Origin: Olivibacter sp. XZL3
Lineage (GTDB): Bacteria > Bacteroidota > Bacteroidia > Sphingobacteriales > Sphingobacteriaceae
NCBI RefSeq assembly: GCF_004368405.1
Contig: NZ_SBJH01000010.1
Span: 1-64,000, forward strand
Length of the DNA stretch: 64,000 nt
Direction of reading: 5' to 3'
A program made the translations under genes and the position numbers. Numbering within the stretch: position 1 is the first letter of the stretch; the number at the start of each line of letters is the position of its first letter. Positions 1-64,000 of the stretch are shown piece by piece. The notes beneath the pieces were generated by a model that ran no database searches, had not been told where the DNA came from, and was given only the letters and a program-made list of their open reading frames with translations.

Positions 1-37
1 TGCAGTAACATGTGGGAGAGTAGGTCGGTGCCGATCT
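1..37 (+). rRNA. rrf: 5S ribosomal RNA, 3' end (partial)
   Basis: The first 37 bases match the conserved 3' tail of Bacteroidota 5S rRNA, with the TGTGGGAGAGTAGGTCGGTG helix near the end. The rest of the molecule lies to the left of the window. It is followed at once by a strong hairpin and T-run, as expected for the last gene of an rRNA operon. The identification rests on sequence recognition, not on an alignment. Confidence 0.85.
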
Positions 38-46
38 TTATTTGAT

Positions 47-81
47 AAGGCCGCTGTGCAGATGCACGGCGGCCTTTTTTT
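47..81 (+). terminator. rRNA operon terminator
   Basis: AAGGCCGC-TGTGCA pairs with TGCAC-GGCGGCCTT around a two-base loop and is followed by a run of T. This is a classic intrinsic terminator ten bases after the 5S rRNA end. Confidence 0.9.
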
Positions 82-373
82 GTTATATTAAGTCAAAAGT
101 CATAAGTCAAAACCCCGAAGGGCTCATTGATGCCTTGAAAAACCAGATAGGATATCAATAATTAAAAGCCTGCCAGGCGTTCCGGTTGTTATCGCCTATT
201 GCCTAAAGCCTACCGCTACTCCCTACTGACTATTCCCTATTCAAATTCAAAAGGCCTGCCTCCCGGAGGGATGGCTTGCCAGACATCCCAGCTGCTGCCG
301 GCTATAGCCTATAATGCCTATAGCGTAAGGCCTATTTGCCATAGCTTAAAACATAAAGCCCACGGCCTACGGC
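82..373. repeat. Mosaic intergenic repeat segment R1
   Basis: This 292-bp gene-free spacer is made of short degenerate words that recur at close spacing: AGTCAAAAGTCATAAGTCAAAA (written here as overlapping AGTCAAAA units), many variants of GCCTA (GCCTATTGCCTAAAGCCTAC and later GCCTATAATGCCTATAGCG), and TTCAAATTCAAAAGG. Three parts recur elsewhere in the window: 104-136 is identical to 48611-48643; 237-261 resembles 22768-22794; 262-280 is nearly the reverse complement of 49594-49612. An open frame at 199-471 is low-complexity and I regard it as non-coding. Confidence 0.7.
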
Positions 374-415
374 AAAAAAAAAGGCGCTTGCCATTGTTGA
401 CAAGCGCCTTTTTTT
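374..415. terminator. Bidirectional terminator
   Basis: An A-run, then GGCGCTTG, a ten-base loop, CAAGCGCC and a T-run. It can terminate transcription from either side. It lies 12 bp past the stop codon of the minus-strand pseudouridine synthase and faces the rRNA operon from the left. Confidence 0.9.
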
Positions 416-426
416 GTGGTAAATTG

Positions 427-1824
427 CTACTTAATAAGGTGTTTCAATTGAATGATTTCTTTTTCCTCTAAATACCTCCAACGGCCTCTCGGCAAATCTT
501 TTTTAGTAAGATTGGCATATATGACACGATCCAGTTTTACGACATCATAACCCAGGGATTCAAATATCCGACGGACAATTCTATTTCTGCCGCTATGGAT
601 TTGTATCCCTACCTCTCGTTTACTTGCTCCTTGAATATAGCTAACGTCATCTGGCTTAATGAACCCGTCTTCCAGCTCAATGCCAAAGCCTATTTTGTTA
701 AAATCTCCCTGTGTTAAGCTTTTGTTTAGCTCAACATGGTATATTTTCATGATATTATTTCTCGGATGCGAGAGCTTTTCAGCTAAATTACCGTCATTAG
801 TCAACAATAAAAGGCCAGTTGTATTTCTGTCTAAACGACCAACCGGATAAATTCTCTCCTTTGATGCCTTTTCAACTAGGTGCATCACTGTTTTTCTTTC
901 CTGCGGATCTTCGGTCGTAGTGATGTAATCCTTCGGTTTATTAAGTAATACATAAACCATTTTCTCTCTTTTTAGCTTCTCGCCATTGTATTTGATTTCG
1001 TCTTTAGCAGCATCAACCTTCGTTCCCAACTCTGTTACAACGACGCCATTAACGGTAACCACGCCTGCTTGTATCAGCTCATCCGCTTTTCTACGCGAAC
1101 AAACGCCGGAATTGGCAATATAGCGGTTGAGTCTAATCAGCCCCTTATCTTCTCTTTCTTTTGAAAAATGTTCTTCGGTCGACTTCGATCGATCTCGCCG
1201 GGGTTTCCCAAAAGAACGATCGCCCGCCTTTTCATCCAACCTGTGTTTTGGACCCTCCGCAAAATTGTCCGATCTAAACCGCGATGGTTTACCTTGGTAC
1301 TTTCGTTCAGGTGAATGGGATCTGTCGTTATTTGTATTTCTTCTATTTCCCGAATGGGATGTCTCTTTATTGTTATTGTACCTGTCTGCTTTGTCCGTGA
1401 AGCTGCCGTCGGAGTAGGAATTACCCTGCTGGCTATATTTCCGATCTGCGTTATATGGTTTTTTAGAAAAGGAGCTTTTCTCTGTTCTGTTTTTATATTC
1501 GTTAGTATCGTCGTTCCGTGAAGTAGAGCGTTTTGAATAAGCGGATTTGTCGTCCCGACGGTTTCGTTCGTCATTCCATGAAGAAGAACGTTTTTGGTAA
1601 GTGGATTTGTCGTCTCGACTGTTCCTGTTATCGTTCTGTGAAGAAGAACGTTTTTGGTAAGTGGATTTGTCGTCTCGACTGTTCCTGTTATCGTTCTGTG
1701 AAGAAGAACGTTTTTGGTAAGTGGATTTGTCGTCACGACTGTTCCTGTTATCGTTCTGTGAAGAAGAACGTTTTGAGTAAGCGGATTTGTCGTCACGACT
1801 GTTCCTTTTGTTGCTAAATGGCAT
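427..1824 (-). CDS. RsuA/RluB-family rRNA pseudouridine synthase with repetitive N-terminal extension
   Basis: It converts a specific uridine of rRNA to pseudouridine. The C-terminal 237 residues carry the whole enzyme: an S4 RNA-binding domain beginning LIRLNRYIANSGVCSRRKAD, then the catalytic domain with GRLDRNTTGLLLLTNDG, whose RLD aspartate (about residue 332) is the family nucleophile. The preceding ~228 residues are charged, Ser/Arg/Asp/Asn-rich and probably disordered; they start with five 20-residue repeats encoded by a 60-bp tandem array. Long basic low-complexity tails are common on Bacteroidota members of this family. I take the ATG at 1824 over an upstream ATG at 1851, because a TAnnTTTG promoter box covers the latter. 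Which of RluB, RluF, RsuA or RluE it matches is not resolved. Confidence 0.9.
   Translation of the reverse strand: MPFSNKRNSRDDKSAYSKRSSSQNDNRNSRDDKSTYQKRSSSQNDNRNSRDDKSTYQKRSSSQNDNRNSRDDKSTYQKRSSSWNDERNRRDDKSAYSKRSTSRNDDTNEYKNRTEKSSFSKKPYNADRKYSQQGNSYSDGSFTDKADRYNNNKETSHSGNRRNTNNDRSHSPERKYQGKPSRFRSDNFAEGPKHRLDEKAGDRSFGKPRRDRSKSTEEHFSKEREDKGLIRLNRYIANSGVCSRRKADELIQAGVVTVNGVVVTELGTKVDAAKDEIKYNGEKLKREKMVYVLLNKPKDYITTTEDPQERKTVMHLVEKASKERIYPVGRLDRNTTGLLLLTNDGNLAEKLSHPRNNIMKIYHVELNKSLTQGDFNKIGFGIELEDGFIKPDDVSYIQGASKREVGIQIHSGRNRIVRRIFESLGYDVVKLDRVIYANLTKKDLPRGRWRYLEEKEIIQLKHLIK
1517..1817 (-). repeat. 60-bp tandem repeat array inside the pseudouridine synthase gene
   Basis: About five copies of a 60-bp unit follow in exact register. 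Two units at about 1621-1740 are almost identical; the outer ones diverge. Each encodes a 20-residue block of the type SSSQNDNRNSRDDKSTYQKR. Because 60 is a multiple of three, changes in copy number keep the reading frame, and all frames stay open across the array, which gives spurious open frames on both strands. Confidence 0.95.
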
Positions 1825-1848
1825 ATTTCTTTTACGTAAAATTGAATG

Positions 1849-1856
1849 CAAAGTTA
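1849..1856 (-). promoter_or_regulatory. Promoter -7 box for the pseudouridine synthase
   Basis: The minus strand reads TAACTTTG, matching the Bacteroidota TAnnTTTG element, 24 nt before the ATG at 1824. No clear TTG -33 box was found at the usual distance. Confidence 0.5.
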
Positions 1857-1964
1857 CTCAAAATAATGGTTATTGTCGTACTGCGGGAGTGAATTTTAAC
1901 ATAAAAATGAGACATATATGATACGTATAAAAATTCACATAAACAAGGCGGTTTTTGTAAGTGT

Positions 1965-1995
1965 TTGGACGGTAAGTAAATAATTTTTATATTTG
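1965..1995 (+). promoter_or_regulatory. Promoter of the lytic transglycosylase gene
   Basis: TTG at 1965-1967, 20 nt spacer, then TATATTTG at 1988-1995. Both boxes fit the Bacteroidota primary sigma factor consensus. The start codon follows 40 nt later. Confidence 0.65.
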
Positions 1996-2035
1996 CCATC
2001 GCTTTTTTGCATAACCAACACAGAAAGGTAAAAGA

Positions 2036-2827
2036 ATGATAAAAAAACACCTATGTACAAGCGCGGTGGTTTTACTGATTTTAGTTCTTTCAAAAATGTT
2101 TATTTACAGCCGGCCTGTAGAACATAGAATTAAAAACGCCATACCAACAAGTACAAAAAGTGAGCCAAGTAAAGACAAAAAGTCGTTATTTGCAAGCTTA
2201 AATTTCGCGGACGAATATCTTCCAACGGAAGATGAAAATGTTGAACGAAAGATCACACGCTCTTTGCGAGCGCACTCTTTTGAACGGCTCAGGACACATA
2301 AGTTACACAAGAATGCGAGGGCATGGTTTCCAAAGATTGAGCCCGTTCTTAGAGCACACGGAATTCCCGATGATTTCAAATACCTGCCCTTAGTTGAAAG
2401 CGGATTGATGGAAGGCACCTCTCATAAAGGTGCTTCTGGACTCTGGCAATTTATGCCTGCTACGGCAAGGGCTTTTGGTCTAAAGGTCAACCGATCTGTA
2501 GATGAGCGCCTTGATGTAGAAAAATCTACAGTGGCTGCATGTAAATACCTACAGGCTTTATACAAAGACTTTGGTAATTGGACGCTGGTAGCGGCGGCTT
2601 ATAACGTGGGTGGTGGCAGTTTGAGAAAGGCGATTCGCCGACAAAAAGAAGAAGACTATTATAAGCTGAAACTGAATCGGGAGACCGGGAATTACGTCTA
2701 TAAACTGATTTCCACGAAAGAAGTGATCGAAAACCCAGCGAACTACGGTTATAGAGCAAGTGCCTCAAATGAAAAGCTTGCATTGGAAACCAGTGGTGGT
2801 GAAGGACATACTGCTAATCAGATGTGA
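2036..2827 (+). CDS. Lytic murein transglycosylase, SLT family (MltD-like)
   Basis: It cleaves the MurNAc-GlcNAc bond of peptidoglycan in the periplasm. Residues 1-25 form a signal peptide or anchor (basic start, then a hydrophobic run). The SLT goose-type lysozyme domain spans about residues 85-215. It includes YLPLVESGL with the catalytic Glu at residue 121, then GASGLWQFMPATARAFGL, and AAYNVGGG further on. This ES...GLWQFM...AYN order is diagnostic of family 1 lytic transglycosylases. There is no LysM domain, unlike E. coli MltD, and at 263 residues it is a short form. It stands alone, with its own promoter and terminator. Confidence 0.92.
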   Translation: MIKKHLCTSAVVLLILVLSKMFIYSRPVEHRIKNAIPTSTKSEPSKDKKSLFASLNFADEYLPTEDENVERKITRSLRAHSFERLRTHKLHKNARAWFPKIEPVLRAHGIPDDFKYLPLVESGLMEGTSHKGASGLWQFMPATARAFGLKVNRSVDERLDVEKSTVAACKYLQALYKDFGNWTLVAAAYNVGGGSLRKAIRRQKEEDYYKLKLNRETGNYVYKLISTKEVIENPANYGYRASASNEKLALETSGGEGHTANQM

Positions 2828-2848
2828 TTCGCCGCTACGGAAGCTATT

Positions 2849-2881
2849 AAAAGTCGCAGCACTTCGCTGTGACTTTTTTTT
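2849..2881 (+). terminator. Intrinsic terminator after the lytic transglycosylase
   Basis: AAAGTCGCAGC, loop ACTTC, GCTGTGACTTT, then a T-run. The 11-bp stem has one G-T pair. Confidence 0.9.
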
Positions 2882-3057
2882 AATATGGTGTCCCGTCTGT
2901 ATTTTTATTCTCAATTGCATAAATAGGCTCTAACACTCAGTTCGAAAGGTGATCAAGAGCCTTCGTGATGTCTTCATCTCTGTTGTTGTGCTGCAAGCAG
3001 ACAGTGGAGGTTTTGTTAATTTTTTTAGCAAAATAAACAGTATTGACGCGCCTCTGA

Positions 3058-3087
3058 TTGTATATCAAAGTAATTTGCCTAAGTTTG
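3058..3087 (+). promoter_or_regulatory. uvrA promoter
   Basis: TTG at 3058-3060, 19 nt spacer, TAAGTTTG at 3080-3087. Both boxes match the Bacteroidota consensus. Confidence 0.65.
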
Positions 3088-3192
3088 TATATACGTTGGC
3101 TGTCTAAAAGAAGCTGATATTAACTATTAAGCGATTGAGGTACCGAGGCGTTGCTCTTTGGACAGATTCACAATTTATATCTTTTTTTATAC

Positions 3193-6030
3193 ATGAGTAA
3201 TCGGAATACACCTGATTTAGGCGAGCAAAGTGAACTCGAAGTTTTTGGCGCGCGTGTTCATAACTTGAAGAATATAGACGTGGTGATACCACGGAATGAG
3301 TTGGTGGTAATAACAGGTTTAAGCGGAAGTGGTAAGTCTTCCCTTGCCTTTGATACAATATATGCTGAAGGGCAAAGGCGTTATATGGAAACGTTTAGTG
3401 CATACAGTAGGCAGTTTATGGGTGGGATGGAGCGGCCTGACGTGGACAAGATTGCTGGACTTAGTCCGGTAATTGCCATAGAGCAGAAAACGACTAGTAA
3501 AAATCCTCGGTCGACTGTAGGCACCATTACCGAAATCTATGATTTTATGCGCTTGCTATATGCGCGGATTGGAGAAGCGTACTCCTACGTTACGGGCCGG
3601 AAAATGGAGCGCATGTCCGAAGATCAAATCGTTTCCAGAATACTGGAGCAATTCGATGGGCAAGCCGTAAATATTTTGGCGCCATTAGTGAAAGGGCGGA
3701 AAGGCCATTACAGGGAATTGTTTGAGCAGATCCGTAAACAAGGCTTCGTTAAAGTGCGGGTGGATGGCGAGATGATGGATTTGGTTCCGAAGATGCAGGT
3801 GGATCGATATAAAATTCACGATATCGAAATGGTTATCGATCGTTTGCTAATTAACGAAAAAGAAAGAAAGCGGCTTCAAGGGTCTATTCAGCAGGCCATG
3901 AAGGCGGCTAAAGGAATTATCAAATTGAGCGATCAGGATAATAATGAGTATTTTTTCAGCCGCTATTTGATGGATCCTGAGAGTGGTATTTCCTATGACG
4001 AGCCGCAGCCAAACACCTTTTCCTTTAATTCGCCTTATGGTGCCTGTGAGAAATGCGACGGCCTCGGCTATGTTTTTGAAATCGATAAAGAGTCGGTTAT
4101 TCCCAACCCTAAGCTCAGTATCCTTAAGGGAGGAATCGCTCCCATGGGCGAATATAAGGACAATTGGACCTTTCAACAGCTAAAGGCGGTAGCAAAAAAA
4201 TATGAATTTTCGCTATCCGAACCTTTGGAAAAGCTGACGGAAGAGCAATTGGATATCTTATTGAATGGCGCACCGGATTTGATAACGGTTCCGGTTGCCT
4301 ATAACAAATGGAATGTTAAGGAGTATAAGATAACCTTCGACGGGATATTTAAGTTGTTGGAAGAGCAATCTGAACGCAAGGCAGAAGATATAGAGCTATT
4401 CAGAGTGATGAAGAAGTGTACGCTTTGCGGCGGTGCGCGATTAAGAAAAGAGTCGCTCCATTTTAAGCTTGCTGACAAAAACATATTCGAGCTGGCAAGC
4501 ATGGATATCGTGGCGCTTACTTCCTGGCTTTCTAACGTAAAGGAGAAGCTAAGCGATCGGCAGCTAATCATAGCGGAAGAGATTTTGAAAGAAATCATTA
4601 ATCGCTTAAATTTTCTGTTAAACGTAGGTTTGGGCTATCTTACTTTAGACCGTACTGCAAAAACGCTTTCTGGCGGAGAAGCTCAACGGATACGTCTGGC
4701 TACACAAATCGGATCGCAACTGGTTAATGTCCTTTATATATTGGACGAACCAAGTATCGGCCTCCATCAACGGGATAATGAGCGACTGATCAACGCCTTA
4801 AAGGAATTGCGTGACATCGGTAACTCGGTACTGGTAGTGGAGCATGATAAAGATATGATTTTAGAAGCCGATTACGTTGTTGATATGGGCCCTGCGGCGG
4901 GATTAAATGGCGGTTTAGTAGTCGCCCAAGGGAAACCGTCCGAAATTAAAAAGGCAGCGACATTAACGGCAGCTTACTTAAATGGAACGAAGGAAATCAG
5001 TGTGCCCAAAAAACGCAGAGAAGGCAACGGCCTTTATTTACGGTTAAAGGGAGCAACGGGAAACAACTTGAAAAACGTATCCGTGGATTTCCCTTTGGGT
5101 ACATTGATTGCAGTGACGGGGGTGTCTGGCAGCGGTAAATCCACCTTAATAACCGAAACGCTCTATCCTATATTGAATCACCATTTTTTTCGTGCGAAAA
5201 AGACGCCGATGCCATATGCTAAAATAGAAGGTTTAGAGCACATTGATAAGGTGATCGAAATAGATCAGACGCCGATTGGCCGGACGCCGCGGTCAAATCC
5301 GTCTACTTATACCGGAGTGTTTTCGGATATTAGGAGTCTATTCGTTCAACTTCCCGAGGCAAAAATTCGTGGATATAAGCCCGGCCGATTTTCGTTTAAT
5401 GTCAAAGGCGGTCGTTGTGAGGTCTGCCAGGGTGCCGGTATGAAGGTGATCGAAATGAATTTTTTACCGGACGTTCAAGTGCCTTGTGAGGGGTGTAATG
5501 GTAAACGTTATAACCGGGAAACTTTGGAAGTGAGATATAAAGGTAAATCAATTAGTGACGTCCTTGATATGAGCATCGATGAAGCCGTTCCGTTTTTTGA
5601 ATCTATTCCGGCAATTTATCGGAAAATCAAAACTTTGCAAGACGTAGGGTTGGGATACCTTACATTAGGACAATCTTCCGTAACTTTATCTGGAGGGGAG
5701 GCACAACGCGTGAAACTGGCAACGGAGCTATCCAAGAAGGATACCGGGAATACTTTTTATATACTGGACGAGCCTACTACTGGCTTGCATTTTGAAGACG
5801 TCAACGTATTGTTAGGTGTGTTGAATAGGTTGGTCGACAGGGGAAATACCGTTTTAGTGATTGAACACAATTTGGATGTAATCAAAGTGTCTGATTGGAT
5901 CATCGATTTAGGTCCAGAAGGAGGGGCGAGCGGCGGAAAGGTTCTTTTTGGTGGAGCCCCTGAGGAGATGATAAAGAGCAAAAAGAGCGAAACGGCTCGT
6001 TTTCTTAAAGCAGAGCTGCAAAGTCATTAA
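3193..6030 (+). CDS. uvrA: Excinuclease ABC subunit UvrA
   Basis: This is the damage-sensing ATPase of nucleotide excision repair, which loads UvrB on lesions. It is a tandem ABC ATPase of 945 residues, the usual size. The first Walker A is GLSGSGKSS and the second GVSGSGKST. Two LSGGEAQR signature motifs (KTLSGGEAQRIRLA and VTLSGGEAQRVKLA) are each followed by a Walker B ending in LDEP. Zinc-binding Cys pairs are visible at CEKCDG, CTLCGG, CEVCQG and CEGCNG. I chose the ATG at 3193 (MSNRNTPDLG) over 3151, since the extra 14 residues are not family-like. uvrC lies 24 kb away on the other strand. Bacteroidota often carry a second uvrA, so this may be one of two. Confidence 0.95.
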   Translation: MSNRNTPDLGEQSELEVFGARVHNLKNIDVVIPRNELVVITGLSGSGKSSLAFDTIYAEGQRRYMETFSAYSRQFMGGMERPDVDKIAGLSPVIAIEQKTTSKNPRSTVGTITEIYDFMRLLYARIGEAYSYVTGRKMERMSEDQIVSRILEQFDGQAVNILAPLVKGRKGHYRELFEQIRKQGFVKVRVDGEMMDLVPKMQVDRYKIHDIEMVIDRLLINEKERKRLQGSIQQAMKAAKGIIKLSDQDNNEYFFSRYLMDPESGISYDEPQPNTFSFNSPYGACEKCDGLGYVFEIDKESVIPNPKLSILKGGIAPMGEYKDNWTFQQLKAVAKKYEFSLSEPLEKLTEEQLDILLNGAPDLITVPVAYNKWNVKEYKITFDGIFKLLEEQSERKAEDIELFRVMKKCTLCGGARLRKESLHFKLADKNIFELASMDIVALTSWLSNVKEKLSDRQLIIAEEILKEIINRLNFLLNVGLGYLTLDRTAKTLSGGEAQRIRLATQIGSQLVNVLYILDEPSIGLHQRDNERLINALKELRDIGNSVLVVEHDKDMILEADYVVDMGPAAGLNGGLVVAQGKPSEIKKAATLTAAYLNGTKEISVPKKRREGNGLYLRLKGATGNNLKNVSVDFPLGTLIAVTGVSGSGKSTLITETLYPILNHHFFRAKKTPMPYAKIEGLEHIDKVIEIDQTPIGRTPRSNPSTYTGVFSDIRSLFVQLPEAKIRGYKPGRFSFNVKGGRCEVCQGAGMKVIEMNFLPDVQVPCEGCNGKRYNRETLEVRYKGKSISDVLDMSIDEAVPFFESIPAIYRKIKTLQDVGLGYLTLGQSSVTLSGGEAQRVKLATELSKKDTGNTFYILDEPTTGLHFEDVNVLLGVLNRLVDRGNTVLVIEHNLDVIKVSDWIIDLGPEGGASGGKVLFGGAPEEMIKSKKSETARFLKAELQSH

Positions 6031-6059
6031 TAACGTGTGTTAGTTTAATCTGTAATGAA

Positions 6060-6380
6060 ATGATAATTTTGGATGAATTAGGAATCGCCGACAAAATCAA
6101 GGCGAAACTGGAGACTGTGTTTGACCCCGAGATTCCGGTAAATATTTGTGAACTCGGACTCGTCTACGAAATAATAACGAAAAAAGAGGGTATAGCGAAG
6201 GTCATAATGACGCTTACTGCCCCCGCGTGCCCTGTAGCCGGAGAACTTTTAGACGAAGTACAAAGAAAAGTCAGCGAGGTGGATGGGGTGAAAGATGCGC
6301 TTGTGGAGCTTACCTTTGAGCCGAAGTGGGACAAAAGTATGATGAGTGAAGAAGCTCGCTTGGAGTTAGGCTTTATGTAA
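6060..6380 (+). CDS. DUF59/MIP18-family Fe-S cluster assembly protein (SUF-associated type)
   Basis: It is a small soluble protein of 106 residues with the DUF59 fold. It has the family motif DPEIPVNICELGLVY at residues ~22-36 and TLTAPACPVAGEL, whose cysteine is the conserved reactive residue. Members (SufT, PaaD-like) help mature Fe-S proteins; in Bacteroidota a copy usually belongs to the suf operon. Here it stands alone, 29 bp after uvrA, so it may be co-transcribed with uvrA, itself not an Fe-S protein. The specific partner cannot be read from the sequence. Confidence 0.85.
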   Translation: MIILDELGIADKIKAKLETVFDPEIPVNICELGLVYEIITKKEGIAKVIMTLTAPACPVAGELLDEVQRKVSEVDGVKDALVELTFEPKWDKSMMSEEARLELGFM

Positions 6381-6422
6381 GCATATCATTCCCTTCGCAT
6401 TGGATTTACGCCAAAGAAAAAA

Positions 6423-6437
6423 GTTCTTGACAAGAAC
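6423..6437. repeat. 15-bp perfect palindrome between convergent genes
   Basis: GTTCTTGACAAGAAC is a perfect inverted repeat with a one-base centre, in the 66-bp gap between the DUF59 gene and the antiporter gene. The centre is too tight for a good RNA hairpin; an operator-like protein site is possible, but its place at two 3' ends argues against a usual regulatory role. Confidence 0.4.
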
Positions 6438-6446
6438 GATACGCCG

Positions 6447-7712
6447 CTATTTGTCTATTTGGATGTTTTTGGTGCTTTTCGACTCCAACGCTTCTAACGT
6501 TTTTACTGGTTGTTTGTCTTTGGCATATAATCCTCCTCCAAATATGCCATGCCAGATATTCCGTGACTCTTTTGTGAGAATAGGAGCAACAATTGCTAAG
6601 ATAAGCACATAAACAACCACAAAGGACTGGATTATTGGGTTTAGTCCACCAGCCTTTCCTATATTAGCCATAATAATGGAAAATTCGCCTCTTGCCGACA
6701 ATGTAAAACCAATATCGAAGGATGTTTTCTTCTTTAGACCCGCAAAGCGAGATGCGAAATAGCCCGAAGCGAGATTTCCACAGATGGTTACTAAGGCGGC
6801 GATGGCTCCCCACATAACGGCGCCTCCTAAAGACAAGGGGTCGATAGATAAACCGAAGCTAAAGAAAAACATAGCGCCAAAATAATCTTTATACGGTAAA
6901 ACGATTTGCTCAATCCGCTTAATATACTGGGAGTCGGCCAACACTAAGCCGGCCATCAAGGCGCCGATCGCTTCGGCAACATGAATTGTTTCAGAAAATC
7001 CCGCCACTAAAAACAAGAGGGCAAAAATGATCAGGATAAATAATTCGCCTGATTTTACGCTTAATACTTTATCTATGTAAGGGATCAGCTTTCTTCCAAG
7101 AATTAAAAAAAGTAGAATAAAAGCAAGCGCCAATAAAGAAGTACTGGCTACCGTCCAAAATGAACCTCCTCCAGTAAGCACCAAGCCCGAAAGGAAAGAT
7201 ATATGCATGGCAATAAACAAATCGTCAAACATAATCATGCCCATAATGACTTCCGTTTCTGGGTTAGCTGTTCGTTTAAGGTCTGTCAGCACTTTGGCAA
7301 CAATGGCGGTAGAGGAACTGGTCATTATACCGCAGAGAATCATCTTTTCGGCAAAAGGTAGGTCCATCATCCAGCCCACTAATAAGCCAGCAACAAAATT
7401 AAGTACTACATATACAGAGCCCCCTGAAACGATGGCTTTTCCCGACTTTATAAGGCGTCCAACAGAGAATTCCAGTCCTAAATAGAAAAGTAAAAATAAG
7501 ACACCTAATCTCCCCATGAAATCAATAAACGGTTTGCTTTCCGTAAATTGTAAATCGATCAGGCCAATCGTTGGAGCATGTTGCCCCAAAGCCATACCGA
7601 TCAAAATAAAGAAAGGTATAACTGAAAAGCGTAGTTTGTTGGCTACCAGTCCCACTAAAGCAACTAGTCCAACCGCTATTCCGATTTCCAAGATCAGGGT
7701 TTCTGTATGCAT
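6447..7712 (-). CDS. khtU: CPA2-family cation:proton antiporter (KhtU-like)
   Basis: It is an integral inner-membrane K+(Na+)/H+ exchanger of 421 residues with about 12 hydrophobic segments. The start (MHTETLILEIGIAVGLVALVGLVANKL as a membrane segment) and the discontinuous-helix pattern are typical of the monovalent cation:proton antiporter-2 family (KefB/GerN/KhtU). No TrkA-N domain is fused to its C-terminus; instead a separate regulatory subunit is encoded 30 bp upstream, the arrangement of Bacillus khtT-khtU. The symbol rests on that pairing. The last ~20 residues are hydrophilic. Ion specificity is inferred from the family. Confidence 0.8.
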   Translation of the reverse strand: MHTETLILEIGIAVGLVALVGLVANKLRFSVIPFFILIGMALGQHAPTIGLIDLQFTESKPFIDFMGRLGVLFLLFYLGLEFSVGRLIKSGKAIVSGGSVYVVLNFVAGLLVGWMMDLPFAEKMILCGIMTSSSTAIVAKVLTDLKRTANPETEVIMGMIMFDDLFIAMHISFLSGLVLTGGGSFWTVASTSLLALAFILLFLILGRKLIPYIDKVLSVKSGELFILIIFALLFLVAGFSETIHVAEAIGALMAGLVLADSQYIKRIEQIVLPYKDYFGAMFFFSFGLSIDPLSLGGAVMWGAIAALVTICGNLASGYFASRFAGLKKKTSFDIGFTLSARGEFSIIMANIGKAGGLNPIIQSFVVVYVLILAIVAPILTKESRNIWHGIFGGGLYAKDKQPVKTLEALESKSTKNIQIDK

Positions 7713-7742
7713 GCTTTTTACATGGGTTTTCTTAGGAGTTTT

Positions 7743-8237
7743 CTATACAACTTGATAGCTTTTTAACAGTTCTTTTAATGCTTTTATGTTACTCCGCTTT
7801 CCGGCCACAACGAGGGTGGTGCCGGGAGTTATTAAATAGTCGGGGCCAGGATTAATCACGCTGTCTTCATTTTTGATAGCAGCAATGATAGAAGCGCCTG
7901 TTTTTTGTCTAACGCCCAGCTGTCCGATAGTCTGCTGATTAATGACCGCCTTTTCTTCTATTTTGTACCATTCTATCACAAGGTCGTTAACGGCCAGTTC
8001 CATCGTTTCCAGTGCCTTTGGTTTATATGACAAGCCACCAATGATACCTGCTACCTGCCGCGACTCTTCATCACTTAGTGTCATAACGCACTTAGATTCA
8101 TTTTCATCCTCGTCTAAACGATACAATTCGCGGTTACCATCGTCGTGGATAACCACTACCATATTGTCGCCCGCGCCGGTTTGAATTTGGTATTTCTTAC
8201 CTATACCAGGTAAGTCACTTTCCCTAACTATAGACAT
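7743..8237 (-). CDS. khtT: TrkA-C (RCK_C) domain regulatory subunit, KhtT-like
   Basis: It is a soluble protein of 164 residues. The N-terminal part opens SIVRESDLPGIGKKYQI and contains VVVIHDDGNRELYRLDED, which I recognise as the KhtT N-terminal domain. The C-terminal ~75 residues are an RCK_C domain (IGQLGVRQKTGASIIAAIK ... INPGPDYLITPGTTLVVAG). KhtT gates the KhtU antiporter, and RCK_C domains of this group bind c-di-AMP in Firmicutes; binding here is inference only. I take the ATG at 8237 rather than 8261, since DLPGIGKK aligns near the start of known members. The gene comes first in a two-gene operon with the antiporter. Confidence 0.82.
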   Translation of the reverse strand: MSIVRESDLPGIGKKYQIQTGAGDNMVVVIHDDGNRELYRLDEDENESKCVMTLSDEESRQVAGIIGGLSYKPKALETMELAVNDLVIEWYKIEEKAVINQQTIGQLGVRQKTGASIIAAIKNEDSVINPGPDYLITPGTTLVVAGKRSNIKALKELLKSYQVV

Positions 8238-8361
8238 GTTGATCTTTAATTTAATTAACAATATATGGGCTTGGTATTACAGCCATCCCTGTACTACCTA
8301 TTTGACAGAATCCCATTGTTATTAGTAATAGACTTCTTTGTCGAATACTTTTACAAACAAA

Positions 8362-8392
8362 TTGCAAAGTTATTAAATTTATCTTAGGTTTG
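8362..8392 (+). promoter_or_regulatory. Promoter of the riboswitch-metE transcript
   Basis: TTG at 8362-8364, 20 nt spacer, TAGGTTTG at 8385-8392, a full match to the Bacteroidota consensus. Transcription would begin about 8397, some 30 nt before the riboswitch core. Confidence 0.7.
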
Positions 8393-8427
8393 AAGACTTG
8401 TTTATCAAGTAGTACTCAGATTGAGCG

Positions 8428-8601
8428 TTTAGTGGTTTCCCTTAGCGGGAATTAATAAGGAACCATGTGTGAATCATGGGCTGTCGCGCAACTGTAAGCG
8501 TTCTCCCTTTGTAGGGATAGGTTTTACATACCACAGTCACTGTTCTGTAAATTCAGGATGGGAAGACGTAAAACGGATGGACGCAAGCCAGGAGACTTGC
8601 C
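8428..8601 (+). ncRNA. Cobalamin (B12) riboswitch upstream of metE
   Basis: Conserved pieces appear in the right order: the GGGAATTAATAAGG region, AATCATGGGCTGTCGCGCAACTGTAAGCG, then CCACAGTCACT, GGGAAGACG, and the B12 box GCAAGCCAGGAGACTTGCC at 8583-8601. Cobalamin binding normally switches the downstream gene off. metE makes methionine without B12, so repression when B12 is present makes sense and implies that the cell also has B12-dependent MetH elsewhere. The 5' boundary is approximate. Confidence 0.93.
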
Positions 8602-8766
8602 ATTAAATTTTCGACAGGCTTTCGCGAAAGAAGCTATGTTGAGGCCCATTTCAGTAAAACCACTCCCTTGCCGGAGTTGGGGATATTGTGCCTTAAACTT
8701 TTTTCTCATCCAAAGCCGCGAGTTTTTTGAAACTGAACAAGTGTTATTCATTAAACTAATTTAAGT

Positions 8767-11091
8767 ATGTTGTTTACAAACAATTTAGGGTACCCGCGCA
8801 TTGGTGCCCAGCGGGAATTAAAAAAGGCGAGTGAAGCCTTTTGGAGCGGTAAGATTTCAAGAAAAGAACTGCTGGAAGCCGGACTTAAAATCCGTTCAGC
8901 TAATTGGAAGATTCAAAAAGAAGCGGGGATAGATATGATCCCTTCGAACGACTTCTCTTTTTATGACCAAGTGCTGGATACTACACTCATGGTAGGAGCG
9001 ATTCCGGCGAGGTATCATGAGCTCGCCGCTAATAAGAGCGCTGCGTATGAATTGGATCTCTATTTCGCTATGGCAAGAGGATTTCAACACGACGGAATAG
9101 ATGTCACCGCTATGGAGATGACCAAGTGGTTTGATACAAACTACCACTATTTAGTGCCTGAATTTACAAAACGTCAGCAATTCAGTCTCTTCTCGGAGAA
9201 AATCGTCAATGAATATTATGAGGCCAAACAATTGGGTATTGAAACCAAACCGGTGTTGATCGGGCCGATCAGCTATCTCTTGTTAGGTAAAGAAAAAGAA
9301 GCCGGGTTTAATCGCTTAGACTTAATCGAAGCATTGGTGCCCGTTTACGAAGAGGTAATCGGCAAACTGAAAGAGTATGGAGTTAAATGGATCCAGTTCG
9401 ATGAGCCATTTCTTGCTTTGGATCTGGATGATCGAGCACGAGGCTTGTATAACCAAGTTTATAAGCGCCTGGTGAAAAGCGCAGGTGATACGAAACTGCT
9501 GGTAGCGACCTACTTTGAGGGCTTAAATGATAATTTATCGGCAGCTCTTTCGTTGCCAATTAATGCGTTACATATAGACCTTGTAAGAGCTCCCGAACAA
9601 CTAGACGCTATTTTGGAGGATATTCCCGATGGGCTCATCTTGTCACTTGGCTTAGTTGATGGTAGAAATATTTGGAAAAATGACTACGAGCGGTCACTGA
9701 CCTATATTGATAAAGCGGTCCAAAAAATAGGGAAAGAAAGAGTTTGGATTGCTCCGTCGTGCTCGCTACTGCATGTGCCTTGCGACTTAGATTATGAAGA
9801 CAACGAGCAGACGTTATCTGTTCATATTAAAGATTGGCTCGCTTTTGCGAAGCAGAAATTAGGGGAAATAAAAGACCTCGCTTTATTAGGGGATAAGCGA
9901 GACGAGGGCACCGAGGTTTACGGACGATATCTCGAAAACCAGGCATCACAAGCCAGAAGAAGAACTTCCGAATTAATTCATCATCAAGAAGTAAAAGCGC
10001 GTGTAGATGCCATAGTTGATAAAGATACAAATAGACATAGCACGTTTAAGGAAAGAAAAGCCAAACAGCTAGAAGCTTTAAAATTGCCTTTGTTTCCTAC
10101 AACAACTATAGGGTCTTTTCCGCAGACCAAAGAGGTTAGAAGTTGGCGGGCAAAGTTCAAAAAAGGAGAACTAACAGCGGCTTCTTACGAAGATTTGATT
10201 AGAGAGGAGACGAAAGAGGCCATTAAATGGCAAGAGCAGGTTGGTCTGGATGTATTGGTGCACGGCGAATTCGAACGGAATGATATGGTTGAATATTTCG
10301 GTGAACAGCTGCAAGGCTATGCATTTACAAAGAACGGCTGGGTGCAAAGTTATGGGTCGCGTTGCGTAAAACCTCCTGTATTATTTGGTGATGTGAGCAG
10401 ACCCAAGGATATGACAGTTTATTGGACATCATATGCGCAATCGCTTACCAATTTACCAGTAAAAGGGATGCTCACCGGGCCGGTTACCATTTTGCAATGG
10501 TCATTCGTAAGAGATGATCAACCGCGTCAACAAACGGCCTTTCAAATCGCTTTAGCCATCAGAGATGAAGTGCTGGCCTTAGAGAAAGCAGGTATTAAGA
10601 TTATTCAGATAGATGAACCGGCCATCCGGGAAGGATTGCCCTTGCGTAAAGCCGCTCAGCGGGACTATTTAAACTGGGCCGTTAAAGCTTTCAAATTAGC
10701 CGCGGCCGGTGTGGAGGACGATACGCAAATCCATACCCATATGTGTTATTCGGAATTTAACGATATCATTTCAGATATCGCCGCTATGGATGCGGACGTG
10801 ATTACGATCGAAACTTCGCGCTCACAAATGGAGCTGTTGGATGCTTTCGCCGATTTCAATTATCCGAACGATATAGGTCCAGGCGTTTACGACATCCATT
10901 CGCCCAGAATTCCAAGCAAAGAGGAGATGGTGTCGCTCATGGAAAAGGCTTCTGCCGTTATCAACCCTAAGCAGTTATGGGTGAATCCCGACTGCGGGCT
11001 GAAAACAAGAGCCTGGCCCGAAACGAAGGCTGCCTTGGAGGCTATGGTGGAAGCAGCCAAAACGCTTAGATTGGTAGCTGAAGCCGTTTAA
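8767..11091 (+). CDS. metE: Cobalamin-independent methionine synthase MetE
   Basis: It transfers a methyl group from 5-methyltetrahydropteroyltriglutamate to homocysteine, giving methionine, in the cytoplasm. At 774 residues it has both halves of the double-barrel enzyme: an N-terminal domain starting NNLGYPRIGAQRELKKA, and a catalytic C-terminal domain from about residue 440 (TTTIGSFPQTKEVR). Zinc and homocysteine ligands are visible: His658 and Cys660 in HTHMCYSEF, a Glu near 682 in TIETSRS, and a Cys near 743 in NPDCGLKTR. The enzyme looks intact. Expression is expected to fall when B12 is available, through the upstream riboswitch. It is a single-gene unit with its own terminator. Confidence 0.97.
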   Translation: MLFTNNLGYPRIGAQRELKKASEAFWSGKISRKELLEAGLKIRSANWKIQKEAGIDMIPSNDFSFYDQVLDTTLMVGAIPARYHELAANKSAAYELDLYFAMARGFQHDGIDVTAMEMTKWFDTNYHYLVPEFTKRQQFSLFSEKIVNEYYEAKQLGIETKPVLIGPISYLLLGKEKEAGFNRLDLIEALVPVYEEVIGKLKEYGVKWIQFDEPFLALDLDDRARGLYNQVYKRLVKSAGDTKLLVATYFEGLNDNLSAALSLPINALHIDLVRAPEQLDAILEDIPDGLILSLGLVDGRNIWKNDYERSLTYIDKAVQKIGKERVWIAPSCSLLHVPCDLDYEDNEQTLSVHIKDWLAFAKQKLGEIKDLALLGDKRDEGTEVYGRYLENQASQARRRTSELIHHQEVKARVDAIVDKDTNRHSTFKERKAKQLEALKLPLFPTTTIGSFPQTKEVRSWRAKFKKGELTAASYEDLIREETKEAIKWQEQVGLDVLVHGEFERNDMVEYFGEQLQGYAFTKNGWVQSYGSRCVKPPVLFGDVSRPKDMTVYWTSYAQSLTNLPVKGMLTGPVTILQWSFVRDDQPRQQTAFQIALAIRDEVLALEKAGIKIIQIDEPAIREGLPLRKAAQRDYLNWAVKAFKLAAAGVEDDTQIHTHMCYSEFNDIISDIAAMDADVITIETSRSQMELLDAFADFNYPNDIGPGVYDIHSPRIPSKEEMVSLMEKASAVINPKQLWVNPDCGLKTRAWPETKAALEAMVEAAKTLRLVAEAV

Positions 11092-11111
11092 CTGCAAATA
11101 ATTTTAAGTAG

Positions 11112-11143
11112 AAAGGCAGACACATTTGTGTGCTGCCTTTTTT
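11112..11143 (+). terminator. metE terminator
   Basis: AAAGGCAGACACA, loop TTTG, TGTGCTGCCTTT, then a T-run. The stem has a single bulge. Confidence 0.88.
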
Positions 11144-11217
11144 GTTGTTAAATTCGTTATTCATGGAAAGATAAGGCGGATATCGGTCCGGGTTGACATC
11201 ATTCAATGTATTAAGAT

Positions 11218-12717
11218 ATGGTACCTCTACTAACTGCTGAACAAATTCGACAAGCTGACGCCTATACAATAGCGCACGAACCTATTTCGTCCATTGATTT
11301 AATGGAGAGAGCGGCTAAGGCTTTTGTAAATAAGTTCGTTGATCTCTATCCTGAACCAGCCTCGGTATTAGTCTGTTGCGGCACAGGTAACAATGGTGGT
11401 GACGGTTTGGCTATAGCGCGCTTACTTTATGAAAGGGGATATACCGATATTGCTGTGTGGATAGTGGCGTATAGTCAAAATAAGACGAAAGATTTTGAAG
11501 TGAATTATCAACGCCTATTAGCCTATCCCATTCGGTCACAGGAGTTGCAGCCGACCGACCCGATACCAACGATAGCAGCGGACATTGTTATCGACGCGCT
11601 TATCGGCTCGGGTTTAAATAAGCCGTTAAGAGCTCCTTGGGATTCGCTAGTTAAGTCGATCAATCAAGAAACCAAAATCGTAATTTCAGTGGATATTCCA
11701 ACAGGAATGCCTGCCGATGGCAAAATGAACGGTTTTGAAGACGCCATCATCGCGCGTGATGTCATAACCTTCCAAGTACCCAAGTTAAGTTTTCTGTTTC
11801 CGGAAAGCGGTAAGTTCTTGAGGAAATTTCACGTGGTGGACATTGGTTTGCATCAACATTTTACTGCTTCACAGGACACTGAGTTTTGCGCTATTACGGA
11901 AGATGATATTCGTTCACGACTAAAAGTCAGGGAAGCTTTTAGTCATAAAGGTACCTATGGGCACGCATGCATTGTGGCCGGTAGCGAGAACACCATGGGA
12001 GCAGCACTGCTCTGCGCTGAGGCTTGCTTGTTTACGGGAGCTGGTTTGACAACGGTCTGCATCCCGTTTAGCGGACTAAGTGCACTGAATGCGCGCTTGC
12101 CAGAAGTTATGGCGCTTGAGCGATCCAAGTTGTCTGAGGTGTCGACAGGAAAATACAAGGCATTGGCTATCGGACCCGGTTTGGGCACGGGAGAAGAGAT
12201 AAAGGGATATTTGAGTGAAATGTTGGCAGATGATCTTTCTGCCGCAGTTTTCGATGCAGACGCATTGAACGTCTTCGCTGAAAATAAAAATTTGTTGGCG
12301 TTATTAAAAGAGGGTACCATCCTTACGCCGCATATGAAAGAGTTTGATCGGCTCTTCGGCGACAGCGACCAGTGGTGGGACCGCGTAGTAAAAGCACGGA
12401 CTGAAGCTAAGAAGAGGAAACTGATCATTATTCTCAAAAACCGTTATACCTTTATCGCTTTACCCGACGGGAAAATTTGGGTCAACTTCACCGGAAACCC
12501 AGCTATGGCGAGTGGCGGTATGGGCGACGTGCTAACCGGGGTACTGGTTGGCTTACTGGCGCAGGGCTATCGGTCGGAGGAGGCGGCTATTCTTGGCGTA
12601 TTCATCCATGGGAAGGCAGGCGATTTGTTAGTGAAGGAAGGCATGGGGGTAATACCTGCCAGTTTGCTGATAAAAAAAATCCCCAATGTTATTGAGGATT
12701 TTTCGACGATATTGTAA
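11218..12717 (+). CDS. nnr: Bifunctional NAD(P)H-hydrate epimerase / ADP-dependent NAD(P)H-hydrate dehydratase
   Basis: It repairs hydrated, damaged NADH and NADPH. Residues ~1-215 are the YjeF_N epimerase domain, with the Rossmann-like motif CCGTGNNGGDGLAIARLL at ~50-67 and a catalytic Asp in VDIPTGMPAD. Residues ~235-499 are the ribokinase-like dehydratase (YjeF_C): AGSENTMGAALLCAEA, LTPHMKEFDRLFG, then NPAMASGGMGDVLTGV with the catalytic Asp of GMGD. This is the normal bacterial fusion, at a normal length of 499. It ends 14 bp from the stop codon of lipA, which runs the other way, with no hairpin seen between them. Confidence 0.94.
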   Translation: MVPLLTAEQIRQADAYTIAHEPISSIDLMERAAKAFVNKFVDLYPEPASVLVCCGTGNNGGDGLAIARLLYERGYTDIAVWIVAYSQNKTKDFEVNYQRLLAYPIRSQELQPTDPIPTIAADIVIDALIGSGLNKPLRAPWDSLVKSINQETKIVISVDIPTGMPADGKMNGFEDAIIARDVITFQVPKLSFLFPESGKFLRKFHVVDIGLHQHFTASQDTEFCAITEDDIRSRLKVREAFSHKGTYGHACIVAGSENTMGAALLCAEACLFTGAGLTTVCIPFSGLSALNARLPEVMALERSKLSEVSTGKYKALAIGPGLGTGEEIKGYLSEMLADDLSAAVFDADALNVFAENKNLLALLKEGTILTPHMKEFDRLFGDSDQWWDRVVKARTEAKKRKLIIILKNRYTFIALPDGKIWVNFTGNPAMASGGMGDVLTGVLVGLLAQGYRSEEAAILGVFIHGKAGDLLVKEGMGVIPASLLIKKIPNVIEDFSTIL

Positions 12718-12731
12718 AAGACTCCGGTCAA

Positions 12732-13613
12732 TTACTGCATATCGAATAAGTGCTTTTCCGCATGGTAAGAAGAACGTACCAAGGGGCCGCTTTCTACGTA
12801 TTTAAAGCCCATTTTTAGGCCAATCTCTTGATAATGCTTAAATTGTTCCGGCGTAATCCATTCGATAACCGGATGATGTGCTTTTGTAGGCTGAAGATAC
12901 TGGCCAAGTGTTAAAATATGAACACCTGCATCATATAAATCCTGCATCGCTTCAATGACATCGGCTTCTGTTTCACCAAAGCCTAACATGATACCAGATT
13001 TCGTACGCAAACCCGCCGCAGATATCCTTCTTAAACATTCCAAGCTGCGATCGTACTTGGCCTGAATCCGAACTTCTCTGGTAAGGCGCCGAACGGTTTC
13101 CAAATTATGGGAAACCACTTCAGGACGTACCGCCAAGACCCGGTCTAAATTCTCCCAGTTGCCTTTAAAATCCGGTATCAGGGTTTCTAGTGTAGTATCA
13201 GGGCTTTCACGCCTAATTGCGTTTACAGTTTCAGCCCAAATGGTCGATCCACCGTCTTTCAAATCGTCCCTGTCAACAGAAGTAATCACGCAGTGTTTCA
13301 CCTGCATCAATTTTACAGATGTTGCTACACGCATGGGTTCATCCAGTTCAACCGCTTTTGGTCTACCTGTTGCCACTGCACAGAAAGAGCACGAGCGGGT
13401 ACAGATGTTACCCAAAATCATAAAAGTTGCCGTACCTGCGCCCCAGCACTCGCCCATATTCGGACAGTTACCACTTTCACAGATGGTGTGGAGTTTATGT
13501 TCGTCTACTAAGCCTCTTACATGTTTATATTCTTTACCTACAGGAAGCTTAACACGTAACCAATCTGGTTTGCGTTGCAATTGATTGGCAGGAATAACAG
13601 GTAGTTCAATCAT
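12732..13613 (-). CDS. lipA: Lipoyl synthase LipA
   Basis: A radical-SAM enzyme, it inserts two sulfurs into protein-bound octanoyl groups to make lipoate for 2-oxoacid dehydrogenases. Both Fe-S clusters are visible. The auxiliary cluster is [12 protein letters not shown] (CX4CX5C), at about residues 44-55. The SAM cluster is CTRSCSFC (CX3CX2C). The C-terminal RSSYHAEK motif provides the serine ligand of the auxiliary cluster. Its length of 293 is normal. Only one Met precedes the first cluster, so the start is secure. A TAnnTTTG box ends 4 nt before that codon, suggesting a leaderless or nearly leaderless mRNA. No lipB is adjacent. Confidence 0.97.
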
Positions 13614-13617
13614 AACA

Positions 13618-13625
13618 CAAAAGTA
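13618..13625 (-). promoter_or_regulatory. Possible lipA -7 box
   Basis: The minus strand reads TACTTTTG, fitting TAnnTTTG, just 4 nt before the lipA start codon. If used, the transcript would begin at or next to the ATG. No -33 TTG at the right distance was confirmed. Confidence 0.4.
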
Positions 13626-13716
13626 GTTAATAATTTTTTAATTTAGTGGCGTATTTTGTGCTGACTTGGAAAGTTAGGACTCTAAAAACAGCTTATTACA
13701 TTCTAATTATATTACA

Positions 13717-14130
13717 ATGGCCACTGTTGAAACGACCTATTTAGGCGATTTGCGTACCGAAGCAATACATCTCCAATCGCAGTCGCGATTAATTACCGAT
13801 GCACCTGTTGACAATCAAGGTAAAGGGGAGGCTTTTTCGCCTACCGATTTGTTGGCTGCTTCGCTCACTAGCTGCATGCTAACCATTATGGGGATTGCTG
13901 CAAAAAACCACGGAATTGCCTTGGGAAAAATAGAAGCATCTACCACCAAGATTATGCAAGCCAACCCCCGTAAAGTAGCGGAGATTCAAATTGTACTCAA
14001 TTTTTCAGCGGATGCAAGCTTTTCGGTACACGATAGACGTATTTTACAGCAGGCGGCAGAGACCTGTCCGGTCTACCTAAGCTTGCATCCGGATATAGTG
14101 AAAAACCTTACTTTTAATTGGCCATCTTAA
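13717..14130 (+). CDS. OsmC/Ohr-family peroxide-reactive protein
   Basis: It is a 137-residue soluble protein of the OsmC fold, whose members reduce organic or inorganic hydroperoxides with a pair of cysteines. The two conserved cysteines are visible: one in SCMLTIMG at about residue 52, after the helix SPTDLLAASLT, and the other in ETCPVYLSLHP at about residue 114. It belongs to the YhfA/OsmC type rather than Ohr, judging by the second motif, but this was not tested by alignment. The last 17 bp overlap the 3' end of the convergent ytxJ gene; both are linked to thiol redox defence. Confidence 0.85.
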   Translation: MATVETTYLGDLRTEAIHLQSQSRLITDAPVDNQGKGEAFSPTDLLAASLTSCMLTIMGIAAKNHGIALGKIEASTTKIMQANPRKVAEIQIVLNFSADASFSVHDRRILQQAAETCPVYLSLHPDIVKNLTFNWPS

Positions 14131-14446
14131 CAACGACTTTCGCCACTTCTATCTCGTTATGCGACTCATTGTAAACGCATTGATTGCCTTTTATCAATAG
14201 CACTTGGGGAGATTCATGTCTTACATGCCATTTATTGGCGATTTCATTGGATATTTCCCGATATTTGATCAAATCGAGTAAGTAGACAGGCGTCTCCTCG
14301 GGAATAAGGGAAGACTCAAATTCAAAAGTTCTCTTCGCCATACTGCTTACCGGACAGCGCGTGCTATGCTTGAAGATAATGACGTAAGAATTTGAGTTAG
14401 CTATTGTTTCAAGCGTATCTAATGTGTTTAATTCAATCCACTTCAT
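14114..14446 (-). CDS. ytxJ: Bacillithiol system redox-active protein YtxJ
   Basis: It is a thioredoxin-fold protein of 110 residues. The motif FKHSTRCPVSSMAKRTFE near residues 25-42 carries a single active cysteine, as in monothiol bacilliredoxin-like YtxJ proteins, and SPQVLLIKGNQCVYNESH fits the cis-Pro and last strands. The family is tied to bacillithiol-dependent de-thiolation in Firmicutes and Bacteroidota. It lies 10 bp after an exported protein gene (14457-15212) in the same direction, and overlaps the OsmC gene tail to tail. The assignment of partner thiol is by family. Confidence 0.85.
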   Translation of the reverse strand: MKWIELNTLDTLETIANSNSYVIIFKHSTRCPVSSMAKRTFEFESSLIPEETPVYLLDLIKYREISNEIANKWHVRHESPQVLLIKGNQCVYNESHNEIEVAKVVVKMAN

Positions 14447-14456
14447 AGGGTATTCT

Positions 14457-15212
14457 CTATGGTTTTGACAATTTATCTGATTCGATATTTATAAGCGCCG
14501 ATACAATCGGGAACTTCATAAAGAAGCCGCTTTTTGCATCGATGAAAACGGTAGGAAGGAGAAGCCCTCCGCCGACGTCTTTAAAACCGGAGGTCAGGAA
14601 CTTGTACATAACGCGCTCTTTTTCATCTAGCGTCAGCCATTGAAAGATGCGTCCTGTATTCGTATCGATGTATACTTTTGACTTCAATGGTACGGTGTCG
14701 GTAGGAAATTGTTGAACCTCGGCTACGTTGTAACGCGTGCTTCCAATAAGTTCTGCATCTTTTACAATTAGCCTTGAGGCATCTGTCAGGCTTTTAGGTG
14801 GGAATAACCAAAAGGTCTCATGGTCAAAAGTCATCTTTACCGGAAGGATGATAAGGGCCGTAGAATCCTTGTTATTTACCGCTTTGTTGTCGATGAAAAC
14901 CTTACCTTTATCGTTGTTTGTATTAAATAAGACAATGACCTTTTGTTGCTGTTCGTTGGTTCCTTCAAACCGACAAGCTCCGGTACTTCGATCCCATAAA
15001 AAGGAATGTTCTTCGGAGAATGTTTCCTTTAGATTGGTGCTACAGCTAAACATAAAGTAGCGCGCCTCGTTCCACCCTTGTCTTCCCCCAACGCCTTGCC
15101 AAACTAGATTGACTATTTGATCCTTGGTTTGAGAAAACGCCGTTTGTTCATTAAAGAAGGAAAATAAAAACACAAACAAACAAAAAGCGCGTTCAATTTT
15201 TTGAATATACAT
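14457..15212 (-). CDS. Exported protein of unknown function
   Basis: It is 251 residues long. Residues 1-28 are a signal peptide (basic start, then a Phe/Leu-rich core ending near TAFSQ). The mature part starts KDQIVNLVWQGVGGRQGWNEARYFMFSCS and is rich in beta-strand patterns, with WDRSTGACRFEG and KGKVFIDNKAVN. This recalls Bacteroidota periplasmic proteins distantly like outer-membrane-lipoprotein carriers, often written as DUF6503, but I cannot confirm the family. Two cysteines (FSCST and GACRF) could form a disulfide. It is followed at 10 bp by ytxJ. It does not carry a lipobox. Confidence 0.7.
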   Translation of the reverse strand: MYIQKIERAFCLFVFLFSFFNEQTAFSQTKDQIVNLVWQGVGGRQGWNEARYFMFSCSTNLKETFSEEHSFLWDRSTGACRFEGTNEQQQKVIVLFNTNNDKGKVFIDNKAVNNKDSTALIILPVKMTFDHETFWLFPPKSLTDASRLIVKDAELIGSTRYNVAEVQQFPTDTVPLKSKVYIDTNTGRIFQWLTLDEKERVMYKFLTSGFKDVGGGLLLPTVFIDAKSGFFMKFPIVSALINIESDKLSKP

Positions 15213-15513
15213 TTTCCTCGGTATGTTAATTTACATGCAAAGTTCCATGTCCGTCATACAGCCTTTGCCAAATTTATAAAAAAACTTAGCACATTCTTTC
15301 GGAACAAGTTATGCGTTAAATTGTTTCAAGCGAAGGTGTTTAAGATGATGTTAATGCTTATCGTAAGCAGGACACGTTTTCCGAGCACTTTCGTGGTAAA
15401 AAAGTAAACCTACGTCTAGCACAAAGATAAATCAATGAATTTTTCATGGCCCATTTATTTCTATAAAACAAGTAAACTTACCCTAAATATAGGGAATTCG
15501 CAAATATTTTATA
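15213..15513. other. Gene-free spacer between ribH and the exported-protein gene
   Basis: This 301-bp stretch shows no convincing gene. A minus-strand TATCTTTG at 15422-15429 and a near match at about 15238 are candidate promoter boxes for the exported-protein/ytxJ operon. A short open frame at 15201-15407 (plus) overlaps the signal peptide region of that gene and has no protein-like features. No strong terminator for ribH was seen. Confidence 0.5.
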
Positions 15514-16008
15514 TTAAGCGCTTATGGACTTGCTTAGATTGGCCATTTGGATAGCGGTAACCGCTGCCTCTTCTCCTTTGTTTCCGTGTTTACCTCCTGC
15601 ACGATCCAATGCTTGCTCTAGCGTGTTTGTGGTAAGCACGCCAAAGATCACCGGTTTGTTATACTTCAAAGAAACATTGGTGATGCCATTTGCCACCGCG
15701 TCACAGATGAAGGTGAAATGGGGCGTATCTCCTTGTATAACGCAACCGATACAGATAACGGCATCAATCTGTTTTTTACGTAAGATGATGTCAGCGCCCG
15801 AACTTAATTCATAGCTGCCAGGCACCTGTAGCACGTGGATTTTACTTTCAACAGCTCCCTCTTTCAACAACCGATTATAAGCACCTTCCAGCAGCGGGGA
15901 AGTTACCTGTGCGTTCCATTGTGCAACAACAATTGCAATTTCTAGGTCCGATGCAGAACCTACATCCATGTGTGAGAAATCGGAAAGATTCTTTAAGTTC
16001 GTTGCCAT
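15514..16008 (-). CDS. ribH: 6,7-dimethyl-8-ribityllumazine synthase
   Basis: It condenses 5-amino-6-ribitylamino-uracil with dihydroxybutanone phosphate, the penultimate step of riboflavin synthesis; members assemble into pentamers or icosahedral shells. Family motifs are VPGSYELSSGADIIL, CIGCVIQGDTPHFTFICDAV (His of GDTPHF is the general acid/base), and FGVLTTNTLEQALDRAGG followed by NKGEEAA. Its length of 164 is normal. It follows the TPR gene by 20 bp, in one operon; the other rib genes are not nearby. Confidence 0.96.
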   Translation of the reverse strand: MATNLKNLSDFSHMDVGSASDLEIAIVVAQWNAQVTSPLLEGAYNRLLKEGAVESKIHVLQVPGSYELSSGADIILRKKQIDAVICIGCVIQGDTPHFTFICDAVANGITNVSLKYNKPVIFGVLTTNTLEQALDRAGGKHGNKGEEAAVTAIQMANLSKSISA

Positions 16009-16028
16009 TTAACAGTTTTGTGTTACGC

Positions 16029-16682
16029 TTATCGGGCCTCACAGCGGGCGATATAACCATCGATGATGGAAGCCTCGTAGCTTTGAGGATAGTCGCTTTT
16101 GATTTTTTGATAGCTCTCCAATGCCGATTTATAGTCGTTCTGTGCTTCGTATATTAACCCCAATTTTTTCAGGAATAACGGTGCAGTAAATGAATTATCA
16201 CTTTTATTTGCTGCTTTTTTGTATTGGTCAGCCGCCTTTTTATAGTCTTTCAGTTCGGTATATGCATCCCCCAATAAACCAGTCACTAAAGGATCCAAAA
16301 CAGGACTCCCTGTTTCTGAATATTTTGAAAGCGCATTTACGGCCTCTTGGTATTTGCCCTGACGCAAATATAAGCCACCCAAATAAGCATTTGCCACGTT
16401 TGCCGATTTGGTGTTGGAATATTCTTCAGCAATCTCTTTGAAACCGGGGTAGGAGCCGTCGCCGTCGATGGCCCGGCCTTGAAGCGAATCTATCATGGCA
16501 TACTCTTCGGCTTTAAACATTTCGTTCGTTGCTCTTTCTGCTCTTGGTGCCAGATAAAAGCGTTGGTATCCAATATAAAGTAAAATTAAAACAACAATAC
16601 CGATTGCAATAAATGCCAGACTTTTCTGATTATCGCGGATAAAATTTCCTGTTCCGCCGTTTTTCGTATTATTAACGCTCAC
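16029..16682 (-). CDS. Membrane-anchored tetratricopeptide repeat protein
   Basis: This 217-residue protein has one transmembrane helix at about residues 22-43 (SLAFIAIGIVVLILLYIGY), preceded by a short cytoplasmic tail, so the TPR part lies in the periplasm. Three or more TPR units follow: ANAYLGGLYLRQGKYQEAVNAL, LLGDAYTELKDYKKAADQYKKA, and LGLIYEAQNDYKSALESYQKI. The layout resembles YfgM, which works with PpiD near the Sec translocon. In Bacteroidota, a gene of this type commonly precedes ribH. Function beyond protein-protein binding is not known here. Confidence 0.82.
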   Translation of the reverse strand: MSVNNTKNGGTGNFIRDNQKSLAFIAIGIVVLILLYIGYQRFYLAPRAERATNEMFKAEEYAMIDSLQGRAIDGDGSYPGFKEIAEEYSNTKSANVANAYLGGLYLRQGKYQEAVNALSKYSETGSPVLDPLVTGLLGDAYTELKDYKKAADQYKKAANKSDNSFTAPLFLKKLGLIYEAQNDYKSALESYQKIKSDYPQSYEASIIDGYIARCEAR

Positions 16683-16722
16683 GTTATTTTTTGGTTAATT
16701 TGAGTTCAGTTTTTTAAGATTG

Positions 16723-16752
16723 CAAAAATACATTTTTAAACCTTAGATACAA
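16723..16752 (-). promoter_or_regulatory. Promoter of the TPR-ribH operon
   Basis: On the minus strand a TTG (plus CAA 16750-16752), a 19-nt spacer and TATTTTTG (16730-16723) match the consensus. It diverges from the recF promoter 40 bp away. Confidence 0.65.
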
Positions 16753-16791
16753 GAGACAAGCGCAAAAGATTTTTGCCGCCTTACAGCTGAT

Positions 16792-16822
16792 TTGTGTCTT
16801 GCTTCTTATTTATCTATGTTTG
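16792..16822 (+). promoter_or_regulatory. recF promoter
   Basis: TTG at 16792-16794, 20 nt spacer, TATGTTTG at 16815-16822. The box ends 6 nt before the recF ATG, so the mRNA would have almost no leader. Confidence 0.65.
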
Positions 16823-16828
16823 TATGTT

Positions 16829-17932
16829 ATGTGGGTGAAAGAATTAACGGTTATTAATTTTAAAAACTATGAGGAGGCTTCGTTAATATTTGCCCCCGGT
16901 GTGAACGCGTTTACCGGTGATAATGGTGCAGGTAAAACGAATATATTGGATGCGCTACACTATTTGTCATTATGTAAAAGTTATTTTAACCCGATCGATT
17001 CACAACAGATTAAACAACAAACTGATTTTTTCATGGTACAGGGTGTGTTTGAAAAGGGGGATCAAGAGGATATCTTGGCCTGCAGTTTAAAGCGGAACCA
17101 AAAAAAACAGTTTAAAAAGAATAAAAAGGATTATCAGCGTTTGGCAGATCATATCGGGGCCTATCCACTTGTGATGATTTCTCCGAACGATTCGGTAATC
17201 ATTTCCGAAGGCAGTGAGGAGCGGCGCAAGTTTATAGACAACGTGATTTCGCAAACAGACAATCGCTATTTAGACGACCTGATTCTCTATAATAAGTATT
17301 TACAAAGAAGAAATAGCTTGTTGAAGCAGCAAGCATCCAGTAAAATTTATGATGACGATCTGCTCAGTGTATACGATGAGCAACTGGCACAAGTGGGCGA
17401 ACAGCTATTTGAAAAGAGAAAACTGTTCATACAACCCTTTATACGGATTTTCAATCAACATTATCAATATTTAACGAATGATGCCGAGCCCGTGGAGCTT
17501 AATTACGAATCTCAGCTGTTTGGAAACAGCTTGATGGATCTGCTAAGCCGCGCTATTCAAAAAGATCGGGCGTTGGAACGCACCACCGTAGGTATTCACA
17601 AGGATGATCTGTTGTTTTCCATCCACGGCATGCCATTGAAGAAATTTGGCTCACAAGGGCAACAAAAGTCATTTTTAATAGCTCTCAAACTGGCGCAATA
17701 CACCTTCTTGTGTGAGAAAAAGGGTTTCAAGCCGCTGCTGCTGCTCGACGATATCTTCGATAAATTAGACGATAAACGTACAAGAAAGCTGATGGAAATG
17801 GTGTCTCATGATGATTTCGGCCAAATCTTCATTACCGATACCAGCGCCGAGCGTGTTCAAAGCACTTTCCGCGGTATTGATGTCGATGTGCGCATTTTTA
17901 CCGTGTCGAGCGGCAAAATCAACGCAGTATAA
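16829..17932 (+). CDS. recF: DNA replication and repair protein RecF
   Basis: This SMC-like ATPase helps load RecA at gapped DNA through RecOR. Walker A is GDNGAGKTNILDALHYL at about residues 31-47; the ABC signature appears as GSQGQQKSFLIALKLAQ; Walker B is LLLLDDIFDKLD near residue 305. It has 367 residues, the usual length. The ATG at 16829 (MWVKELTVINFKNYEEA) is chosen over the upstream codon at 16799, because RecF proteins start just before the strand motif LTVINFKNY and because the promoter box overlaps the longer form. A DciA-type gene follows in the same direction 146 bp on. Confidence 0.95.
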   Translation: MWVKELTVINFKNYEEASLIFAPGVNAFTGDNGAGKTNILDALHYLSLCKSYFNPIDSQQIKQQTDFFMVQGVFEKGDQEDILACSLKRNQKKQFKKNKKDYQRLADHIGAYPLVMISPNDSVIISEGSEERRKFIDNVISQTDNRYLDDLILYNKYLQRRNSLLKQQASSKIYDDDLLSVYDEQLAQVGEQLFEKRKLFIQPFIRIFNQHYQYLTNDAEPVELNYESQLFGNSLMDLLSRAIQKDRALERTTVGIHKDDLLFSIHGMPLKKFGSQGQQKSFLIALKLAQYTFLCEKKGFKPLLLLDDIFDKLDDKRTRKLMEMVSHDDFGQIFITDTSAERVQSTFRGIDVDVRIFTVSSGKINAV

Positions 17933-18046
17933 AGCCCTTATCCAGCATAGAAAAAACGAAGAGCTGAAAGGATTAGCGCGAACCGGCCGGTGTACGTGTA
18001 AAGCTGCGTTGTGGAAAACTTTTATCCGAATTGATGCCGCTATTCG

Positions 18047-18054
18047 TAACTTTG
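18047..18054 (+). promoter_or_regulatory. Possible -7 box for the DciA-type gene
   Basis: TAACTTTG, matching TAnnTTTG, lies 24 nt before the ATG at 18079. No properly spaced -33 TTG was found, and read-through from recF is equally possible. Confidence 0.4.
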
Positions 18055-18078
18055 GATTTCGATAATTCAATATACCTC

Positions 18079-18369
18079 ATGGGCCGTACAAATGATAAAA
18101 CCTTGAAAGAAGCGATCAATCAATACTTAGACGCACTTAAGTTGCGAAGGAAGTTTGATGAGACTTCTATATTGGCTGCCTGGCCAGAACTCATGGGGGT
18201 TGCAATCGCCAATCGTACGCGGCAATTATTTATCCGCGACAAGAAATTGTTTGTGCGGGTAGAGTCGGCCGTTATAAAAAACGAACTGATTTTAATGCGT
18301 TCTCAGATTATTGGTAAATTAAATGAATATGTCGGACGGGTGGTAATCGAAGATGTGGTGATCCTATAG
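18079..18369 (+). CDS. DUF721/DciA-family protein
   Basis: It is a 96-residue protein of the DUF721 family, whose best-studied member DciA loads the replicative helicase DnaB in bacteria lacking DnaC/DnaI. The start MGRTNDKTLKEAINQYLDALKLRRKFDE and the core AAWPELMGVAIANRTRQLFI then LFVRVESAVIKNELILMR fit the family. I take the ATG at 18079, discarding 16 residues upstream. Its place after recF recalls the frequent recF-dciA pairing near replication genes. No dnaA or dnaN is in view. The 3' end overlaps that of aroK by 6 bp. Confidence 0.85.
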   Translation: MGRTNDKTLKEAINQYLDALKLRRKFDETSILAAWPELMGVAIANRTRQLFIRDKKLFVRVESAVIKNELILMRSQIIGKLNEYVGRVVIEDVVIL

Positions 18370-18876
18370 CTCCAAATTTTTAATAAGCGCATCAATGTTG
18401 AGGTCTAAGACATTAACATGATGATGTGCCTGCATATAAAAAGGGTGCCGATGTTGCATCCTTTCCTCTATAAAGCCAACGAGTTCCTCTTCATTTAGAT
18501 GTTGTATCAGCGGACGCTTATTTTTTTTGCTGTCTGCTAGTCGCTTCGCCAATGCCCCTGTGGGCATCTGAAGATAGATTGTTATACCGTGGCTATTCAT
18601 CCACTCCATATTGTCGAAGAAACAAGGAGCTCCGCCTCCCGTGGCTATAACCGCTGGCTCCGAGATAGCAAGATTTTGGAGGATTTCTCTTTCTTTAAAT
18701 CTGAAAGCTTCTTCGCTATGTTCTTTAAAATATGCTGTAATAGACAGGCCCACCTGTTCTACAAATAGTTCGTCCAGATCAACGAAAGGTCTGTTGAGCG
18801 CGCGGGCTAACTTTTTGCCATTGGTCGTTTTCCCGACACCCATAAATCCGACTAGAAAAACATGTTTCTTTAACAT
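18364..18876 (-). CDS. aroK: Shikimate kinase
   Basis: It phosphorylates shikimate at the 3-OH in the chorismate pathway. It is a P-loop kinase of 170 residues: Walker A GFMGVGKTTNGKKLA at residues ~8-22, shikimate-binding DLDELFVEQ and FRFKEREIL (Asp and Arg), Walker B-like ATGGGAPCF, and the lid motif KRPLI. The ATG at 18876 is used; the frame is open to a TTG at 18885 that sits 3 bp after the upstream stop. It is the last gene of the run DUF1599 - DoxX - aroK, all on the minus strand with gaps of 6 and 12 bp. Confidence 0.95.
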   Translation of the reverse strand: MLKKHVFLVGFMGVGKTTNGKKLARALNRPFVDLDELFVEQVGLSITAYFKEHSEEAFRFKEREILQNLAISEPAVIATGGGAPCFFDNMEWMNSHGITIYLQMPTGALAKRLADSKKNKRPLIQHLNEEELVGFIEERMQHRHPFYMQAHHHVNVLDLNIDALIKNLEL

Positions 18877-18888
18877 GAAGGACAACGA

Positions 18889-20073
18889 TTAATCTAAGTG
18901 TTCAAAATAAGCCTGCGCTAAGGCTTCAAAAGATGGTAGCGTATGGTAATGCCATTTTTTGATTACCGTGCCATTTTTTAATAAAATAATGCCCGGATTA
19001 GCTCTCACCATGCTCTTTAAGGGAATAGCATCAGCAAAAAAGGTTTCTGCATATAACTTCATTTTGCTGTCTAATTCATTCACCTGTTGCGCTGTATTAG
19101 CGGTGAGTAATACCGTTCGAATGTTATATTGCTCCGTCGCCTGCTTCGCCAACTCGTTTATCTTTTGCAGTCCTGTTGGGTTTGAATAGTCTAAATTGTA
19201 AGCGACAAATACGAGGTTATAATAAGGGTTTTCGATAATCTCCTTTGTATGATCCACTCCCTGAGCATCGGTAATGTTCAAGTCTTTAATCGGCGCTTGA
19301 TACCCTTCTTTTATCAGACGGCTTGTCGGCTCGCCTATAACTTCCCAATTTTCATCTTTCCAGAGCTCCTCTTGCAAATAAACCTTATCAGTTACCGATT
19401 TGGTTTCCTTTGTTTCCTTATGCTGTAGCGTATAAGTGATTTCATATTCGTCCATAGGAGCGCCCTTCGGGATGTGCATGAGCGCCGGTAGATTATTTCC
19501 TTCCTTATAAGGAAGGAAGTCAATGAATGGCAGAAAATTAAATGTATAAATTCCTATGCCCAAGCTAAAAACAATGGCGGCGGAAAGTGTAAGAATTTGG
19601 CTGATCTCATTGGAGAATACAGGGTGTATTCTTTTTCTGTTAAAGAAGATAACAAGAATAAAAAATAGTAAGATCAAGTCCTTTGTAAAAGACTGCCAAG
19701 GTGTCAACTTGATGGCATCTCCAAAGCAACCACAGGAGGTTACTACGTTAAAAAAAGCAGAATAAAATGTGAGAAAGGTGAAAAATACAATCAATAACAG
19801 GAGTCCGAGTGCTACTTTCCTGCCGTATAAACCGAATAATAACAGTATACCCAGCACCATCTCTAAACTGCATAAAAAGATAGCAATGGCAACAGCATAA
19901 TCGTTTAGGAAGGCTAAATGAAAGACTTCGAAGTACTCTTGTAGCTTGTAACCAAAGCCGATGGGGTCGTTCGCTTTAATGAGTCCCGAAAAAATAAATA
20001 GGCAGCCAACGAACAGGCGGGAGAATGTCAATAGATAGGAACTTTTACTTTGCTTTGCAATGGCGGCGTTCAT
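18889..20073 (-). CDS. DoxX-family membrane protein, BT_3928 type
   Basis: This 394-residue protein has two parts. Residues ~15-180 hold four or five membrane helices of the DoxX/MauE type (LTFSRLFVGCLFIFSGLIKANDP, then GIGFGY-like and VVTSCGCFGDAIKL with a CGC motif typical of MauE-like proteins). Residues ~230-394 are a soluble domain with thioredoxin-like character (NLVFVAYNLDYSNPTGL, NPGIILLKNGTVIKKWHYHTLP), but the usual CXXC is absent. The CGC pair suggests redox transfer across the membrane, in the manner of DsbB/VKOR-like helpers; that is inference. It is co-transcribed with DUF1599, the common Bacteroidota arrangement. Confidence 0.8.
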   Translation of the reverse strand: MNAAIAKQSKSSYLLTFSRLFVGCLFIFSGLIKANDPIGFGYKLQEYFEVFHLAFLNDYAVAIAIFLCSLEMVLGILLLFGLYGRKVALGLLLLIVFFTFLTFYSAFFNVVTSCGCFGDAIKLTPWQSFTKDLILLFFILVIFFNRKRIHPVFSNEISQILTLSAAIVFSLGIGIYTFNFLPFIDFLPYKEGNNLPALMHIPKGAPMDEYEITYTLQHKETKETKSVTDKVYLQEELWKDENWEVIGEPTSRLIKEGYQAPIKDLNITDAQGVDHTKEIIENPYYNLVFVAYNLDYSNPTGLQKINELAKQATEQYNIRTVLLTANTAQQVNELDSKMKLYAETFFADAIPLKSMVRANPGIILLKNGTVIKKWHYHTLPSFEALAQAYFEHLD

Positions 20074-20079
20074 AGCATT

Positions 20080-20640
20080 TTAGGTGTTTGGAATTTGTTC
20101 AGCCTTCGGATCCGTTAATTTAATAAGCGCAAAAACAGCATAGTTGAGCATATCCTGATAATTTGCCTTTACGCCCTCAGAAGCGATGGTCCATCCGCTA
20201 TTATCTTCAATTTGCTTAACCCTGAAGATTTTCATCAGAATTAAATCAGTGAGGGACCCTATGCGGAGATCCCGCCATGCTTCTCCATAATCGTGATTTT
20301 TTGAAAGCATGAGGTCTTTTGTTTCCTTGATATACCGGTCATACAGCTCTTTTACCGTGTTTAAGGCTAGATTTTCCTCCGCATCGGGCGGTAACTCGAG
20401 TTGAATCATCGCGATGACGCAATAATTGATAATGCCCACATACTCCGAAGGGATATCGTCAGCAATTTTAGAAAACTTATTTTCTTCAATGGTCCGGATG
20501 CGTTGTGCTTTTATAAAAATTTGATCTGTAATTGAAGGAAGCCGCATAATACGCCATGCCGTACCGTAATCGGCAGCCTTTTTTAAAAACAATTCTTTAC
20601 ATTGTGCAATGATAGCGTCGTATGCCGTTGAAGTATTCAT
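20080..20640 (-). CDS. DUF1599 (Nmad1-type) protein with internal duplication
   Basis: It has 186 residues in two homologous halves. The first has KKAADYGTAWRIMRLPSITDQIFIKAQRI and IINYCVIAMIQL; the second has SKNHDYGEAWRDLRIGSLTDLILMKIFRV and MLNYAVFALIKL. This DYG-W-R-S-TD-I-K-R pattern defines DUF1599, also named nucleotide modification associated domain 1. The biochemical role is unproven. It starts an operon with the DoxX protein and aroK, and diverges from folP; in many Bacteroidota it sits in just this place, divergent from folP. Confidence 0.88.
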   Translation of the reverse strand: MNTSTAYDAIIAQCKELFLKKAADYGTAWRIMRLPSITDQIFIKAQRIRTIEENKFSKIADDIPSEYVGIINYCVIAMIQLELPPDAEENLALNTVKELYDRYIKETKDLMLSKNHDYGEAWRDLRIGSLTDLILMKIFRVKQIEDNSGWTIASEGVKANYQDMLNYAVFALIKLTDPKAEQIPNT

Positions 20641-20768
20641 TTAATTTTATTCACTTATTTTTTCGTCCTGTGAAAGTTCTTGTGCAAACCTAACACAAAA
20701 AAATATCTATTTCGAATATATCGATTTGAAAATAAAAAAAAACACTTCTTGGTGGAAAATGCAAGTTA

Positions 20769-20799
20769 TTGCATCGTAAACGCTTTTTCTCTAAGTTTG
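20769..20799 (+). promoter_or_regulatory. folP promoter
   Basis: TTG at 20769-20771, 20 nt spacer, TAAGTTTG at 20792-20799. A minus-strand TACTTTTG at 20800-20807 directly abuts it and could serve the divergent DUF1599 operon. Confidence 0.65.
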
Positions 20800-20860
20800 C
20801 AAAAGTACGGAAGGGCTATAATCACTAGCTATATCGTCGGTACTCAATAAACAAGTGGAT

Positions 20861-21718
20861 ATGAAATTTCTCAATGTTGGCGGTAAGTTAATGGATTTAT
20901 GTGTTCCGAAGATTATGGGAATACTGAATATGACCCCTGACTCTTTCTTCGACGGCGGAAGACACAATAGGTTAACTGACGCCTTAGAAAGGGTGGGTAC
21001 GATGTTGACGGAAGGCGCAGATGTCATTGATATTGGTGGCTATTCGTCCAGACCCGGGGCACCTATAGTAAGCGTACAAGAAGAGCTGGATCGATTAATG
21101 CCGGTTGTCGAAGCTATTCGGCAGTCGTACCCCGACGCGGTATTGTCCATTGATACCTTTCGGGCCGAAGTTGCAGCGGCGGCCGTTCAAGGCGGCGCCC
21201 ATTTGATAAATGACATCGGGGGAGGAAATCTAGATGAAAATATGTTTCCTACCATTGCAAAATTGGGGGTGCCTTATATTCTTATGCATAGCAGAGGAAC
21301 TCCTGAAACGATGCAGCATGAAACCGATTACAAGGACGTTGTGAACGATATTATCGACGACCTTACTAAAAAGATAGCAGTGTTGCGGGCTCTGGGCGTA
21401 AAGGATATGCTGGTGGATCCCGGTTTCGGCTTCGCCAAAACATTAGAACAAAACTATCTGTTATTGAGTAAAATTAACGAATTAAAGGTTTTAGGACTCC
21501 CAATATTGGGCGCGTTGTCCCGAAAATCTATGATTTATAAACTATTAAATAAGGCTCCCCAGGATGCCTTAAATGGTACAAGCGTCTTACATACCGTGCT
21601 GTTAATGAAGGGGGTGGAAATGATACGGGTACACGATGTACGGGAAGCGGTAGAGGTGAGGGAGCTTGTCATGCAAATTAAGCCTAAAGATTTTGAAAGG
21701 AGTTTACACGATGCATAG
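20861..21718 (+). CDS. folP: Dihydropteroate synthase
   Basis: It joins p-aminobenzoate to 6-hydroxymethyl-dihydropterin diphosphate in folate synthesis and is the target of sulfonamides. The two signatures are clear: IMGILNMTPDSFFDGG near residue 20 and GADVIDIGGYSSRPGA about 50 residues on. SIDTFRAEVA, HLINDIGGG and LVDPGFGFAKTLEQN follow, as in the TIM-barrel family. It has about 285 residues. I use the ATG at 20861; a GTG two codons earlier (20855) is also possible. Its stop codon lies inside the start of the next gene (8-bp overlap). Confidence 0.95.
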   Translation: MKFLNVGGKLMDLCVPKIMGILNMTPDSFFDGGRHNRLTDALERVGTMLTEGADVIDIGGYSSRPGAPIVSVQEELDRLMPVVEAIRQSYPDAVLSIDTFRAEVAAAAVQGGAHLINDIGGGNLDENMFPTIAKLGVPYILMHSRGTPETMQHETDYKDVVNDIIDDLTKKIAVLRALGVKDMLVDPGFGFAKTLEQNYLLLSKINELKVLGLPILGALSRKSMIYKLLNKAPQDALNGTSVLHTVLLMKGVEMIRVHDVREAVEVRELVMQIKPKDFERSLHDA

Positions 21719-22736
21719 CATGTTACTTTCTCTTGTTATTTTATTTACCGTCGGCACATTGAAGGGACAACAATTCAAGTTGGAAATGTTGCAAGAGGGT
21801 AAAGATGTGAGCTTTAGGGGAATGTCCATCCCAAGTGACAGCGTTGCGTGGATCAGCGGAACCAAGGGGACGATTGTAAAAACAACGGACGGAGGCGAAA
21901 ATTGGACTTGGCTTAAGACGGAAGGCTACGAAGATTTTGATTTCCGATCAATCGTGGCTTTTTCAGATAAAAAGGCAATCATCGTTAATGCGGGCAGTCC
22001 AGCGGTTATTTTATTGACAGAAGACGGGGGGACGTCGTGGAAAAAGGTGTATAGCTACGATGCGAAAGAAATATTTTACGATGGCATTAGTTTTTGGGAT
22101 GATAAAAAAGGTATTGTATTTGGTGATCCTATTGAAGGCAAATTACAGCTCCTTGTGACAGAGGACGGCGGGAATACCTGGATGAATATCAGCGATGACG
22201 CCAATGTTCAAATGAAGGACGGGGAAGCCGGTTTTGCCGCCAGTGGCAGCAGTATAAGGACGGCAGGAAATGGTTTAGTTTGGATTGGCACGGGGGGCAC
22301 GCAGGCCCGTTTGCTCTTTTCTTACAATTATGGCCAGTCATGGACGAGCTATCGGGTACCTATTGAACAGGGGGAAGAATCTCAAGGCATCTTTTCACTG
22401 GCAATTAATGATCAGAAGCAACTTATAGCGATAGGAGGTGATTACAAAAACTTTAGGAATAATAACAATATCATTCAACTATCCACTAACGGGATGAATT
22501 GGAATGCACCAAAAACAAGGCTTTCGGGCTATAAATCCTGTGTTGATTTTGTTGATGACACTTTTGTGCTTGCCACAGGCACATCGGGTACCGACTTTTC
22601 CGTAGATGGGGGACAGTCGTGGAAGTTGCTCGATGAAAAAAGCTTTCATGTAGTTAGAGCTTCAGAAAGTGGTAAACTGGTTTTACTGGCCGGCGACAAG
22701 GGTAATATTTATCGCATGGTGAAGGACATTAAGTAA
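21711..22736 (+). CDS. Exported Ycf48-like / BNR-repeat beta-propeller protein
   Basis: It has 341 residues. A signal peptide (MHSMLLSLVILFTVGTLKGQ) is followed by a repeat domain carrying at least six S/TxDGGxxW units: TTDGGENW, TEDGGTSW, TEDGGNTW, SYNYGQSW, STNGMNW and SVDGGQSW. Such units form a sialidase-like or Ycf48-like beta-propeller. In plants and cyanobacteria Ycf48 helps assemble photosystem II; in Bacteroidota the proteins are annotated as oxidoreductase or glycosyl hydrolase without proof. No catalytic sialidase RIP/Glu/Tyr set was recognised. The ATG at 21711 overlaps the folP stop, and an AGGAG lies about 8 nt before it, a rare visible SD here. Confidence 0.8.
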   Translation: MHSMLLSLVILFTVGTLKGQQFKLEMLQEGKDVSFRGMSIPSDSVAWISGTKGTIVKTTDGGENWTWLKTEGYEDFDFRSIVAFSDKKAIIVNAGSPAVILLTEDGGTSWKKVYSYDAKEIFYDGISFWDDKKGIVFGDPIEGKLQLLVTEDGGNTWMNISDDANVQMKDGEAGFAASGSSIRTAGNGLVWIGTGGTQARLLFSYNYGQSWTSYRVPIEQGEESQGIFSLAINDQKQLIAIGGDYKNFRNNNNIIQLSTNGMNWNAPKTRLSGYKSCVDFVDDTFVLATGTSGTDFSVDGGQSWKLLDEKSFHVVRASESGKLVLLAGDKGNIYRMVKDIK

Positions 22737-22800
22737 GAAGAAAGGGTTTCGTTGTCGGCGGTATTGCCTATTCAAAATTCAAAAGTAACCTGCCTACCGC
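22737..22800. repeat. Mosaic intergenic repeat segment R2
   Basis: Between two convergent stop codons lies GTATTGCCTATTCAAAATTC followed by AAAAGTAACCTGCCTACCGCC. The stretch from 22768 resembles 237-261 of segment R1 (CTATTCAAATTCAAAAGG then CCTGCCT). It also includes the GCCTA words found in R1. Confidence 0.6.
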
Positions 22801-23946
22801 CTATTTCCGTTTCATATTAACGACGGCATTACATACTATTAGGCTCGCAGTACCTAAGCAAAATACGCTCCAACCGCCCAAGTTGAACAGAAAGATTCCA
22901 ATAGCTGAGCCAATCGCTCCACCGATAAACGTGGACGTCATAAAGACCGTATTGAAGCGATTTCTGGCCGCGGGATTTAATGAATAGATGAGCGTTTGAT
23001 TGCTAATTTGCAGTGCTTGATGGCCTATATCCAATAAAATAATACCAAGAACGATTAAAATGATTTTACTTCCGGTGAAATAAAATGCGGCATATCCGAG
23101 TAACTGTGCGAGTAAACCCAGCAAGGAAATATTTCTTACTACTGTAACCGCACCACTGCTTCTTTTTCCAATCAAGGGTGCGGCGAGGGCGCCGGAAGCG
23201 CCTATGATGCCAAATAAACCGATCTCAACGGTGTTGTATTCAAAAGGTTTGGCCGCTAAGAAAAGTACCATAGTGACCCAAAAGGCGCTCATGCTTGCAA
23301 ATGACAAAGCATTGCTTAATGAGGCTATACGCAGTTGCGGATAAGTTTTTATATAGTAGACTACCGATCGCATTAACTCACTGTAGGTGCCATGGTAAGT
23401 CGGTTTACTTGCAGGAAATACACGCTGTATAATTAAAACCAGCAGAAAACAGATCGTCGCGGCGGTATAGTACATTTGTCGCCATCCGAAAGCGTGACCT
23501 ATATAACCGCTTAGCGATCGTGAAGAGACTATTCCGATCAGTAAGCCACCCATTACCAAACCAATCACACTGCCTCTCTTTTCATCCGTCGTCAAGCTTG
23601 CTGCAAGCGGAATAATCAATTGAGGCACGATGGAAAACAAACCGATGAGAAAGCACAATATCTGTAGAAGAAGGAACGACTTGGTAAAGGCCGCCCCTAA
23701 AAGAACAATGACCGAAAAAGTCGTTGTAACGACGATCTGTTGCTTCTTTTCTAATAGGTCGCCAAGCGGAACGAATAGGAGCAGGCCGGCTGCATAGCCT
23801 AATTGTGTAATATAGGTGATGCTGCCGGCTTCTGCTTCACGAATGCCAAAATCGTGCGCAATAAGCGGTAGTAATGGTTGACAGTAATAAAGATTGGCAA
23901 CAACGAGACCACAGCAAATGGCCATAAATAACGTTAAATACTTCAT
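22801..23946 (-). CDS. MFS transporter, drug:H+ antiporter-like
   Basis: It is an integral membrane protein of 381 residues with about 12 helices. It starts KYLTLFMAICCGLVVANLYYCQPLLPLIAHDFG, typical of a subfamily of sugar/drug efflux MFS proteins (NLYYCQPLLP is strongly conserved there). The loop 2-3 motif appears as GDLLEKKQQIV in place of the classical G-x-L-a-D-r-x-G-r-k-x-x. It stands alone between convergent and tandem genes. The substrate cannot be read from the sequence. Confidence 0.88.
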   Translation of the reverse strand: MKYLTLFMAICCGLVVANLYYCQPLLPLIAHDFGIREAEAGSITYITQLGYAAGLLLFVPLGDLLEKKQQIVVTTTFSVIVLLGAAFTKSFLLLQILCFLIGLFSIVPQLIIPLAASLTTDEKRGSVIGLVMGGLLIGIVSSRSLSGYIGHAFGWRQMYYTAATICFLLVLIIQRVFPASKPTYHGTYSELMRSVVYYIKTYPQLRIASLSNALSFASMSAFWVTMVLFLAAKPFEYNTVEIGLFGIIGASGALAAPLIGKRSSGAVTVVRNISLLGLLAQLLGYAAFYFTGSKIILIVLGIILLDIGHQALQISNQTLIYSLNPAARNRFNTVFMTSTFIGGAIGSAIGIFLFNLGGWSVFCLGTASLIVCNAVVNMKRK

Positions 23947-24007
23947 CCGGATGAGCGTGAATATCTCGCATGTTACGCGTTTAACTTGGCAAACGAGATG
24001 AATTTGT

Positions 24008-25126
24008 TTAGTTTGCGAAACTTCTGAAGTCTTGACTCGGATTAATTTTCAATAACACCTCATAAATCAACCGGATTACATTGTCTACATCCTCTTTGTG
24101 GATCATTTCAACGGTTGTGTGCATGTACCGTAAAGGTAGTGATACCAGCACAGAGGGCACACCTCCATTTGAATAAGCAAAAGCGTCGGTGTCGGTGCCA
24201 GTTACCCTGGACGAAGCCTGACGTTGAAACGGTATTCCCCGCTCAACAGCCGTATCAATCAAAAGTTTGTTCAGATTAATTTGAACAGACGGCGCGTATG
24301 AGACGACGGGTCCCTTTCCACAAGCTAAATCACCTTGTGTTACCTTATTAATCATTGGGGTTTGCGTGTCATGTGTTACGTCCGTAATGATAGCCGCATT
24401 GGGTTTAATGGTTTGTGTAATCATTTCGGCACCCCGCAGGCCAACCTCTTCCTGGACGGCATTGACGATGTATAGTCCAAAAGGAAGTTTCTTTTTGTTT
24501 TCTTTGAGTAAGCGGGCTACTTCTGCAATCATAAAACCGCCGGCGCGATTGTCTAAGGCGCGCCCTACATAATAACGGTCGTTCAGCACCATAAATTCAT
24601 CTTCATACGTGATAACCGAGCCGACATGGATGCCAAGCGCTTCCACTTCTTCCTTACTTGTACACCCGCAATCCAAGAAAATATTTTTCAAAGACGGCGC
24701 TTCTTCTTTTTCACCGCCTCTTGTATGGATGGCAGGCCAGCCGAATACAGCTTTGACGATACCCTTTTCACCGTGTATATTCACCCGTTTAGAAGGAGCA
24801 ATCTGATGGTCGGAGCCACCGTTTCTAATGACATATAGAAGGCCCTCGTTGGTAATATAATTGACAAACCAAGAAATTTCGTCTGCATGTGCTTCAATCA
24901 CTACTTTATACGAGGCTTCGGGATTAATAACGGCTACCGCTGTCCCATAATGATCGGTAAATGTTTCGTCTACGTAAGGTTTGATGTAATCCAGCCAAAG
25001 CCGTTGCCCTTCCCATTCATAACCGGTAGGCGAAGGGTTATTAATATATTTTTCAAAGAACTTTAATGTTTTTTCGGTTACAACCGTTGTGTGATGCTGT
25101 TCGTTGTTTTTTTCTGATTTTGCCAT
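24008..25126 (-). CDS. M42-family metallopeptidase (glutamyl aminopeptidase / endoglucanase type)
   Basis: It is a cytosolic aminopeptidase of 372 residues with two metal ions. Family residues are visible: EAHADEISW (His ligand), GRALDNRAGG (bridging Asp), NAVQEEVGLRGAE (catalytic Glu and ligand Glu), ITDVTHDTQTP (Asp) and LRYMHTTVEMI (His). M42 enzymes form dodecameric tetrahedral shells that trim peptides released by proteases. The true start is the ATG at 25126 (MAKSEKNNEQHH); the frame stays open to 25309, but that extension would run through a hairpin repeat at 25192-25256. Confidence 0.93.
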   Translation of the reverse strand: MAKSEKNNEQHHTTVVTEKTLKFFEKYINNPSPTGYEWEGQRLWLDYIKPYVDETFTDHYGTAVAVINPEASYKVVIEAHADEISWFVNYITNEGLLYVIRNGGSDHQIAPSKRVNIHGEKGIVKAVFGWPAIHTRGGEKEEAPSLKNIFLDCGCTSKEEVEALGIHVGSVITYEDEFMVLNDRYYVGRALDNRAGGFMIAEVARLLKENKKKLPFGLYIVNAVQEEVGLRGAEMITQTIKPNAAIITDVTHDTQTPMINKVTQGDLACGKGPVVSYAPSVQINLNKLLIDTAVERGIPFQRQASSRVTGTDTDAFAYSNGGVPSVLVSLPLRYMHTTVEMIHKEDVDNVIRLIYEVLLKINPSQDFRSFAN

Positions 25127-25191
25127 ATACGTGATGTTCTTAATAAAAGAAAGGCTTTTACTGCCAGCGACCAAAAGTACAAAGTTTTCAG

Positions 25192-25256
25192 TAATAACCG
25201 GAGTTCGTCTATTCTTTATGAGCTCAGAAATTAATATTCGATCTCCGGTTAATATT
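25192..25256. repeat. Hairpin repeat, copy B
   Basis: AATAACCGGAGTTCG at the left pairs with CGATCTCCGGTTAATATT at the right. The middle, CTATTCTTTATGAGCTCAG, is nearly the same as in copy A at 51893-51983. It lies in the spacer upstream of the M42 peptidase gene. Copy A has CCTGAG/CTCAGG where B has CCGGAG/CTCCGG, so both copies keep their pairing. Confidence 0.8.
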
Positions 25257-25386
25257 ACCCCGAGTCGGCTGTTGGCCAAGTTCTGTTTAGGGTAAAGGGC
25301 AAAATGCATGCGGATGCTAAACTTTTGTTTGTAATATCACGTTTTATTAAAGAGCTTTGTACCTTAGATTCATTAAGAACCACGCT

Positions 25387-26355
25387 ATGCTTGATACAAC
25401 GATTAATATCCCTCGCCTTGATTTATTAAATTTCACGGAAGGAACCGCGGAGCAACGAAAACAGTTTTCGGATGATATTGGCAAGGCCTTTACAGAAACC
25501 GGCTTTGTAACGATTGCGAATCACGGGTTGAATAAAGAGCTCATTGCAGAATTGTATGAGGTCGTTAAACAGTTTTTTTCATTGCCTGAAGAAACGAAAA
25601 GGGCTTACGAGAAACCTGGACTTGCCGGACAGCGCGGTTACACTGCAAAAGGACGGGAAAAAGCAAAGGACGCCAAAACGCCGGATTTAAAGGAATTTTG
25701 GCAACGCGGACAAACGATCCTTGGAGATGAAGAACTGCGAAAATCATATCCGGAGAACGTGGAAGTACGGGAATTGCCCCGGTTTAATGCGGTAACTGCA
25801 GAAGTTTATCGCCGATTGGAAACAGCCGGACGAGCGCTGCTGAAAGCAATTGCTAACTTTTTAGGCTTAAACGAAGACTACTTCGAAGAAAAGGTGATCA
25901 ATGGCAATTCCATATTGCGGGCGATACATTATTTTCCTATAGAGAATCCAGACGAGATTGCGCCAGATGCGGTAAGAGCAGGAGCCCACGAAGATATTAA
26001 TTTGATAACCCTATTGATTGGTGCGAGTGCTGACGGACTGGAAGTATTGACAAGAAACGGCACCTGGTATCCCGTCAAAGCCCATGGTGACGACATCGTG
26101 GTCAATGTAGGTGATATGTTGCAACGGCTTACTAACAATAAGTTAAAATCCACTACGCATCGAGTGGTTAATCCGCCGAAGGAATTAATGAAGACCTCCC
26201 GCTATTCAGTACCTTTCTTTTTACATCCCAAGGCAGACATGAGCTTGGCTGCTTTGGAAAATTGTATAGATTCAACACATCCAAAAATCTATCCCGACTG
26301 TACGGCCGGTGAGTATTTGGATGAGCGTCTGCGGGAGATCGGATTAAAAATGTAG
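25387..26355 (+). CDS. 2-oxoglutarate/Fe(II)-dependent oxygenase, isopenicillin N synthase family
   Basis: It has 322 residues. The N-terminal DIOX_N domain holds IPRLDLLNF and TGFVTIANHGL; the C-terminal 2OG-FeII domain has the iron triad HEDINLITLL (His and Asp) and STTHRVVNP (His), with RYSVPFFLHP giving the Arg that binds 2-oxoglutarate. Bacterial members act as oxygenases on amino acids, purines or small amides; the substrate here is unknown. The ATG at 25387 is chosen over a TTG ten codons upstream. It is a single gene facing the SSADH-type gene. Confidence 0.9.
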   Translation: MLDTTINIPRLDLLNFTEGTAEQRKQFSDDIGKAFTETGFVTIANHGLNKELIAELYEVVKQFFSLPEETKRAYEKPGLAGQRGYTAKGREKAKDAKTPDLKEFWQRGQTILGDEELRKSYPENVEVRELPRFNAVTAEVYRRLETAGRALLKAIANFLGLNEDYFEEKVINGNSILRAIHYFPIENPDEIAPDAVRAGAHEDINLITLLIGASADGLEVLTRNGTWYPVKAHGDDIVVNVGDMLQRLTNNKLKSTTHRVVNPPKELMKTSRYSVPFFLHPKADMSLAALENCIDSTHPKIYPDCTAGEYLDERLREIGLKM

Positions 26356-26367
26356 TTTGTAAGGTAC

Positions 26368-26418
26368 AAGGCATGAGCAGTGTGGTGTAAGGTGATTCGC
26401 CTTATACCTTCATGCCTT
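26368..26418. terminator. Long two-part hairpin between convergent genes (R3)
   Basis: AAGGCATGA pairs with TCATGCCTT, and inside it GGTGTAAGG pairs with CCTTATACC (one G-U). It lies 12 bp past each of the two convergent stop codons and probably ends transcription or protects 3' ends from both sides. There is no long T-run. The words AAGG, CCTTA and GCCTTA recur through the whole 75-bp spacer. Confidence 0.7.
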
Positions 26419-26429
26419 AGGCCTTATAC

Positions 26430-27866
26430 CTATAAACCAAAGCACAGATATTTAATCTCCATATATTCATCGATTCCGTATTTAGAACCTTCCCGGCCTA
26501 TTCCCGATTCCTTAATTCCACCGAAAGGTGCAACGGCGGTTGAGATTGCTCCTTCATTTATGCCCACCATACCGGCTTCCAAAGCCTGTGCTACCCGCCA
26601 ACAGCGCTTGACGTTGTCGCTGTAAAAGTAGGCGGCCAATCCATATTCCGTGCTATTGGCAAGTGCGACGGCCTCATCCTCTGTTTTAAATCGAAATAAG
26701 GAAACAACAGGTCCGAATGTTTCTTCCTTTGCAATCTTTGCCTCTAAGGGGATGTCTCCCAATACGGTCGGTTCGAAAAACAGCGCGTTTTTATGTTTTC
26801 CACCGGTGAGTACACTCGCACCTTTTTCAATTGCATCCTTTACATGATTTTCCACCTTTTCCAGCCCTTTTTGATTAATTACAGGCCCTACTTTAACCCC
26901 TTTTTCTAAACCGTTACCTACCTTGAGTTGATTAACAGCCTCGGTGATGCGTTCGGCAAACTGATCGTAAACACCCTCTTGTACCAAGAATCTGTTGACG
27001 GCTACGCAAGTCTGGCCAGCATTTCGAAATTTAGCGGCAATGGCTCCTTTTACCGCGGCCTCTATATCAGCGTCATCAAATACAATAAAGGGTGCATTGC
27101 CTCCAAGCTCCAACGAAATTTTTTTAACAGTAGAGGCGGCATGTTGCATAAGTGTTTTGCCGACGGCTGTTGAGCCAGTGAACGATATCTTTCGTATTTT
27201 GTCGTTTGTAGCGAGTAGCTTGCCGATTCCCTCTGCGTCTTTTCCTGTTACTACATTGAAAACACCCTTCGGAAGGCCAGCCGCTAATGCGAGGTGGGCA
27301 ACGGCAATAGCCGTAAGGGGTGTTTGCGAGGCCGGCTTTAAAACGACGGTGCAGCCAGCCGCCAAAGCTGGCGCAACTTTTCTTGTCACCATCGCTAAAG
27401 GGAAGTTCCAAGGAGTGATAGCTGCACATACGCCCACGGGCTGTCGTAATACAACAATCTGTTTATCCGCCGTCGGAGACGGGATCTGATCTCCGTAAGT
27501 ACGATAGGATTCTTCGGCAAACCAGCTAACGAATGAGGCTCCATAAGTCACTTCAATTTTACTTTCTTCCAGAGGTTTGCCCGACTCCACGGTCATGATT
27601 TCTGCAATTTCATCCGTGTGTTTGATCATCAAGTCATGCCATCGTTTTAAAATGGCGCTACGTTCAGCAATAGGCGTTGTTCTCCATGAAGGCCATGCTT
27701 CTTCCGCACTGTTTATCGCTCGTTCAATATCTTTAAGTCCTAAATCGGCTACTGATACAATCGCCTCTCCAGTTGCCGGGTTAACGACATCGAAGGTTTT
27801 TTTGCCTATAAACTCTTCACCGTTTATAAATGCAGCGCCGTTAATTAATTTATTTCTCGTTTTCAT
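26430..27866 (-). CDS. gabD: NAD(P)-dependent aldehyde dehydrogenase, succinate-semialdehyde dehydrogenase type
   Basis: It oxidises succinate semialdehyde, or a like aldehyde, to the acid. It has 478 residues. Family marks are the ITPWNFPLAMVTRKVAPALAAG cofactor loop, FTGSTAVGKTLM, the catalytic Glu in SLELGGNAPFIVFDDAD, and the catalytic Cys in FRNAGQTCVAVNRF. The ending FGGIKESGIGREGSKYGIDEYMEIKYLC is typical of GabD-like proteins. I use the ATG at 27866 rather than a start 17 codons upstream. No GABA transaminase is adjacent, so the substrate is by family only. Confidence 0.88.
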   Translation of the reverse strand: MKTRNKLINGAAFINGEEFIGKKTFDVVNPATGEAIVSVADLGLKDIERAINSAEEAWPSWRTTPIAERSAILKRWHDLMIKHTDEIAEIMTVESGKPLEESKIEVTYGASFVSWFAEESYRTYGDQIPSPTADKQIVVLRQPVGVCAAITPWNFPLAMVTRKVAPALAAGCTVVLKPASQTPLTAIAVAHLALAAGLPKGVFNVVTGKDAEGIGKLLATNDKIRKISFTGSTAVGKTLMQHAASTVKKISLELGGNAPFIVFDDADIEAAVKGAIAAKFRNAGQTCVAVNRFLVQEGVYDQFAERITEAVNQLKVGNGLEKGVKVGPVINQKGLEKVENHVKDAIEKGASVLTGGKHKNALFFEPTVLGDIPLEAKIAKEETFGPVVSLFRFKTEDEAVALANSTEYGLAAYFYSDNVKRCWRVAQALEAGMVGINEGAISTAVAPFGGIKESGIGREGSKYGIDEYMEIKYLCFGL

Positions 27867-28030
27867 GCAAATGTTTTTTGATTGAAGGGATGATACCATG
27901 AATATTAAGTGTAACACTAATTTTGTCCCCTGGTTTTCATCGTTAAGACGCTAAGTTGCCCCTTTTTTACAGACTGACCATTACTTCGCTAAAGTATCGA
28001 TTTATTCTATTTCTTTACAACGGAAACAGC

Positions 28031-28038
28031 TAACTTTG
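28031..28038 (+). promoter_or_regulatory. -7 box of the DUF4271-hemD operon
   Basis: TAACTTTG lies 26 nt before the ATG at 28065. A clean -33 TTG at the usual spacing was not seen. Confidence 0.5.
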
Positions 28039-28064
28039 CAGTTCATAATTCCATTCAAAAATAG

Positions 28065-29072
28065 ATGCTTAAGATACGGCTGGTTTTTCTGTTACTTGTT
28101 GGTTATATTTTATTTACAGCCCATACTGTTCAGGATACCACTTTCCGTAAGCCGGCAACGCCGTCTTTAAAGTATTTAGTACAGGATTCGGCACGTTTTG
28201 CCCGGGCACTTGAAAAGCAACGTGTAAAAGATTCGTTAGAAAGAAGGGCTGACTCACTGGCGCTGCTGCGCGATTCCATACGGATGATGTATATAAAGCC
28301 ATTGCCAATGGACAGTAAAAACCAGTTTTTGGATAGCCTTAAGAAGGTTTACATCATTGACGACGGAAATACGCTTTTGTGGGGAAAGCATGTTGCCTAC
28401 ACCGGTAGTAAGCAGCTCGGAGCGCGAAAGGTTTACCGGCCCCGATGGATATTATACGCCGTGTTTGCACTGTTTTTGTTTTTTGCCCTGATCCGCCTGT
28501 CTTTTATGAAAGATTTGGAGGCAATTGCAACTTCATTTTATAACAACAGGGTATTGCTACAGATAAGTAAAGAGGACAATTTAATAACTTCTTGGCCCTT
28601 TGTGTTTTTATACCTGTTGTTTGGCTTTACCATCGGGCTGTTCCTATATTTATATAGCGTTTATGGGCAGCTTCAATTTAGTCATTCGCCAATGAGCGTC
28701 TTTTTCACCATAGCGGCATTGGTGTTGGTATTATCGGTAGTCAAAATTTTAATAACAAGAGCTATCGGTTTCGTGTTTGGTATTCAAAAATTGGTTAGGG
28801 ACTATATTTCTATATTATATTTAAGTTATTTTAATGCAGCAATAATCTTTCTTCCTTTACTTTTGGTCTTAAGTTTGGCTCCTACGGAGTATATAAGAGT
28901 CTGGCTAATAGTTTCTTGCTTGGTAGGACTCTTGGTCTTTGCTATGCAACTTTTAAGAGCCTCCAATACCGTCTTAAAAAGCTACCAATTTTCAAAGTTT
29001 TATTTATTTATTTATCTTTGCACCCTCGAAGTTGGTCCAATACTTATTTTGATCAAGTTATTAGGCATTTAA
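28065..29072 (+). CDS. DUF4271 membrane protein
   Basis: It has 335 residues. A signal-anchor helix (residues 4-20) leads into a ~110-residue hydrophilic region rich in Lys, Arg, Asp and Ser, probably periplasmic. Six or so membrane helices follow, starting at RWILYAVFALFLFFALIRL. The family is specific to Bacteroidota and has no known function. It almost always sits directly upstream of uroporphyrinogen-III synthase, as here (21 bp gap), which suggests a link to heme synthesis or handling; that is inference from context. Confidence 0.85.
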   Translation: MLKIRLVFLLLVGYILFTAHTVQDTTFRKPATPSLKYLVQDSARFARALEKQRVKDSLERRADSLALLRDSIRMMYIKPLPMDSKNQFLDSLKKVYIIDDGNTLLWGKHVAYTGSKQLGARKVYRPRWILYAVFALFLFFALIRLSFMKDLEAIATSFYNNRVLLQISKEDNLITSWPFVFLYLLFGFTIGLFLYLYSVYGQLQFSHSPMSVFFTIAALVLVLSVVKILITRAIGFVFGIQKLVRDYISILYLSYFNAAIIFLPLLLVLSLAPTEYIRVWLIVSCLVGLLVFAMQLLRASNTVLKSYQFSKFYLFIYLCTLEVGPILILIKLLGI

Positions 29073-29093
29073 CCGAAACTAAAATAAACACAC

Positions 29094-29858
29094 GTGGCAG
29101 CAGAAGATAGAGAAAAAAAAGTAAAAAGTATCTTAGTAACCTTACCGAGACCTGAGAACGATAAATCGCCTTACTTTGCCTTGGCTAGTAAATATAATTT
29201 GAAGCTGGATTTCAGAGCGTTTATTCACGTTGAAGGCGTCCCTGCAAGGGAATTTAGAAAAGAAAGGATTAATTTAGCGGACTTTACTGCCGTTATCTTT
29301 ACCAGTAGAAATGCGGCAGATCACTTTTTTAGGATATGTGAGGAGATGCGTTATGAGGTTCCGGCTGACCTAAAATACTTTTGTTTATCGGAAACAATAG
29401 CGCTTTATTTGCAAAAGTACATTCAATACAGAAAGCGCAAAATCTTTTTCGGAAAACAAACGGCTCAAGATTTAGAGGAAGTGTTGAAAAAACATGCGAA
29501 AGAGAAATTTCTTTATCCCTGCTCGGATGTAGCTAACGAGGAAACCCAAAATTGGCTGCAAGAGAACGGTTACGATTTTACTCCTGCTGTACTGTTTAGA
29601 ACAGTTGTAAGTGACTTGTCGGATCTGGCTAATGTCTTTTATGATATTATCGTGTTTTTCAGTCCGTCAAGCATCCAGTCGCTGTTCGAAAATTTCCCAG
29701 ACTTTAAACAAAATGACACGCGTATTGCGGCGTTCGGTCCGAGTACACATCAAGCAATAGCGGACAGGAACCTTATACTGGACATTGCGGCACCGACGCC
29801 CGAGGCGCCAAGCATGACGATGGCCGTTGAACAATACATAAAGAAGGTAAATAAATAA
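29094..29858 (+). CDS. hemD: Uroporphyrinogen-III synthase
   Basis: It closes and inverts ring D of the tetrapyrrole precursor. HemD proteins are poorly conserved, but the two-lobed pattern is visible: VKSILVTLPRPENDKSPYFALASKY, then FTAVIFTSRNAADHFFRI in lobe one, DIIVFFSPSSIQSLFENF and TRIAAFGPSTHQAIADRNL in lobe two. It has 254 residues and begins with GTG at 29094, just after the DUF4271 stop. The cluster lacks other hem genes. Confidence 0.9.
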   Translation: MAAEDREKKVKSILVTLPRPENDKSPYFALASKYNLKLDFRAFIHVEGVPAREFRKERINLADFTAVIFTSRNAADHFFRICEEMRYEVPADLKYFCLSETIALYLQKYIQYRKRKIFFGKQTAQDLEEVLKKHAKEKFLYPCSDVANEETQNWLQENGYDFTPAVLFRTVVSDLSDLANVFYDIIVFFSPSSIQSLFENFPDFKQNDTRIAAFGPSTHQAIADRNLILDIAAPTPEAPSMTMAVEQYIKKVNK

Positions 29859-29882
29859 GCTTGGTTCACACAAACCGGCCAT

Positions 29883-29919
29883 AAAAAAGAGCAGGATCAA
29901 AAAAGATGCTGCTCTTTTT
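29883..29919. terminator. Terminator after hemD
   Basis: AAAAGAGCAG, a 14-base loop, then CTGCTCTTTTT. The A-rich and T-rich sides allow it to work in both directions, and uvrC ends 75 bp to the right on the other strand. Confidence 0.88.
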
Positions 29920-29994
29920 ATTGTTTAAGGAAGCATGCATTCTGTTGATTCTTCAGCTCGATAGAAGGAAGGCCGCAGAACAGATCGGACGGAG

Positions 29995-31794
29995 CTAAGT
30001 ATTGAAATAGGACAATAGGGCTTCAGCTTGCTTCGTGTTGACAATCTGAAGGAGCTGCTCTTTAGACGCTTCCCTGATCTTCTTAACAGATTTAAAGGCG
30101 ACCAATAATTTTTCTGCACTGGTCTTTCCGATCCCTGGAATCTGTTCGAGCTCCGTTTGAAAAGTCTTTCGACTTCGCTGATTCCGGTGGAAGGTGATAC
30201 CAAAGCGATGGGCTTCATCCCGTAAATGCTGGATTATTTTCAGCGTTTCTGATCGCTTATCCAAATACAAAGGGTATTGATCCCCGGGATAATAAAGCTC
30301 TTCCAGTCGTTTGGCAATGCCGATAACCGTAACCTGCGAGTCAATTCCGAGTTTTTTTAGACTTTTAAGGGCTGCGGACAATTGTCCCTTACCGCCATCA
30401 ATAATAATCAGCTGCGGTAGGGGTGTTTCCTCTTCCAACATGCGTTTATACCGCCGGAATACTGCCTCTTCCATGGTGGCGAAATCGTTCGGGCCCTCTA
30501 CGGTCTTAACGTTGAAATGCCTGTAATCTTTTTTAGATGGTTTAGCATCTTTGAATACCACAATGGCCGATACCGGATATTTCCCCTGAAAATTTGAATT
30601 GTCAAAACATTCAATATGCCGGGGTAATACATTGAGCCGTAGGTCACTTTTCATTTTATTGAGAAGTCGTTCCGTTTTCACTTCTGGGTTTAGCTTTTCA
30701 TACTGATCGAGCTTTTCCCGCTTAAAAAAACTTACGTTTTTAAAAGAAAGGTCCAGTAGTTTTTTCTTATCCCCTAACTGCGGAATCGTTTGTTTAAAAT
30801 TTGGACTTTCAACATCCAGCATAAAAGGAACGATAATTTCTTTTGAGGTGCTATTAAAGCGGGTTCGAAGTTCCTGAACCGCTAAACTGAGTAATTCCTG
30901 ATCGCTTTCATCCAAGCGTTTTTTCAACTCCAGGGTCTGCGTTTGTATCACTGTTCCGTTCATTACCTTCAGAAAATTAACAAAGGCATAACCTTCTTCA
31001 GAAGCAATGTTGAATACATCTACATCGTTTATGGTGTTGCTTACAATGGTAGACTTGCTTTGGTAGTTGTCCAGCAGCTCTAATTTCTGTTTCAAAACAT
31101 GCGCCAGCTCAAACTGGAGATTATGGGTTGCCTGTTCCAGGTTAGCCTTCAGTTGTTTGAATACCAGGCCTGTTTTTCCGTTCAGAATGTCTTTAATGCT
31201 CTCGATATTTTGGTTGTATTCCTCTTCACTTTGGTAAGCTTGGCAGGGGCCTTTGCAGTTTCCTATCTGATATTCCAGACAGACCCTAAATTTTCCCTGT
31301 TCAATATTTTTTGGTGTTAAGGGCAGATTACAGGTACGTAGCGGAAAAATTTCTTTAATTACGCTGAGAATAGCGTGCATCATTCCAACGGAAGCGTACG
31401 GGCCAAAATATTTAGAACCGTCTTTGATGATTCTCCGCGTCCAGAAAACGCGCGGAAACGGTTCATTTTTGATGACAATCCAGGGGTAGGTCTTGTCGTC
31501 TTTCAACATGACGTTATACCGCGGCTGATGCTTTTTGATGAGGCTGTTTTCGAGTAGCCAGGCATCTATTTCAGTGTCAACAATAGTAAAGGTAATATTA
31601 TTGATTTTCCTTACGAGTATGCGCGTTTTCGCGTTAAGCTGATACTCGTCCTTTACAAAATAGGAGCTTACTCTATTTTTTAAGTCCTTCGCTTTCCCGA
31701 TATAAATGAGCGTGCCCTGTTTGTCATAATACTGATAGACACCCGGCTTGTGTGGTATTTTTTTTAACTCTTCCCGATAATCAAATGCATCCAT
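29995..31794 (-). CDS. uvrC: Excinuclease ABC subunit UvrC
   Basis: It makes both incisions around a lesion in nucleotide excision repair. The GIY-YIG nuclease domain starts at residue ~13 (KPGVYQYYDKQGTLIYIGKAKDLKNRV). The UVR motif that binds UvrB is near residue 200-235. The RNase H-like 5' nuclease has HIECFDNSNFQGKYPVSAIVVFKDA and LIIIDGGKGQLSAA, and the C-terminus holds helix-hairpin-helix motifs (LEQIPGIGKTSAEKLL). Its length of 599 is normal. It starts only 2 bp after the PBP1A stop, so the two are co-transcribed; uvrA is far away. Confidence 0.97.
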   Translation of the reverse strand: MDAFDYREELKKIPHKPGVYQYYDKQGTLIYIGKAKDLKNRVSSYFVKDEYQLNAKTRILVRKINNITFTIVDTEIDAWLLENSLIKKHQPRYNVMLKDDKTYPWIVIKNEPFPRVFWTRRIIKDGSKYFGPYASVGMMHAILSVIKEIFPLRTCNLPLTPKNIEQGKFRVCLEYQIGNCKGPCQAYQSEEEYNQNIESIKDILNGKTGLVFKQLKANLEQATHNLQFELAHVLKQKLELLDNYQSKSTIVSNTINDVDVFNIASEEGYAFVNFLKVMNGTVIQTQTLELKKRLDESDQELLSLAVQELRTRFNSTSKEIIVPFMLDVESPNFKQTIPQLGDKKKLLDLSFKNVSFFKREKLDQYEKLNPEVKTERLLNKMKSDLRLNVLPRHIECFDNSNFQGKYPVSAIVVFKDAKPSKKDYRHFNVKTVEGPNDFATMEEAVFRRYKRMLEEETPLPQLIIIDGGKGQLSAALKSLKKLGIDSQVTVIGIAKRLEELYYPGDQYPLYLDKRSETLKIIQHLRDEAHRFGITFHRNQRSRKTFQTELEQIPGIGKTSAEKLLVAFKSVKKIREASKEQLLQIVNTKQAEALLSYFNT

Positions 31795-31796
31795 AG

Positions 31797-34037
31797 CTAA
31801 AAATCCAGTCGATCATCAATCTTTCGCTCCTCTTCTGATGGGTACTCATATTGATACTTACCGCAATCCAGTTCCCTTTGCAGACCACCGGGAGGCAATT
31901 CAAAATCACCTTGGCTATAGTTCAAGTTTTTATCAGCATATACCTTTTGCATATAGATGGCGAACATAGGGAGAGCGGCATTGGCGCCCTGACCAAGCGA
32001 AGTAGAACTAAAATGGATGGATCGCTCATCCGCACCCGTCCATACGCCACTGACTAACTGAGGTGTTACACCGATAAACCAGGCATCGGAATTGGCTTGG
32101 GAAGTCCCGGTTTTTCCGCCGATTGGATTCAGTAATTTATATTTCCACCGAATTCGCCCGCCCGATCCATTTTGCACTACACCTTTTAGCATATCTACCA
32201 TCACGTAGGCCGATTGATCATTCATCACTACTTTGACCTTTTTTGTATGTTCGTAAATCAAAGCACCGTTTTTGTCTTCTATGCGTAAGAGATAGATGGG
32301 CTCGGTCCAAACGCCGTGATTAACAAAGGTGGAATAGGCACCTACCATATCATAAACCGAAGCGTCGAAGGTTCCCAACGCGATGGAAGGATAGGCCGGT
32401 ACTTCTGAAGTGATGCCCATGTTCTTGATCAGGTTGGCTACATTTTGTGCACCGACACGCTGGATAACGTCAGCAGTGGCCCAGTTTTGCGAATTGGCAA
32501 GTGCTGTTTTAAGCGTAATGGGGCCTGCAATTGTGCTCTCGCTCTTCGGCTCCCATCCGTCGACGTTGATCGGCGTATTAGGTACTTTAAAACACGGCGA
32601 GTAACCGTTGTCAATCGCTACGGCATACGTAAAAGGTTTGGCAGTAGAGCCGACCTGACGCGTACCCATTTTTACTTGGTCGTATTTATAGTGGGAGAAG
32701 TTAATGCCACCTACCCAGGCTTTTACATATCCTGTTTGCGGCTCCATAGACATCATGGCATTCCGAAGGATCAATTTATTATATTTAATGGAATCGAGCG
32801 GTGTCATGGTGGTATCCAAATCGCCCTTCCAACTGAACACCGTCATCTTAACCGGAGTGTTAAAATGTTCTTTAATTTCGTCTTCAGAAAAGTCTCCCTG
32901 TTTTAACCACCGGTAGCGGTCGGACTGTTTTACCGCCCGGTCAAGCAGGGTTTCCAGCCCCTTAAACGGATCCCTGCCCTTGTACTGGTTGTTAAAAGTA
33001 ACCTGTAGGTCGCGCATCATTTCTTTCTGCGCTTCTTCAGCATGGATTTGCATCCGGGAGTCGATGGTGGTGTATATTTTTAATCCATCACGGTCCAAAT
33101 CGTACGGCGTTCCGTCCGCCTTGGTAATAGATAGCTTATTAAAGATGTTCTTAATGTCGCTTTTTAATACGGCTCTCAAATATGGCGCAACACCGTCGCC
33201 ATATACATTGGGACGGAAAGCCAGTCCCAAGGGCTGCTCTTTATAAGACGCCGCTTGTTCGGAGGTAATGAAACCCGCTTTGCGCATATTATCCAATACC
33301 GTGTTTCGTCTGTTCAATGAATTTTTTGGATAGCGGATAGGTGAATAAATCCCTGGTCCTTTTAGCATACCCACCAAAACGGCTGCTTGTGCCGCGTTTA
33401 GTTGAGAAGGCGTGGTGTTGAAATAAGTGCGCGCAGCCGATTTGATACCATACGTGTTATAGGCGCCAAAATCGACCGTATTCAAATACATCGTGAGTAT
33501 TTCCTCCTTGGTGTAATTGCGTTCCAGGCGCACAGCTATAATCCACTCTTGAAGTTTTTGGATAAATCGCTTGGAAAAAGACCGCGCTCTACCTTCCTCC
33601 TGAAAAAGATTTAACGCTAATTGTTGAGTAATGGTACTGGCCCCTTGTTTTTTACCGATGAGGTTATAAAAAAGAATGGTAAAAGTACGTTTGAAATCAA
33701 TGCCCGAATGGGTGTTGAAGCGTATGTCTTCCGTAGCTATTAGTGCCTGTATCAGTGCAGGAGACAATTCTTTATAGGTCACATTTGATCGGTTTTGAAC
33801 GTAGTAGGTGCCTAATACAACACCGTCGGCCGAGATGATTTCGGAAGATAAATTGCTTTTAGGGTTTTCAAGATCCCGGAACGAAGGTAATTCGCCGAAC
33901 AAGCCAAGGCCTACACTGGTAAGAAATAAGGAACCTAAGATAATGAGCCCAACAACTATCTTCCAAAAGGAAAAGGTGTAGCGCTTTATGTCGTCGTTCG
34001 TTAGTTTATTGTTTTGTTTTTTCGTGTTTCTTTGCAT
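31797..34037 (-). CDS. Penicillin-binding protein 1A (class A, bifunctional)
   Basis: It polymerises glycan strands and crosslinks peptides at the inner membrane. It has 746 residues: a short cytoplasmic tail, a membrane helix at ~23-45, a GT51 glycosyltransferase domain with ATEDIRFNTHSGID (catalytic Glu ~101) and GASTITQQLALNLFQ, and a transpeptidase domain with the active Ser in GSTAKPFTY (~464), SQN, and KTGTSQ (~640). It is a PBP1a type, shorter than E. coli PBP1a (850) and lacking its long OB insert. It is first in an operon with uvrC. Confidence 0.94.
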   Translation of the reverse strand: MQRNTKKQNNKLTNDDIKRYTFSFWKIVVGLIILGSLFLTSVGLGLFGELPSFRDLENPKSNLSSEIISADGVVLGTYYVQNRSNVTYKELSPALIQALIATEDIRFNTHSGIDFKRTFTILFYNLIGKKQGASTITQQLALNLFQEEGRARSFSKRFIQKLQEWIIAVRLERNYTKEEILTMYLNTVDFGAYNTYGIKSAARTYFNTTPSQLNAAQAAVLVGMLKGPGIYSPIRYPKNSLNRRNTVLDNMRKAGFITSEQAASYKEQPLGLAFRPNVYGDGVAPYLRAVLKSDIKNIFNKLSITKADGTPYDLDRDGLKIYTTIDSRMQIHAEEAQKEMMRDLQVTFNNQYKGRDPFKGLETLLDRAVKQSDRYRWLKQGDFSEDEIKEHFNTPVKMTVFSWKGDLDTTMTPLDSIKYNKLILRNAMMSMEPQTGYVKAWVGGINFSHYKYDQVKMGTRQVGSTAKPFTYAVAIDNGYSPCFKVPNTPINVDGWEPKSESTIAGPITLKTALANSQNWATADVIQRVGAQNVANLIKNMGITSEVPAYPSIALGTFDASVYDMVGAYSTFVNHGVWTEPIYLLRIEDKNGALIYEHTKKVKVVMNDQSAYVMVDMLKGVVQNGSGGRIRWKYKLLNPIGGKTGTSQANSDAWFIGVTPQLVSGVWTGADERSIHFSSTSLGQGANAALPMFAIYMQKVYADKNLNYSQGDFELPPGGLQRELDCGKYQYEYPSEEERKIDDRLDF

Positions 34038-34292
34038 TTGTCTATACGCCTTTATCGTTGTTCTAGGTATTTAGTGATGTAATCGTTCATTTGTCCAAAT
34101 CGCTAAGCTCGTAAAAATTGAGTGTCGTAATAATGAACGTCTCGTAGGTGGCCGATGGTATTTTCATGCTGTTTTTTAGTTCTGCTGTTAGCCTCCAACT
34201 AAAACCCAATTCGGGCTATTTAGTGTGGATAGGCTTGTCTATAAATCGCCTTCCGCCTGTGTTAATATTCATTACTGCAAATTTCTGTCCTG

Positions 34293-34325
34293 CAAAGATA
34301 ATCTATTCGAATCAATATAGCTCAA
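34293..34325 (-). promoter_or_regulatory. Possible PBP1A-uvrC promoter
   Basis: On the minus strand a TTG (plus CAA 34323-34325), 22 nt, then TATCTTTG (34300-34293). The leader to the PBP1A start would be about 250 nt, so this is tentative. Confidence 0.4.
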
Positions 34326-34444
34326 ATGTTGTTTTATCAGTGGGCGATTACGGCATGGGGTTCGATTTCGCCGTTGGGAGTTAAAGGGCGACGGCCTACC
34401 TGTACTGCACATGTTGAAGCGATATATATGTCGTATAAAATGCC

Positions 34445-34452
34445 TAAGTTTG
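34445..34452 (+). promoter_or_regulatory. -7 box of the ATP synthase operon
   Basis: TAAGTTTG, ending 16 nt before the first ATG of the operon. The nearest TTG upstream is 28 nt away, longer than usual. Confidence 0.55.
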
Positions 34453-34468
34453 CATTTTCAAGGAATAA

Positions 34469-34699
34469 ATGAATCCTAAGCGAGATAAAACAGATTGGCA
34501 AAAGGACGGCAAAGCGTACGTCTACTATACGGGATTAGGGTTCCAGATGATTGCTACTATAGGCGTATTTGCATTCATTGGATATAAGGTTGATATGGCA
34601 AAGGCGGGCGAAGTCGGAATTTACACCGGTTTGCTTTCGCTGTTGGGTGTTTGCATCAGTTTATATTATACCATTCGTTCGGTTCTGAAGAGAAAATAA
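34469..34699 (+). CDS. AtpZ/AtpI-family protein
   Basis: It has 76 residues with two membrane helices (MIATIGVFAFIGYKVD and IYTGLLSLLGVCISLYYTI). The central motif Y-T-G-L-G-F-Q-M and G-Y-K-V-D fits the AtpZ/AtpI group (F0F1-ATPase subunit family, PF09527), which assists c-ring assembly or Mg2+ supply in other bacteria. It begins the ATP synthase operon, where such genes normally sit. The specific role is inferred. Confidence 0.85.
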   Translation: MNPKRDKTDWQKDGKAYVYYTGLGFQMIATIGVFAFIGYKVDMAKAGEVGIYTGLLSLLGVCISLYYTIRSVLKRK

Positions 34700-34718
34700 G
34701 AGACCTTAGTAAGACAGC

Positions 34719-35108
34719 ATGACATTGTTCAGATTCACGATTCGCTATATAATTTTCGGCTTCGTATTGGGTCTGTTTTCTTGGATGCTTGCGATGCTTT
34801 TTCCCAAACATGAGCTGTTCGTGTCAAATTATTGGATCATTTTTCTTTTTCTTTTTCTACTCACTTATATCGCCTACTTCATTTCGGATTTCGGATTGAA
34901 AAAGACCCCACAAATGGGGGTTGTGGCTATCATGGGAGGGATTATATTGAAGCTGCTCTTTGCGTTGTCCTTCTCTTTGGTGATTCTGACTAAAACCGCT
35001 GAAAACCAGCTAGTTTTTGTGCTGAATTATTTTTCTTTATATTTATTATTTACACTCTTTGAAGTTATGTGTTTGTTGCGTAACTTGCGCGACCAAAATA
35101 ATAAGTAA
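34719..35108 (+). CDS. Small membrane protein of the ATP synthase operon
   Basis: It has 129 residues and four hydrophobic helices (at about 5-28, 40-58, 68-92 and 100-122), with a basic end NLRDQNNK. The topology and position, just before atpB, match the poorly conserved AtpI-like protein that often sits second in Bacteroidota atp operons. I do not recognise a specific domain. It lies 19 bp after the atpZ-like gene and 14 bp before atpB. Confidence 0.75.
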   Translation: MTLFRFTIRYIIFGFVLGLFSWMLAMLFPKHELFVSNYWIIFLFLFLLTYIAYFISDFGLKKTPQMGVVAIMGGIILKLLFALSFSLVILTKTAENQLVFVLNYFSLYLLFTLFEVMCLLRNLRDQNNK

Positions 35109-35122
35109 AAATCACGGAATAG

Positions 35123-36295
35123 ATGAAATTTAGCCACTTTTTGACTTCAAAAAAATCAGGAATACTTGCGTTTTTTGCCGTTTTCTTCGCGTTTTTGAAT
35201 GCCAGTGCCCAAAATCATGATCATGACCAGCAGGTCGATTCAGCCGCAATAGAACAGGCCGAAATAGGTCATCATGAAAGCCATGAAGAGAAGGAGTTTG
35301 ATATTACTAGTTTTATCTTCCATCATATAGGCGATTCGCACGAATTCCATTTTTGGGGGCATGGTGAAAGCTGGACGGGTTTATACTTGCCGGTTATTCT
35401 TTACACCCATAACGGCTTAGTTTGTTTCAGTGCAAAGGAGTTTCATTTGAATGATGATGGTAGTGTCGTGGTAGAAAAGGACGGTATGCGTTTTGCTCGC
35501 TCACACGGAAAAATCTATTATGCTGCGGAGGGGGCCGAGCACGGCAGTTATGTGCATCATGAAAAAAATGCGAAAGGAGAGGAGGTCGTAACCAATCTCC
35601 GTCCGATCGACTTCTCCATTACTAAAAATGTGTTTACCCTCTTCTTATCGGTTGCTATTTTGCTCCTTGTTTTCTTGAGTGTGGCAAAAGGATATAAAAA
35701 ACGGGAAGGAAAAGCCCCAAAAGGATTACAATCTGTATTGGAGCCGATCATTATTTTTGTGCGCGACGATATTGCTAAACCTAATTTAGGTCATAAGTAT
35801 GAAAGATATATGCCCTATCTTTTAACAGTTTTCTTCTTTATATGGCTAAATAACATGTTAGGTTTAGTGCCTTTCTTTCCGGGAGGCGCCAATGTTACCG
35901 GCAATATTGCGGTTACGATGATCTTAGCCCTATTTACACTGCTTATTATACTATTCAGTGGCAATAAGTACTATTGGGGGCATATCTTTAATCCGCCGGT
36001 GCCTTGGTGGTTAAAGCCATTGATGATTCCTGTCGAGATTTTCGGAATCTTTACTAAGCCCTTTGCACTGATGATCCGTTTGTTTGCGAACATCACGGCA
36101 GGGCACATCCTGGTGCTGTCATTATTATGCCTCGTATTTATTTTTAAATCGTTGGCCGTAGCACCGGTATCAGTATTTTTTGTTGTGTTTATCGGCGCCA
36201 TTGAATTATTGGTGGCCTTTATTCAGGCGTTCATTTTTACAATTCTATCTGCGCTCTTTATCGGAATGGCGATTGAAGAGCATGCTGACCACTAG
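35123..36295 (+). CDS. atpB: ATP synthase F0 subunit a
   Basis: Subunit a forms the proton half-channels of F0. At 390 residues it is much longer than E. coli AtpB (271). The excess is at the front: a signal peptide (residues 1-29, ending NASAQ), then ~140 residues facing the periplasm and rich in His (HDHD, GHHESHEE, FHHIGDSHEFHFWGHG). The membrane part starts near residue 170 and has the essential Arg in LMIRLFANITAGH, near residue 322. Long leading segments are usual in Bacteroidota AtpB. This one ends MAIEEHADH. Confidence 0.95.
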   Translation: MKFSHFLTSKKSGILAFFAVFFAFLNASAQNHDHDQQVDSAAIEQAEIGHHESHEEKEFDITSFIFHHIGDSHEFHFWGHGESWTGLYLPVILYTHNGLVCFSAKEFHLNDDGSVVVEKDGMRFARSHGKIYYAAEGAEHGSYVHHEKNAKGEEVVTNLRPIDFSITKNVFTLFLSVAILLLVFLSVAKGYKKREGKAPKGLQSVLEPIIIFVRDDIAKPNLGHKYERYMPYLLTVFFFIWLNNMLGLVPFFPGGANVTGNIAVTMILALFTLLIILFSGNKYYWGHIFNPPVPWWLKPLMIPVEIFGIFTKPFALMIRLFANITAGHILVLSLLCLVFIFKSLAVAPVSVFFVVFIGAIELLVAFIQAFIFTILSALFIGMAIEEHADH

Positions 36296-36331
36296 AAATC
36301 ATTAAACATTATTGTTAAACTAAATATATAA

Positions 36332-36541
<210 letters not shown>

Positions 36542-36563
36542 TTAAAGAAAACCAAATGAAACG

Positions 36564-36604
36564 AAAGAGCCTATGCTCGGGGTTGCCGTTTATAGGCTCT
36601 TTTC
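36564..36604 (+). terminator. Intra-operon hairpin with T-run after atpE
   Basis: AAAGAGCCTAT, a 16-base loop, ATAGGCTCTTTT. The 10-bp stem is perfect and a short T-run follows. It lies between atpE and atpF, inside the operon, and could partly stop transcription or stabilise the upstream mRNA. Confidence 0.75.
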
Positions 36605-36659
36605 ACAGACATTAGTAGACACTGTTTATATATAAAAAAGCACTTAATTAATACGCAAT

Positions 36660-37154
36660 ATGGACTTACTCATCCCAGAAGTTGGTTTAATTTTTTGGCA
36701 TACCCTCTCGTTTTTGCTGCTCCTTTTTTTGCTGGCGAAATTCGCATGGAAGCCTGTTATGAAAGCAATCGGAGAGCGTGAGCGTTCTATCGAGCATGCA
36801 TTGGACGCTGCAGAGAAGGCAAAGCAAGAAATGGCACGCTTAACCAGCGAAAACGAGCAACTGTTAAAGGAGGCGAGAGCCGAGCGCGACCTTATTCTGA
36901 AGGAAGCACGCGAAATAAAAGAGCAATTGCTTAAAGATGCCAAAGATCAGGCTCAACTCGAAGGAAATAGAATGATTGAAAAAGCACGCATCGAGATTAA
37001 CAATCAAAAGGCTATCGCCATGGCGGATGTAAAGAACCAAGTTTCTAAACTGTCCTTAGAGATTGCCCGTAAAGTTTTACAGCAGGAGTTAGCTGATAAA
37101 AATAAACAAGACGCTTTAGTTGGTGAATTGTTGAAAGAAGTGAAATTAAACTAA
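36660..37154 (+). CDS. atpF: ATP synthase F0 subunit b
   Basis: This is the peripheral stalk. It has 164 residues: a membrane helix at ~5-28 ([24 protein letters not shown]) and then a long charged helix for dimer coiled coil ([27 protein letters not shown] and on). The GERE-I motif and Ala/Glu heptads are typical. It follows atpE by 118 bp, the longest gap in the front part of the operon, and precedes atpH by 19 bp. Confidence 0.94.
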
Positions 37155-37173
37155 GCAGCTAATCCCTAAAGAT

Positions 37174-37710
37174 ATGTCAGAATTTAAGGTTTCGTCTAGA
37201 TATGCTAAGGCTTTATTGGATTTGTCAATAGAGCAAGGTGTGCTGGATCGGGTTCGGGACGAAGTAGCAGAATTTATAGCAATCATAAAAAGCCATAAAG
37301 AACTACAGTCGGTTTTAAAGAATCCGATTATCAAACAAGACAAGAAAATCAATATACTTACAGCCCTTTTTGGAGAGAAATTCAATCCAGTACTGATTGG
37401 CTTTTTTAAGATTATGGTGAATAAGGGACGTGGAGAAATTCTGTATGCGACTGCACAGGAATTTATCCAACAATATAATGCCTATAAAGGTATTGTGATT
37501 GCAAAGGTGAGTTCTGCAGCGCCACTGTCGGCCGAAAACGCCACGCAGTTAAAGCAACTGATTGCGTCTTCCATCGGCAAAGAGGTAATTATCGAAAGCT
37601 CGGTGAATGCCGATTTGATCGGCGGTTTTGTTGTAACCGTCGGTGATAGGCAAATAGACGCAAGTTTAGCAGGTCGCTTGAACAAATTAGACAGGGCTTT
37701 TCATGCCTAG
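37174..37710 (+). CDS. atpH: ATP synthase F1 subunit delta
   Basis: It joins the peripheral stalk to the top of F1. It has 178 residues: the N-terminal helical domain starts SRYAKALLDLSIEQG, and the C-terminal signature is VIIESSVNADLIGGFVVTVGDRQIDASLAGRL, read here in two parts around LIGGF. Order and length are normal for the family. Confidence 0.94.
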   Translation: MSEFKVSSRYAKALLDLSIEQGVLDRVRDEVAEFIAIIKSHKELQSVLKNPIIKQDKKINILTALFGEKFNPVLIGFFKIMVNKGRGEILYATAQEFIQQYNAYKGIVIAKVSSAAPLSAENATQLKQLIASSIGKEVIIESSVNADLIGGFVVTVGDRQIDASLAGRLNKLDRAFHA

Positions 37711-37756
37711 GACAAAACAAAGGTTTAAACTTAGAAAAACATAAATTAAAGATAAA

Positions 37757-39331
37757 ATGGTAGAGGTAAGACCAGATGAAGTATCGGCAATCTTAAGAGA
37801 GCAATTGTCGAACTTTAAATCAGAAGCCGAACTTGAAGAAGTGGGTACCGTACTCCAGGTGGGTGATGGTATTGCTCGGGTTTACGGCCTAACCAAAGTC
37901 CAATCGGGTGAATTGGTGGAATTCGAAAACGGATTACAGGGTATCGTACTTAACTTAGAGGAAGATAATGTTGGGGTGGTGTTGTTAGGACCATATGATG
38001 AGATTAAAGAAGGTGATACGCTGAAACGCACCAACAAGATCGCTTCAATCAATGTCGGTGAAGGTATGCTTGGACGTGTGGTGAATACGCTTGGACAACC
38101 AATCGATGGCAAAGGTCCGATTACCGGCAAAACTTACGAGATGCCGATCGAACGGAAAGCACCGGGCGTTATCTATCGTCAACCAGTAAACGAGCCCTTG
38201 CAAACGGGTATCAAGGCGATCGACGCGATGATTCCGATCGGCCGCGGACAACGCGAGTTGGTAATTGGTGACCGTCAGGTTGGTAAAACAGCGGTTTGTA
38301 TCGACACCATTCTTAATCAAAAGGAATTTTTCGATGCAGGTCAACCTGTATATTGTATATACGTAGCCGTTGGACAAAAAAATTCGACCGTTGCGAACAT
38401 CGTTCGTACATTGGAGGAAAAAGGAGCCATGGCTTATACGGTCGTAGTATCGGCTTCCGCTTCGGAACCAGCTCCTTTGCAGTTCTATGCACCAATGGCG
38501 GGAGCGGCAATCGGTGAGTTCTTCCGCGATACTGGTCGTCCGGCCTTGATCGTTTACGATGACTTGTCAAAACAAGCGGTAGCTTACCGTGAAGTGTCTT
38601 TATTGCTGCGTCGTCCTCCAGGACGTGAGGCCTATCCGGGAGATGTGTTCTATCTGCACAGTCGTCTTTTGGAACGTGCTGCGAAAATTAACGCGTCCGA
38701 TGAGATTGCCCGTAATATGAATGACCTTCCGGAATCATTGAAAGATGTTGTCAAAGGGGGCGGATCATTAACCGCGTTGCCGATCATAGAAACGCAGGCA
38801 GGAGACGTATCTGCTTATATTCCGACAAATGTGATCTCCATTACCGATGGGCAGATTTTCTTGGAATCTAACCTGTTCAATGCGGGGGTAAGACCTGCTA
38901 TTAACGTAGGTATCTCTGTATCGCGTGTTGGAGGTAGTGCGCAGATCAAGTCTATGAAAAAGGTTGCCGGTACCCTCAAGTTAGATCAAGCACAATACCG
39001 GGAGTTGGAAGCTTTTGCTAAATTCGGATCGGATTTGGACGCCGCTACCAAAGGAGTGCTCGACAAAGGGGTTAGAAACGTGGAGATTCTAAAGCAGGGC
39101 CAGTTTTCACCAGTGGCCGTAGAAAAGCAAGTGGCTATCATCTACGCTGGGGTAAAAGGCTTGTTCCGTAACGTGCCGGTAAATAAAGTGAGGGAATTCG
39201 AGTCGAACTACTTGCAACAACTGGAGTTGCGTCATCCTGAAGTACTTAAGGATTTAAAAGCAGGCAAGTTTACAGATGATATTACCGCTGTTTTAGATAA
39301 GGTGGCTAAAGAGATAGCTGCGAGTTATTAG
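37757..39331 (+). CDS. atpA: ATP synthase F1 subunit alpha
   Basis: This is the non-catalytic nucleotide-binding subunit. It has 524 residues. Walker A is [10 protein letters not shown] at ~169-178; the arginine finger lies in the [10 protein letters not shown] region; [17 protein letters not shown] is the family signature. It starts [17 protein letters not shown], which binds delta. Gene order atpH-A-G is the usual one. atpD (beta) and atpC (epsilon) do not follow atpG. Confidence 0.97.
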
Positions 39332-39340
39332 ATGGTTATG

Positions 39341-39413
39341 AGTTGCCAGTTGCGAGTTGCCAGTTTTCTTAACGTGCAAATCACACGCAACCGATAACTC
39401 ACAACGCACAACT
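39341..39413. repeat. Inverted degenerate repeat inside the ATP synthase operon (R4)
   Basis: Arm one (39341-39365) repeats AGTTGCCAGTTGCGAGTTGC. Arm two (39389-39413) is its imperfect reverse complement, with ACTCACAACGCACAACT; about 18 of 25 positions fit, and more with G-U pairs. The loop is 23 nt. It fills most of the 93-bp gap between atpA and atpG, where other gaps between neighbouring F1 genes are under 50 bp. Confidence 0.7.
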
Positions 39414-39424
39414 TTTATAAATAT

Positions 39425-40312
39425 ATGGCTAATTTAAAAGAAGTTAGAAATCGTATTGCGTCTGTAAGCTCTACACAACAGATTACAAGAGCCATGAAAA
39501 TGGTTTCCGCTGCGAAGTTGAAGCGGGCTACAAATGCAATTGTGCAGTTAAGGCCTTATGCTGAGAAGCTAAAAGATATTTTGGCTAATCTGTCGGCTTC
39601 GGTAGAAGGTGCTTCTTCCCCTTTTATGGCGGTCAGAAAGCCAAAGAAAATTTTACTTGTTGTAGTAACTTCTAATAGAGGCTTGGCAGGTGCATTTAAT
39701 GCCAATGTGATTAAAGCAACCAATCTGCTCATTGCGAATAAGTATCAGGAGCAACATAGAAAAGGGAACGTAAAGATTATTGCCATTGGTAAAAAGGGCC
39801 AAGATTATTACCGGAAAAACAAATATGAGGTTTTGGGTAATCATAGCGAGTTGTTTTCCAAGTTGAATTTTGAAAATACTTCAAAAATAACGGAAACAAT
39901 CATGGCCGGTTTCATCGCGGGCGAATTTGATCGTGTTGAGCTTGTCTATAACCAATTCAAAAATGCAGCTGTGCAGATCTTAAAAACGGAGCAACTGCTA
40001 CCGTTGGTGCCTGCTGAGCAGGAGGAAATAAAGCCTTCAGAAAATGCAGTTGATTATATTTTTGAGCCCTCAAAGGAAGAAATTATTCAGGAGTTGATTC
40101 CAAAATCCATTAAGATACAGGTTTATAAAGCGGTATTGGACTCGCACGCTTCGGAACACGGAGCGCGTATGACTGCCATGGATAAAGCCACTGATAATGC
40201 GGGCGAGTTACTTAAATCTCTTAAGCTTTCCTATAACCAAGCACGTCAGGCAGCTATTACAACCGAACTTACAGAAATAGTAAGTGGAGCAGCAGCGTTG
40301 TCTAACGGCTAA
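39425..40312 (+). CDS. atpG: ATP synthase F1 subunit gamma
   Basis: This is the rotor shaft. It has 295 residues. It starts MANLKEVRNRIASVSSTQQITRAMKMVSAAKL, the conserved N-terminal coiled coil, and ends with EHGARMTAMDKATDNAGEL and ARQAAITTELTEIVSGAAAL, the C-terminal helix signature. Residues ~195-225 (EQEEIKPSENAVDYIFEPSKEE) form a family-typical loop. It closes the operon; a strong terminator follows. Confidence 0.96.
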   Translation: MANLKEVRNRIASVSSTQQITRAMKMVSAAKLKRATNAIVQLRPYAEKLKDILANLSASVEGASSPFMAVRKPKKILLVVVTSNRGLAGAFNANVIKATNLLIANKYQEQHRKGNVKIIAIGKKGQDYYRKNKYEVLGNHSELFSKLNFENTSKITETIMAGFIAGEFDRVELVYNQFKNAAVQILKTEQLLPLVPAEQEEIKPSENAVDYIFEPSKEEIIQELIPKSIKIQVYKAVLDSHASEHGARMTAMDKATDNAGELLKSLKLSYNQARQAAITTELTEIVSGAAALSNG

Positions 40313-40338
40313 TTAATAGGTAAACGATTATAATGTTT

Positions 40339-40383
40339 GGTGTCTAGAAGTATGATTCGGTCGCATTTCTAGACACCTTTTTT
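40339..40383 (+). terminator. ATP synthase operon terminator
   Basis: GGTGTCTAGAA, a 16-base loop, TTTCTAGACACC and a T-run. The long perfect stem closes the operon. Confidence 0.92.
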
Positions 40384-40488
40384 GTTAATGCTAGGCAGGG
40401 AGGCGGTTCTTTCGCATTCATGTCCTGAAGAATTACGAACATAATCGTTTTGACCGGCCCAAATATTTTTATTCCTTAAAAAAAAGTT

Positions 40489-40496
40489 TATTTTTG
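40489..40496 (+). promoter_or_regulatory. -7 box before the 72-residue membrane protein
   Basis: TATTTTTG matches TAnnTTTG and ends 17 nt before the ATG at 40514. The -33 box is unclear. Confidence 0.45.
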
Positions 40497-40513
40497 CAGG
40501 TAAAGAAATCACT

Positions 40514-40732
40514 ATGGCAAATTCAGTAGAGCAAAGACCTCACGTCAGCACCGATAATAACGCAAACCAAACGCATTATTACGTAACTTTAGTTGTTGCT
40601 ATAGCCTTTGGCTTAGCTGGTACATTTTTCCGTTTTATACAAGACTCTTTTTTGTTTACCTCCATTTCCAACATTCTATTGATCATTGGAAGTTTCATAG
40701 CTTTCCGTACGGTTTTTAGAATAATGAAATAG
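40514..40732 (+). CDS. Small two-helix membrane protein of unknown function
   Basis: It has 72 residues: a polar start (SVEQRPHVSTDNNANQTHYY), a helix VTLVVAIAFGLAGTFFRFI, a short turn, a second helix ISNILLIIGSFIAFRTVF and a basic end. It has its own promoter-like box and terminator. I believe it is a real gene because of these signals; its family resembles small Bacteroidota inner-membrane proteins with no assigned role. Confidence 0.7.
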   Translation: MANSVEQRPHVSTDNNANQTHYYVTLVVAIAFGLAGTFFRFIQDSFLFTSISNILLIIGSFIAFRTVFRIMK

Positions 40733-40755
40733 AGATTTCGGATCTTAGATATAAG

Positions 40756-40783
40756 AAGGCGTGAAGTATTTCGCGCCTTTTTT
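40756..40783 (+). terminator. Terminator after the small membrane protein
   Basis: AAGGCGTGAA, loop, TTCGCGCCTT and a T-run. One G-U pair in the stem. Confidence 0.88.
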
Positions 40784-40825
40784 GTTGGGTTAATTTTTAT
40801 TTTTAGACAAATTTTAACAACAGCT

Positions 40826-41596
40826 ATGTTCAGCAAATCTGTTTTTTCTGTTATAGGCTTCCTGTTGGCCGCCGCCAGTACTTATGGGCAGGAATATCAC
40901 CGAGATTATACAAATGCCGTGCTATGGCAACAGCAGTCGGGCGAATATCGCGCATTGTGTTTTCAAGCATATAATTTCGCGCGCCTAAGTCTGGATAAAA
41001 AGTTGAAAAAGCGGTCTCGAAAACCGAAATGTATTGTTGTTGATGTCGATGAGACCTTACTAGATAATTCTCCCCACAGCGCGCAAACGGTGCGGTCTAG
41101 AAAGAGCTTCGACCTGGCTGAATGGAAACGTTGGACCGGGATGGCGGTAGCAGACACGGTCCCCGGCGCCTGTTCTTTTTTGCAATACGCTGCATCAAAA
41201 AACGTGGAGGTGTTCTACATCAGTAATCGCGATCGGAGTGAAATTCCTGCAACCATCGAAAACCTAAAGCGATATGGATTTCCCTATGTCGATAACCAGC
41301 ATTTGTTATTCCGGGACACTACATCAAACAAGCAGCCGAGGAGAGACCTAGTTGCAGGGACACATGAAATTATTATGCTTGCGGGCGATAACCTGAGCGA
41401 CTTTTCGACCATTTTTTACCAGGAAGGGAAGGACGCGAAAAGTACAGTTGATCAACAGGCTAAGTTATTCGGAACGGAATTTATTGTTCTCCCTAATCCG
41501 ATGTATGGCGACTGGGAACAGTCTTTATATCCAAAAGGTAATCTAACTGAAGAGGAGAAATCCGAAATTCGGCTGAACAGAATCAAAGGTTATTAA
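40826..41596 (+). CDS. HAD-type acid phosphatase / 5'-nucleotidase, lipoprotein e(P4) family
   Basis: Related to Haemophilus e(P4), which dephosphorylates nucleotides and NMN in the periplasm to allow NAD precursor uptake. It has 256 residues. A signal peptide (residues 1-21, ending TYGQ) has no lipobox Cys, so it would not be lipidated, unlike e(P4). HAD motif 1 is VVDVDETLLDNS (DVDET), motif 2 is YISNRDRSE, and motif 4 is IIMLAGDNLSDF. FQAYN and W-K-R-W-T fit the subfamily. It precedes genes that include nadE about 2 kb on. Confidence 0.9.
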   Translation: MFSKSVFSVIGFLLAAASTYGQEYHRDYTNAVLWQQQSGEYRALCFQAYNFARLSLDKKLKKRSRKPKCIVVDVDETLLDNSPHSAQTVRSRKSFDLAEWKRWTGMAVADTVPGACSFLQYAASKNVEVFYISNRDRSEIPATIENLKRYGFPYVDNQHLLFRDTTSNKQPRRDLVAGTHEIIMLAGDNLSDFSTIFYQEGKDAKSTVDQQAKLFGTEFIVLPNPMYGDWEQSLYPKGNLTEEEKSEIRLNRIKGY

Positions 41597-41725
41597 ACGC
41601 CTAATAAACCTATCCCCCGTTTTTTTGTCTAACAACTTGGTAGGTATTTGTTTGCGGAAGGCTTCAATCCTTTTTTTGAAAACATTCTGCAACAATTAGG
41701 GTTACATCCGTAAGAATAATGAGAT

Positions 41726-42388
41726 ATGATGAAGGGGAAACTATTTTTAGTGATCGCATCACTTTTGTTGAGCGGTACATGGGCATATGCCAGTCTGCAA
41801 GATTCTGTCCAGCATATCAAAAAGTTGGAAATCAGGCAGAAGAAGAAAAAAAATTTTAATACAAGATATCGAGATTCCACGTTGGTGCTGACAATCGATA
41901 CCTTGATCATGCACGATAAGGCTTCTCTCGAGTTCTTTGGGAAGAAGAAAGTGAAGCTAAAGGTTCACTATGCAGAAATTGCCAAAGAGGCGTACATGAT
42001 AGGTACCGATAGCAAAAATAATGGGTCGAATATGGACATAGAAATCCATTTTGCAAAATTAGGCGCTCTTTATGTGTTGGCCGGCGGACGGGATGCCAAT
42101 AATGGAACACGTACTTACCCCAATGGAAATGGAGGAAATGTTTCGTTCCGTTATGACCAGGCCGGTATCATCCCGCAGCAGGAAAATAAAGATCAACCGG
42201 CTTATTTGCGAATAGATACAAAAGCGGGCGGCTATCGGGTGAATCCACAGTCCGACTTATATAATATTTACTCGCAAATCGGCATGGGAATTCGATCAGG
42301 GGGCGGCCGTTTAGGAGCCGTTCCGCAGGGCCAGGTTTATTCCGGTTCACCAGGAAGGGATGGTAAAGCTACCGTTGAGGGGTTCTGA
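41726..42388 (+). CDS. Exported protein of unknown function
   Basis: It has 220 residues. A signal peptide (MMKGKLFLVIASLLLSGTWAYA) is followed by a short basic stretch (EIRQKKKKNF). The next part carries beta-strand and Gly/Asn-rich segments such as GGRDANNGTRTYPNGNGGNV. The C-terminal third (GIRSGGGRLGAVPQGQVYSGSPGRDG) is Gly-rich with a collagen-like look. I do not recognise a family. The ATG at 41726 or the next codon (41729) may be used. Nothing nearby suggests its role. Confidence 0.65.
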   Translation: MMKGKLFLVIASLLLSGTWAYASLQDSVQHIKKLEIRQKKKKNFNTRYRDSTLVLTIDTLIMHDKASLEFFGKKKVKLKVHYAEIAKEAYMIGTDSKNNGSNMDIEIHFAKLGALYVLAGGRDANNGTRTYPNGNGGNVSFRYDQAGIIPQQENKDQPAYLRIDTKAGGYRVNPQSDLYNIYSQIGMGIRSGGGRLGAVPQGQVYSGSPGRDGKATVEGF

Positions 42389-42973
42389 TAGGGTTCCAGG
42401 CTATTAGTTTTAAGCTGTACACTATAGGCATTACGCTGGAGCGTTAAGCCTTGGGTGCTCTAAAGGGAATACTATTTTCAACATCATGGTTCTGTAATAT
42501 TTGTTGGCAAATATTGAAAACGCTGGCGATGTCTTGTACATTTCCAGCTCGAAGCTTTTGTACGATAACTGGGCTATATTTTTTGCGGGCTCGATTTTAT
42601 TTAAACTCAGATTACGCGTTAGGAATTAAAACGAAAGGGAACGATTGAAACTAGGCATGAAATAGGGAATGAGACGTACCGGGGTATGGCGAATGAGCTA
42701 TTAAAATGGATGTAAAGGAGCATTTCATTGCAGTTCATGAGCTAATGCGTATTCTGGGTTAAAGTCTAGTTTGAATACATGTTTTTTAGCGATTACACGA
42801 AGCAAAAGTAATAATCGAAAAAAAGAGCTAGATTTGTGCATCTCTGAATTTGATATGGCCAAGTCTTGACAATAAGTCGCGCACTCAAGTGTAGCAGCAA
42901 AAGCAAATAACTTGAAGCAACAGGCGACGCTCTGGTCCTCGTGATGAATTTAATGGAGAATAAAGAATAATAG
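42389..42973. other. Gene-free 585-bp stretch with possible decayed coding remnants
   Basis: No intact gene is supported. The left ~80 bp have the repeated-word texture seen elsewhere (GGCTATTAG, TATAGGCATTACG, GTTAAGCCTTGGG; segment R5). The rest contains a minus-strand open stretch at 42444-42596 with protein-like composition, and further minus-strand patches broken by stops. Plus-strand frames at 42451-42648 and the minus frame at 42793-43047 have no support. Confidence 0.5.
42444..42596 (-). pseudogene. Possible remnant of a coding sequence
   Basis: An open stretch of 50 codons ends at a stop at 42444 and lacks a start. It reads KKYSPVIVQKLRAGNVQDIA and on to VFNICQQILQNHDVENSIPF, which looks like an amphipathic helical protein tail rather than random translation. 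Upstream on the same strand, short patches such as LDFNPEYALAHELQ are broken by stops. I cannot name a family; chance is a real alternative. Confidence 0.25.
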
Positions 42974-43660
42974 ATGAAGTTAACTATACCGTTTAGAGAA
43001 GTAGCGGCTACAATAGTCGTGTGCCTACTTTTTTTACTAAAAGCCAATGCGCAAGATTACTACGATTCAAAATACGATAACAAGCGAATAAGTATGGGAA
43101 TTACTTTGTCGCCCAACATTAATTGGTTGCGGTATGGCGACTTTGATGTAAAGTCCAACACCGCTCGGATAGGTTATAACTATGGTTTGGTCGCAGACTT
43201 CGCTTTTTCGGAGAACTATTACTTTTCCAGTGGACTTTTGATTGATAATTTACGGGCGCAGTCCGAAACCTATCAAGGCGGCGTTGACGGTACCGATTTT
43301 GTTATTAATAATTACAGTCTACAATACGCTGAAATCCCCTTTGGCGTGAAGTTGAAAAGTACACAACGGTATTACAGAAGCTATTATGGCCAATTTGGCT
43401 TTTCCCTCGGTGTTAAATTGAGTGCGAAGCAAGAAATATTGAACGGAAATAGGGTGGTAATACAGGAATCCCGGAATATGAAAGGAGACGCCAATATTTT
43501 CCGGCTCGGACTTCAGTTGGGCGGGGGAGTGGAATGGTTGTTGGACCACAATTTGCGGCTGATGACGGGTTTAAGTTTTAATAACGGTTTTACCCGTGCC
43601 ATTAAACAGGGAGGCGCTAATAACTCCTATGTAGCTTTTAACTTCGGTATACTCTTTTAA
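42974..43660 (+). CDS. Outer-membrane beta-barrel protein, PorT family
   Basis: It has 228 residues. A signal peptide ends at KANAQ (~residue 27), followed by alternating beta strands typical of an eight-strand barrel, such as GITLSPNINWLRY, IGYNYGLVADFAFSENYYFSSGLLI and LRLMTGLSFNNGF. The last residue is Phe, as expected for a BAM substrate. PorT-type barrels include a part of the type IX secretion system; membership does not prove that function. It precedes nadE by 20 bp in the same direction. Confidence 0.85.
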   Translation: MKLTIPFREVAATIVVCLLFLLKANAQDYYDSKYDNKRISMGITLSPNINWLRYGDFDVKSNTARIGYNYGLVADFAFSENYYFSSGLLIDNLRAQSETYQGGVDGTDFVINNYSLQYAEIPFGVKLKSTQRYYRSYYGQFGFSLGVKLSAKQEILNGNRVVIQESRNMKGDANIFRLGLQLGGGVEWLLDHNLRLMTGLSFNNGFTRAIKQGGANNSYVAFNFGILF

Positions 43661-43680
43661 TAACGGATACGTCAATAAAC

Positions 43681-45324
43681 ATGGTTATCGCAATCGCTCA
43701 GATAAATTACCATATCGGTAATTTTGCAAAAAATACAGAAAAAATCTTGAACACCATCGCAAAGGCTAAAAATGCCGGTGTTGAGTTAGTGGTTTTTCCA
43801 GAAATTGCTGTTGGAGGCTATCTCGCTAAAGATTTATTGCGCTATGATTCCTTCTTAGATGCCTGTGAAGCAAGTGTCGATCAGATTGCCGCAGCATGTG
43901 AGGGCATAGCCTGTGTTATTGGCGCTCCTGTACGGAGTAAGCTGCCTAAAGGTAAACAATTGTATAATGCAGCGCTTTTTCTGGCGGAAGGGAGCGTACA
44001 GCATGTTGTTCATAAAACCTTATTGCCCGACTATGATGTATTTGATGAATACCGATATTTTGAGCCAAATGATGTGTTCAAATGTATTGATTATAAGGGG
44101 AGTCGAATAGCGTTGACCATCTGTGAAGATTTATGGAATGAGTATTTACCTTCACTTTACGCGCAAGATCCGATGGCGGTGTTGGCCAAGCAAGAACCGG
44201 ATATTATGATCAATATTGCTGCTTCGCCATTTTCGGAAGACCATTTTGAAAGCCGGTGCGCTGTCGTAACGGCGCACAGCAGGCGGTATGGCTTGCCCGC
44301 TTTATATGTTAATACCATAGGCGCGCATGCCGATATTATTTTCGACGGACGTTCTTTGGTGTTCGACCAACAGGCGCAGTTGATAGATGTACTAAATCCT
44401 TTCCAAGAAGATCTTCGTTATTATCATTTAGCAGGAAAGGAGCTACGCGGGACGGAGCCCGCTGAAGTCTATAAAGAGCCCCTATCAATCGCGAATATTT
44501 ACCAAGCTTTGGTTTTAGGGATTAAGGACTTTTTTTCCAAATCGGGTTTTAAAAAGGCCGTTTTAGGCCTGTCCGGTGGGATAGACTCGGCAGTGGTGGC
44601 TGCATTGGCAAGCGAAGCGCTCGGGCCTTCCAATGTAATGGGAGTGTTAATGCCTTCGGTGTATTCGAGCGGACACTCCGTACAAGACGCCCTTGATTTG
44701 GCCCGCAATCTGGGATGCCTACATGAAGTTATTCCCATTAAGGACGCCACCGAGGCCTTCGACCGGATGATGGCCCAGGCATTTGCTGGGAAGGAAAACG
44801 ATATTACCGAAGAGAATATACAGGCACGCGTCCGTGCTATTGTTTTAATGGCGATGTCCAACAAGCACGGATATATTTTGCTCAATACATCCAATAAGAG
44901 TGAGGCCGCCGTTGGCTATGGGACCTTATACGGCGATATGGCCGGCTCATTAGGGGTACTGGGCGATGTGTTTAAGACAAAAGTTTACCAGCTTGCCAAT
45001 TACATAAACCGCAACGGCATTATTATACCAGAAAATACGATCACTAAAGCGCCATCTGCCGAGCTGCGCCCTGATCAGAAAGACTCTGATTCGCTGCCAG
45101 ACTATGATGTGCTCGATGCCATACTTCACCGCTATATAGAACTGGAACGGAGTGCGAAGGAGATCATCGGAGACGGTTTCGATAAAGCCCTGGTACACCG
45201 TGTGATAAAGCTAGTGGTAGGTGCCGAATTTAAGCGATTTCAGTCGCCACCGATTTTAAGAGTTACCAGAAAGGCCTTTGGTGCAGGTCGGGCTATGCCG
45301 CTGGTTGCGCAACATCCCTTTTAA
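43681..45324 (+). CDS. nadE: Glutamine-dependent NAD+ synthase
   Basis: It makes NAD+ from deamido-NAD+, ATP and glutamine. It has 547 residues in two parts. The N-terminal nitrilase-type glutaminase has its Glu-Lys-Cys triad: VVFPEIAVGGY, HKTLLPDYDVFDEYRYF and LTICEDLW. The C-terminal synthetase begins near residue 280 with the P-loop GLSGGIDSAVVAALASEAL; SNKSEAAVGYGTLYGDMAG and PSAELRPDQKDSDSLPDYDVLD follow. The length suits the bacterial form with its own glutaminase. Confidence 0.96.
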   Translation: MVIAIAQINYHIGNFAKNTEKILNTIAKAKNAGVELVVFPEIAVGGYLAKDLLRYDSFLDACEASVDQIAAACEGIACVIGAPVRSKLPKGKQLYNAALFLAEGSVQHVVHKTLLPDYDVFDEYRYFEPNDVFKCIDYKGSRIALTICEDLWNEYLPSLYAQDPMAVLAKQEPDIMINIAASPFSEDHFESRCAVVTAHSRRYGLPALYVNTIGAHADIIFDGRSLVFDQQAQLIDVLNPFQEDLRYYHLAGKELRGTEPAEVYKEPLSIANIYQALVLGIKDFFSKSGFKKAVLGLSGGIDSAVVAALASEALGPSNVMGVLMPSVYSSGHSVQDALDLARNLGCLHEVIPIKDATEAFDRMMAQAFAGKENDITEENIQARVRAIVLMAMSNKHGYILLNTSNKSEAAVGYGTLYGDMAGSLGVLGDVFKTKVYQLANYINRNGIIIPENTITKAPSAELRPDQKDSDSLPDYDVLDAILHRYIELERSAKEIIGDGFDKALVHRVIKLVVGAEFKRFQSPPILRVTRKAFGAGRAMPLVAQHPF

Positions 45325-45419
45325 TATCAGCTGCAGTTGCAATACATTAAATTTTTCTAATCTGTAGCAGATTGGCATTAAATTCGTTATTTTTATAGCA
45401 TAATTGGGAGGTATGTAAA

Positions 45420-45974
45420 ATGAAAACAAAATGGTTCCTTTTGGCGATGGTGGCCATCGTAATGGCTGCCTGCTCACCATATAAGTACTATACAACACAG
45501 AGTAAAAACGGAGCGTTTTCTCAATATAAGACTTATGCCTGGTTGCCTGGTTTAGATTCGCTTTCTAAGTCGTATTACAATAATTCTATTGCGCAGGAAA
45601 ATATTTATGAGGCGGCCGATGCGGCTTTAAAGGCAAAGGGTCTTACTTATGATAAAAGTAACCCCGATCTACTCTTTAGGTACAAAGCCATTGTAAACAA
45701 TACCAGCAGAACAGTTTACGCGCCTATGTATGGCGGTTGGGGCTGGGGATGGGGCTGGGGCCCGTATTGGGGATGGGGCATGGGAGGTGCTGTTGGCAGA
45801 GAGCGCTATCGTGCCGGTCACATCATTATCGAAGCTATTGATGCCAAAACCAATAAAGTAATATGGCAAGGAAGAGGTACAGGCGAGGTTAGAAATCCAG
45901 AGAAAGCTGTAAATGATCTTCCTGTTGTTGTGCAGAATATTATGAAACAGTATCCTGTCATGGCACAGAATTAA
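45420..45974 (+). CDS. DUF4136 lipoprotein
   Basis: It has 184 residues. The signal peptide ends in the lipobox MAAC (Cys18), so it should be lipidated and, in this phylum, probably held in the outer membrane. Mature features of DUF4136 are FSQYKTYAWLPG, IYEAADAALKAKGL, NPDLLFRYKA, and IIEAIDAKTNKVIWQGRGTGEV. Between them lies a Gly/Trp-rich tract of about 20 residues (repeats of GWGWGW near residue 105). The role of the family is unknown. It stands alone, with its own terminator. Confidence 0.88.
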   Translation: MKTKWFLLAMVAIVMAACSPYKYYTTQSKNGAFSQYKTYAWLPGLDSLSKSYYNNSIAQENIYEAADAALKAKGLTYDKSNPDLLFRYKAIVNNTSRTVYAPMYGGWGWGWGWGPYWGWGMGGAVGRERYRAGHIIIEAIDAKTNKVIWQGRGTGEVRNPEKAVNDLPVVVQNIMKQYPVMAQN

Positions 45975-45996
45975 GAATTTTTTAAGTGATAATTTG

Positions 45997-46033
45997 AAAG
46001 GGGGCCCGAATTGATAAAAGAGCCCCTTTTTTT
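45997..46033 (+). terminator. Terminator after the DUF4136 gene
   Basis: AAAGGGGGC, a loop, GAGCCCCTTT and a T-run. One mismatch in the stem. Confidence 0.82.
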
Positions 46034-46209
46034 ATTGTTTAAGAATGGCGCGCCGCTTAAGCTACCTACGGAACAAGTCCGGCATGACGGAAAGAATGTC
46101 TAATACCTAAAGCTTTTATAGGATACCAGCTTACCGGCAGGCAGGTAAGTATCAAGATGCCCTGCCGGCGCTTAGAGCCGAAAGATCTAAGAGCTTTCGG
46201 TTTATGGCT
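46034..46209. repeat. Mosaic intergenic repeat segment R6
   Basis: This 176-bp spacer between convergent genes is packed with small palindromes: GGCGCGCC, CTTACCGGCAGGCAGGTAAG, and CCGAAAG/CTTTCGG set inside GAGCC/GGCTC. Words such as CTAAAGC, TAGGATACC and GCCTGCCGGC recur. The last hairpin lies directly at the lnt stop codon. Confidence 0.6.
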
Positions 46210-47832
46210 CTAAAGTCGGCTCCGCTTAAAGAAAGTTCCGAAGAGTAAAATCAGGTACACCGCGCAGCCTAAACCTGCTGCGTACGCTATATAATCGCCC
46301 GTAGCCGTATAGAAAGTGATGTCATCGTTGAGGTTGATATCAGCCACCAGGGCCGTTGGTACCCACCATTCGCTTTGCGAAATGATATCTCCACGCTGAT
46401 TGATGAACGCGGAAATGCCTGTATTGGCGGCACGTGCAACCGACCTCCGATTTTCTATGGCTCTCAACCGCGCATATTCCAAGTGCTGACTTTTTCCGGA
46501 CGTGTTTCCCCACCAGCCGTCATTGGTAATGACCGCAATAAATTGAGCTCCTTGCCTTACGTAATCGGCTACATAATCACCCCAGATCGACTCATAGCAG
46601 ATGATGGGCGCAGCACCGATCCCACTCTCGGAGTAGAACACCGACGGCTTTTCTTGTCGACCGTAACTTCCTGTACTACCGCCGAAGGCGGCAAATAAAG
46701 GTTTTAAAAAAGATAAATATGAAAAAGGTGTCTGTTCTACACCAGGTACCAATTTAGACTTATGGTAAAACTGCACTTTGGACGAATTGTCAATTAAAAC
46801 GGCCGCATTGAAAACATCAAAGTATTGCGGTACATTACCGAACTGTCTTGCGGACGGCGTTTGCAACGAATCATATAACAACATTGATTCTATACCCGAT
46901 AGCACATTTCCATTCTTGTAGTTATTTAAAAATTCCCTTATCCGTAAATAGCTTTCATTGCTCCTTATTTCTTCTTCGTTCACGCCGGGTGGCCTTTCCG
47001 GAATGGCCGACTCCGGCCAGATGAAAAATTCGGTATTGCTGTGGGCCTTGGCGCTCGAAAGGCGAATCAGTTGTTCGACTTGTTCGCTAATCGGCGCCTG
47101 CCATTTTTCGTAAGGATTGATGTTCGGTTGCACGACTACTACATTAGAGGGGTTTTCATGCTCCTCGTAAGTGAAATACTGAACAAGCGAAATTGCCATG
47201 GGAAAGAGCACGATCAGAGCAAAACCTAAAAATCTTTTTACGGAAAGCGGATAGCTTTTGTCGAATAGGCGTCGCCGTAAGAGAAGAAACAAGGCGATAT
47301 TGCAGGCCCAGATCCATAGCGTTCCGCCATATACACCGGTATAGGCATACCACTGAATCAATTGATGGGTGTTGGCGAAACCATTTCCCAAGGTCATCCA
47401 AGGGAATGCCAAATCCCAAGATTGATGGAGGTACTCATAGCCAATCCATAAACACACCAGTCCGGCTAAGCTTCCTGATATACTATAACGTTTTCGCAAT
47501 TGATAATAGAACCTAAATACGATAGCGATCAGCAGAGCCGCAAGACCGAATGGAATTAGGCTGATAAAGATCGCTACATAAGCCGGCATCACCGCGCTGA
47601 TAGCATTGTAAACCCAATAAATCGAAGCGGTATTCCAGATAAGCGCAGTAAATCCCGCCAACAAAAATACCTTTTTGCCTTTTTTTGTCGTATCGTCAAG
47701 GATAATGCCCTCGATAGCCATTAATAAGGGTACAAAGGCTATTAACAGAAGTGGCGCGGTATAGGGCATGGGAGGCCAGCCCAGCCATAATAAAAAGGAA
47801 CTTAATAAAGCCCAAGTATATTTGTTTTTCAT
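46210..47832 (-). CDS. lnt: Apolipoprotein N-acyltransferase
   Basis: It adds the third acyl chain to lipoproteins at the outer face of the inner membrane. It has 540 residues: about six membrane helices in the first ~220, then a nitrilase-like domain with the Glu-Lys-Cys triad in FFIWPESAIPERP, FYHKSKLVPGVEQTPF and APIICYESIWGDY. A final helix is near residue 515. I use the ATG at 47832 and not the TTG a codon before. Its presence suggests triacylated lipoproteins. Confidence 0.95.
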   Translation of the reverse strand: MKNKYTWALLSSFLLWLGWPPMPYTAPLLLIAFVPLLMAIEGIILDDTTKKGKKVFLLAGFTALIWNTASIYWVYNAISAVMPAYVAIFISLIPFGLAALLIAIVFRFYYQLRKRYSISGSLAGLVCLWIGYEYLHQSWDLAFPWMTLGNGFANTHQLIQWYAYTGVYGGTLWIWACNIALFLLLRRRLFDKSYPLSVKRFLGFALIVLFPMAISLVQYFTYEEHENPSNVVVVQPNINPYEKWQAPISEQVEQLIRLSSAKAHSNTEFFIWPESAIPERPPGVNEEEIRSNESYLRIREFLNNYKNGNVLSGIESMLLYDSLQTPSARQFGNVPQYFDVFNAAVLIDNSSKVQFYHKSKLVPGVEQTPFSYLSFLKPLFAAFGGSTGSYGRQEKPSVFYSESGIGAAPIICYESIWGDYVADYVRQGAQFIAVITNDGWWGNTSGKSQHLEYARLRAIENRRSVARAANTGISAFINQRGDIISQSEWWVPTALVADINLNDDITFYTATGDYIAYAAGLGCAVYLILLFGTFFKRSRL

Positions 47833-47946
47833 CAATAGTTACGATCCTTCAATAAATTTATATTTCCTGCATGATACAATGAAAGCTACACAAGGGACGA
47901 TTATCCGGAGTTTTTACTTGCAATGCAGCTAATCAACTGCTCATTC

Positions 47947-48582
47947 CTAGAACTGCGATAGAATATCGTTTTTCTTATTCTCGTATTCTTCCTGTGTGAT
48001 GAGCTGTTTTTCAAAAAGAAGCTTCAGTTTTTTTAATTTGGCAGTTATCTCATCTTCCGGTTCGGCATTCGCTTTAACGAAGGGTTCCTCCTCTATTTTG
48101 AGCTTCCGTTCGCTGGATGATTCTTCTGGCAAGGGCTTAGGAAGAGGTGGTGTGGCGAGCTTTTTTAATTCCAGTTCACGCAATCGTTGTTCTTCCCGCT
48201 TCTTTTCGAGCGCTTCGCTCGCTAATTGATAAAGCTTTCTTGCTTGTACTTTGGGAATATATTCTACCGTCAAGTTTTCGTTATTTTGTGGAATAACGGT
48301 AAATTTTGCCCCAAAAAACTCTTCTTTGAACGCCACATCTTTTACATCCTGCCAAGGAAAGATCTCAAAGTTAGTAGTGAGACCAAGCTTTGCTGACTCG
48401 CATAAAATGATCCGTTTAGTGGTAATAACCACGCAGTCGGGGTGCAAGGTGATGGCAGGTTTCTTTTGCACGGCAATATAACTAATCACCTCTCCTGAAG
48501 TGAGCATGTCTTTTAGCTTGCCTAGCAGTTTTTCTACCACTTTAGGGTCTTGTTCCTCGTTAAGATATTGTTCTATGTACAT
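47947..48582 (-). CDS. PH-like and SHOCT domain protein
   Basis: It has 211 residues and is cytoplasmic by sequence. The first ~125 residues form a bacterial PH-like domain (bPH type): LTSGEVISYIAVQKKPAITLHPDCVVITTKRIIL and FPWQDVKDVAFKEEFFGAKFTV. A Lys/Glu-rich and Pro-rich linker follows. The last 30 residues are a SHOCT motif (LKKLKLLFEKQLITQEEYENKKNDILSQF), found at the end of many otherwise unrelated proteins and thought to help oligomerise. The function is unknown. A TACTTTTG box at 48607-48600, part of a repeat arm, lies 17 nt before the start. Confidence 0.85.
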   Translation of the reverse strand: MYIEQYLNEEQDPKVVEKLLGKLKDMLTSGEVISYIAVQKKPAITLHPDCVVITTKRIILCESAKLGLTTNFEIFPWQDVKDVAFKEEFFGAKFTVIPQNNENLTVEYIPKVQARKLYQLASEALEKKREEQRLRELELKKLATPPLPKPLPEESSSERKLKIEEEPFVKANAEPEDEITAKLKKLKLLFEKQLITQEEYENKKNDILSQF

Positions 48583-48744
48583 TTTTCTAAGTCAAAATTC
48601 AAAAGTAAAAAAGTCAAAACCCCGAAGGGCTCATTGATGCCTTATTAAAATAAGCAAGACATCCATAATTCAAACGCTCACTTCCGAAATGGATGGTCAA
48701 GTCAAAATTCAATTCGCTAACAACTAATAACCAACCATGCTAAT
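48583..48744. repeat. Mosaic intergenic repeat segment R7
   Basis: The left half has GTCAAAATTCAAAAGTAAAAAAGTCAAAA (as overlapping GTCAAAA and TTCAAAA units), then a 33-bp stretch at 48611-48643 identical to 104-136. Later come CCATAATTCAAA and GGTCAAGTCAAAATTCAATT. It lies between the PH-SHOCT gene and the end of rsmI. Confidence 0.7.
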
Positions 48745-49410
48745 TTACGATTTTCCCGCTACACAAATTACAAACTCTCCCTTCACGGGATTGTTTTCAA
48801 AATGCGTCAATACACTTTCTATAGATCCCCTAACGGTTTCTTCATATATTTTGCTGATTTCCCGCGATACAGAAATGAATCGGTCGTTGCCCAAGAATGT
48901 ACCAAACTCGCCCAGCGTCTTTACGAGTCGGTGCGGTGATTCATAGAAAATCATGGTTCTTTCTTCGTTAACTAAAGATTTAAGCTTCGTTTGTCGCCCC
49001 TTTTTTACGGGTAAGAAACCCTCGAACACAAAGCTGTCGGTGGGTAAACCCGAATTGACCAATGCCGGGACAAAAGCCGTTGCACCCGGCAGGCAGCAAA
49101 CGTCCAATCCGTTTTTTATCGCCTCCCGGACCAACAAAAAGCCGGGGTCGGAGATAGCAGGCGTGCCCGCATCTGATATCAGCGCAACCACTTTACCCTC
49201 CTTTAAAAAACGGATCACTTCGTTTAAAGCCTTATGTTCGTTATGTTGGTGATGAGCATAGGCCTTTTTGTCTATTCCAAAATGCTTTAAGAGCGGGGCG
49301 CTTGTCCGCGTATCTTCTGCTAAGATAATATCTGCTTCTTTAAGCACGCGTATAGCACGGAAAGTCATATCTTCTAAATTGCCGACTGGAGTTGGAACGA
49401 GGTAAAGCAT
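48745..49410 (-). CDS. rsmI: 16S rRNA (cytidine-1402-2'-O)-methyltransferase
   Basis: It 2'-O-methylates C1402 in the decoding centre of 16S rRNA. It has 221 residues with the tetrapyrrole-methylase fold: LYLVPTPVGNLEDMTFRAIRVL at the start, then ILAEDTRTSAPLLKHFGI, VALISDAGTPAISDPGFLLV (SAM-binding GTPxxSDPG) and CLPGATAFVPALVNSGLPTDSF. It is shorter than E. coli RsmI (286) because it lacks the C-terminal extension, as in many Bacteroidota. Confidence 0.95.
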   Translation of the reverse strand: MLYLVPTPVGNLEDMTFRAIRVLKEADIILAEDTRTSAPLLKHFGIDKKAYAHHQHNEHKALNEVIRFLKEGKVVALISDAGTPAISDPGFLLVREAIKNGLDVCCLPGATAFVPALVNSGLPTDSFVFEGFLPVKKGRQTKLKSLVNEERTMIFYESPHRLVKTLGEFGTFLGNDRFISVSREISKIYEETVRGSIESVLTHFENNPVKGEFVICVAGKS

Positions 49411-49655
49411 TTTTTTATTTGTAAGTTTTACGTTATGAGCTGTAAGTTTTACGTTATAAGTTTGCTAACGTAGGAAACAACGCACAGGATTAAGAAGTCC
49501 GACTGAATACATTTTAGAGTAAAAGTTAAAAATTAAAAAAAGTAGCCACTCGTCACTGATACACACTCGTCACTGATCACCATCCCTACCGGAGGCAAGC
49601 CATCCCTACGGGAAGCGAGCTTTTGAATTTTTACTTTTTTACTTTTGAATTTTAA
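49411..49655. repeat. Mosaic intergenic repeat segment R8 with doubled words
   Basis: Three different words are each present twice in tandem: GTAAGTTTTACGTTAT at 49421-49436 and 49442-49457 (period 21); CACTCGTCACTGAT at 49547-49560 and 49564-49577 (period 17); CCATCCCTAC at 49580-49589 and 49600-49609 (period 20). A-rich (49519-49544) and T-rich (49625-49653) arms flank the second and third pairs and can pair. The region lies between divergent rsmI and serS. Confidence 0.75.
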
Positions 49656-49663
49656 TATCTTTG
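49656..49663 (+). promoter_or_regulatory. serS -7 box
   Basis: TATCTTTG, a full match, 20 nt before the serS ATG. It abuts the T-rich arm of segment R8, which itself has TACTTTTG at 49640-49647. Confidence 0.5.
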
Positions 49664-49682
49664 TCTGCAAAAATAAGAATAT

Positions 49683-50954
49683 ATGTTGCAAATTAGCTAT
49701 ATCCGCGAAAACAGAGACGATGTAATTAGGCGCCTAAAAGTGCGTAATTTCGATCAGTTAGCATTGGTAGATGAAGTCATACGTTTAGACGAAGAACTTC
49801 GGTCGACCAAAATTCAGTCGGAATCTATTGCAGCAGAAGGGAACGCAGCAGCGAAACGGATCGGCGAATTGATGCGCCAAGGCCAGCGAGAGGAAGCAGA
49901 AGCGATCAAGGCCAGATCTGGCGAATATAAAGATCAGTTGAAAGTGTTGAACGAACAGCTGGGCCGCTTAGAAGATGAATTTTTTGAAAAAATAGTTCAG
50001 CTTCCCAATCTTCCCTATAAGGACGTGCCGGCAGGAAAAACGGCCGACGACAATGAAATTGTGCTTGAGCATGGTGAAAAGCCGACTTTGCCGGACAATG
50101 CGCTCCCACATTGGGAGCTCGCCGCGAAATATGATATCATCGATTTTGAGCTAGGCGTTAAGGTGAGTGGGGCTGGTTTCCCAGTATACAAAGGGAAAGG
50201 AGCCAGACTTCAAAGAGCCCTTATTAATTTTTTTCTTGACCAAGCGGCGGAAAACGGCTATCGTGAAGTGCAGGTTCCCATTCTGATTAATGGTGATTCG
50301 GGCTTTGGAACCGGCCAATTGCCGGATAAAGAAGGGCAAATGTACTATGTCGGCGCAGACGACCTATACTTGATTCCGACGGCGGAAGTTCCTGTTACGA
50401 ATATGTACAGAGGCGAAATTCTGAAGCAGGAAGATTTTCCGATCAAAAATACAGCTTACACGCCTTGCTTCAGAAGAGAGGCAGGATCTTACGGAGCCCA
50501 TGTTCGAGGATTGAATCGTTTGCATCAGTTTGATAAAGTCGAACTGGTACAAATCGTTCATCCAGACAAATCTTACGAAGTGTTGGAAGAAATGAGTACT
50601 TATGTGCAATCTTTGCTACAGAAGCTGAAGCTGCCTTACCGGGTACTTCGGCTATGTGGCGGCGATATCGGTTTTGCTGCTGCCATGACCTATGATATGG
50701 AAGTGTGGAGCGGTGCGCAGCAGCGATGGCTGGAGGTTTCCTCCGTTTCAAACTTTGAGACCTTTCAAAGTAACCGTCTGAAGACCCGGTTTAAAGGCGA
50801 GGATGGAAAAATGCAGTTGGCCCATACGCTGAACGGAAGTGCGTTGGCACTTCCGCGCATTGTGGCCTGTATTTTAGAAGAAAACCAGACAGATAAAGGA
50901 ATTCGGGTTCCGGAAGTATTGGTGCCTTATACGGGCTTCGACTGGATCAGTTAA
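49683..50954 (+). CDS. serS: Seryl-tRNA synthetase
   Basis: It charges tRNA-Ser and tRNA-Sec with serine. It has 423 residues. The N-terminal arm (about 1-105) is a long antiparallel coiled coil that contacts the tRNA variable arm. The class II core follows: motif 2 in PCFRREAGSYGAHVRGLNRLHQFDKVE, and motif 3 in LNGSALALPRIVACILEENQ. The GGDIGFAAAMTYDMEVW stretch carries the serine pocket. It is a single-gene unit. Confidence 0.97.
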   Translation: MLQISYIRENRDDVIRRLKVRNFDQLALVDEVIRLDEELRSTKIQSESIAAEGNAAAKRIGELMRQGQREEAEAIKARSGEYKDQLKVLNEQLGRLEDEFFEKIVQLPNLPYKDVPAGKTADDNEIVLEHGEKPTLPDNALPHWELAAKYDIIDFELGVKVSGAGFPVYKGKGARLQRALINFFLDQAAENGYREVQVPILINGDSGFGTGQLPDKEGQMYYVGADDLYLIPTAEVPVTNMYRGEILKQEDFPIKNTAYTPCFRREAGSYGAHVRGLNRLHQFDKVELVQIVHPDKSYEVLEEMSTYVQSLLQKLKLPYRVLRLCGGDIGFAAAMTYDMEVWSGAQQRWLEVSSVSNFETFQSNRLKTRFKGEDGKMQLAHTLNGSALALPRIVACILEENQTDKGIRVPEVLVPYTGFDWIS

Positions 50955-50968
50955 GTCCATGCCTTGTA

Positions 50969-51008
50969 GTTGTCCCCTTTAAATCGAGCCGCGATTAAAG
51001 GGGACAAC
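50969..51008. terminator. Stem-loop after serS
   Basis: GTTGTCCCCTTTAAATCG pairs with CGATTAAAGGGGACAAC, with one bulged A and a four-base loop. The stem is 17 bp, but no long T-run follows, so it may terminate weakly or protect the 3' end. Confidence 0.7.
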
Positions 51009-51141
51009 CAGTTTACGTTTAAATCTCAATTCGACCGAATGCTAAACAGTTTTTTATACTTGTTTGTTAAAAGGAACGAACAGGCAAATTTGCCTGTTTC
51101 ATAAATTTTTTCTAACTTAAGCATATAAAACTGGAGGTTGT

Positions 51142-51852
51142 ATGTCCAAGTTAAATGCCGATTGGTTTATTGAAATCCCTTTGGATTTTGAATATAAGAA
51201 GTATCAACTCTTAGCCTACCTAAAAGAAATTAACCACCACTTTCACAAGAACAGGTTGTACCCAAATCTGAATGATCTTGTCTTTCATTACAATAACTTA
51301 CAGAAATTCAAGAAGGACAAGACAACATTGCAAGACTCTTTTCCGGTACGGTTAACGCACGCCGATACCGAGGCGGTCAAGTTAACCTATGAAAAATTGG
51401 TGAACGACGATGCGTTGATGATAGAGATTGAACGCATTATCAGCTATGCGATTGTGAAGTTAGATCGGGTTCTTAAGGAAGGGAAAGAGATTTATGATTT
51501 TGTTGAAAACTGCTTGACTATTGAGGCGATTGGCGTTATGCCTTTGTATCCTTATAACGGATACATGCTACTTAAAAACGGGGATGAAAAAGGAATTCTC
51601 GTGTACGAATATCAGGTAACGCTGTTTGAAGGTAAAGATGAAAAATATCGAGGTGTTCATATGAAATATCTCACCAAGTACGACCGTCATTTCCTTTATA
51701 GTACGCCCGAATCGATTAGAAAAGATCTGATTCACCAAAGAAAGACGCTCCCTAATCCAGCCGTTTATCATGTAGAGAGCGATATCACTTTTCCGCTAGA
51801 TCAGACTTTACTGCCCATGGCTAAGCGTACCTTGATGAAGGAGATTTCTTAA
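51142..51852 (+). CDS. Conserved Bacteroidota protein of unknown function
   Basis: It has 236 residues and is soluble and charged. It starts KLNADWFIEIPLDFEYKKYQLLAYLKEI; helical regions cover residues 15-130 (RIISYAIVKLDRVLKEGKEIYDFV). The second half is more beta-rich (YNGYMLLKNGDEKGILVYEYQVTLF, GVHMKYLTKYD). I recall similar proteins in the phylum but no named domain. A GGAGG lies about 6 nt before the ATG, one of few good SD sites here. It is not part of a visible operon. Confidence 0.75.
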   Translation: MSKLNADWFIEIPLDFEYKKYQLLAYLKEINHHFHKNRLYPNLNDLVFHYNNLQKFKKDKTTLQDSFPVRLTHADTEAVKLTYEKLVNDDALMIEIERIISYAIVKLDRVLKEGKEIYDFVENCLTIEAIGVMPLYPYNGYMLLKNGDEKGILVYEYQVTLFEGKDEKYRGVHMKYLTKYDRHFLYSTPESIRKDLIHQRKTLPNPAVYHVESDITFPLDQTLLPMAKRTLMKEIS

Positions 51853-51892
51853 GCGGCGCAACCATTTTTTCGGCCGTTTTCGTCTTCCACCT

Positions 51893-51983
51893 TTATAACC
51901 TGAGTTCGACTATGCTTTATGAGCTCAGGGATTCAATAGCCATCGTTCTGAACAGAAAATAATATTCGATCTCAGGTTTATAA
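51893..51983. repeat. Hairpin repeat, copy A
   Basis: TTATAACCTGAGTTCGA at the left pairs with TCGATCTCAGGTTTATAA at the right, over ends of about 17 nt. An inner CTCAGG at 51924-51929 could pair with the same left arm, giving an alternative fold. Copy B at 25192-25256 shares the core TTCTTTATGAGCTCAG-type sequence but lacks about 28 bp of A. The element lies just before a HAD hydrolase gene. Confidence 0.8.
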
Positions 51984-51997
51984 CTATCTTTACGGTT

Positions 51998-52654
51998 ATG
52001 AACGAACGAGCCGTAATTTTTGACATGGACGGTGTTATTTGTCACACCAATCCATATCATGCAGAAGCCTTTAGACAGTTTTTTGATAAGAGATCGATTC
52101 CTTATACCGAACAGGAGTTTATTGATCACATGTATGGGAAACATAATAGCTATATTATGAAGTATTTTCTCAAGAGAGAGCTCAGTGATCAAGAGGTTAA
52201 AGTGTTGGAAGACGAGAAAGAAATGCTGTTTCGCAGTATTTATACGGAGGTGGTGGATCCCATACCTGGATTTTTATCGTTTTTATCGGATTTAAAAGCA
52301 GCCGGTTATAAAACGGGTGTTGCCACCTCTGCGCCCTATTTAAACCTGGAGCTCATTCTGAACAAATTAACTTTTGCCTCGCAGATGGAATCCATATTGA
52401 GTAGTGAAGACGTTGATCGACATAAGCCAGATCCGGAAGTATACCTCAAATCGGCGCGAAATCTGGCCGTGGCACCCGAACAGTGTGTAGTCTTTGAGGA
52501 TTCTTTTTCGGGCGTTACGGCAGCAATCAATGCAGGAATGAAAGTCGTTGGCGTACTTTCATCCCACGCGAAGGAAGAATTGCCTCCATGCGACTATTAT
52601 ATTCAGGACTATCGGGATATTGACATTGCGAAGGTCAGCCGGTTAATTGCTTAA
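51998..52654 (+). CDS. HAD-family hydrolase, beta-phosphoglucomutase-like
   Basis: It has 218 residues. Motif 1 is VIFDMDGVICHTNPYHAEAF (catalytic DMD), motif 2 is GVATSAPYLNLE (Thr/Ser), the Lys is in DRHKPDPEVYL, and motif 4 is CVVFEDSFSGVTAAINAGM. A helical cap (C1 type) sits between motifs 1 and 2. The group covers phosphoglucomutases and sugar-phosphate phosphatases; the substrate is unknown. It is preceded by a near-promoter box TATCTTTA and the hairpin repeat. Confidence 0.9.
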   Translation: MNERAVIFDMDGVICHTNPYHAEAFRQFFDKRSIPYTEQEFIDHMYGKHNSYIMKYFLKRELSDQEVKVLEDEKEMLFRSIYTEVVDPIPGFLSFLSDLKAAGYKTGVATSAPYLNLELILNKLTFASQMESILSSEDVDRHKPDPEVYLKSARNLAVAPEQCVVFEDSFSGVTAAINAGMKVVGVLSSHAKEELPPCDYYIQDYRDIDIAKVSRLIA

Positions 52655-52676
52655 CCGGCCGCAGTGCTGCGCTATG

Positions 52677-53273
52677 TTATACTTCTTTTTCGCTGCCGAT
52701 CCACTTGCCAACGGTAGGCGCTTCATAAGCTTCCATTTGCTGTATCAGGCGATCCAGGTCGTTATCGACCAATAACATATCCCGGTTGCTTTCTTTTAAG
52801 AAACCGCTGTTGACCATCTGATCCAGCAATAAGAGCAGATGATCATAGAACCCATCAATGTTTAGCAAACCAATAGGCTTTTGGTGTAGGCCGAGCTGTG
52901 CCCAGGTGATGATTTCGAAGAGCTCTTCCAATGTCCCAAAACCACCGGGCAAGGCGATAAACGCGTCAGACAAATCATGCATTTTCGTTTTACGTTGATG
53001 CATGTTTTCCACAATAAACAGGTCTGTAATCCCTTCATGGGTCAACTCTTTCTTCTGTAGGAAGTCTGGCAGGATCCCGCTCACATGGCCTCCTTTGCTT
53101 AGCGCTCCATTCGCAACGGCTCCCATTAAGCCGACCTTAGCCCCGCCATATACAAGGCGAATCTTTCTTTCGGCCAAGCCGACTCCCAATAAGAAAGCTT
53201 GGTCAATATAGTCCTTCTTCAGTCCATTACTCGACCCACAAAATACAGCAATACTATTTATGCTATTCTTCAT
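52677..53273 (-). CDS. LOG-family protein (TIGR00730 type)
   Basis: It has 198 residues. The LOG motifs are PGGFGTLEELFEIITWAQLGLHQKPIG and YGGAKVGLMGAVANGALSKGG. Plant LOG enzymes release cytokinin bases from nucleotides; bacterial members are nucleotide 5'-monophosphate phosphoribohydrolases with roles that are often unclear. The start overlaps the end of the M3 peptidase gene by 11 bp, so the two are translationally coupled. Confidence 0.92.
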   Translation of the reverse strand: MKNSINSIAVFCGSSNGLKKDYIDQAFLLGVGLAERKIRLVYGGAKVGLMGAVANGALSKGGHVSGILPDFLQKKELTHEGITDLFIVENMHQRKTKMHDLSDAFIALPGGFGTLEELFEIITWAQLGLHQKPIGLLNIDGFYDHLLLLLDQMVNSGFLKESNRDMLLVDNDLDRLIQQMEAYEAPTVGKWIGSEKEV

Positions 53274-54978
53274 ATAATTTTTCCAGTTCGGCTTTTACAA
53301 ATTCTACAAGTTCTCTTACATAATTTTGGCTAAAGTCGAATGCGACCCCAGCCGTTTGGTAAATTTCAGGTATTGTTTTCGTGTAACCCAGTTTTAATGC
53401 ATCGATGTACTGCTTTAGGCCTTTTTCGGGGTTTTCTTTGTAATTTTTCCATACGGCAATCGCACCTAGTTGGGCCATTCCATATTCGATGTAATAGAAA
53501 GGGACCTCGTATAAGTGCAGTTGCTTTTGCCAAAGAAACGACTTGGCTTCCTCCAAGTTCTTCCAATCGGTAAAGTTCTGACCAAAGCGGTCGAAGATTT
53601 CGATCCATGCGGCTGTACGCTGCTCTTCCGTGTGATTCGGGTTCGTATAAAGCCAATGTTGAAATTGATCAATAGTAGCAACCCAAGGCAATGTTTTCAA
53701 AACATCTTCCAATTGCTCTCTCTTCGCCCGTATTAAGTCCTCTTCTTTGTCGAAAAAGGCGTCCCAGAAATCCATTGAAATGAGCTCCATACTCATGGAG
53801 GCCAGTTCAGCAATCTCGCTGGTCAGTTGCTTGAAGTCGTTTAGCTCCAAATCAGCCGTTAGGAAGGTATGCAGGGCGTGCCCTCCCTCATGTACCATGG
53901 TTGTCAAGTCTCTGAATGTGTTGGCCGAATTCATGAAAATGAAGGGTGCGCCACTTTCCGCCAAAGGATAATTATAGCCGCCCGGAGCTTTTCCTTTTCT
54001 GCTTTCCACATCAAAAAGGTTGTTGGCTTGCATAAAATCGATGTATTTGCCTATCGACGGGTCTAGCCGGTTGAAACAAGCAGCCGTTTTTTCGATGAGT
54101 TCGTGCCCATTATTAAAAGGTTTAAGACCAGGTTTTCCGGTGATATCGACTTCCATATCCCAAGGTTTCAGCTCATTGAGATGCAGTGCATTTTGCCTGA
54201 ATGCCGCCCGTTCTTTTAAAAGGGGAACCACTTCTTTTTCAATGGCGGCGTGAAAAGCGTAACAATCTTGCGGACTGTAGTCAAAACGACCTAGGGATTG
54301 GAACATATAGTCGCGGTAATTCTCAAAGCCAGCATTTAGCGCCACTTGGTGCCTTAGCTTAAGCAGCTGACTAAAAAGTGCATTCAGCTGTTCTTTATCC
54401 TGTAAGCGCCGCGAGGTTATGCTCTGCCAAACGGTAGCCCTTTTAATTCGATCTGTATCCTTTAGAAACGTCGTCGCCTGTGGAAGTGTATACTGTTGTC
54501 CATCTATCTCAACTTCCATAGTTCCTGTAATAGACTGGTATTTTTGTTGCTCTACTTGCAGTTGAGTTAATAAAGGAACATTTTCTTCCCTAAATATTTC
54601 AAGTGCTTTCTTAACAGCCCTTAAATAAACAAAGTACTTTTCCTGATCTATCTCCTTTACATAATCAGATGCTATCAGTTTTTTATTCAATGCATTCGCG
54701 ATAGGGGCTATTTTCGGTTCAATTTCTGTAGCGAAATATTGAAAATCCTGAAGTAATTTTTCATCGGTAGTATCGCAAGTCATACGTATATAACGCCAAG
54801 CAAAATCCTCTTCTAAAACTGCCTCTAATTCACTGCGGTCGAGCATCCACTGTTCCAAAGCTTCCTTAGAATCGATGGTTCTATTTTGTAAATCTTGAAA
54901 CAACGGATTTAAATTTTCCCACACCACCGGAAGGTCTTGTGGGACGAAACGACGGTTTACTTTATTTAGTGTTTGCAT
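53263..54978 (-). CDS. M3-family oligoendopeptidase
   Basis: It is a cytosolic zinc peptidase of 571 residues that cuts short peptides. The zinc motif HEGGH is in MVHEGGHALHTFL near residue 365, and the third ligand Glu is in SEIAELASMSMELI. The upstream helical lobe (ALNKKLIASDYVKEID, TLPQATTFLKDTDR) is as in PepF/thimet-like enzymes. It leads a two-gene operon with the LOG gene. Confidence 0.94.
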   Translation of the reverse strand: MQTLNKVNRRFVPQDLPVVWENLNPLFQDLQNRTIDSKEALEQWMLDRSELEAVLEEDFAWRYIRMTCDTTDEKLLQDFQYFATEIEPKIAPIANALNKKLIASDYVKEIDQEKYFVYLRAVKKALEIFREENVPLLTQLQVEQQKYQSITGTMEVEIDGQQYTLPQATTFLKDTDRIKRATVWQSITSRRLQDKEQLNALFSQLLKLRHQVALNAGFENYRDYMFQSLGRFDYSPQDCYAFHAAIEKEVVPLLKERAAFRQNALHLNELKPWDMEVDITGKPGLKPFNNGHELIEKTAACFNRLDPSIGKYIDFMQANNLFDVESRKGKAPGGYNYPLAESGAPFIFMNSANTFRDLTTMVHEGGHALHTFLTADLELNDFKQLTSEIAELASMSMELISMDFWDAFFDKEEDLIRAKREQLEDVLKTLPWVATIDQFQHWLYTNPNHTEEQRTAAWIEIFDRFGQNFTDWKNLEEAKSFLWQKQLHLYEVPFYYIEYGMAQLGAIAVWKNYKENPEKGLKQYIDALKLGYTKTIPEIYQTAGVAFDFSQNYVRELVEFVKAELEKLYEE

Positions 54979-55049
54979 AGGTTCTTTATATATTAATCTC
55001 TTATTTACAACGTATGAGCTGAAAAAGACATTGCTTTTTTAATGTCAGC

Positions 55050-55886
55050 TTATTCCCATTTTATGTCGATGACGTTAATAGGCGAACTATCGGTTGTTGC
55101 AGCCTTGGTTGTTTGTTGATCTAAGGGCGGATAGGAGACAAACATGTCATCCCTTGCATATTCAACTGCTGTGATAGCCGCAGCGACCAACTTTTTGTTA
55201 TTGGAATAGCTACTGTAATCCGCGTTGCCATAATACCTAACCTGTGTGCAACATATAAACAGTTTGTTGTTTAATGGTGCAACCTGAAAGGTGCCCTGCA
55301 ATTTCGTAAAATGCGATTGATATAGTGGGATTATGATATCCTTTGTTTGATGATGATTAAAAGAAGATGCTTCCAGGTCGATAACCGAAAAAAGAAATCT
55401 AATTGAAATTGCGTGCATTTTCAAAAGGTTCGAAAAGGCGGTCATCGGATTATGCTCGGCTATGGTTAGCTTCACTTGTCCCGAAGGGTCATAACCTAAT
55501 ATAATCGGGTTTTGAAGGATCAGCGAATTAATAGCTGCATGTTTATTTAAATTTAAACCGAGCAGCATTTTTATATTGTGGTCTATAAAGTTTTTGCTTT
55601 CCAGTTCATGTACAGGGCCATTTCTGAAAATCCGTTTGCAAACTTCTGTTAATCTATTGTGGACACCCTCGTATTTATACTCCGCTAGAACGGTTTTTAA
55701 AGCAGTTTTTAATTGCTTTCCTGTCTGGCTGCCTAAACCAAAAGCCTGTTGGGCGGCGATACTCCCAGGTGAAAAATTATAGGGCTTCGCCGAAGCTCTT
55801 TTTGTGAAGTGTTTTCCACCACGACTATAATGAACATGATCGCCTAATTTTCCGCTGAGGGTAATATCACTCGTTTGTTTTGCCAT
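55050..55886 (-). CDS. Protein of a Bacteroidota family of unknown function (MAKQ...G...G type)
   Basis: It has 278 residues from the ATG at 55886 (MAKQTSDITLSGKLGDHVHY). The opening resembles a recurrent set of Bacteroidota proteins beginning MAKQ-x-I-x-L-x-G-x-I/L-G-x-x-x-x-Y, with S/A-rich helices next (SIAAQQAFGLGSQTGKQLKTAL) and beta strands toward the end. It lacks a signal peptide and membrane helices. The final DIKWE is hydrophilic. The longer open frame to 55934 is not used, since it would add unlike residues. The role is unknown; a decayed regulator remnant lies upstream. Confidence 0.65.
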   Translation of the reverse strand: MAKQTSDITLSGKLGDHVHYSRGGKHFTKRASAKPYNFSPGSIAAQQAFGLGSQTGKQLKTALKTVLAEYKYEGVHNRLTEVCKRIFRNGPVHELESKNFIDHNIKMLLGLNLNKHAAINSLILQNPIILGYDPSGQVKLTIAEHNPMTAFSNLLKMHAISIRFLFSVIDLEASSFNHHQTKDIIIPLYQSHFTKLQGTFQVAPLNNKLFICCTQVRYYGNADYSSYSNNKKLVAAAITAVEYARDDMFVSYPPLDQQTTKAATTDSSPINVIDIKWE

Positions 55887-56364
55887 AGCGTACGGATTAA
55901 GCAGCATTTTACAATTTTTTTCGTAAATTTGCAAAGATTCCTTCTGTCTTCCAGCTTAACCATCTAAAATTGCAACAAATTTCCAAGTTTGAACTCCACA
56001 TAAACTCCACGTGAAGGCCACCTTTATTCCACGTTAGACCCGTCTGTCGTTCGGTATACCTCCGCCCTCCATCCATGTTTCATTGCTTTTCTATAGAACC
56101 TATACAGTACGGATGTAGCAGGAATCCCGTAAGAATGGAAGGCATGAGAAAGGGATCGTACACTATTTAAGTAGCGCTTTTAAATTGCTTTTGGCCAGAA
56201 AAGCATCGAGTAGTGCAAACACATGCTCTTTTTCAATAGTGTCTAACCTTTCGATACCCTTTAGCCTTTCACCGGTACTCAAATATGTGTTTTAGTTACA
56301 ATCAAAAAATGAGAAAAAATGTCGGTTTTTTAATACTCATACTAGCACCTGTTTAAGTCCCAGT
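55887..56364. other. Spacer with a gene remnant
   Basis: This 478-bp stretch holds a C-terminal remnant of a regulator (56163-56291) but no intact gene. The rest shows no promoter or terminator that I could support. It is the only place in the window that looks like the site of a lost gene next to an unusual one. Confidence 0.5.
56163..56291 (-). pseudogene. C-terminal remnant of an XRE-type HTH regulator
   Basis: After an in-frame stop, 42 codons read TGERLKGIERLDTIEKEHVF then ALLDAFLAKSNLKALLK and a stop. The DxxEKEHVFALLDAFLAKxxLKxxL pattern is the usual tail of small Bacteroidota helix-turn-helix (XRE/Cro) regulators, after the HTH domain. No HTH domain is found upstream in any frame, so the gene is truncated at its 5' side. 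Confidence 0.45.
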
Positions 56365-57219
56365 TTAACCAAAAAAATAAATATCCAGCAAAAAAAATAC
56401 AGCAAAAATAACTGACGCAATACCGTTGGTCGTCATAAAGGCCCTATTGACGCGTCGAAGATCGGTTGGACTTACAATAAGATGTTGATAAACCAATAAA
56501 GAGCAATAGAAAATGACGCCCGCGATATAAAACCAGCTTAAGTGCATATAAAACATAGGGATAATGACACAGCAAGCCGATAAGCAATGTAGTATTTCGG
56601 ATATGCGCAAAGCCCCTTTTTTACCAAAATAAGCGGGTATGGAGTTAAGGTGGTGATTTCGGTCGAACTCTTCATCCTGCAAGGCGTAGATAATATCAAA
56701 ACCACTTACCCAGAACAGTACCGAAAAAGCATATAAAACAGGTACGACGTCGAAGCTTCCTGTTACTACCAAATAAGCACCTAGAGGTGCTAAGCCCAAG
56801 CCGAGCCCTAATACCAGATGACAAAGGGGCGTAATGCGTTTGGTGTAGCTGTAGAACAACACGACAAACAGGGCAACCGGCGAAAGGTAAAAACAGACGG
56901 GATTAATAAAATAAGTCGCCGATACAAAAATAACACAGTTGATAACAGTAAAAATTAACGCGTTCTTTGCGCTCACCCGGCCCGCTGGAATGTCGCGCAT
57001 CGCTGTACGTGGATTAAGGGCATCGATATCTCTATCTAAGTAGCGGTTAAAAGCCATCGCCGCATTCCGTGCCGATACCATGCATACCAGCATCAGGAGC
57101 AACAAAAACCAGTTGAATGTATAGCTGGTAGTGTGGACGGCTAAAAAGAAGCCAATAAAGGCAAAAGGGAGGGCAAAAATGCTATGAGCAAAAAGAACGA
57201 GCGATAGATATTTTTTCAT
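56365..57219 (-). CDS. UbiA-like polyprenyltransferase
   Basis: An integral membrane enzyme of 284 residues, it attaches a polyprenyl tail to an aromatic acceptor in quinone synthesis. The two Asp-rich motifs are NRYLDRDID (NxxxDxxxD) at ~60-70 and LQDEEFDRNHHLNSIP near 180. There are eight or nine membrane helices. It is the UbiA-type enzyme found in Bacteroidota that make menaquinone, and so not MenA by sequence; a futalosine-pathway role is a possibility. I use the ATG at 57219. menG lies 900 bp away. Confidence 0.88.
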   Translation of the reverse strand: MKKYLSLVLFAHSIFALPFAFIGFFLAVHTTSYTFNWFLLLLMLVCMVSARNAAMAFNRYLDRDIDALNPRTAMRDIPAGRVSAKNALIFTVINCVIFVSATYFINPVCFYLSPVALFVVLFYSYTKRITPLCHLVLGLGLGLAPLGAYLVVTGSFDVVPVLYAFSVLFWVSGFDIIYALQDEEFDRNHHLNSIPAYFGKKGALRISEILHCLSACCVIIPMFYMHLSWFYIAGVIFYCSLLVYQHLIVSPTDLRRVNRAFMTTNGIASVIFAVFFLLDIYFFG

Positions 57220-57323
57220 TGTTAAACTATGAATATGTACAAAGCTTTTGAAGGCAGTAAAGAAAACCAATATTTTATTCTTTACCTAAGCGCAAGAGCG
57301 CTCCGGCCGTTGGGCTCGATGGG

Positions 57324-57926
57324 TCAAATCGCAAACCTTTGATTTACCTCATCTATTAAATTCAACACTTCATCGCAACCGAGCCGTGTTTCGGACGACG
57401 TCAATATATGAGGTGGAATTTCTTCAAACCATGTCAATAGCGCTTTACGGAATAGGGCAATATTGCTTTCCGATTTCGCTTTAGATTGTTTATCCGCTTT
57501 TGTGAACACGAGAACAAAAGGGATTCCCTTTTCTCCAAGCAGGCAACAAAAGTCGAGGTCAATTTTTTGGGGTGGGAGACGGCTATCTATCAATACAAAG
57601 ATACATTGCAGGTTCTCCCGGCTAAAAATATATTTTTTTATAAATTTTTCCCACTCCGATCGATTCGATTTAGCGGTTTTGGCGTAACCATATCCGGGCA
57701 GGTCCACCAGATACCAATCTTTGTTAATCAAAAAATGGTTTATCAGCTGGGTTTTCCCTGGCGTTTGTGAGGTCTTCGCCAAACCCTTGTGTTGAGCTAG
57801 CGCGTTGATTAACGACGATTTACCTACATTTGATCGCCCTATAAAGGCATACTCCGGAAGTACTGGAGGAGGAAGCTTGTCTACTTTTGTGTTGCTGCAA
57901 ACAAATTCGGCACTTTTTATCACCAT
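57324..57926 (-). CDS. engB: Ribosome biogenesis GTP-binding protein EngB/YsxC
   Basis: A small GTPase of 200 residues needed for 50S ribosome assembly. The G motifs are GRSNVGKSSLINAL (G1), TSQTPGKTQLINHF (G2), VDLPGYGYAK (G3) and TKADKQSK (G4). The ATG at 57926 (MVIKSAEFVCSNT) is preferred over one six codons earlier, because a TATCTTTG promoter box overlaps the longer start. Confidence 0.94.
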   Translation of the reverse strand: MVIKSAEFVCSNTKVDKLPPPVLPEYAFIGRSNVGKSSLINALAQHKGLAKTSQTPGKTQLINHFLINKDWYLVDLPGYGYAKTAKSNRSEWEKFIKKYIFSRENLQCIFVLIDSRLPPQKIDLDFCCLLGEKGIPFVLVFTKADKQSKAKSESNIALFRKALLTWFEEIPPHILTSSETRLGCDEVLNLIDEVNQRFAI

Positions 57927-57932
57927 AATAGG

Positions 57933-57940
57933 CAAAGATA
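57933..57940 (-). promoter_or_regulatory. Possible engB -7 box
   Basis: The minus strand has TATCTTTG 6 nt before the ATG at 57926. If used, the mRNA is leaderless or nearly so. Confidence 0.45.
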
Positions 57941-57944
57941 GCAT

Positions 57945-58065
57945 TTTACTTATAGGTTTTAAGCATTAGGTGTTATGCATTAGGCGATAGGCAAGGGACG
58001 CCACCGCCCCTGCTACTATTCTATCGCTCATAACCAACAATCAATAACTAATAACGGACAACTAG
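57945..58065. repeat. Mosaic intergenic repeat segment R9
   Basis: GCATTAGG appears twice (in GCATTAGGTGTTATGCATTA and on), followed by GCGATAGGC. On the right CTATCGCTCATAACC and CAATAACTAATAACGG mirror those words on the other strand. It lies between the divergent engB and menG promoters. Confidence 0.6.
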
Positions 58066-58067
58066 AC

Positions 58068-58098
58068 TTGGCGATGAAGTCAATTTTGTATAAGTTTG
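58068..58098 (+). promoter_or_regulatory. menG promoter
   Basis: TTG at 58068-58070, 20 nt spacer, TAAGTTTG at 58091-58098. The box ends 7 nt before the ATG, predicting a leader of only a few bases. Confidence 0.65.
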
Positions 58099-58105
58099 CC
58101 TACGT

Positions 58106-58840
58106 ATGAACTCCAATACTATTACTCCATATAAAGACGACAAGGCGAGCAAGAAGCAGCAGGTCGCTACCATGTTCAATAATATCTCGAAAACGTATGA
58201 TTTTTTGAACCACTTTTTGTCCTTCGGAATCGATATTATATGGAGGAAAAGGGCTATAAAATCGCTCAAAGAGTTACAGCCCAAACAGCTTTTGGACGTT
58301 GCGACCGGAACGGGCGATTTCGCTTTTGAAGCGATCAATATATTGAATCCCGATCAAGTAATTGGAGTGGACATTTCGCAGGGGATGTTGGACATTGCCA
58401 GAAATAAAATTGCTAAACGTGGCTTAGCACAAAAGTTTGAAGTGGTTTTAGGTGACTCCGAAGGTTTACCTTTCGGGAACGCCTCTTTCGATGCGGTAAC
58501 CGTAGCATTTGGTGTTCGTAATTTTGAGAACTTGGAGAAAGGCCTGACAGACATCTGTAGGGTATTAAGGCCGGGCGGACAGGCGGTCATTTTAGAGTTT
58601 TCGACGCCGAAGACTTTTCCAATGAAGCAGCTTTACAGCATATATTCCCGTACCGTGATGCCTTTTTTGGGAAGGTTGTTCTCCAAAGATCGAGCAGCAT
58701 ACAGCTATCTGCCCGAGTCGGTGGCACAGTTTCCGGATGGCGAACGGTTTACAGCCATCCTTCAACGGGCAGGTTTTACCAAAACGGTGTATCGGCCACA
58801 GACTTTCGGCATCTGTACCATTTATATAGGCACCAAATGA
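58106..58840 (+). CDS. menG: Demethylmenaquinone methyltransferase (UbiE/MenG)
   Basis: It makes the last C-methylation in menaquinone synthesis using SAM. It has 244 residues. UbiE signatures are YDFLNHFLSFGIDIIWRKRAI, LDVATGTGDFAFEA (SAM motif I) and AFGVRNFENLEKGLTDICRVLRPGG. The Bacteroidota use menaquinone, so the MenG sense fits. It diverges from engB; the UbiA-like enzyme is just beyond engB on the other strand. Confidence 0.94.
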   Translation: MNSNTITPYKDDKASKKQQVATMFNNISKTYDFLNHFLSFGIDIIWRKRAIKSLKELQPKQLLDVATGTGDFAFEAINILNPDQVIGVDISQGMLDIARNKIAKRGLAQKFEVVLGDSEGLPFGNASFDAVTVAFGVRNFENLEKGLTDICRVLRPGGQAVILEFSTPKTFPMKQLYSIYSRTVMPFLGRLFSKDRAAYSYLPESVAQFPDGERFTAILQRAGFTKTVYRPQTFGICTIYIGTK

Positions 58841-59039
58841 TCGTTAAAGTGCTTTACTGTGCTGCTGGCAACATGCGATGGTCTTAGATCTATTGCCGAT
58901 GGTTGTTTAGTAAGGAGCGACAGGTGGGCCTATAATGTTTTCTAAATGCCTGTGAGAGGAACTAGCCGTACGAGTTTTTGTCGCCATGGAAGCTTCCGTG
59001 CTATGCTGGCAGAAGGCATTACAACAAAAAATTAAACGC

Positions 59040-59798
59040 ATGAAAACAGTTTTTATTACAGGAGCAAGCTCGGGCATCGGTTTTGCCAGTGCAGAAGTAT
59101 TTGCACGCGAGAAATACAATCTTTTATTAGCTTCCCGCCGCATAGATAGGTTGCATATTATGGCGACTGATCTTCAGAATAAATACGGCGTTCAGATCCA
59201 CACAGTTGGCATGGACGTACGAGATAAAAATTTAGTAGAGAAGGTTTGGGAAGAATTGCCCGATCAATGGAAAGATATTGATGTGTTGATCAATAACGCC
59301 GGTCTGAGTCAAGGATTAGATCCCATACAAGAAGGAAATACGGACGACTGGGACCGCATGATCGACACGAATGTAAAAGGACTTTTATACGTGACACGTG
59401 TCGTGGCGCCTATCATGCAAGCCCGTAGAAGTGGACACATCATTAATATAGGTTCAGTTGCCGGTAAAGAAGTTTATCCGAATGGCAATGTTTATTGCTC
59501 TACCAAACATGCCGTTGATGCATTGACCAAAGCCATGCGTATAGACATGTTGCCTTATAACATCAAAGTTACCAGCGTTGATCCAGGGGCCGTCGAAACA
59601 GAATTTTCGATCGTTCGCTTTAAAGGAGATCATGAAAAAGCCAAGAAAGTATATGAAGGTTTTACGCCCTTATCCGCAGAGGATGTCGCAGAAGCGATCT
59701 GGTTTGCAGCATCCAGACCGGCCCATGTAAATGTCAACGACTTATTATTGATGCCAACCGCGCAAGCCTCTGGTACGATTTTCTATAAGGAACAGTAA
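59040..59798 (+). CDS. SDR-family NAD(P)-dependent oxidoreductase (YdfG-like)
   Basis: It has 252 residues with a Rossmann fold. The motifs are TGASSGIGFASAEVF at ~7-21, LINNAGLSQG, and the Ser-Tyr-Lys centre in NIGSVAGKEVYPNGNVYCSTKHAV. SRRIDR after strand two suggests NADP preference. It is closest to YdfG-type 3-hydroxy acid dehydrogenases. I use the ATG at 59040; the frame is open to 58986 without support. Confidence 0.9.
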   Translation: MKTVFITGASSGIGFASAEVFAREKYNLLLASRRIDRLHIMATDLQNKYGVQIHTVGMDVRDKNLVEKVWEELPDQWKDIDVLINNAGLSQGLDPIQEGNTDDWDRMIDTNVKGLLYVTRVVAPIMQARRSGHIINIGSVAGKEVYPNGNVYCSTKHAVDALTKAMRIDMLPYNIKVTSVDPGAVETEFSIVRFKGDHEKAKKVYEGFTPLSAEDVAEAIWFAASRPAHVNVNDLLLMPTAQASGTIFYKEQ

Positions 59799-59800
59799 AA

Positions 59801-59859
59801 TAATTGGCGCGAAGCTTGGACAGTATTTCATTTTATGATTAACTTGAGGGCGCCAATTA
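59801..59859 (+). terminator. Stem-loop after the SDR gene
   Basis: TAATTGGCGC pairs with GCGCCAATTA around a loop of 39 nt. The stem is a perfect 10 bp, but the loop is long and no T-run follows, so its use as a terminator is doubtful. Confidence 0.45.
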
Positions 59860-60023
59860 GCCGCAAAGGTAAATCTTTAGTAAATACTTCTTCCTATATA
59901 GCTGTTTTATGCGTAAAATAATTAGTTTTGCCCAAAAAGAAGTGTCAGGTTGGTGTCTAGTACAAAAGATACGCGACTATTAAATCAAACGCACCGTGAA
60001 ATGTGCATAATTTGAATAGCATT

Positions 60024-60479
60024 ATGGCTCTTGAAAACACGATAAATCAGGATATTAAAGCGGCTATGTTAGCCAAAGACGACGCTCGGTTGAGGGGCTT
60101 GCGAGCAATCAAATCTGCTCTTTTATTGGCAAAGACAGAAAAGGGGGCGGGCGAAACATTAACCGAGGAAGTGGAAATAAAAGTTTTACAGAAACTGGTT
60201 AAACAGCGTAAGGAATCAGCGGAGATTTATTTACAGCAAAATAGGCAAGATCTTTACCAGATTGAAAAAGAAGAGCAGGACGTTATCGAAGAATATTTGC
60301 CCAAGCAGCTTAGTAAAGAAGAAATTACCGAACAGGTGAAGCTTGTTATTGAAGAAGTCGGAGCGGCTAGTGTAAAGGACATGGGTAAAGTAATGGGGCG
60401 GGTAAATCAGCTTTTAGGAGGCAAGGCCGATGGTAAAACGATAGCAGAAGTAGTGAAAGAGCAACTGAACGCTTTGTAA
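60024..60479 (+). CDS. GatB/YqeY-domain protein
   Basis: It has 151 residues, the normal size for YqeY. It has a helical N-terminal part (LENTINQDIKAAMLAKDDARLRGLRAIKSALLLAKTEKG) and a C-terminal YqeY domain like that of GatB tail (MGKVMGRVNQLLGGKADGKTIAEVVKEQL). Family members may act on tRNA-linked amidation, but free YqeY proteins have no proven role. A TAGTTTTG box lies at 59923-59930. The ATG at 60024 is chosen over one seven codons upstream. Confidence 0.9.
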   Translation: MALENTINQDIKAAMLAKDDARLRGLRAIKSALLLAKTEKGAGETLTEEVEIKVLQKLVKQRKESAEIYLQQNRQDLYQIEKEEQDVIEEYLPKQLSKEEITEQVKLVIEEVGAASVKDMGKVMGRVNQLLGGKADGKTIAEVVKEQLNAL

Positions 60480-60541
60480 ACACTTTGTCGTGCATTATCG
60501 AGGTTCATATTAAAATTATATAGATACTAGGAACATATTAT

Positions 60542-61303
60542 ATGGAGTTGACCATAAAGGAAGACAAAGAGTTTAAATTTATAGACGAAGGAACGGGAGA
60601 AGTGGTGCTTATGCTCCATGGCTTAATGGGTGCCTTGAGTAATTGGGAAGATACTGTGAGCGAATTGAAAGAGAACTATAGGGTCATTATTCCCATGTTA
60701 CCCATCTATGACATGCCGATTATTTCCACGGGCGTTAAGAGCCTGACGAAATGGTTCGAGAAGTTTGTCAATCATCTTCAGTTAAAAGATTTCGTACTCA
60801 TCGGTAACTCGTTGGGCGGACATGTGGCCCTTATGTACGTAGCGGAACATCAGGATAATGTGAAAGCGTTGGTGCTTACCGGAAGTTCGGGTTTATATGA
60901 AAATTCTTTTGGAGGCTCTTTCCCGAGAAGAGAAAGCTACGACTATATAAAAGAAAAGGTCGAATTTACTTTTTATGACCCAAAAATAGCGACCAAAGAG
61001 CTAGTAGACGAAGTATTTGCAACGGTCAATAATAAAGAACGCGTCATAAAGACCATTGCCATGGCAAAGTCGGCTATTCGGCATAACATGGCAAAAGAGC
61101 TTCCGAATATCAAGATCCGCGTCGGATTGATTTGGGGTAAAAATGATAAAATTACGCCGCCAGACGTCGCGGAAGAATTTTTGGAACGATTACCCAATGC
61201 AGAACTGACGTGGATCGACCAATGTGGTCATGCGCCGATGATGGAGCAGCCTTTGCAGTTTAATCAGCACTTAAAGACGTTTTTGAGTAAATTGGATACG
61301 TAA
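60542..61303 (+). CDS. Alpha/beta hydrolase
   Basis: It has 253 residues. The oxyanion region is LMLHGLMGALSNWED, the nucleophile elbow GNSLGG (near residue 96), the acid WGKNDKITPPD, and the His IDQCGHAPMMEQP. The sequence and layout resemble MenH/BioH-like or meta-cleavage hydrolases, but the substrate is unknown. It follows YqeY by 62 bp and precedes the CBS gene by 154 bp. Confidence 0.88.
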   Translation: MELTIKEDKEFKFIDEGTGEVVLMLHGLMGALSNWEDTVSELKENYRVIIPMLPIYDMPIISTGVKSLTKWFEKFVNHLQLKDFVLIGNSLGGHVALMYVAEHQDNVKALVLTGSSGLYENSFGGSFPRRESYDYIKEKVEFTFYDPKIATKELVDEVFATVNNKERVIKTIAMAKSAIRHNMAKELPNIKIRVGLIWGKNDKITPPDVAEEFLERLPNAELTWIDQCGHAPMMEQPLQFNQHLKTFLSKLDT

Positions 61304-61457
61304 AATTTATTCTAAGAATCTTTTTAACACATAGATTAAACCAAACGTTGTTTTTATCGTATATATATTATATACTTATTATTAATTGCGCAGAAAGCAT
61401 GGTACCCTAATCAGGTATAAGTACGAAGCGATTGACTAAAAAACGTAAAAAACAGCG

Positions 61458-62126
61458 ATGACTTCAGGTGAAATCATAAAGAATGACATATTTCCTGTGC
61501 GCCCAGAGGATACGTTGCAATTTCTTCTGGACAGAATGGCAGAATATAAAGTGTCACAACTGCCTGTAGTACAGAACGATTTTTATTTGGGTTTAGTTGT
61601 CGAGGACGATCTTTTGGAGCATGTTGGTGATGAGATGCGTTTGGAAGCTGTTGCCTCCAAGCATGCACTCAAATTGATTTTTGCATTCGAAAACCAACAT
61701 GTATACGATACCCTCCGTCTTTTTCATGCGCATGGACTGGACATATTGCCGGTTGTAGACGAGCAACAGCAGTACAAAGGTGTAATCACCTTGAAAAATT
61801 TAACGGATTTTCTGGCAGGTAATATGGCGTCGGATGCCGAAGGCGGGATCATTGTGTTGGAGATTGGGAATCGGGACAATTCCTTATCTCATATAGCACA
61901 AATCGTCGAATCCGACAATACGCAAATTCTAAGTTCAAGTGTACGCGATTTCCCCGAATCAACCAAATTAGAAATTACATTGAAATTGAACAGAACGGAT
62001 ATATCGTCTATCGTGGCGGCTTTTTTGAGGCACGATTATATCGTCAAGGCAATTTATAATGATAAGAGAGGATTTGATACCACGCGAGATCGTTACGATC
62101 AGCTGATGAAATACCTGGATTTATAA
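61458..62126 (+). CDS. CBS-domain protein
   Basis: It has 222 residues. Two CBS motifs are present: IIKNDIFPVRPEDTLQFLLDRMAEYKVSQLPVV at the start and VYDTLRLFHAHGLDILPVVDEQQQYKGVITLKNL in the middle. The C-terminal part has an ACT-like look (LSHIAQIVESDNTQILSSS, EITLKLNRTDISSIVAAFLRHDYIV). CBS pairs bind adenosyl ligands and act as energy sensors. In Bacteroidota a gene of this type often sits just before nadK, as here. Confidence 0.85.
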   Translation: MTSGEIIKNDIFPVRPEDTLQFLLDRMAEYKVSQLPVVQNDFYLGLVVEDDLLEHVGDEMRLEAVASKHALKLIFAFENQHVYDTLRLFHAHGLDILPVVDEQQQYKGVITLKNLTDFLAGNMASDAEGGIIVLEIGNRDNSLSHIAQIVESDNTQILSSSVRDFPESTKLEITLKLNRTDISSIVAAFLRHDYIVKAIYNDKRGFDTTRDRYDQLMKYLDL

Positions 62127-62222
62127 TGTCGGATGGACCTCATGAGCGGCTTTTAAAAGGACGTCAATCGGCGAAGCGGCGCTTATGTAAGCCTCATCTC
62201 CGCAAGAAAACAATTTATTTTG

Positions 62223-63113
62223 ATGAAAATAGCCATATACGGACGGGAGTTTCAATATGCGGTCATACAATATGTACAAGCCTTATTTGATCTTTTAGCC
62301 GAAGAAGGAGTGGGAATTTGGGTGTATCAACCCTTCAACGAATTTTTAGCCGATAAGATCGCTTGGAAACAAACCACCCATTCTTTCGAGGTACATAAAG
62401 ACCTTCCAAAGGATATTCGGTTTATGTTAAGCCTCGGTGGAGATGGTACGATGCTCGCTGCGGTCTCAATTATTGCCGATAGTGGCATCCCGGTTACTGG
62501 GATCAACTTCGGCCGATTGGGCTTTTTAGCCAGTATCAATAAAGATAAGATAGAGGATGCCCTGAGGCAATTGCTGACCGGCAGTTACGACATCGAAAAG
62601 CGGGTATTGTTAGCTACCTACAAGGAGGATGGAAGCGGAACTGCCGCCAAACAACTGGCCTTCGCCTTAAATGATATTACCATCATTAAAAAAGACAGTT
62701 CTGCCATGATCACCGTTCACGCTTATGTGAATAATGAGCTGTTAAACGCTTACTGGGCTGATGGTTTGATTATCGCAACGCCAACAGGTTCTACGGCTTA
62801 TTCACTAAGTTGCGGCGGACCCATCGTCATGCCCGGCTCCGGCAATTTTATTATTACCCCTATCTCACCACACAACCTAAATGTCCGGCCCATTGTTGTG
62901 TCAGACAGCAGCACAATCCGGATCGAGGTGGATAGCAGGAGCGACTCTTTCCTTTTTTCTTACGATTCAACCACCGAAACGGTCAATACCGGAGCGGTTA
63001 TCAATATTCAGAAAGCCGATTTTACCGTCAACCTGATTCGGTTAAAGAACGAAAGCTTTTTTAGTACCATACGTCACAAACTCTTATGGGGACTGGATAC
63101 AAGAAACTACTAA
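62223..63113 (+). CDS. nadK: NAD kinase
   Basis: It phosphorylates NAD to NADP. It has 296 residues. The GGDG motif is MLSLGGDGTMLAAV at ~62-75; the second conserved region is TPTGSTAYSLSCGGPIVMPG. NFGRLGFLA and the Gly-rich loop complete the ATP/NAD sites. The ATG at 62223 is used, not the TTG one codon earlier. The CBS gene upstream and uppS downstream match the usual Bacteroidota order, with a gap of 373 bp before uppS. Confidence 0.95.
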   Translation: MKIAIYGREFQYAVIQYVQALFDLLAEEGVGIWVYQPFNEFLADKIAWKQTTHSFEVHKDLPKDIRFMLSLGGDGTMLAAVSIIADSGIPVTGINFGRLGFLASINKDKIEDALRQLLTGSYDIEKRVLLATYKEDGSGTAAKQLAFALNDITIIKKDSSAMITVHAYVNNELLNAYWADGLIIATPTGSTAYSLSCGGPIVMPGSGNFIITPISPHNLNVRPIVVSDSSTIRIEVDSRSDSFLFSYDSTTETVNTGAVINIQKADFTVNLIRLKNESFFSTIRHKLLWGLDTRNY

Positions 63114-63486
63114 ACATCCGATAAGTGATCCGCTGAGAAGGATGTTGCAGGTAATAGTTTGGCCACTGAGCACGCAAAGCCCGAAGTGTATAGCATAAAG
63201 CCCGGAGCAGCTTATAACTGATCACTAAAGAAGATCACTAATTCGATTAATTCTCTTATCTTTACCACCTTTATTGGAAATGCGCCTTATATCTAAAGAT
63301 ACATTTGTATTGCTTGCAGTTGTGCTTTCTTGTACTCCTTGCCGGAGAACCTTAATTTTGGCGGAGAATTAGTAAATTCTGCATAGTTAGAGAAGGAAAG
63401 GCGTTTTATTGGCGATATTGCGGTTGCATATGCTATATTTAGGGCAAAATGCCCTGTTTATATAAAGAGAAGATTTAGCTTTTAAG
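63114..63486. other. Gene-free spacer between nadK and uppS (with R10)
   Basis: The left ~130 bp has repeated-word texture (GTATAGCATAAAGCCCGGAG, ATAACTGATCACTAAAGAAGATCACTAATTC). A 30-codon open frame at 63280-63372 begins like a lipoprotein. No larger gene was seen, although in many relatives a DUF6089/PorG-like gene sits here. Confidence 0.55.
63280..63372 (+). CDS. Possible very small lipoprotein-like ORF
   Basis: A 30-residue frame reads MRLISKDTFVLLAVVLSCTP and continues CRRTLILAEN. It has a basic start, a hydrophobic core and LSC that resembles a lipobox. A near-promoter TATCTTTA lies just upstream. It could be chance or the truncated start of a lost gene between nadK and uppS. Confidence 0.22.
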   Translation: MRLISKDTFVLLAVVLSCTPCRRTLILAEN

Positions 63487-64000
63487 ATGACTGATATTGA
63501 ACTTATAGACCGCAGTAAGCTGCCTCGCCACATTGCCATTATCATGGACGGTAATGGGCGTTGGGCGAAAGAGCGCGGTAAGTTGAGAGTGTTTGGACAT
63601 AAACGGGGCGTGGATGCTGTGAGAGACGTGTTGGAAGGTGCTGTGGAAATAGGCGTGCCTTACCTCACTTTATATACATTTTCTACCGAAAACTGGAACC
63701 GCCCCAAATTGGAGGTGGCGGCCCTTATGGAATTGCTGGTCTCGTCCATTGGTAGGGAGACGAAGAGGCTGATGGCCAACGGAGTGAAGCTCAATGCTAT
63801 CGGAAATTTAGAACAATTACCTCCCAAAGCATTAGCCCATTTAAAGCAATGCATGGAGGAAACCGCTGCCAATACGAAATGTACACTTACATTGGCACTA
63901 AGTTATAGTTCGCGGTGGGAAATTACAGCTGCCGCAAAGAAAATAGCGGAGTCTGTTGAGAAGGGTTTAATAAAGGCAGCCGATATCGATGAGCATCTGT
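63487..64000 (+). CDS. uppS: Isoprenyl transferase (undecaprenyl diphosphate synthase), partial
   Basis: It makes the C55 lipid carrier for cell-wall synthesis by cis-condensation. The visible 171 residues include RHIAIIMDGNGRWAKERG with the catalytic Asp21, FGHKRGVDAVRDVLEGAVEIG, LTLYTFSTENWNRP and the LALSYSSRWEI region. The gene runs beyond the right edge; the C-terminal ~75 residues are missing. bamA-type genes usually follow in this phylum but are not in view. Confidence 0.95.
   Translation, partial: MTDIELIDRSKLPRHIAIIMDGNGRWAKERGKLRVFGHKRGVDAVRDVLEGAVEIGVPYLTLYTFSTENWNRPKLEVAALMELLVSSIGRETKRLMANGVKLNAIGNLEQLPPKALAHLKQCMEETAANTKCTLTLALSYSSRWEITAAAKKIAESVEKGLIKAADIDEHL

Follow-up and report, generated by a model that had tools for sequence, protein, structure and literature searches.

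Degenerate heptamer arrays and a dispersed 49-nt hairpin in Olivibacter intergenic gaps, and their possible link to S23p genes

Gaps between genes in Olivibacter hold tandem arrays of degenerate 7-nt words. In Bacteroidota, on cyanobacterial plasmids and on one Azospirillum plasmid, heptamer or octamer arrays, often inverted, bracket genes for S23p/IVP (PF05635), the "23S rRNA-intervening sequence protein". The spacer studied here, positions 82-373 of the window (the whole stretch of 64,000 nucleotides that was analysed), has a 7-bp period. Arrays with this period are strongly biased to gaps, those in paralogous spacers differ by 7-bp steps, and the spacer also contains a dispersed 49-nt hairpin element (the core), for which one empty site was found in a sister species. 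We regard 82-373 as probably, though far from certainly, a solo, gene-less heptamer array with an inserted non-autonomous 49-nt hairpin, within a system of arrays associated with S23p genes.

The window is the start of a 266,347-bp contig (C100) in a 5.36-Mb assembly of 122 contigs (G000), whose genus is, judging from its sequence, very probably Olivibacter (Sphingobacteriaceae). G001, of the same genus, served as the sister species for comparison, and one 550-nt stretch is common to both genomes letter for letter. The contig opens within a 5S rRNA gene, and the spacer extends to a gene on the minus strand (427-1851) that has S4 and pseudouridine synthase domains and itself holds a 60-bp tandem repeat (1511-1806, 4.9 copies, 91% matches) encoding a 20-residue repeat ahead of the S4 domain. 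Among Rfam families, the cobalamin riboswitch alone reached its threshold in the window (RF00174, 8416-8618, 95.7 bits, upstream of an ORF at 8767), and 82-373 had no curated match. There is no PF05635 ORF inside 82-373, nor are the ends of 82-426 complementary (inverted score 7).

The earlier note had described the spacer as degenerate short words, repeated here and elsewhere at irregular spacing. Its view of the composition was borne out, and a genome search with 82-373 gave 22 matches including itself. The spacing, however, proved regular: self-matching is dominated by lag 7 (0.425 versus 0.252 in shuffled sequence; z 6.55; 0 of 2000 dinucleotide shuffles as high), followed by lag 14 (z 2.80, 5 of 2000 shuffles), with none of the remaining lags from 2 to 15 above z 1.6. 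An AGTCAAA-type sub-array (class 1) is followed by GCCTANN twice (Table 1), and both GCCTANN regions are strongly periodic by themselves (190-250: 0.611, z 5.46; 295-373: 0.528, z 5.24; each 0 of 2000 shuffles at lag 7). The array was missed by a general repeat search and by Tandem Repeats Finder, presumably because the words are too degenerate.

Table 1. Coordinates of the spacer's parts and of related features in the window
Position	Strand	Feature	Basis or remark
1..82	+	5S rRNA gene end and intrinsic terminator (stem 47-76, then T run)	terminator scan; C116 shows the same sequence with more of the 5S gene
92..112	+	class-1 heptamer array, 3 units: GTCAAAA GTCATAA GTCAAAA	lag-7 test of 82-131: 1/2000 shuffles
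111..159	+	49-nt hairpin element (core), AACCCCGAAGGG...ATATCAAT	HMM copy at 110-166; 49-nt limits set by analogy with the C114 empty site and the 48-49-bp tandem unit of G001
113..122	-	core hairpin 1: CCC-UUCG-GGG then TTTTGACTT (minus-strand reading)	terminator-like, weak, -4.7 kcal/mol
194..241	+	array of GCCTANN heptamers that pass into CCCTACT/GACTATT words; the unit at 215-220 has 6 nt	
254..274	+	another small, dispersed hairpin module, GCCTGCCTCCCGGAGGGATGG	similar modules in several other copies
300..373	+	second GCCTANN array	
39332..39424	+	solo gap with inverted AGTTGCC / CAACNNN arms	scores 13 as inverted, under the cross-gap limit of 20
48618..48666	+	second 49-nt core of the window	gap between two minus-strand genes; class-1 heptamers on the left
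49410..49463	+	solo heptamer array, words GTAAGTT, TTACGTT	by eye, words similar to the L210 and L211 S23p arms

The best three of the other matches lie directly downstream of other 5S genes (contigs C116, C103 and C78), and the remaining ones that were inspected lie mostly in gaps between genes. The four rrn spacers carry 3, 4, 4 and 8 class-1 units (21, 28, 28 and 57 bp); since these lengths differ by 7-bp steps, the arrays change by whole heptamers. On C116 (locus L009) the rrn spacer start is present twice, once on each side of a lone N at position 352 that could mark an assembly join. Within the window, two of the three matches that had been claimed were recovered (48596-48674 on the plus strand and 49594-49630 on the minus strand), and none was found near 22 kb at E 0.001.

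To count arrays, we used 464 kb of G000, namely the window and twenty 20-kb stretches taken at roughly even steps from four match-bearing contigs, and counted an array wherever 60% or more of 42 comparisons matched at lag 7. A simple longest-first rule was used to call ORFs, which makes gap borders approximate. Lag-7 arrays numbered 21 in gaps, which make up 13% of the sequence, and 1 in ORFs, against 0-3 gap arrays for each of the other lags from 4 to 13. The earlier note's proposals of a word excess above chance and of a preference for intergenic sites thus both held. The 17 of the 21 stretches without a core match still contain 15 lag-7 arrays. With their 7-nt tandem units, gap bias (21/22) and fixed and free positions, the G000 arrays can be classed as STRR-like. 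Orthologous gaps differ greatly between species, having other words, other lengths or no array.

We then asked how the units relate to each other in three word classes, TNAAAAN, CAACTNN and GCNTANN. In CAACTNN (G000; 19 arrays, 100 units), positions 2-4 (AAC) are 96-99% constant and the commonest letter at positions 5, 6 and 7 accounts for 69%, 61% and 49% of the units, in a set whose finder tolerates one mismatch per unit in the first five letters and so favours those letters. Variable letters match to the same degree in adjacent units (0.453), units two (0.457) or three (0.442) apart and units of different arrays (0.454). Overall similarity within arrays was 0.457 versus 0.454 between, and it made no difference when unit order was permuted (0.446 ± 0.024) or units were dealt among arrays (0.454 ± 0.022, 231 of 500 at least as high). 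For GCNTANN and TNAAAAN, in G000 and in G001, and for an 8-nt class in G001, similarity within arrays was even lower than between them. The test can detect duplication, since neighbour memory was found in G029, a genome of another genus (0.915 within versus 0.712 between, and 0.702 versus 0.380; both 0 of 300, the CAACT result coming from 4 arrays only). One true expansion, 14 identical units (TAAAAAG x14), occurs in G001, where the class-1 set that includes it shows memory (adjacent 0.583 versus between 0.528), and the TNAAAAN units of G000 alternate, with a better match at distance two. As a two-sd bound, a duplication origin would leave at most about 29% of the variable letters unchanged. 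Together, apart from TAAAAAG x14, neighbouring units in the Olivibacter classes do not behave as copies of each other, as those of a slippage microsatellite would; this holds for classes pooled over arrays rather than for 82-373 by itself. In most of these classes unit diversity looks like independent draws from a genome-wide pool. Growth by word duplication, as the earlier note had it, is not supported in that form; growth by whole 7-bp steps is seen.

Several unrelated word classes, plus period 8, co-occur in this one genus. In G001 (locus L184, 12.5-13.3 kb) a composite unit of about 210 bp, present four times, combines two degenerate arrays, one with 7-nt and one with 8-nt units. Class-1 arrays end 2-15 bp from the called start codon in 7 of 7 antisense cases, and letters resembling a Bacteroidetes promoter (TTTG ... 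TANNTTTG) were noticed in class-1 words.

The core, with the pattern CCCC-GNA-GGG CTCATTGAT ... ATCAATAATT, gave 18 HMM matches in the G000 sequence examined, one of them cut off on contig C116 by an N, perhaps an assembly join, and was also matched in Olivibacter jilunii P8502. At 51.1 kb of contig C114, exactly 49 nt are missing from the G001 counterpart, whose flanks are near-identical and carry the same heptamers; this indicates that the core is mobile or cleanly lost, the direction of this change (gain or loss) being unproven. The dispersed hairpin, its empty site, the almost wholly intergenic arrays and the large differences between orthologous gaps support the earlier proposal of elements that spread between intergenic sites. 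The empty site is compatible with a 2-bp AA target-site duplication or with none; a 7-bp duplication equal to the unit is not supported, as the words on the two sides of a copy, compared by eye, do not match. The earlier note's statement that the spacer is not an insertion sequence also fits: when both conserved core ends were searched separately in G000, all 17 left and 16 right ends fell within known core copies, which gives no parent IS or MITE. Lone core ends are also present in G001 and G029. No plasmid or phage match to the core was found, and no Rfam family exceeded its threshold in four core loci.

Across the family, the core occurs in 9 of 251 genomes and 5 of 25 genera, and two sister species (G002 and G003) are without it. 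Tandem runs of the core in G001 repeat about every 48-49 bp, with five copies at L094 and three at L095 (contig C10). In G000 the copies cluster at spacings of 8.2-11.6 kb on C74 (3.6, 11.8 and 22.3 kb), C114 (41.6, 51.1 and 61.3 kb) and C102 (3.3 and 14.9 kb); regular spacing is not apparent in the match lists of G001 and G029, and that of G000 could be chance. In G400 (L146-L152) the words that flank the same core, for example CGAATAAA, recur at a spacing closer to 8.

In co-directional gaps the core is antisense in 17 cases versus 3 (20 usable), and the right-hand gene is on the minus strand for 20 of 26 copies with ORFs of at least 100 aa, or 18 of 23 with 120 aa. These counts take all 13 non-rrn copies of G000 and, from relatives, a single copy for each of 25 loci, omit 5 rrn rows and set aside 12 of the 38 copies as edge or far. 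The transcript across such an antisense core reads CCC-UUCG-GGG plus a T-rich run, except in the tandem-internal copies of G001, where the T run is missing. Hairpin 1 was unreported by the terminator scan of the window; its energy is -4.7 kcal/mol for the majority of Olivibacter copies, whereas G029, with its often longer stems, reaches -13. RNAalifold found almost no consensus structure (-0.4 kcal/mol), on a MAFFT alignment in which the short and long versions of hairpin 1 are poorly matched up. For stem 2, 94% of cells are paired and covariation is marginal at best (30 of 500 shuffles reach the score). CCC-GNA-GGG accounts for 15 of the 47 triloops in gaps, but the copies are homologous and we claim no GNA/UNCG loop preference.

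PF05635 matches numbered 4 in G000 (two on C122, one each on C58 and C80), 6 in G001, 4 in G002, 0 in G003, 3 in G004, 14 in G029 and 1 in G400; 30 of these 32 gave loci, the other two being fragments. By testing 170 bp on each side, with 235 ORFs of 100-233 aa from G000, G001 and G029 stretches as controls, we found lag-7 arrays on both sides of 15/30 S23p loci versus 4/235 control ORFs (Fisher 4e-13), and on either side of 24/30 versus 47/235. Lag-8 arrays accompany 4/30 loci and 19/235 controls. The two arms are mutually inverted above the cross-locus 95th percentile at 14/30 loci; at L209, L215, L235 and L233 the direct-repeat score exceeds the inverted one, and the RNA duplex energy of the arms passes the cross-locus 5% limit at only 8/30. 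S23p genes are co-directional with both neighbours at 24 of 28 scorable loci, versus 54-56% of small ORFs.

The C114 site with the 49-nt difference is the junction of the genes for the large and small subunits of acetolactate synthase. In G001 a PF05635 gene (L232) lies there, with class-1 heptamers before it and, inverted, after it (inverted score 18, just under the cross-locus limit of 19); in G000 the S23p frame is truncated by stops, and in G003 and G004 the two synthase genes are only 15 and 5 bases apart. Twelve-mers of Olivibacter S23p arms recur in the solo arrays of G000 (89/3706) more than in segments about 1 kb away (16/7786), and those of G029 arms at 4/2616. Of the 10-mers of 82-373, 16/283 occur in Olivibacter S23p arms, compared with a mean of 5.3 and a maximum of 19 for random 292-bp windows. 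Inverted ends were found above the cross-gap 95th percentile in 0/33 solo array gaps of G000, which counts against a link of S23p to the solo arrays. One G000 S23p protein has a sub-threshold bAvd match (E 2.6e-9). Avd is the accessory protein of DGRs and works with their mutagenic reverse transcriptase; by analogy, this relation of S23p could suggestively fit the degenerate units. Among solved structures, XCC0516 (2gsc) comes closest to the L210 protein; it is presumably the Xanthomonas campestris S23p structure named in PMC4990558.

A plasmid search with one S23p protein returned 55 records, mostly from cyanobacteria, of which 18, nearly all from the top of the list, were analysed; near relatives among them (L244/L245, L252/L253 and L243/L247) make the effective number smaller. 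As controls we used 88 CDS of the 123 features listed in stretches of three of the same plasmids. Lag-7 arrays lie on either side of 14/18 genes and on both sides of 9/18, versus 7/88 and 0/88 CDS. The corresponding values are 6/18 and 3/18 versus 6/88 and 0/88 for lag 8, and 4/18 and 1/18 versus 4/88 and 0/88 for lag 6. The inverted score exceeds the control 95th percentile at 11/18 loci versus 4/88 CDS, and the arms are more complementary than the cross-locus 95th percentile at 8/18. Examples of arm words are AGGGAAC in two Nostoc plasmids and a GACGGAG type in one Azospirillum plasmid. Three of the S23p genes (L239, L241 and L242) lie within CRISPR operons of cyanobacterial plasmids, in the direction of the operon, with the orders cas6-S23p-cas4 twice and cas10-S23p-cmr3.

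Among 296 Bacteroidota genomes, four CAACTNN units at period 7 occur in 43 and at period 8 in 7. The backward word, used as a control, gave about 36 genomes at period 7 (hand count) and about 14 at period 8, so the excess belongs to the period and not to one word. PF05635 was matched in 42 of the 43 CAACTNN-positive genomes versus 190/253 others (Fisher 2e-4, from a hand tally that ignores relatedness). Three of the 42 (G261, G265 and G269) depend on weak matches (E about 2e-4), and when weak matches are dropped the figures become about 39/43 versus 181/253 (p 0.008, an approximation from 220 over-cut-off genomes). G148 has CAACTNN arrays without a listed PF05635 match, and perfect heptamer arrays are present in other Bacteroidota.

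Per 200 kb, lag-7 arrays in gaps (in ORFs) numbered 27 (2) in G001, 19 (7) in G029, 2 (1) in G400 and 1 (0) in G003, and lag-8 gap arrays 10, 5 and 3 in the first three, densities that are biased upward because many G001 and G029 stretches and some of G400 were picked near cores. In core-free stretches, lag-7 arrays numbered 12 per 120 kb in G001, 1 in one stretch of G029 and 1 per 140 kb in G400. G003, the one genome on which the case from gene absence is based, has 0 PF05635 matches, 0 cores and one poor array in 200 kb. G400 has one PF05635 match yet 8 cores.

Degenerate intergenic heptamers were described in Xanthomonas (GGGANTN) and Nostoc (GGGGA[C/T]T) (Rehm et al. 2015, PMC4692102). The Olivibacter arrays are like them in their 7-nt tandem units, their excess in non-coding DNA, their fixed and free positions and their variation in length and sequence between close relatives, and differ from that description in the several word classes per genome, most of them without neighbour memory, in the inserted 49-nt mobile hairpin and in the link to S23p genes. 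TAACTGA heptamers were reported from Beggiatoaceae, Cyanobacteria and five Bacteroidetes (MacGregor 2015, PMC4679880), also in gaps, often beside start codons and patchily over distant phyla. That paper notes other heptamers in Bacteroidetes gaps too; unlike the present work it follows mainly one word, and it explains the repeats by a proposed post-transcriptional regulator or by horizontal transfer. The terms "S23", "four helix bundle" and "intervening sequence" were not found when its main text was searched for them. In Coxiella burnetii the 23S rRNA IVS contains an S23p ORF after GACAGAT heptamers of strain-variable copy number, and its complementary ends form a stem (PMC4990558). The present S23p loci share the ORF, the complementary ends and the heptamers; they differ in lying between protein genes wherever the neighbours were called or annotated, and 82-373 differs in having no ORF. 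The Coxiella paper is the only other place where we met the S23p-heptamer connection, in a search that was thin on subscription journals. It also gives the Xanthomonas S23p, citing Lin 2006, as a homopentameric ring of four-helix bundles.

The 49-nt presence and absence at C114, of unproven direction, amounts to mobility of a very short repeat. Such mobility is shared by the cyanobacterial SDRs, reportedly described by Elhai et al. in 2008 as very small mobile repeats of tens of nucleotides in heptamer arrays; the core comes from another phylum, and we liken the two by description and not by sequence. Like the palindromes of REP/RAYT systems (PMC3733652), the core is a short extragenic hairpin that is tandem in places. 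It is very improbable that a RAYT (Y1) transposase mobilises the core as a REP-type sequence: although core-bearing G029 has three matches to PF01797, the core-bearing G000, G001 and G004 have 0, and no RAYT was found in G000.

How, then, would the arrays arise and persist? Solo arrays may be relatives or remains of S23p elements, which would enter gaps inside operons in the sense direction. The inverted arms could pair in the transcript like the ends of 23S rRNA IVSs, and RNase III might cut there. S23p, or a fellow traveller of it, would make or maintain the heptamers such that the skeleton letters stay and the others vary; that S23p itself builds or maintains the arrays is our hypothesis. 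In a co-directional gap, a transcript across the core would usually read the CCC-UUCG-GGG hairpin and a T-rich heptamer run, and may thereby meet a weak terminator or RNA end. A wider form of this proposal, which we hold to be possible but doubtful, is that degenerate bacterial arrays with 7-nt and sometimes 8-nt units are made or kept up by the S23p/IVP proteins (PF05635), which are related to Avd, that the arrays of cyanobacteria, Xanthomonas, Beggiatoaceae, the Coxiella IVS and Bacteroidota are arms or gene-less remains of one S23p element class, and that unit length is set by the protein and not by slippage.

If the arrays were ordinary heptanucleotide microsatellites, formed by 7-bp slippage and point mutation with no dedicated protein, S23p genes would do no more than tolerate such gaps or favour them. 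Slippage has been put forward for heptamers in the literature (Mrazek 2007, as given in PMC4679880), and it is consistent with the whole-unit length differences between paralogous rrn spacers, with perfect arrays in G001 and other Bacteroidota, with neighbour memory in G029 and the G001 class-1 set, and with the distance-two match of TNAAAAN, as expected from a 14-bp duplication. We nevertheless consider it unlikely, because most Olivibacter classes lack neighbour or array memory although the AAC skeleton is 96-99% constant in the same units, because at most about 29% of the variable letters could be unchanged since a duplication, and because slippage gives no reason to expect inverted arms beside a single gene family across several phyla. 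Arrays and hairpin might instead be kept by selection, as transcription or translation signals (terminators, leaders) or as 7-nt-spaced sites for RNA-binding proteins. The core's orientation bias, the hairpin with T run read from the minus strand and the closeness of class-1 arrays to start codons argue for such signals, and binding of Csp or S1 was proposed for TAACTGA heptamers (MacGregor, PMC4679880). Orthologous gaps with different words, different lengths or no array, the unrelated word classes with period 8 in one genus and the weakness of hairpin 1 in Olivibacter argue against them, and we give this explanation a low probability, equal to that of slippage.

The excess of heptamers among bacterial repeats is unexplained, with slippage as the usual guess (PMC4679880, PMC4692102). 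Most of the Olivibacter arrays tested here are unlike slippage products. The 49-nt mobile element, with its clean empty site, is added to the known small elements. Finally, S23p, known mainly from fragmented 23S rRNA, brackets itself with arrays in several phyla; this offers S23p a possible role, gives a new lead on the bacterial preference for seven-base repeats and opens that question to tests by counting and by gene removal.
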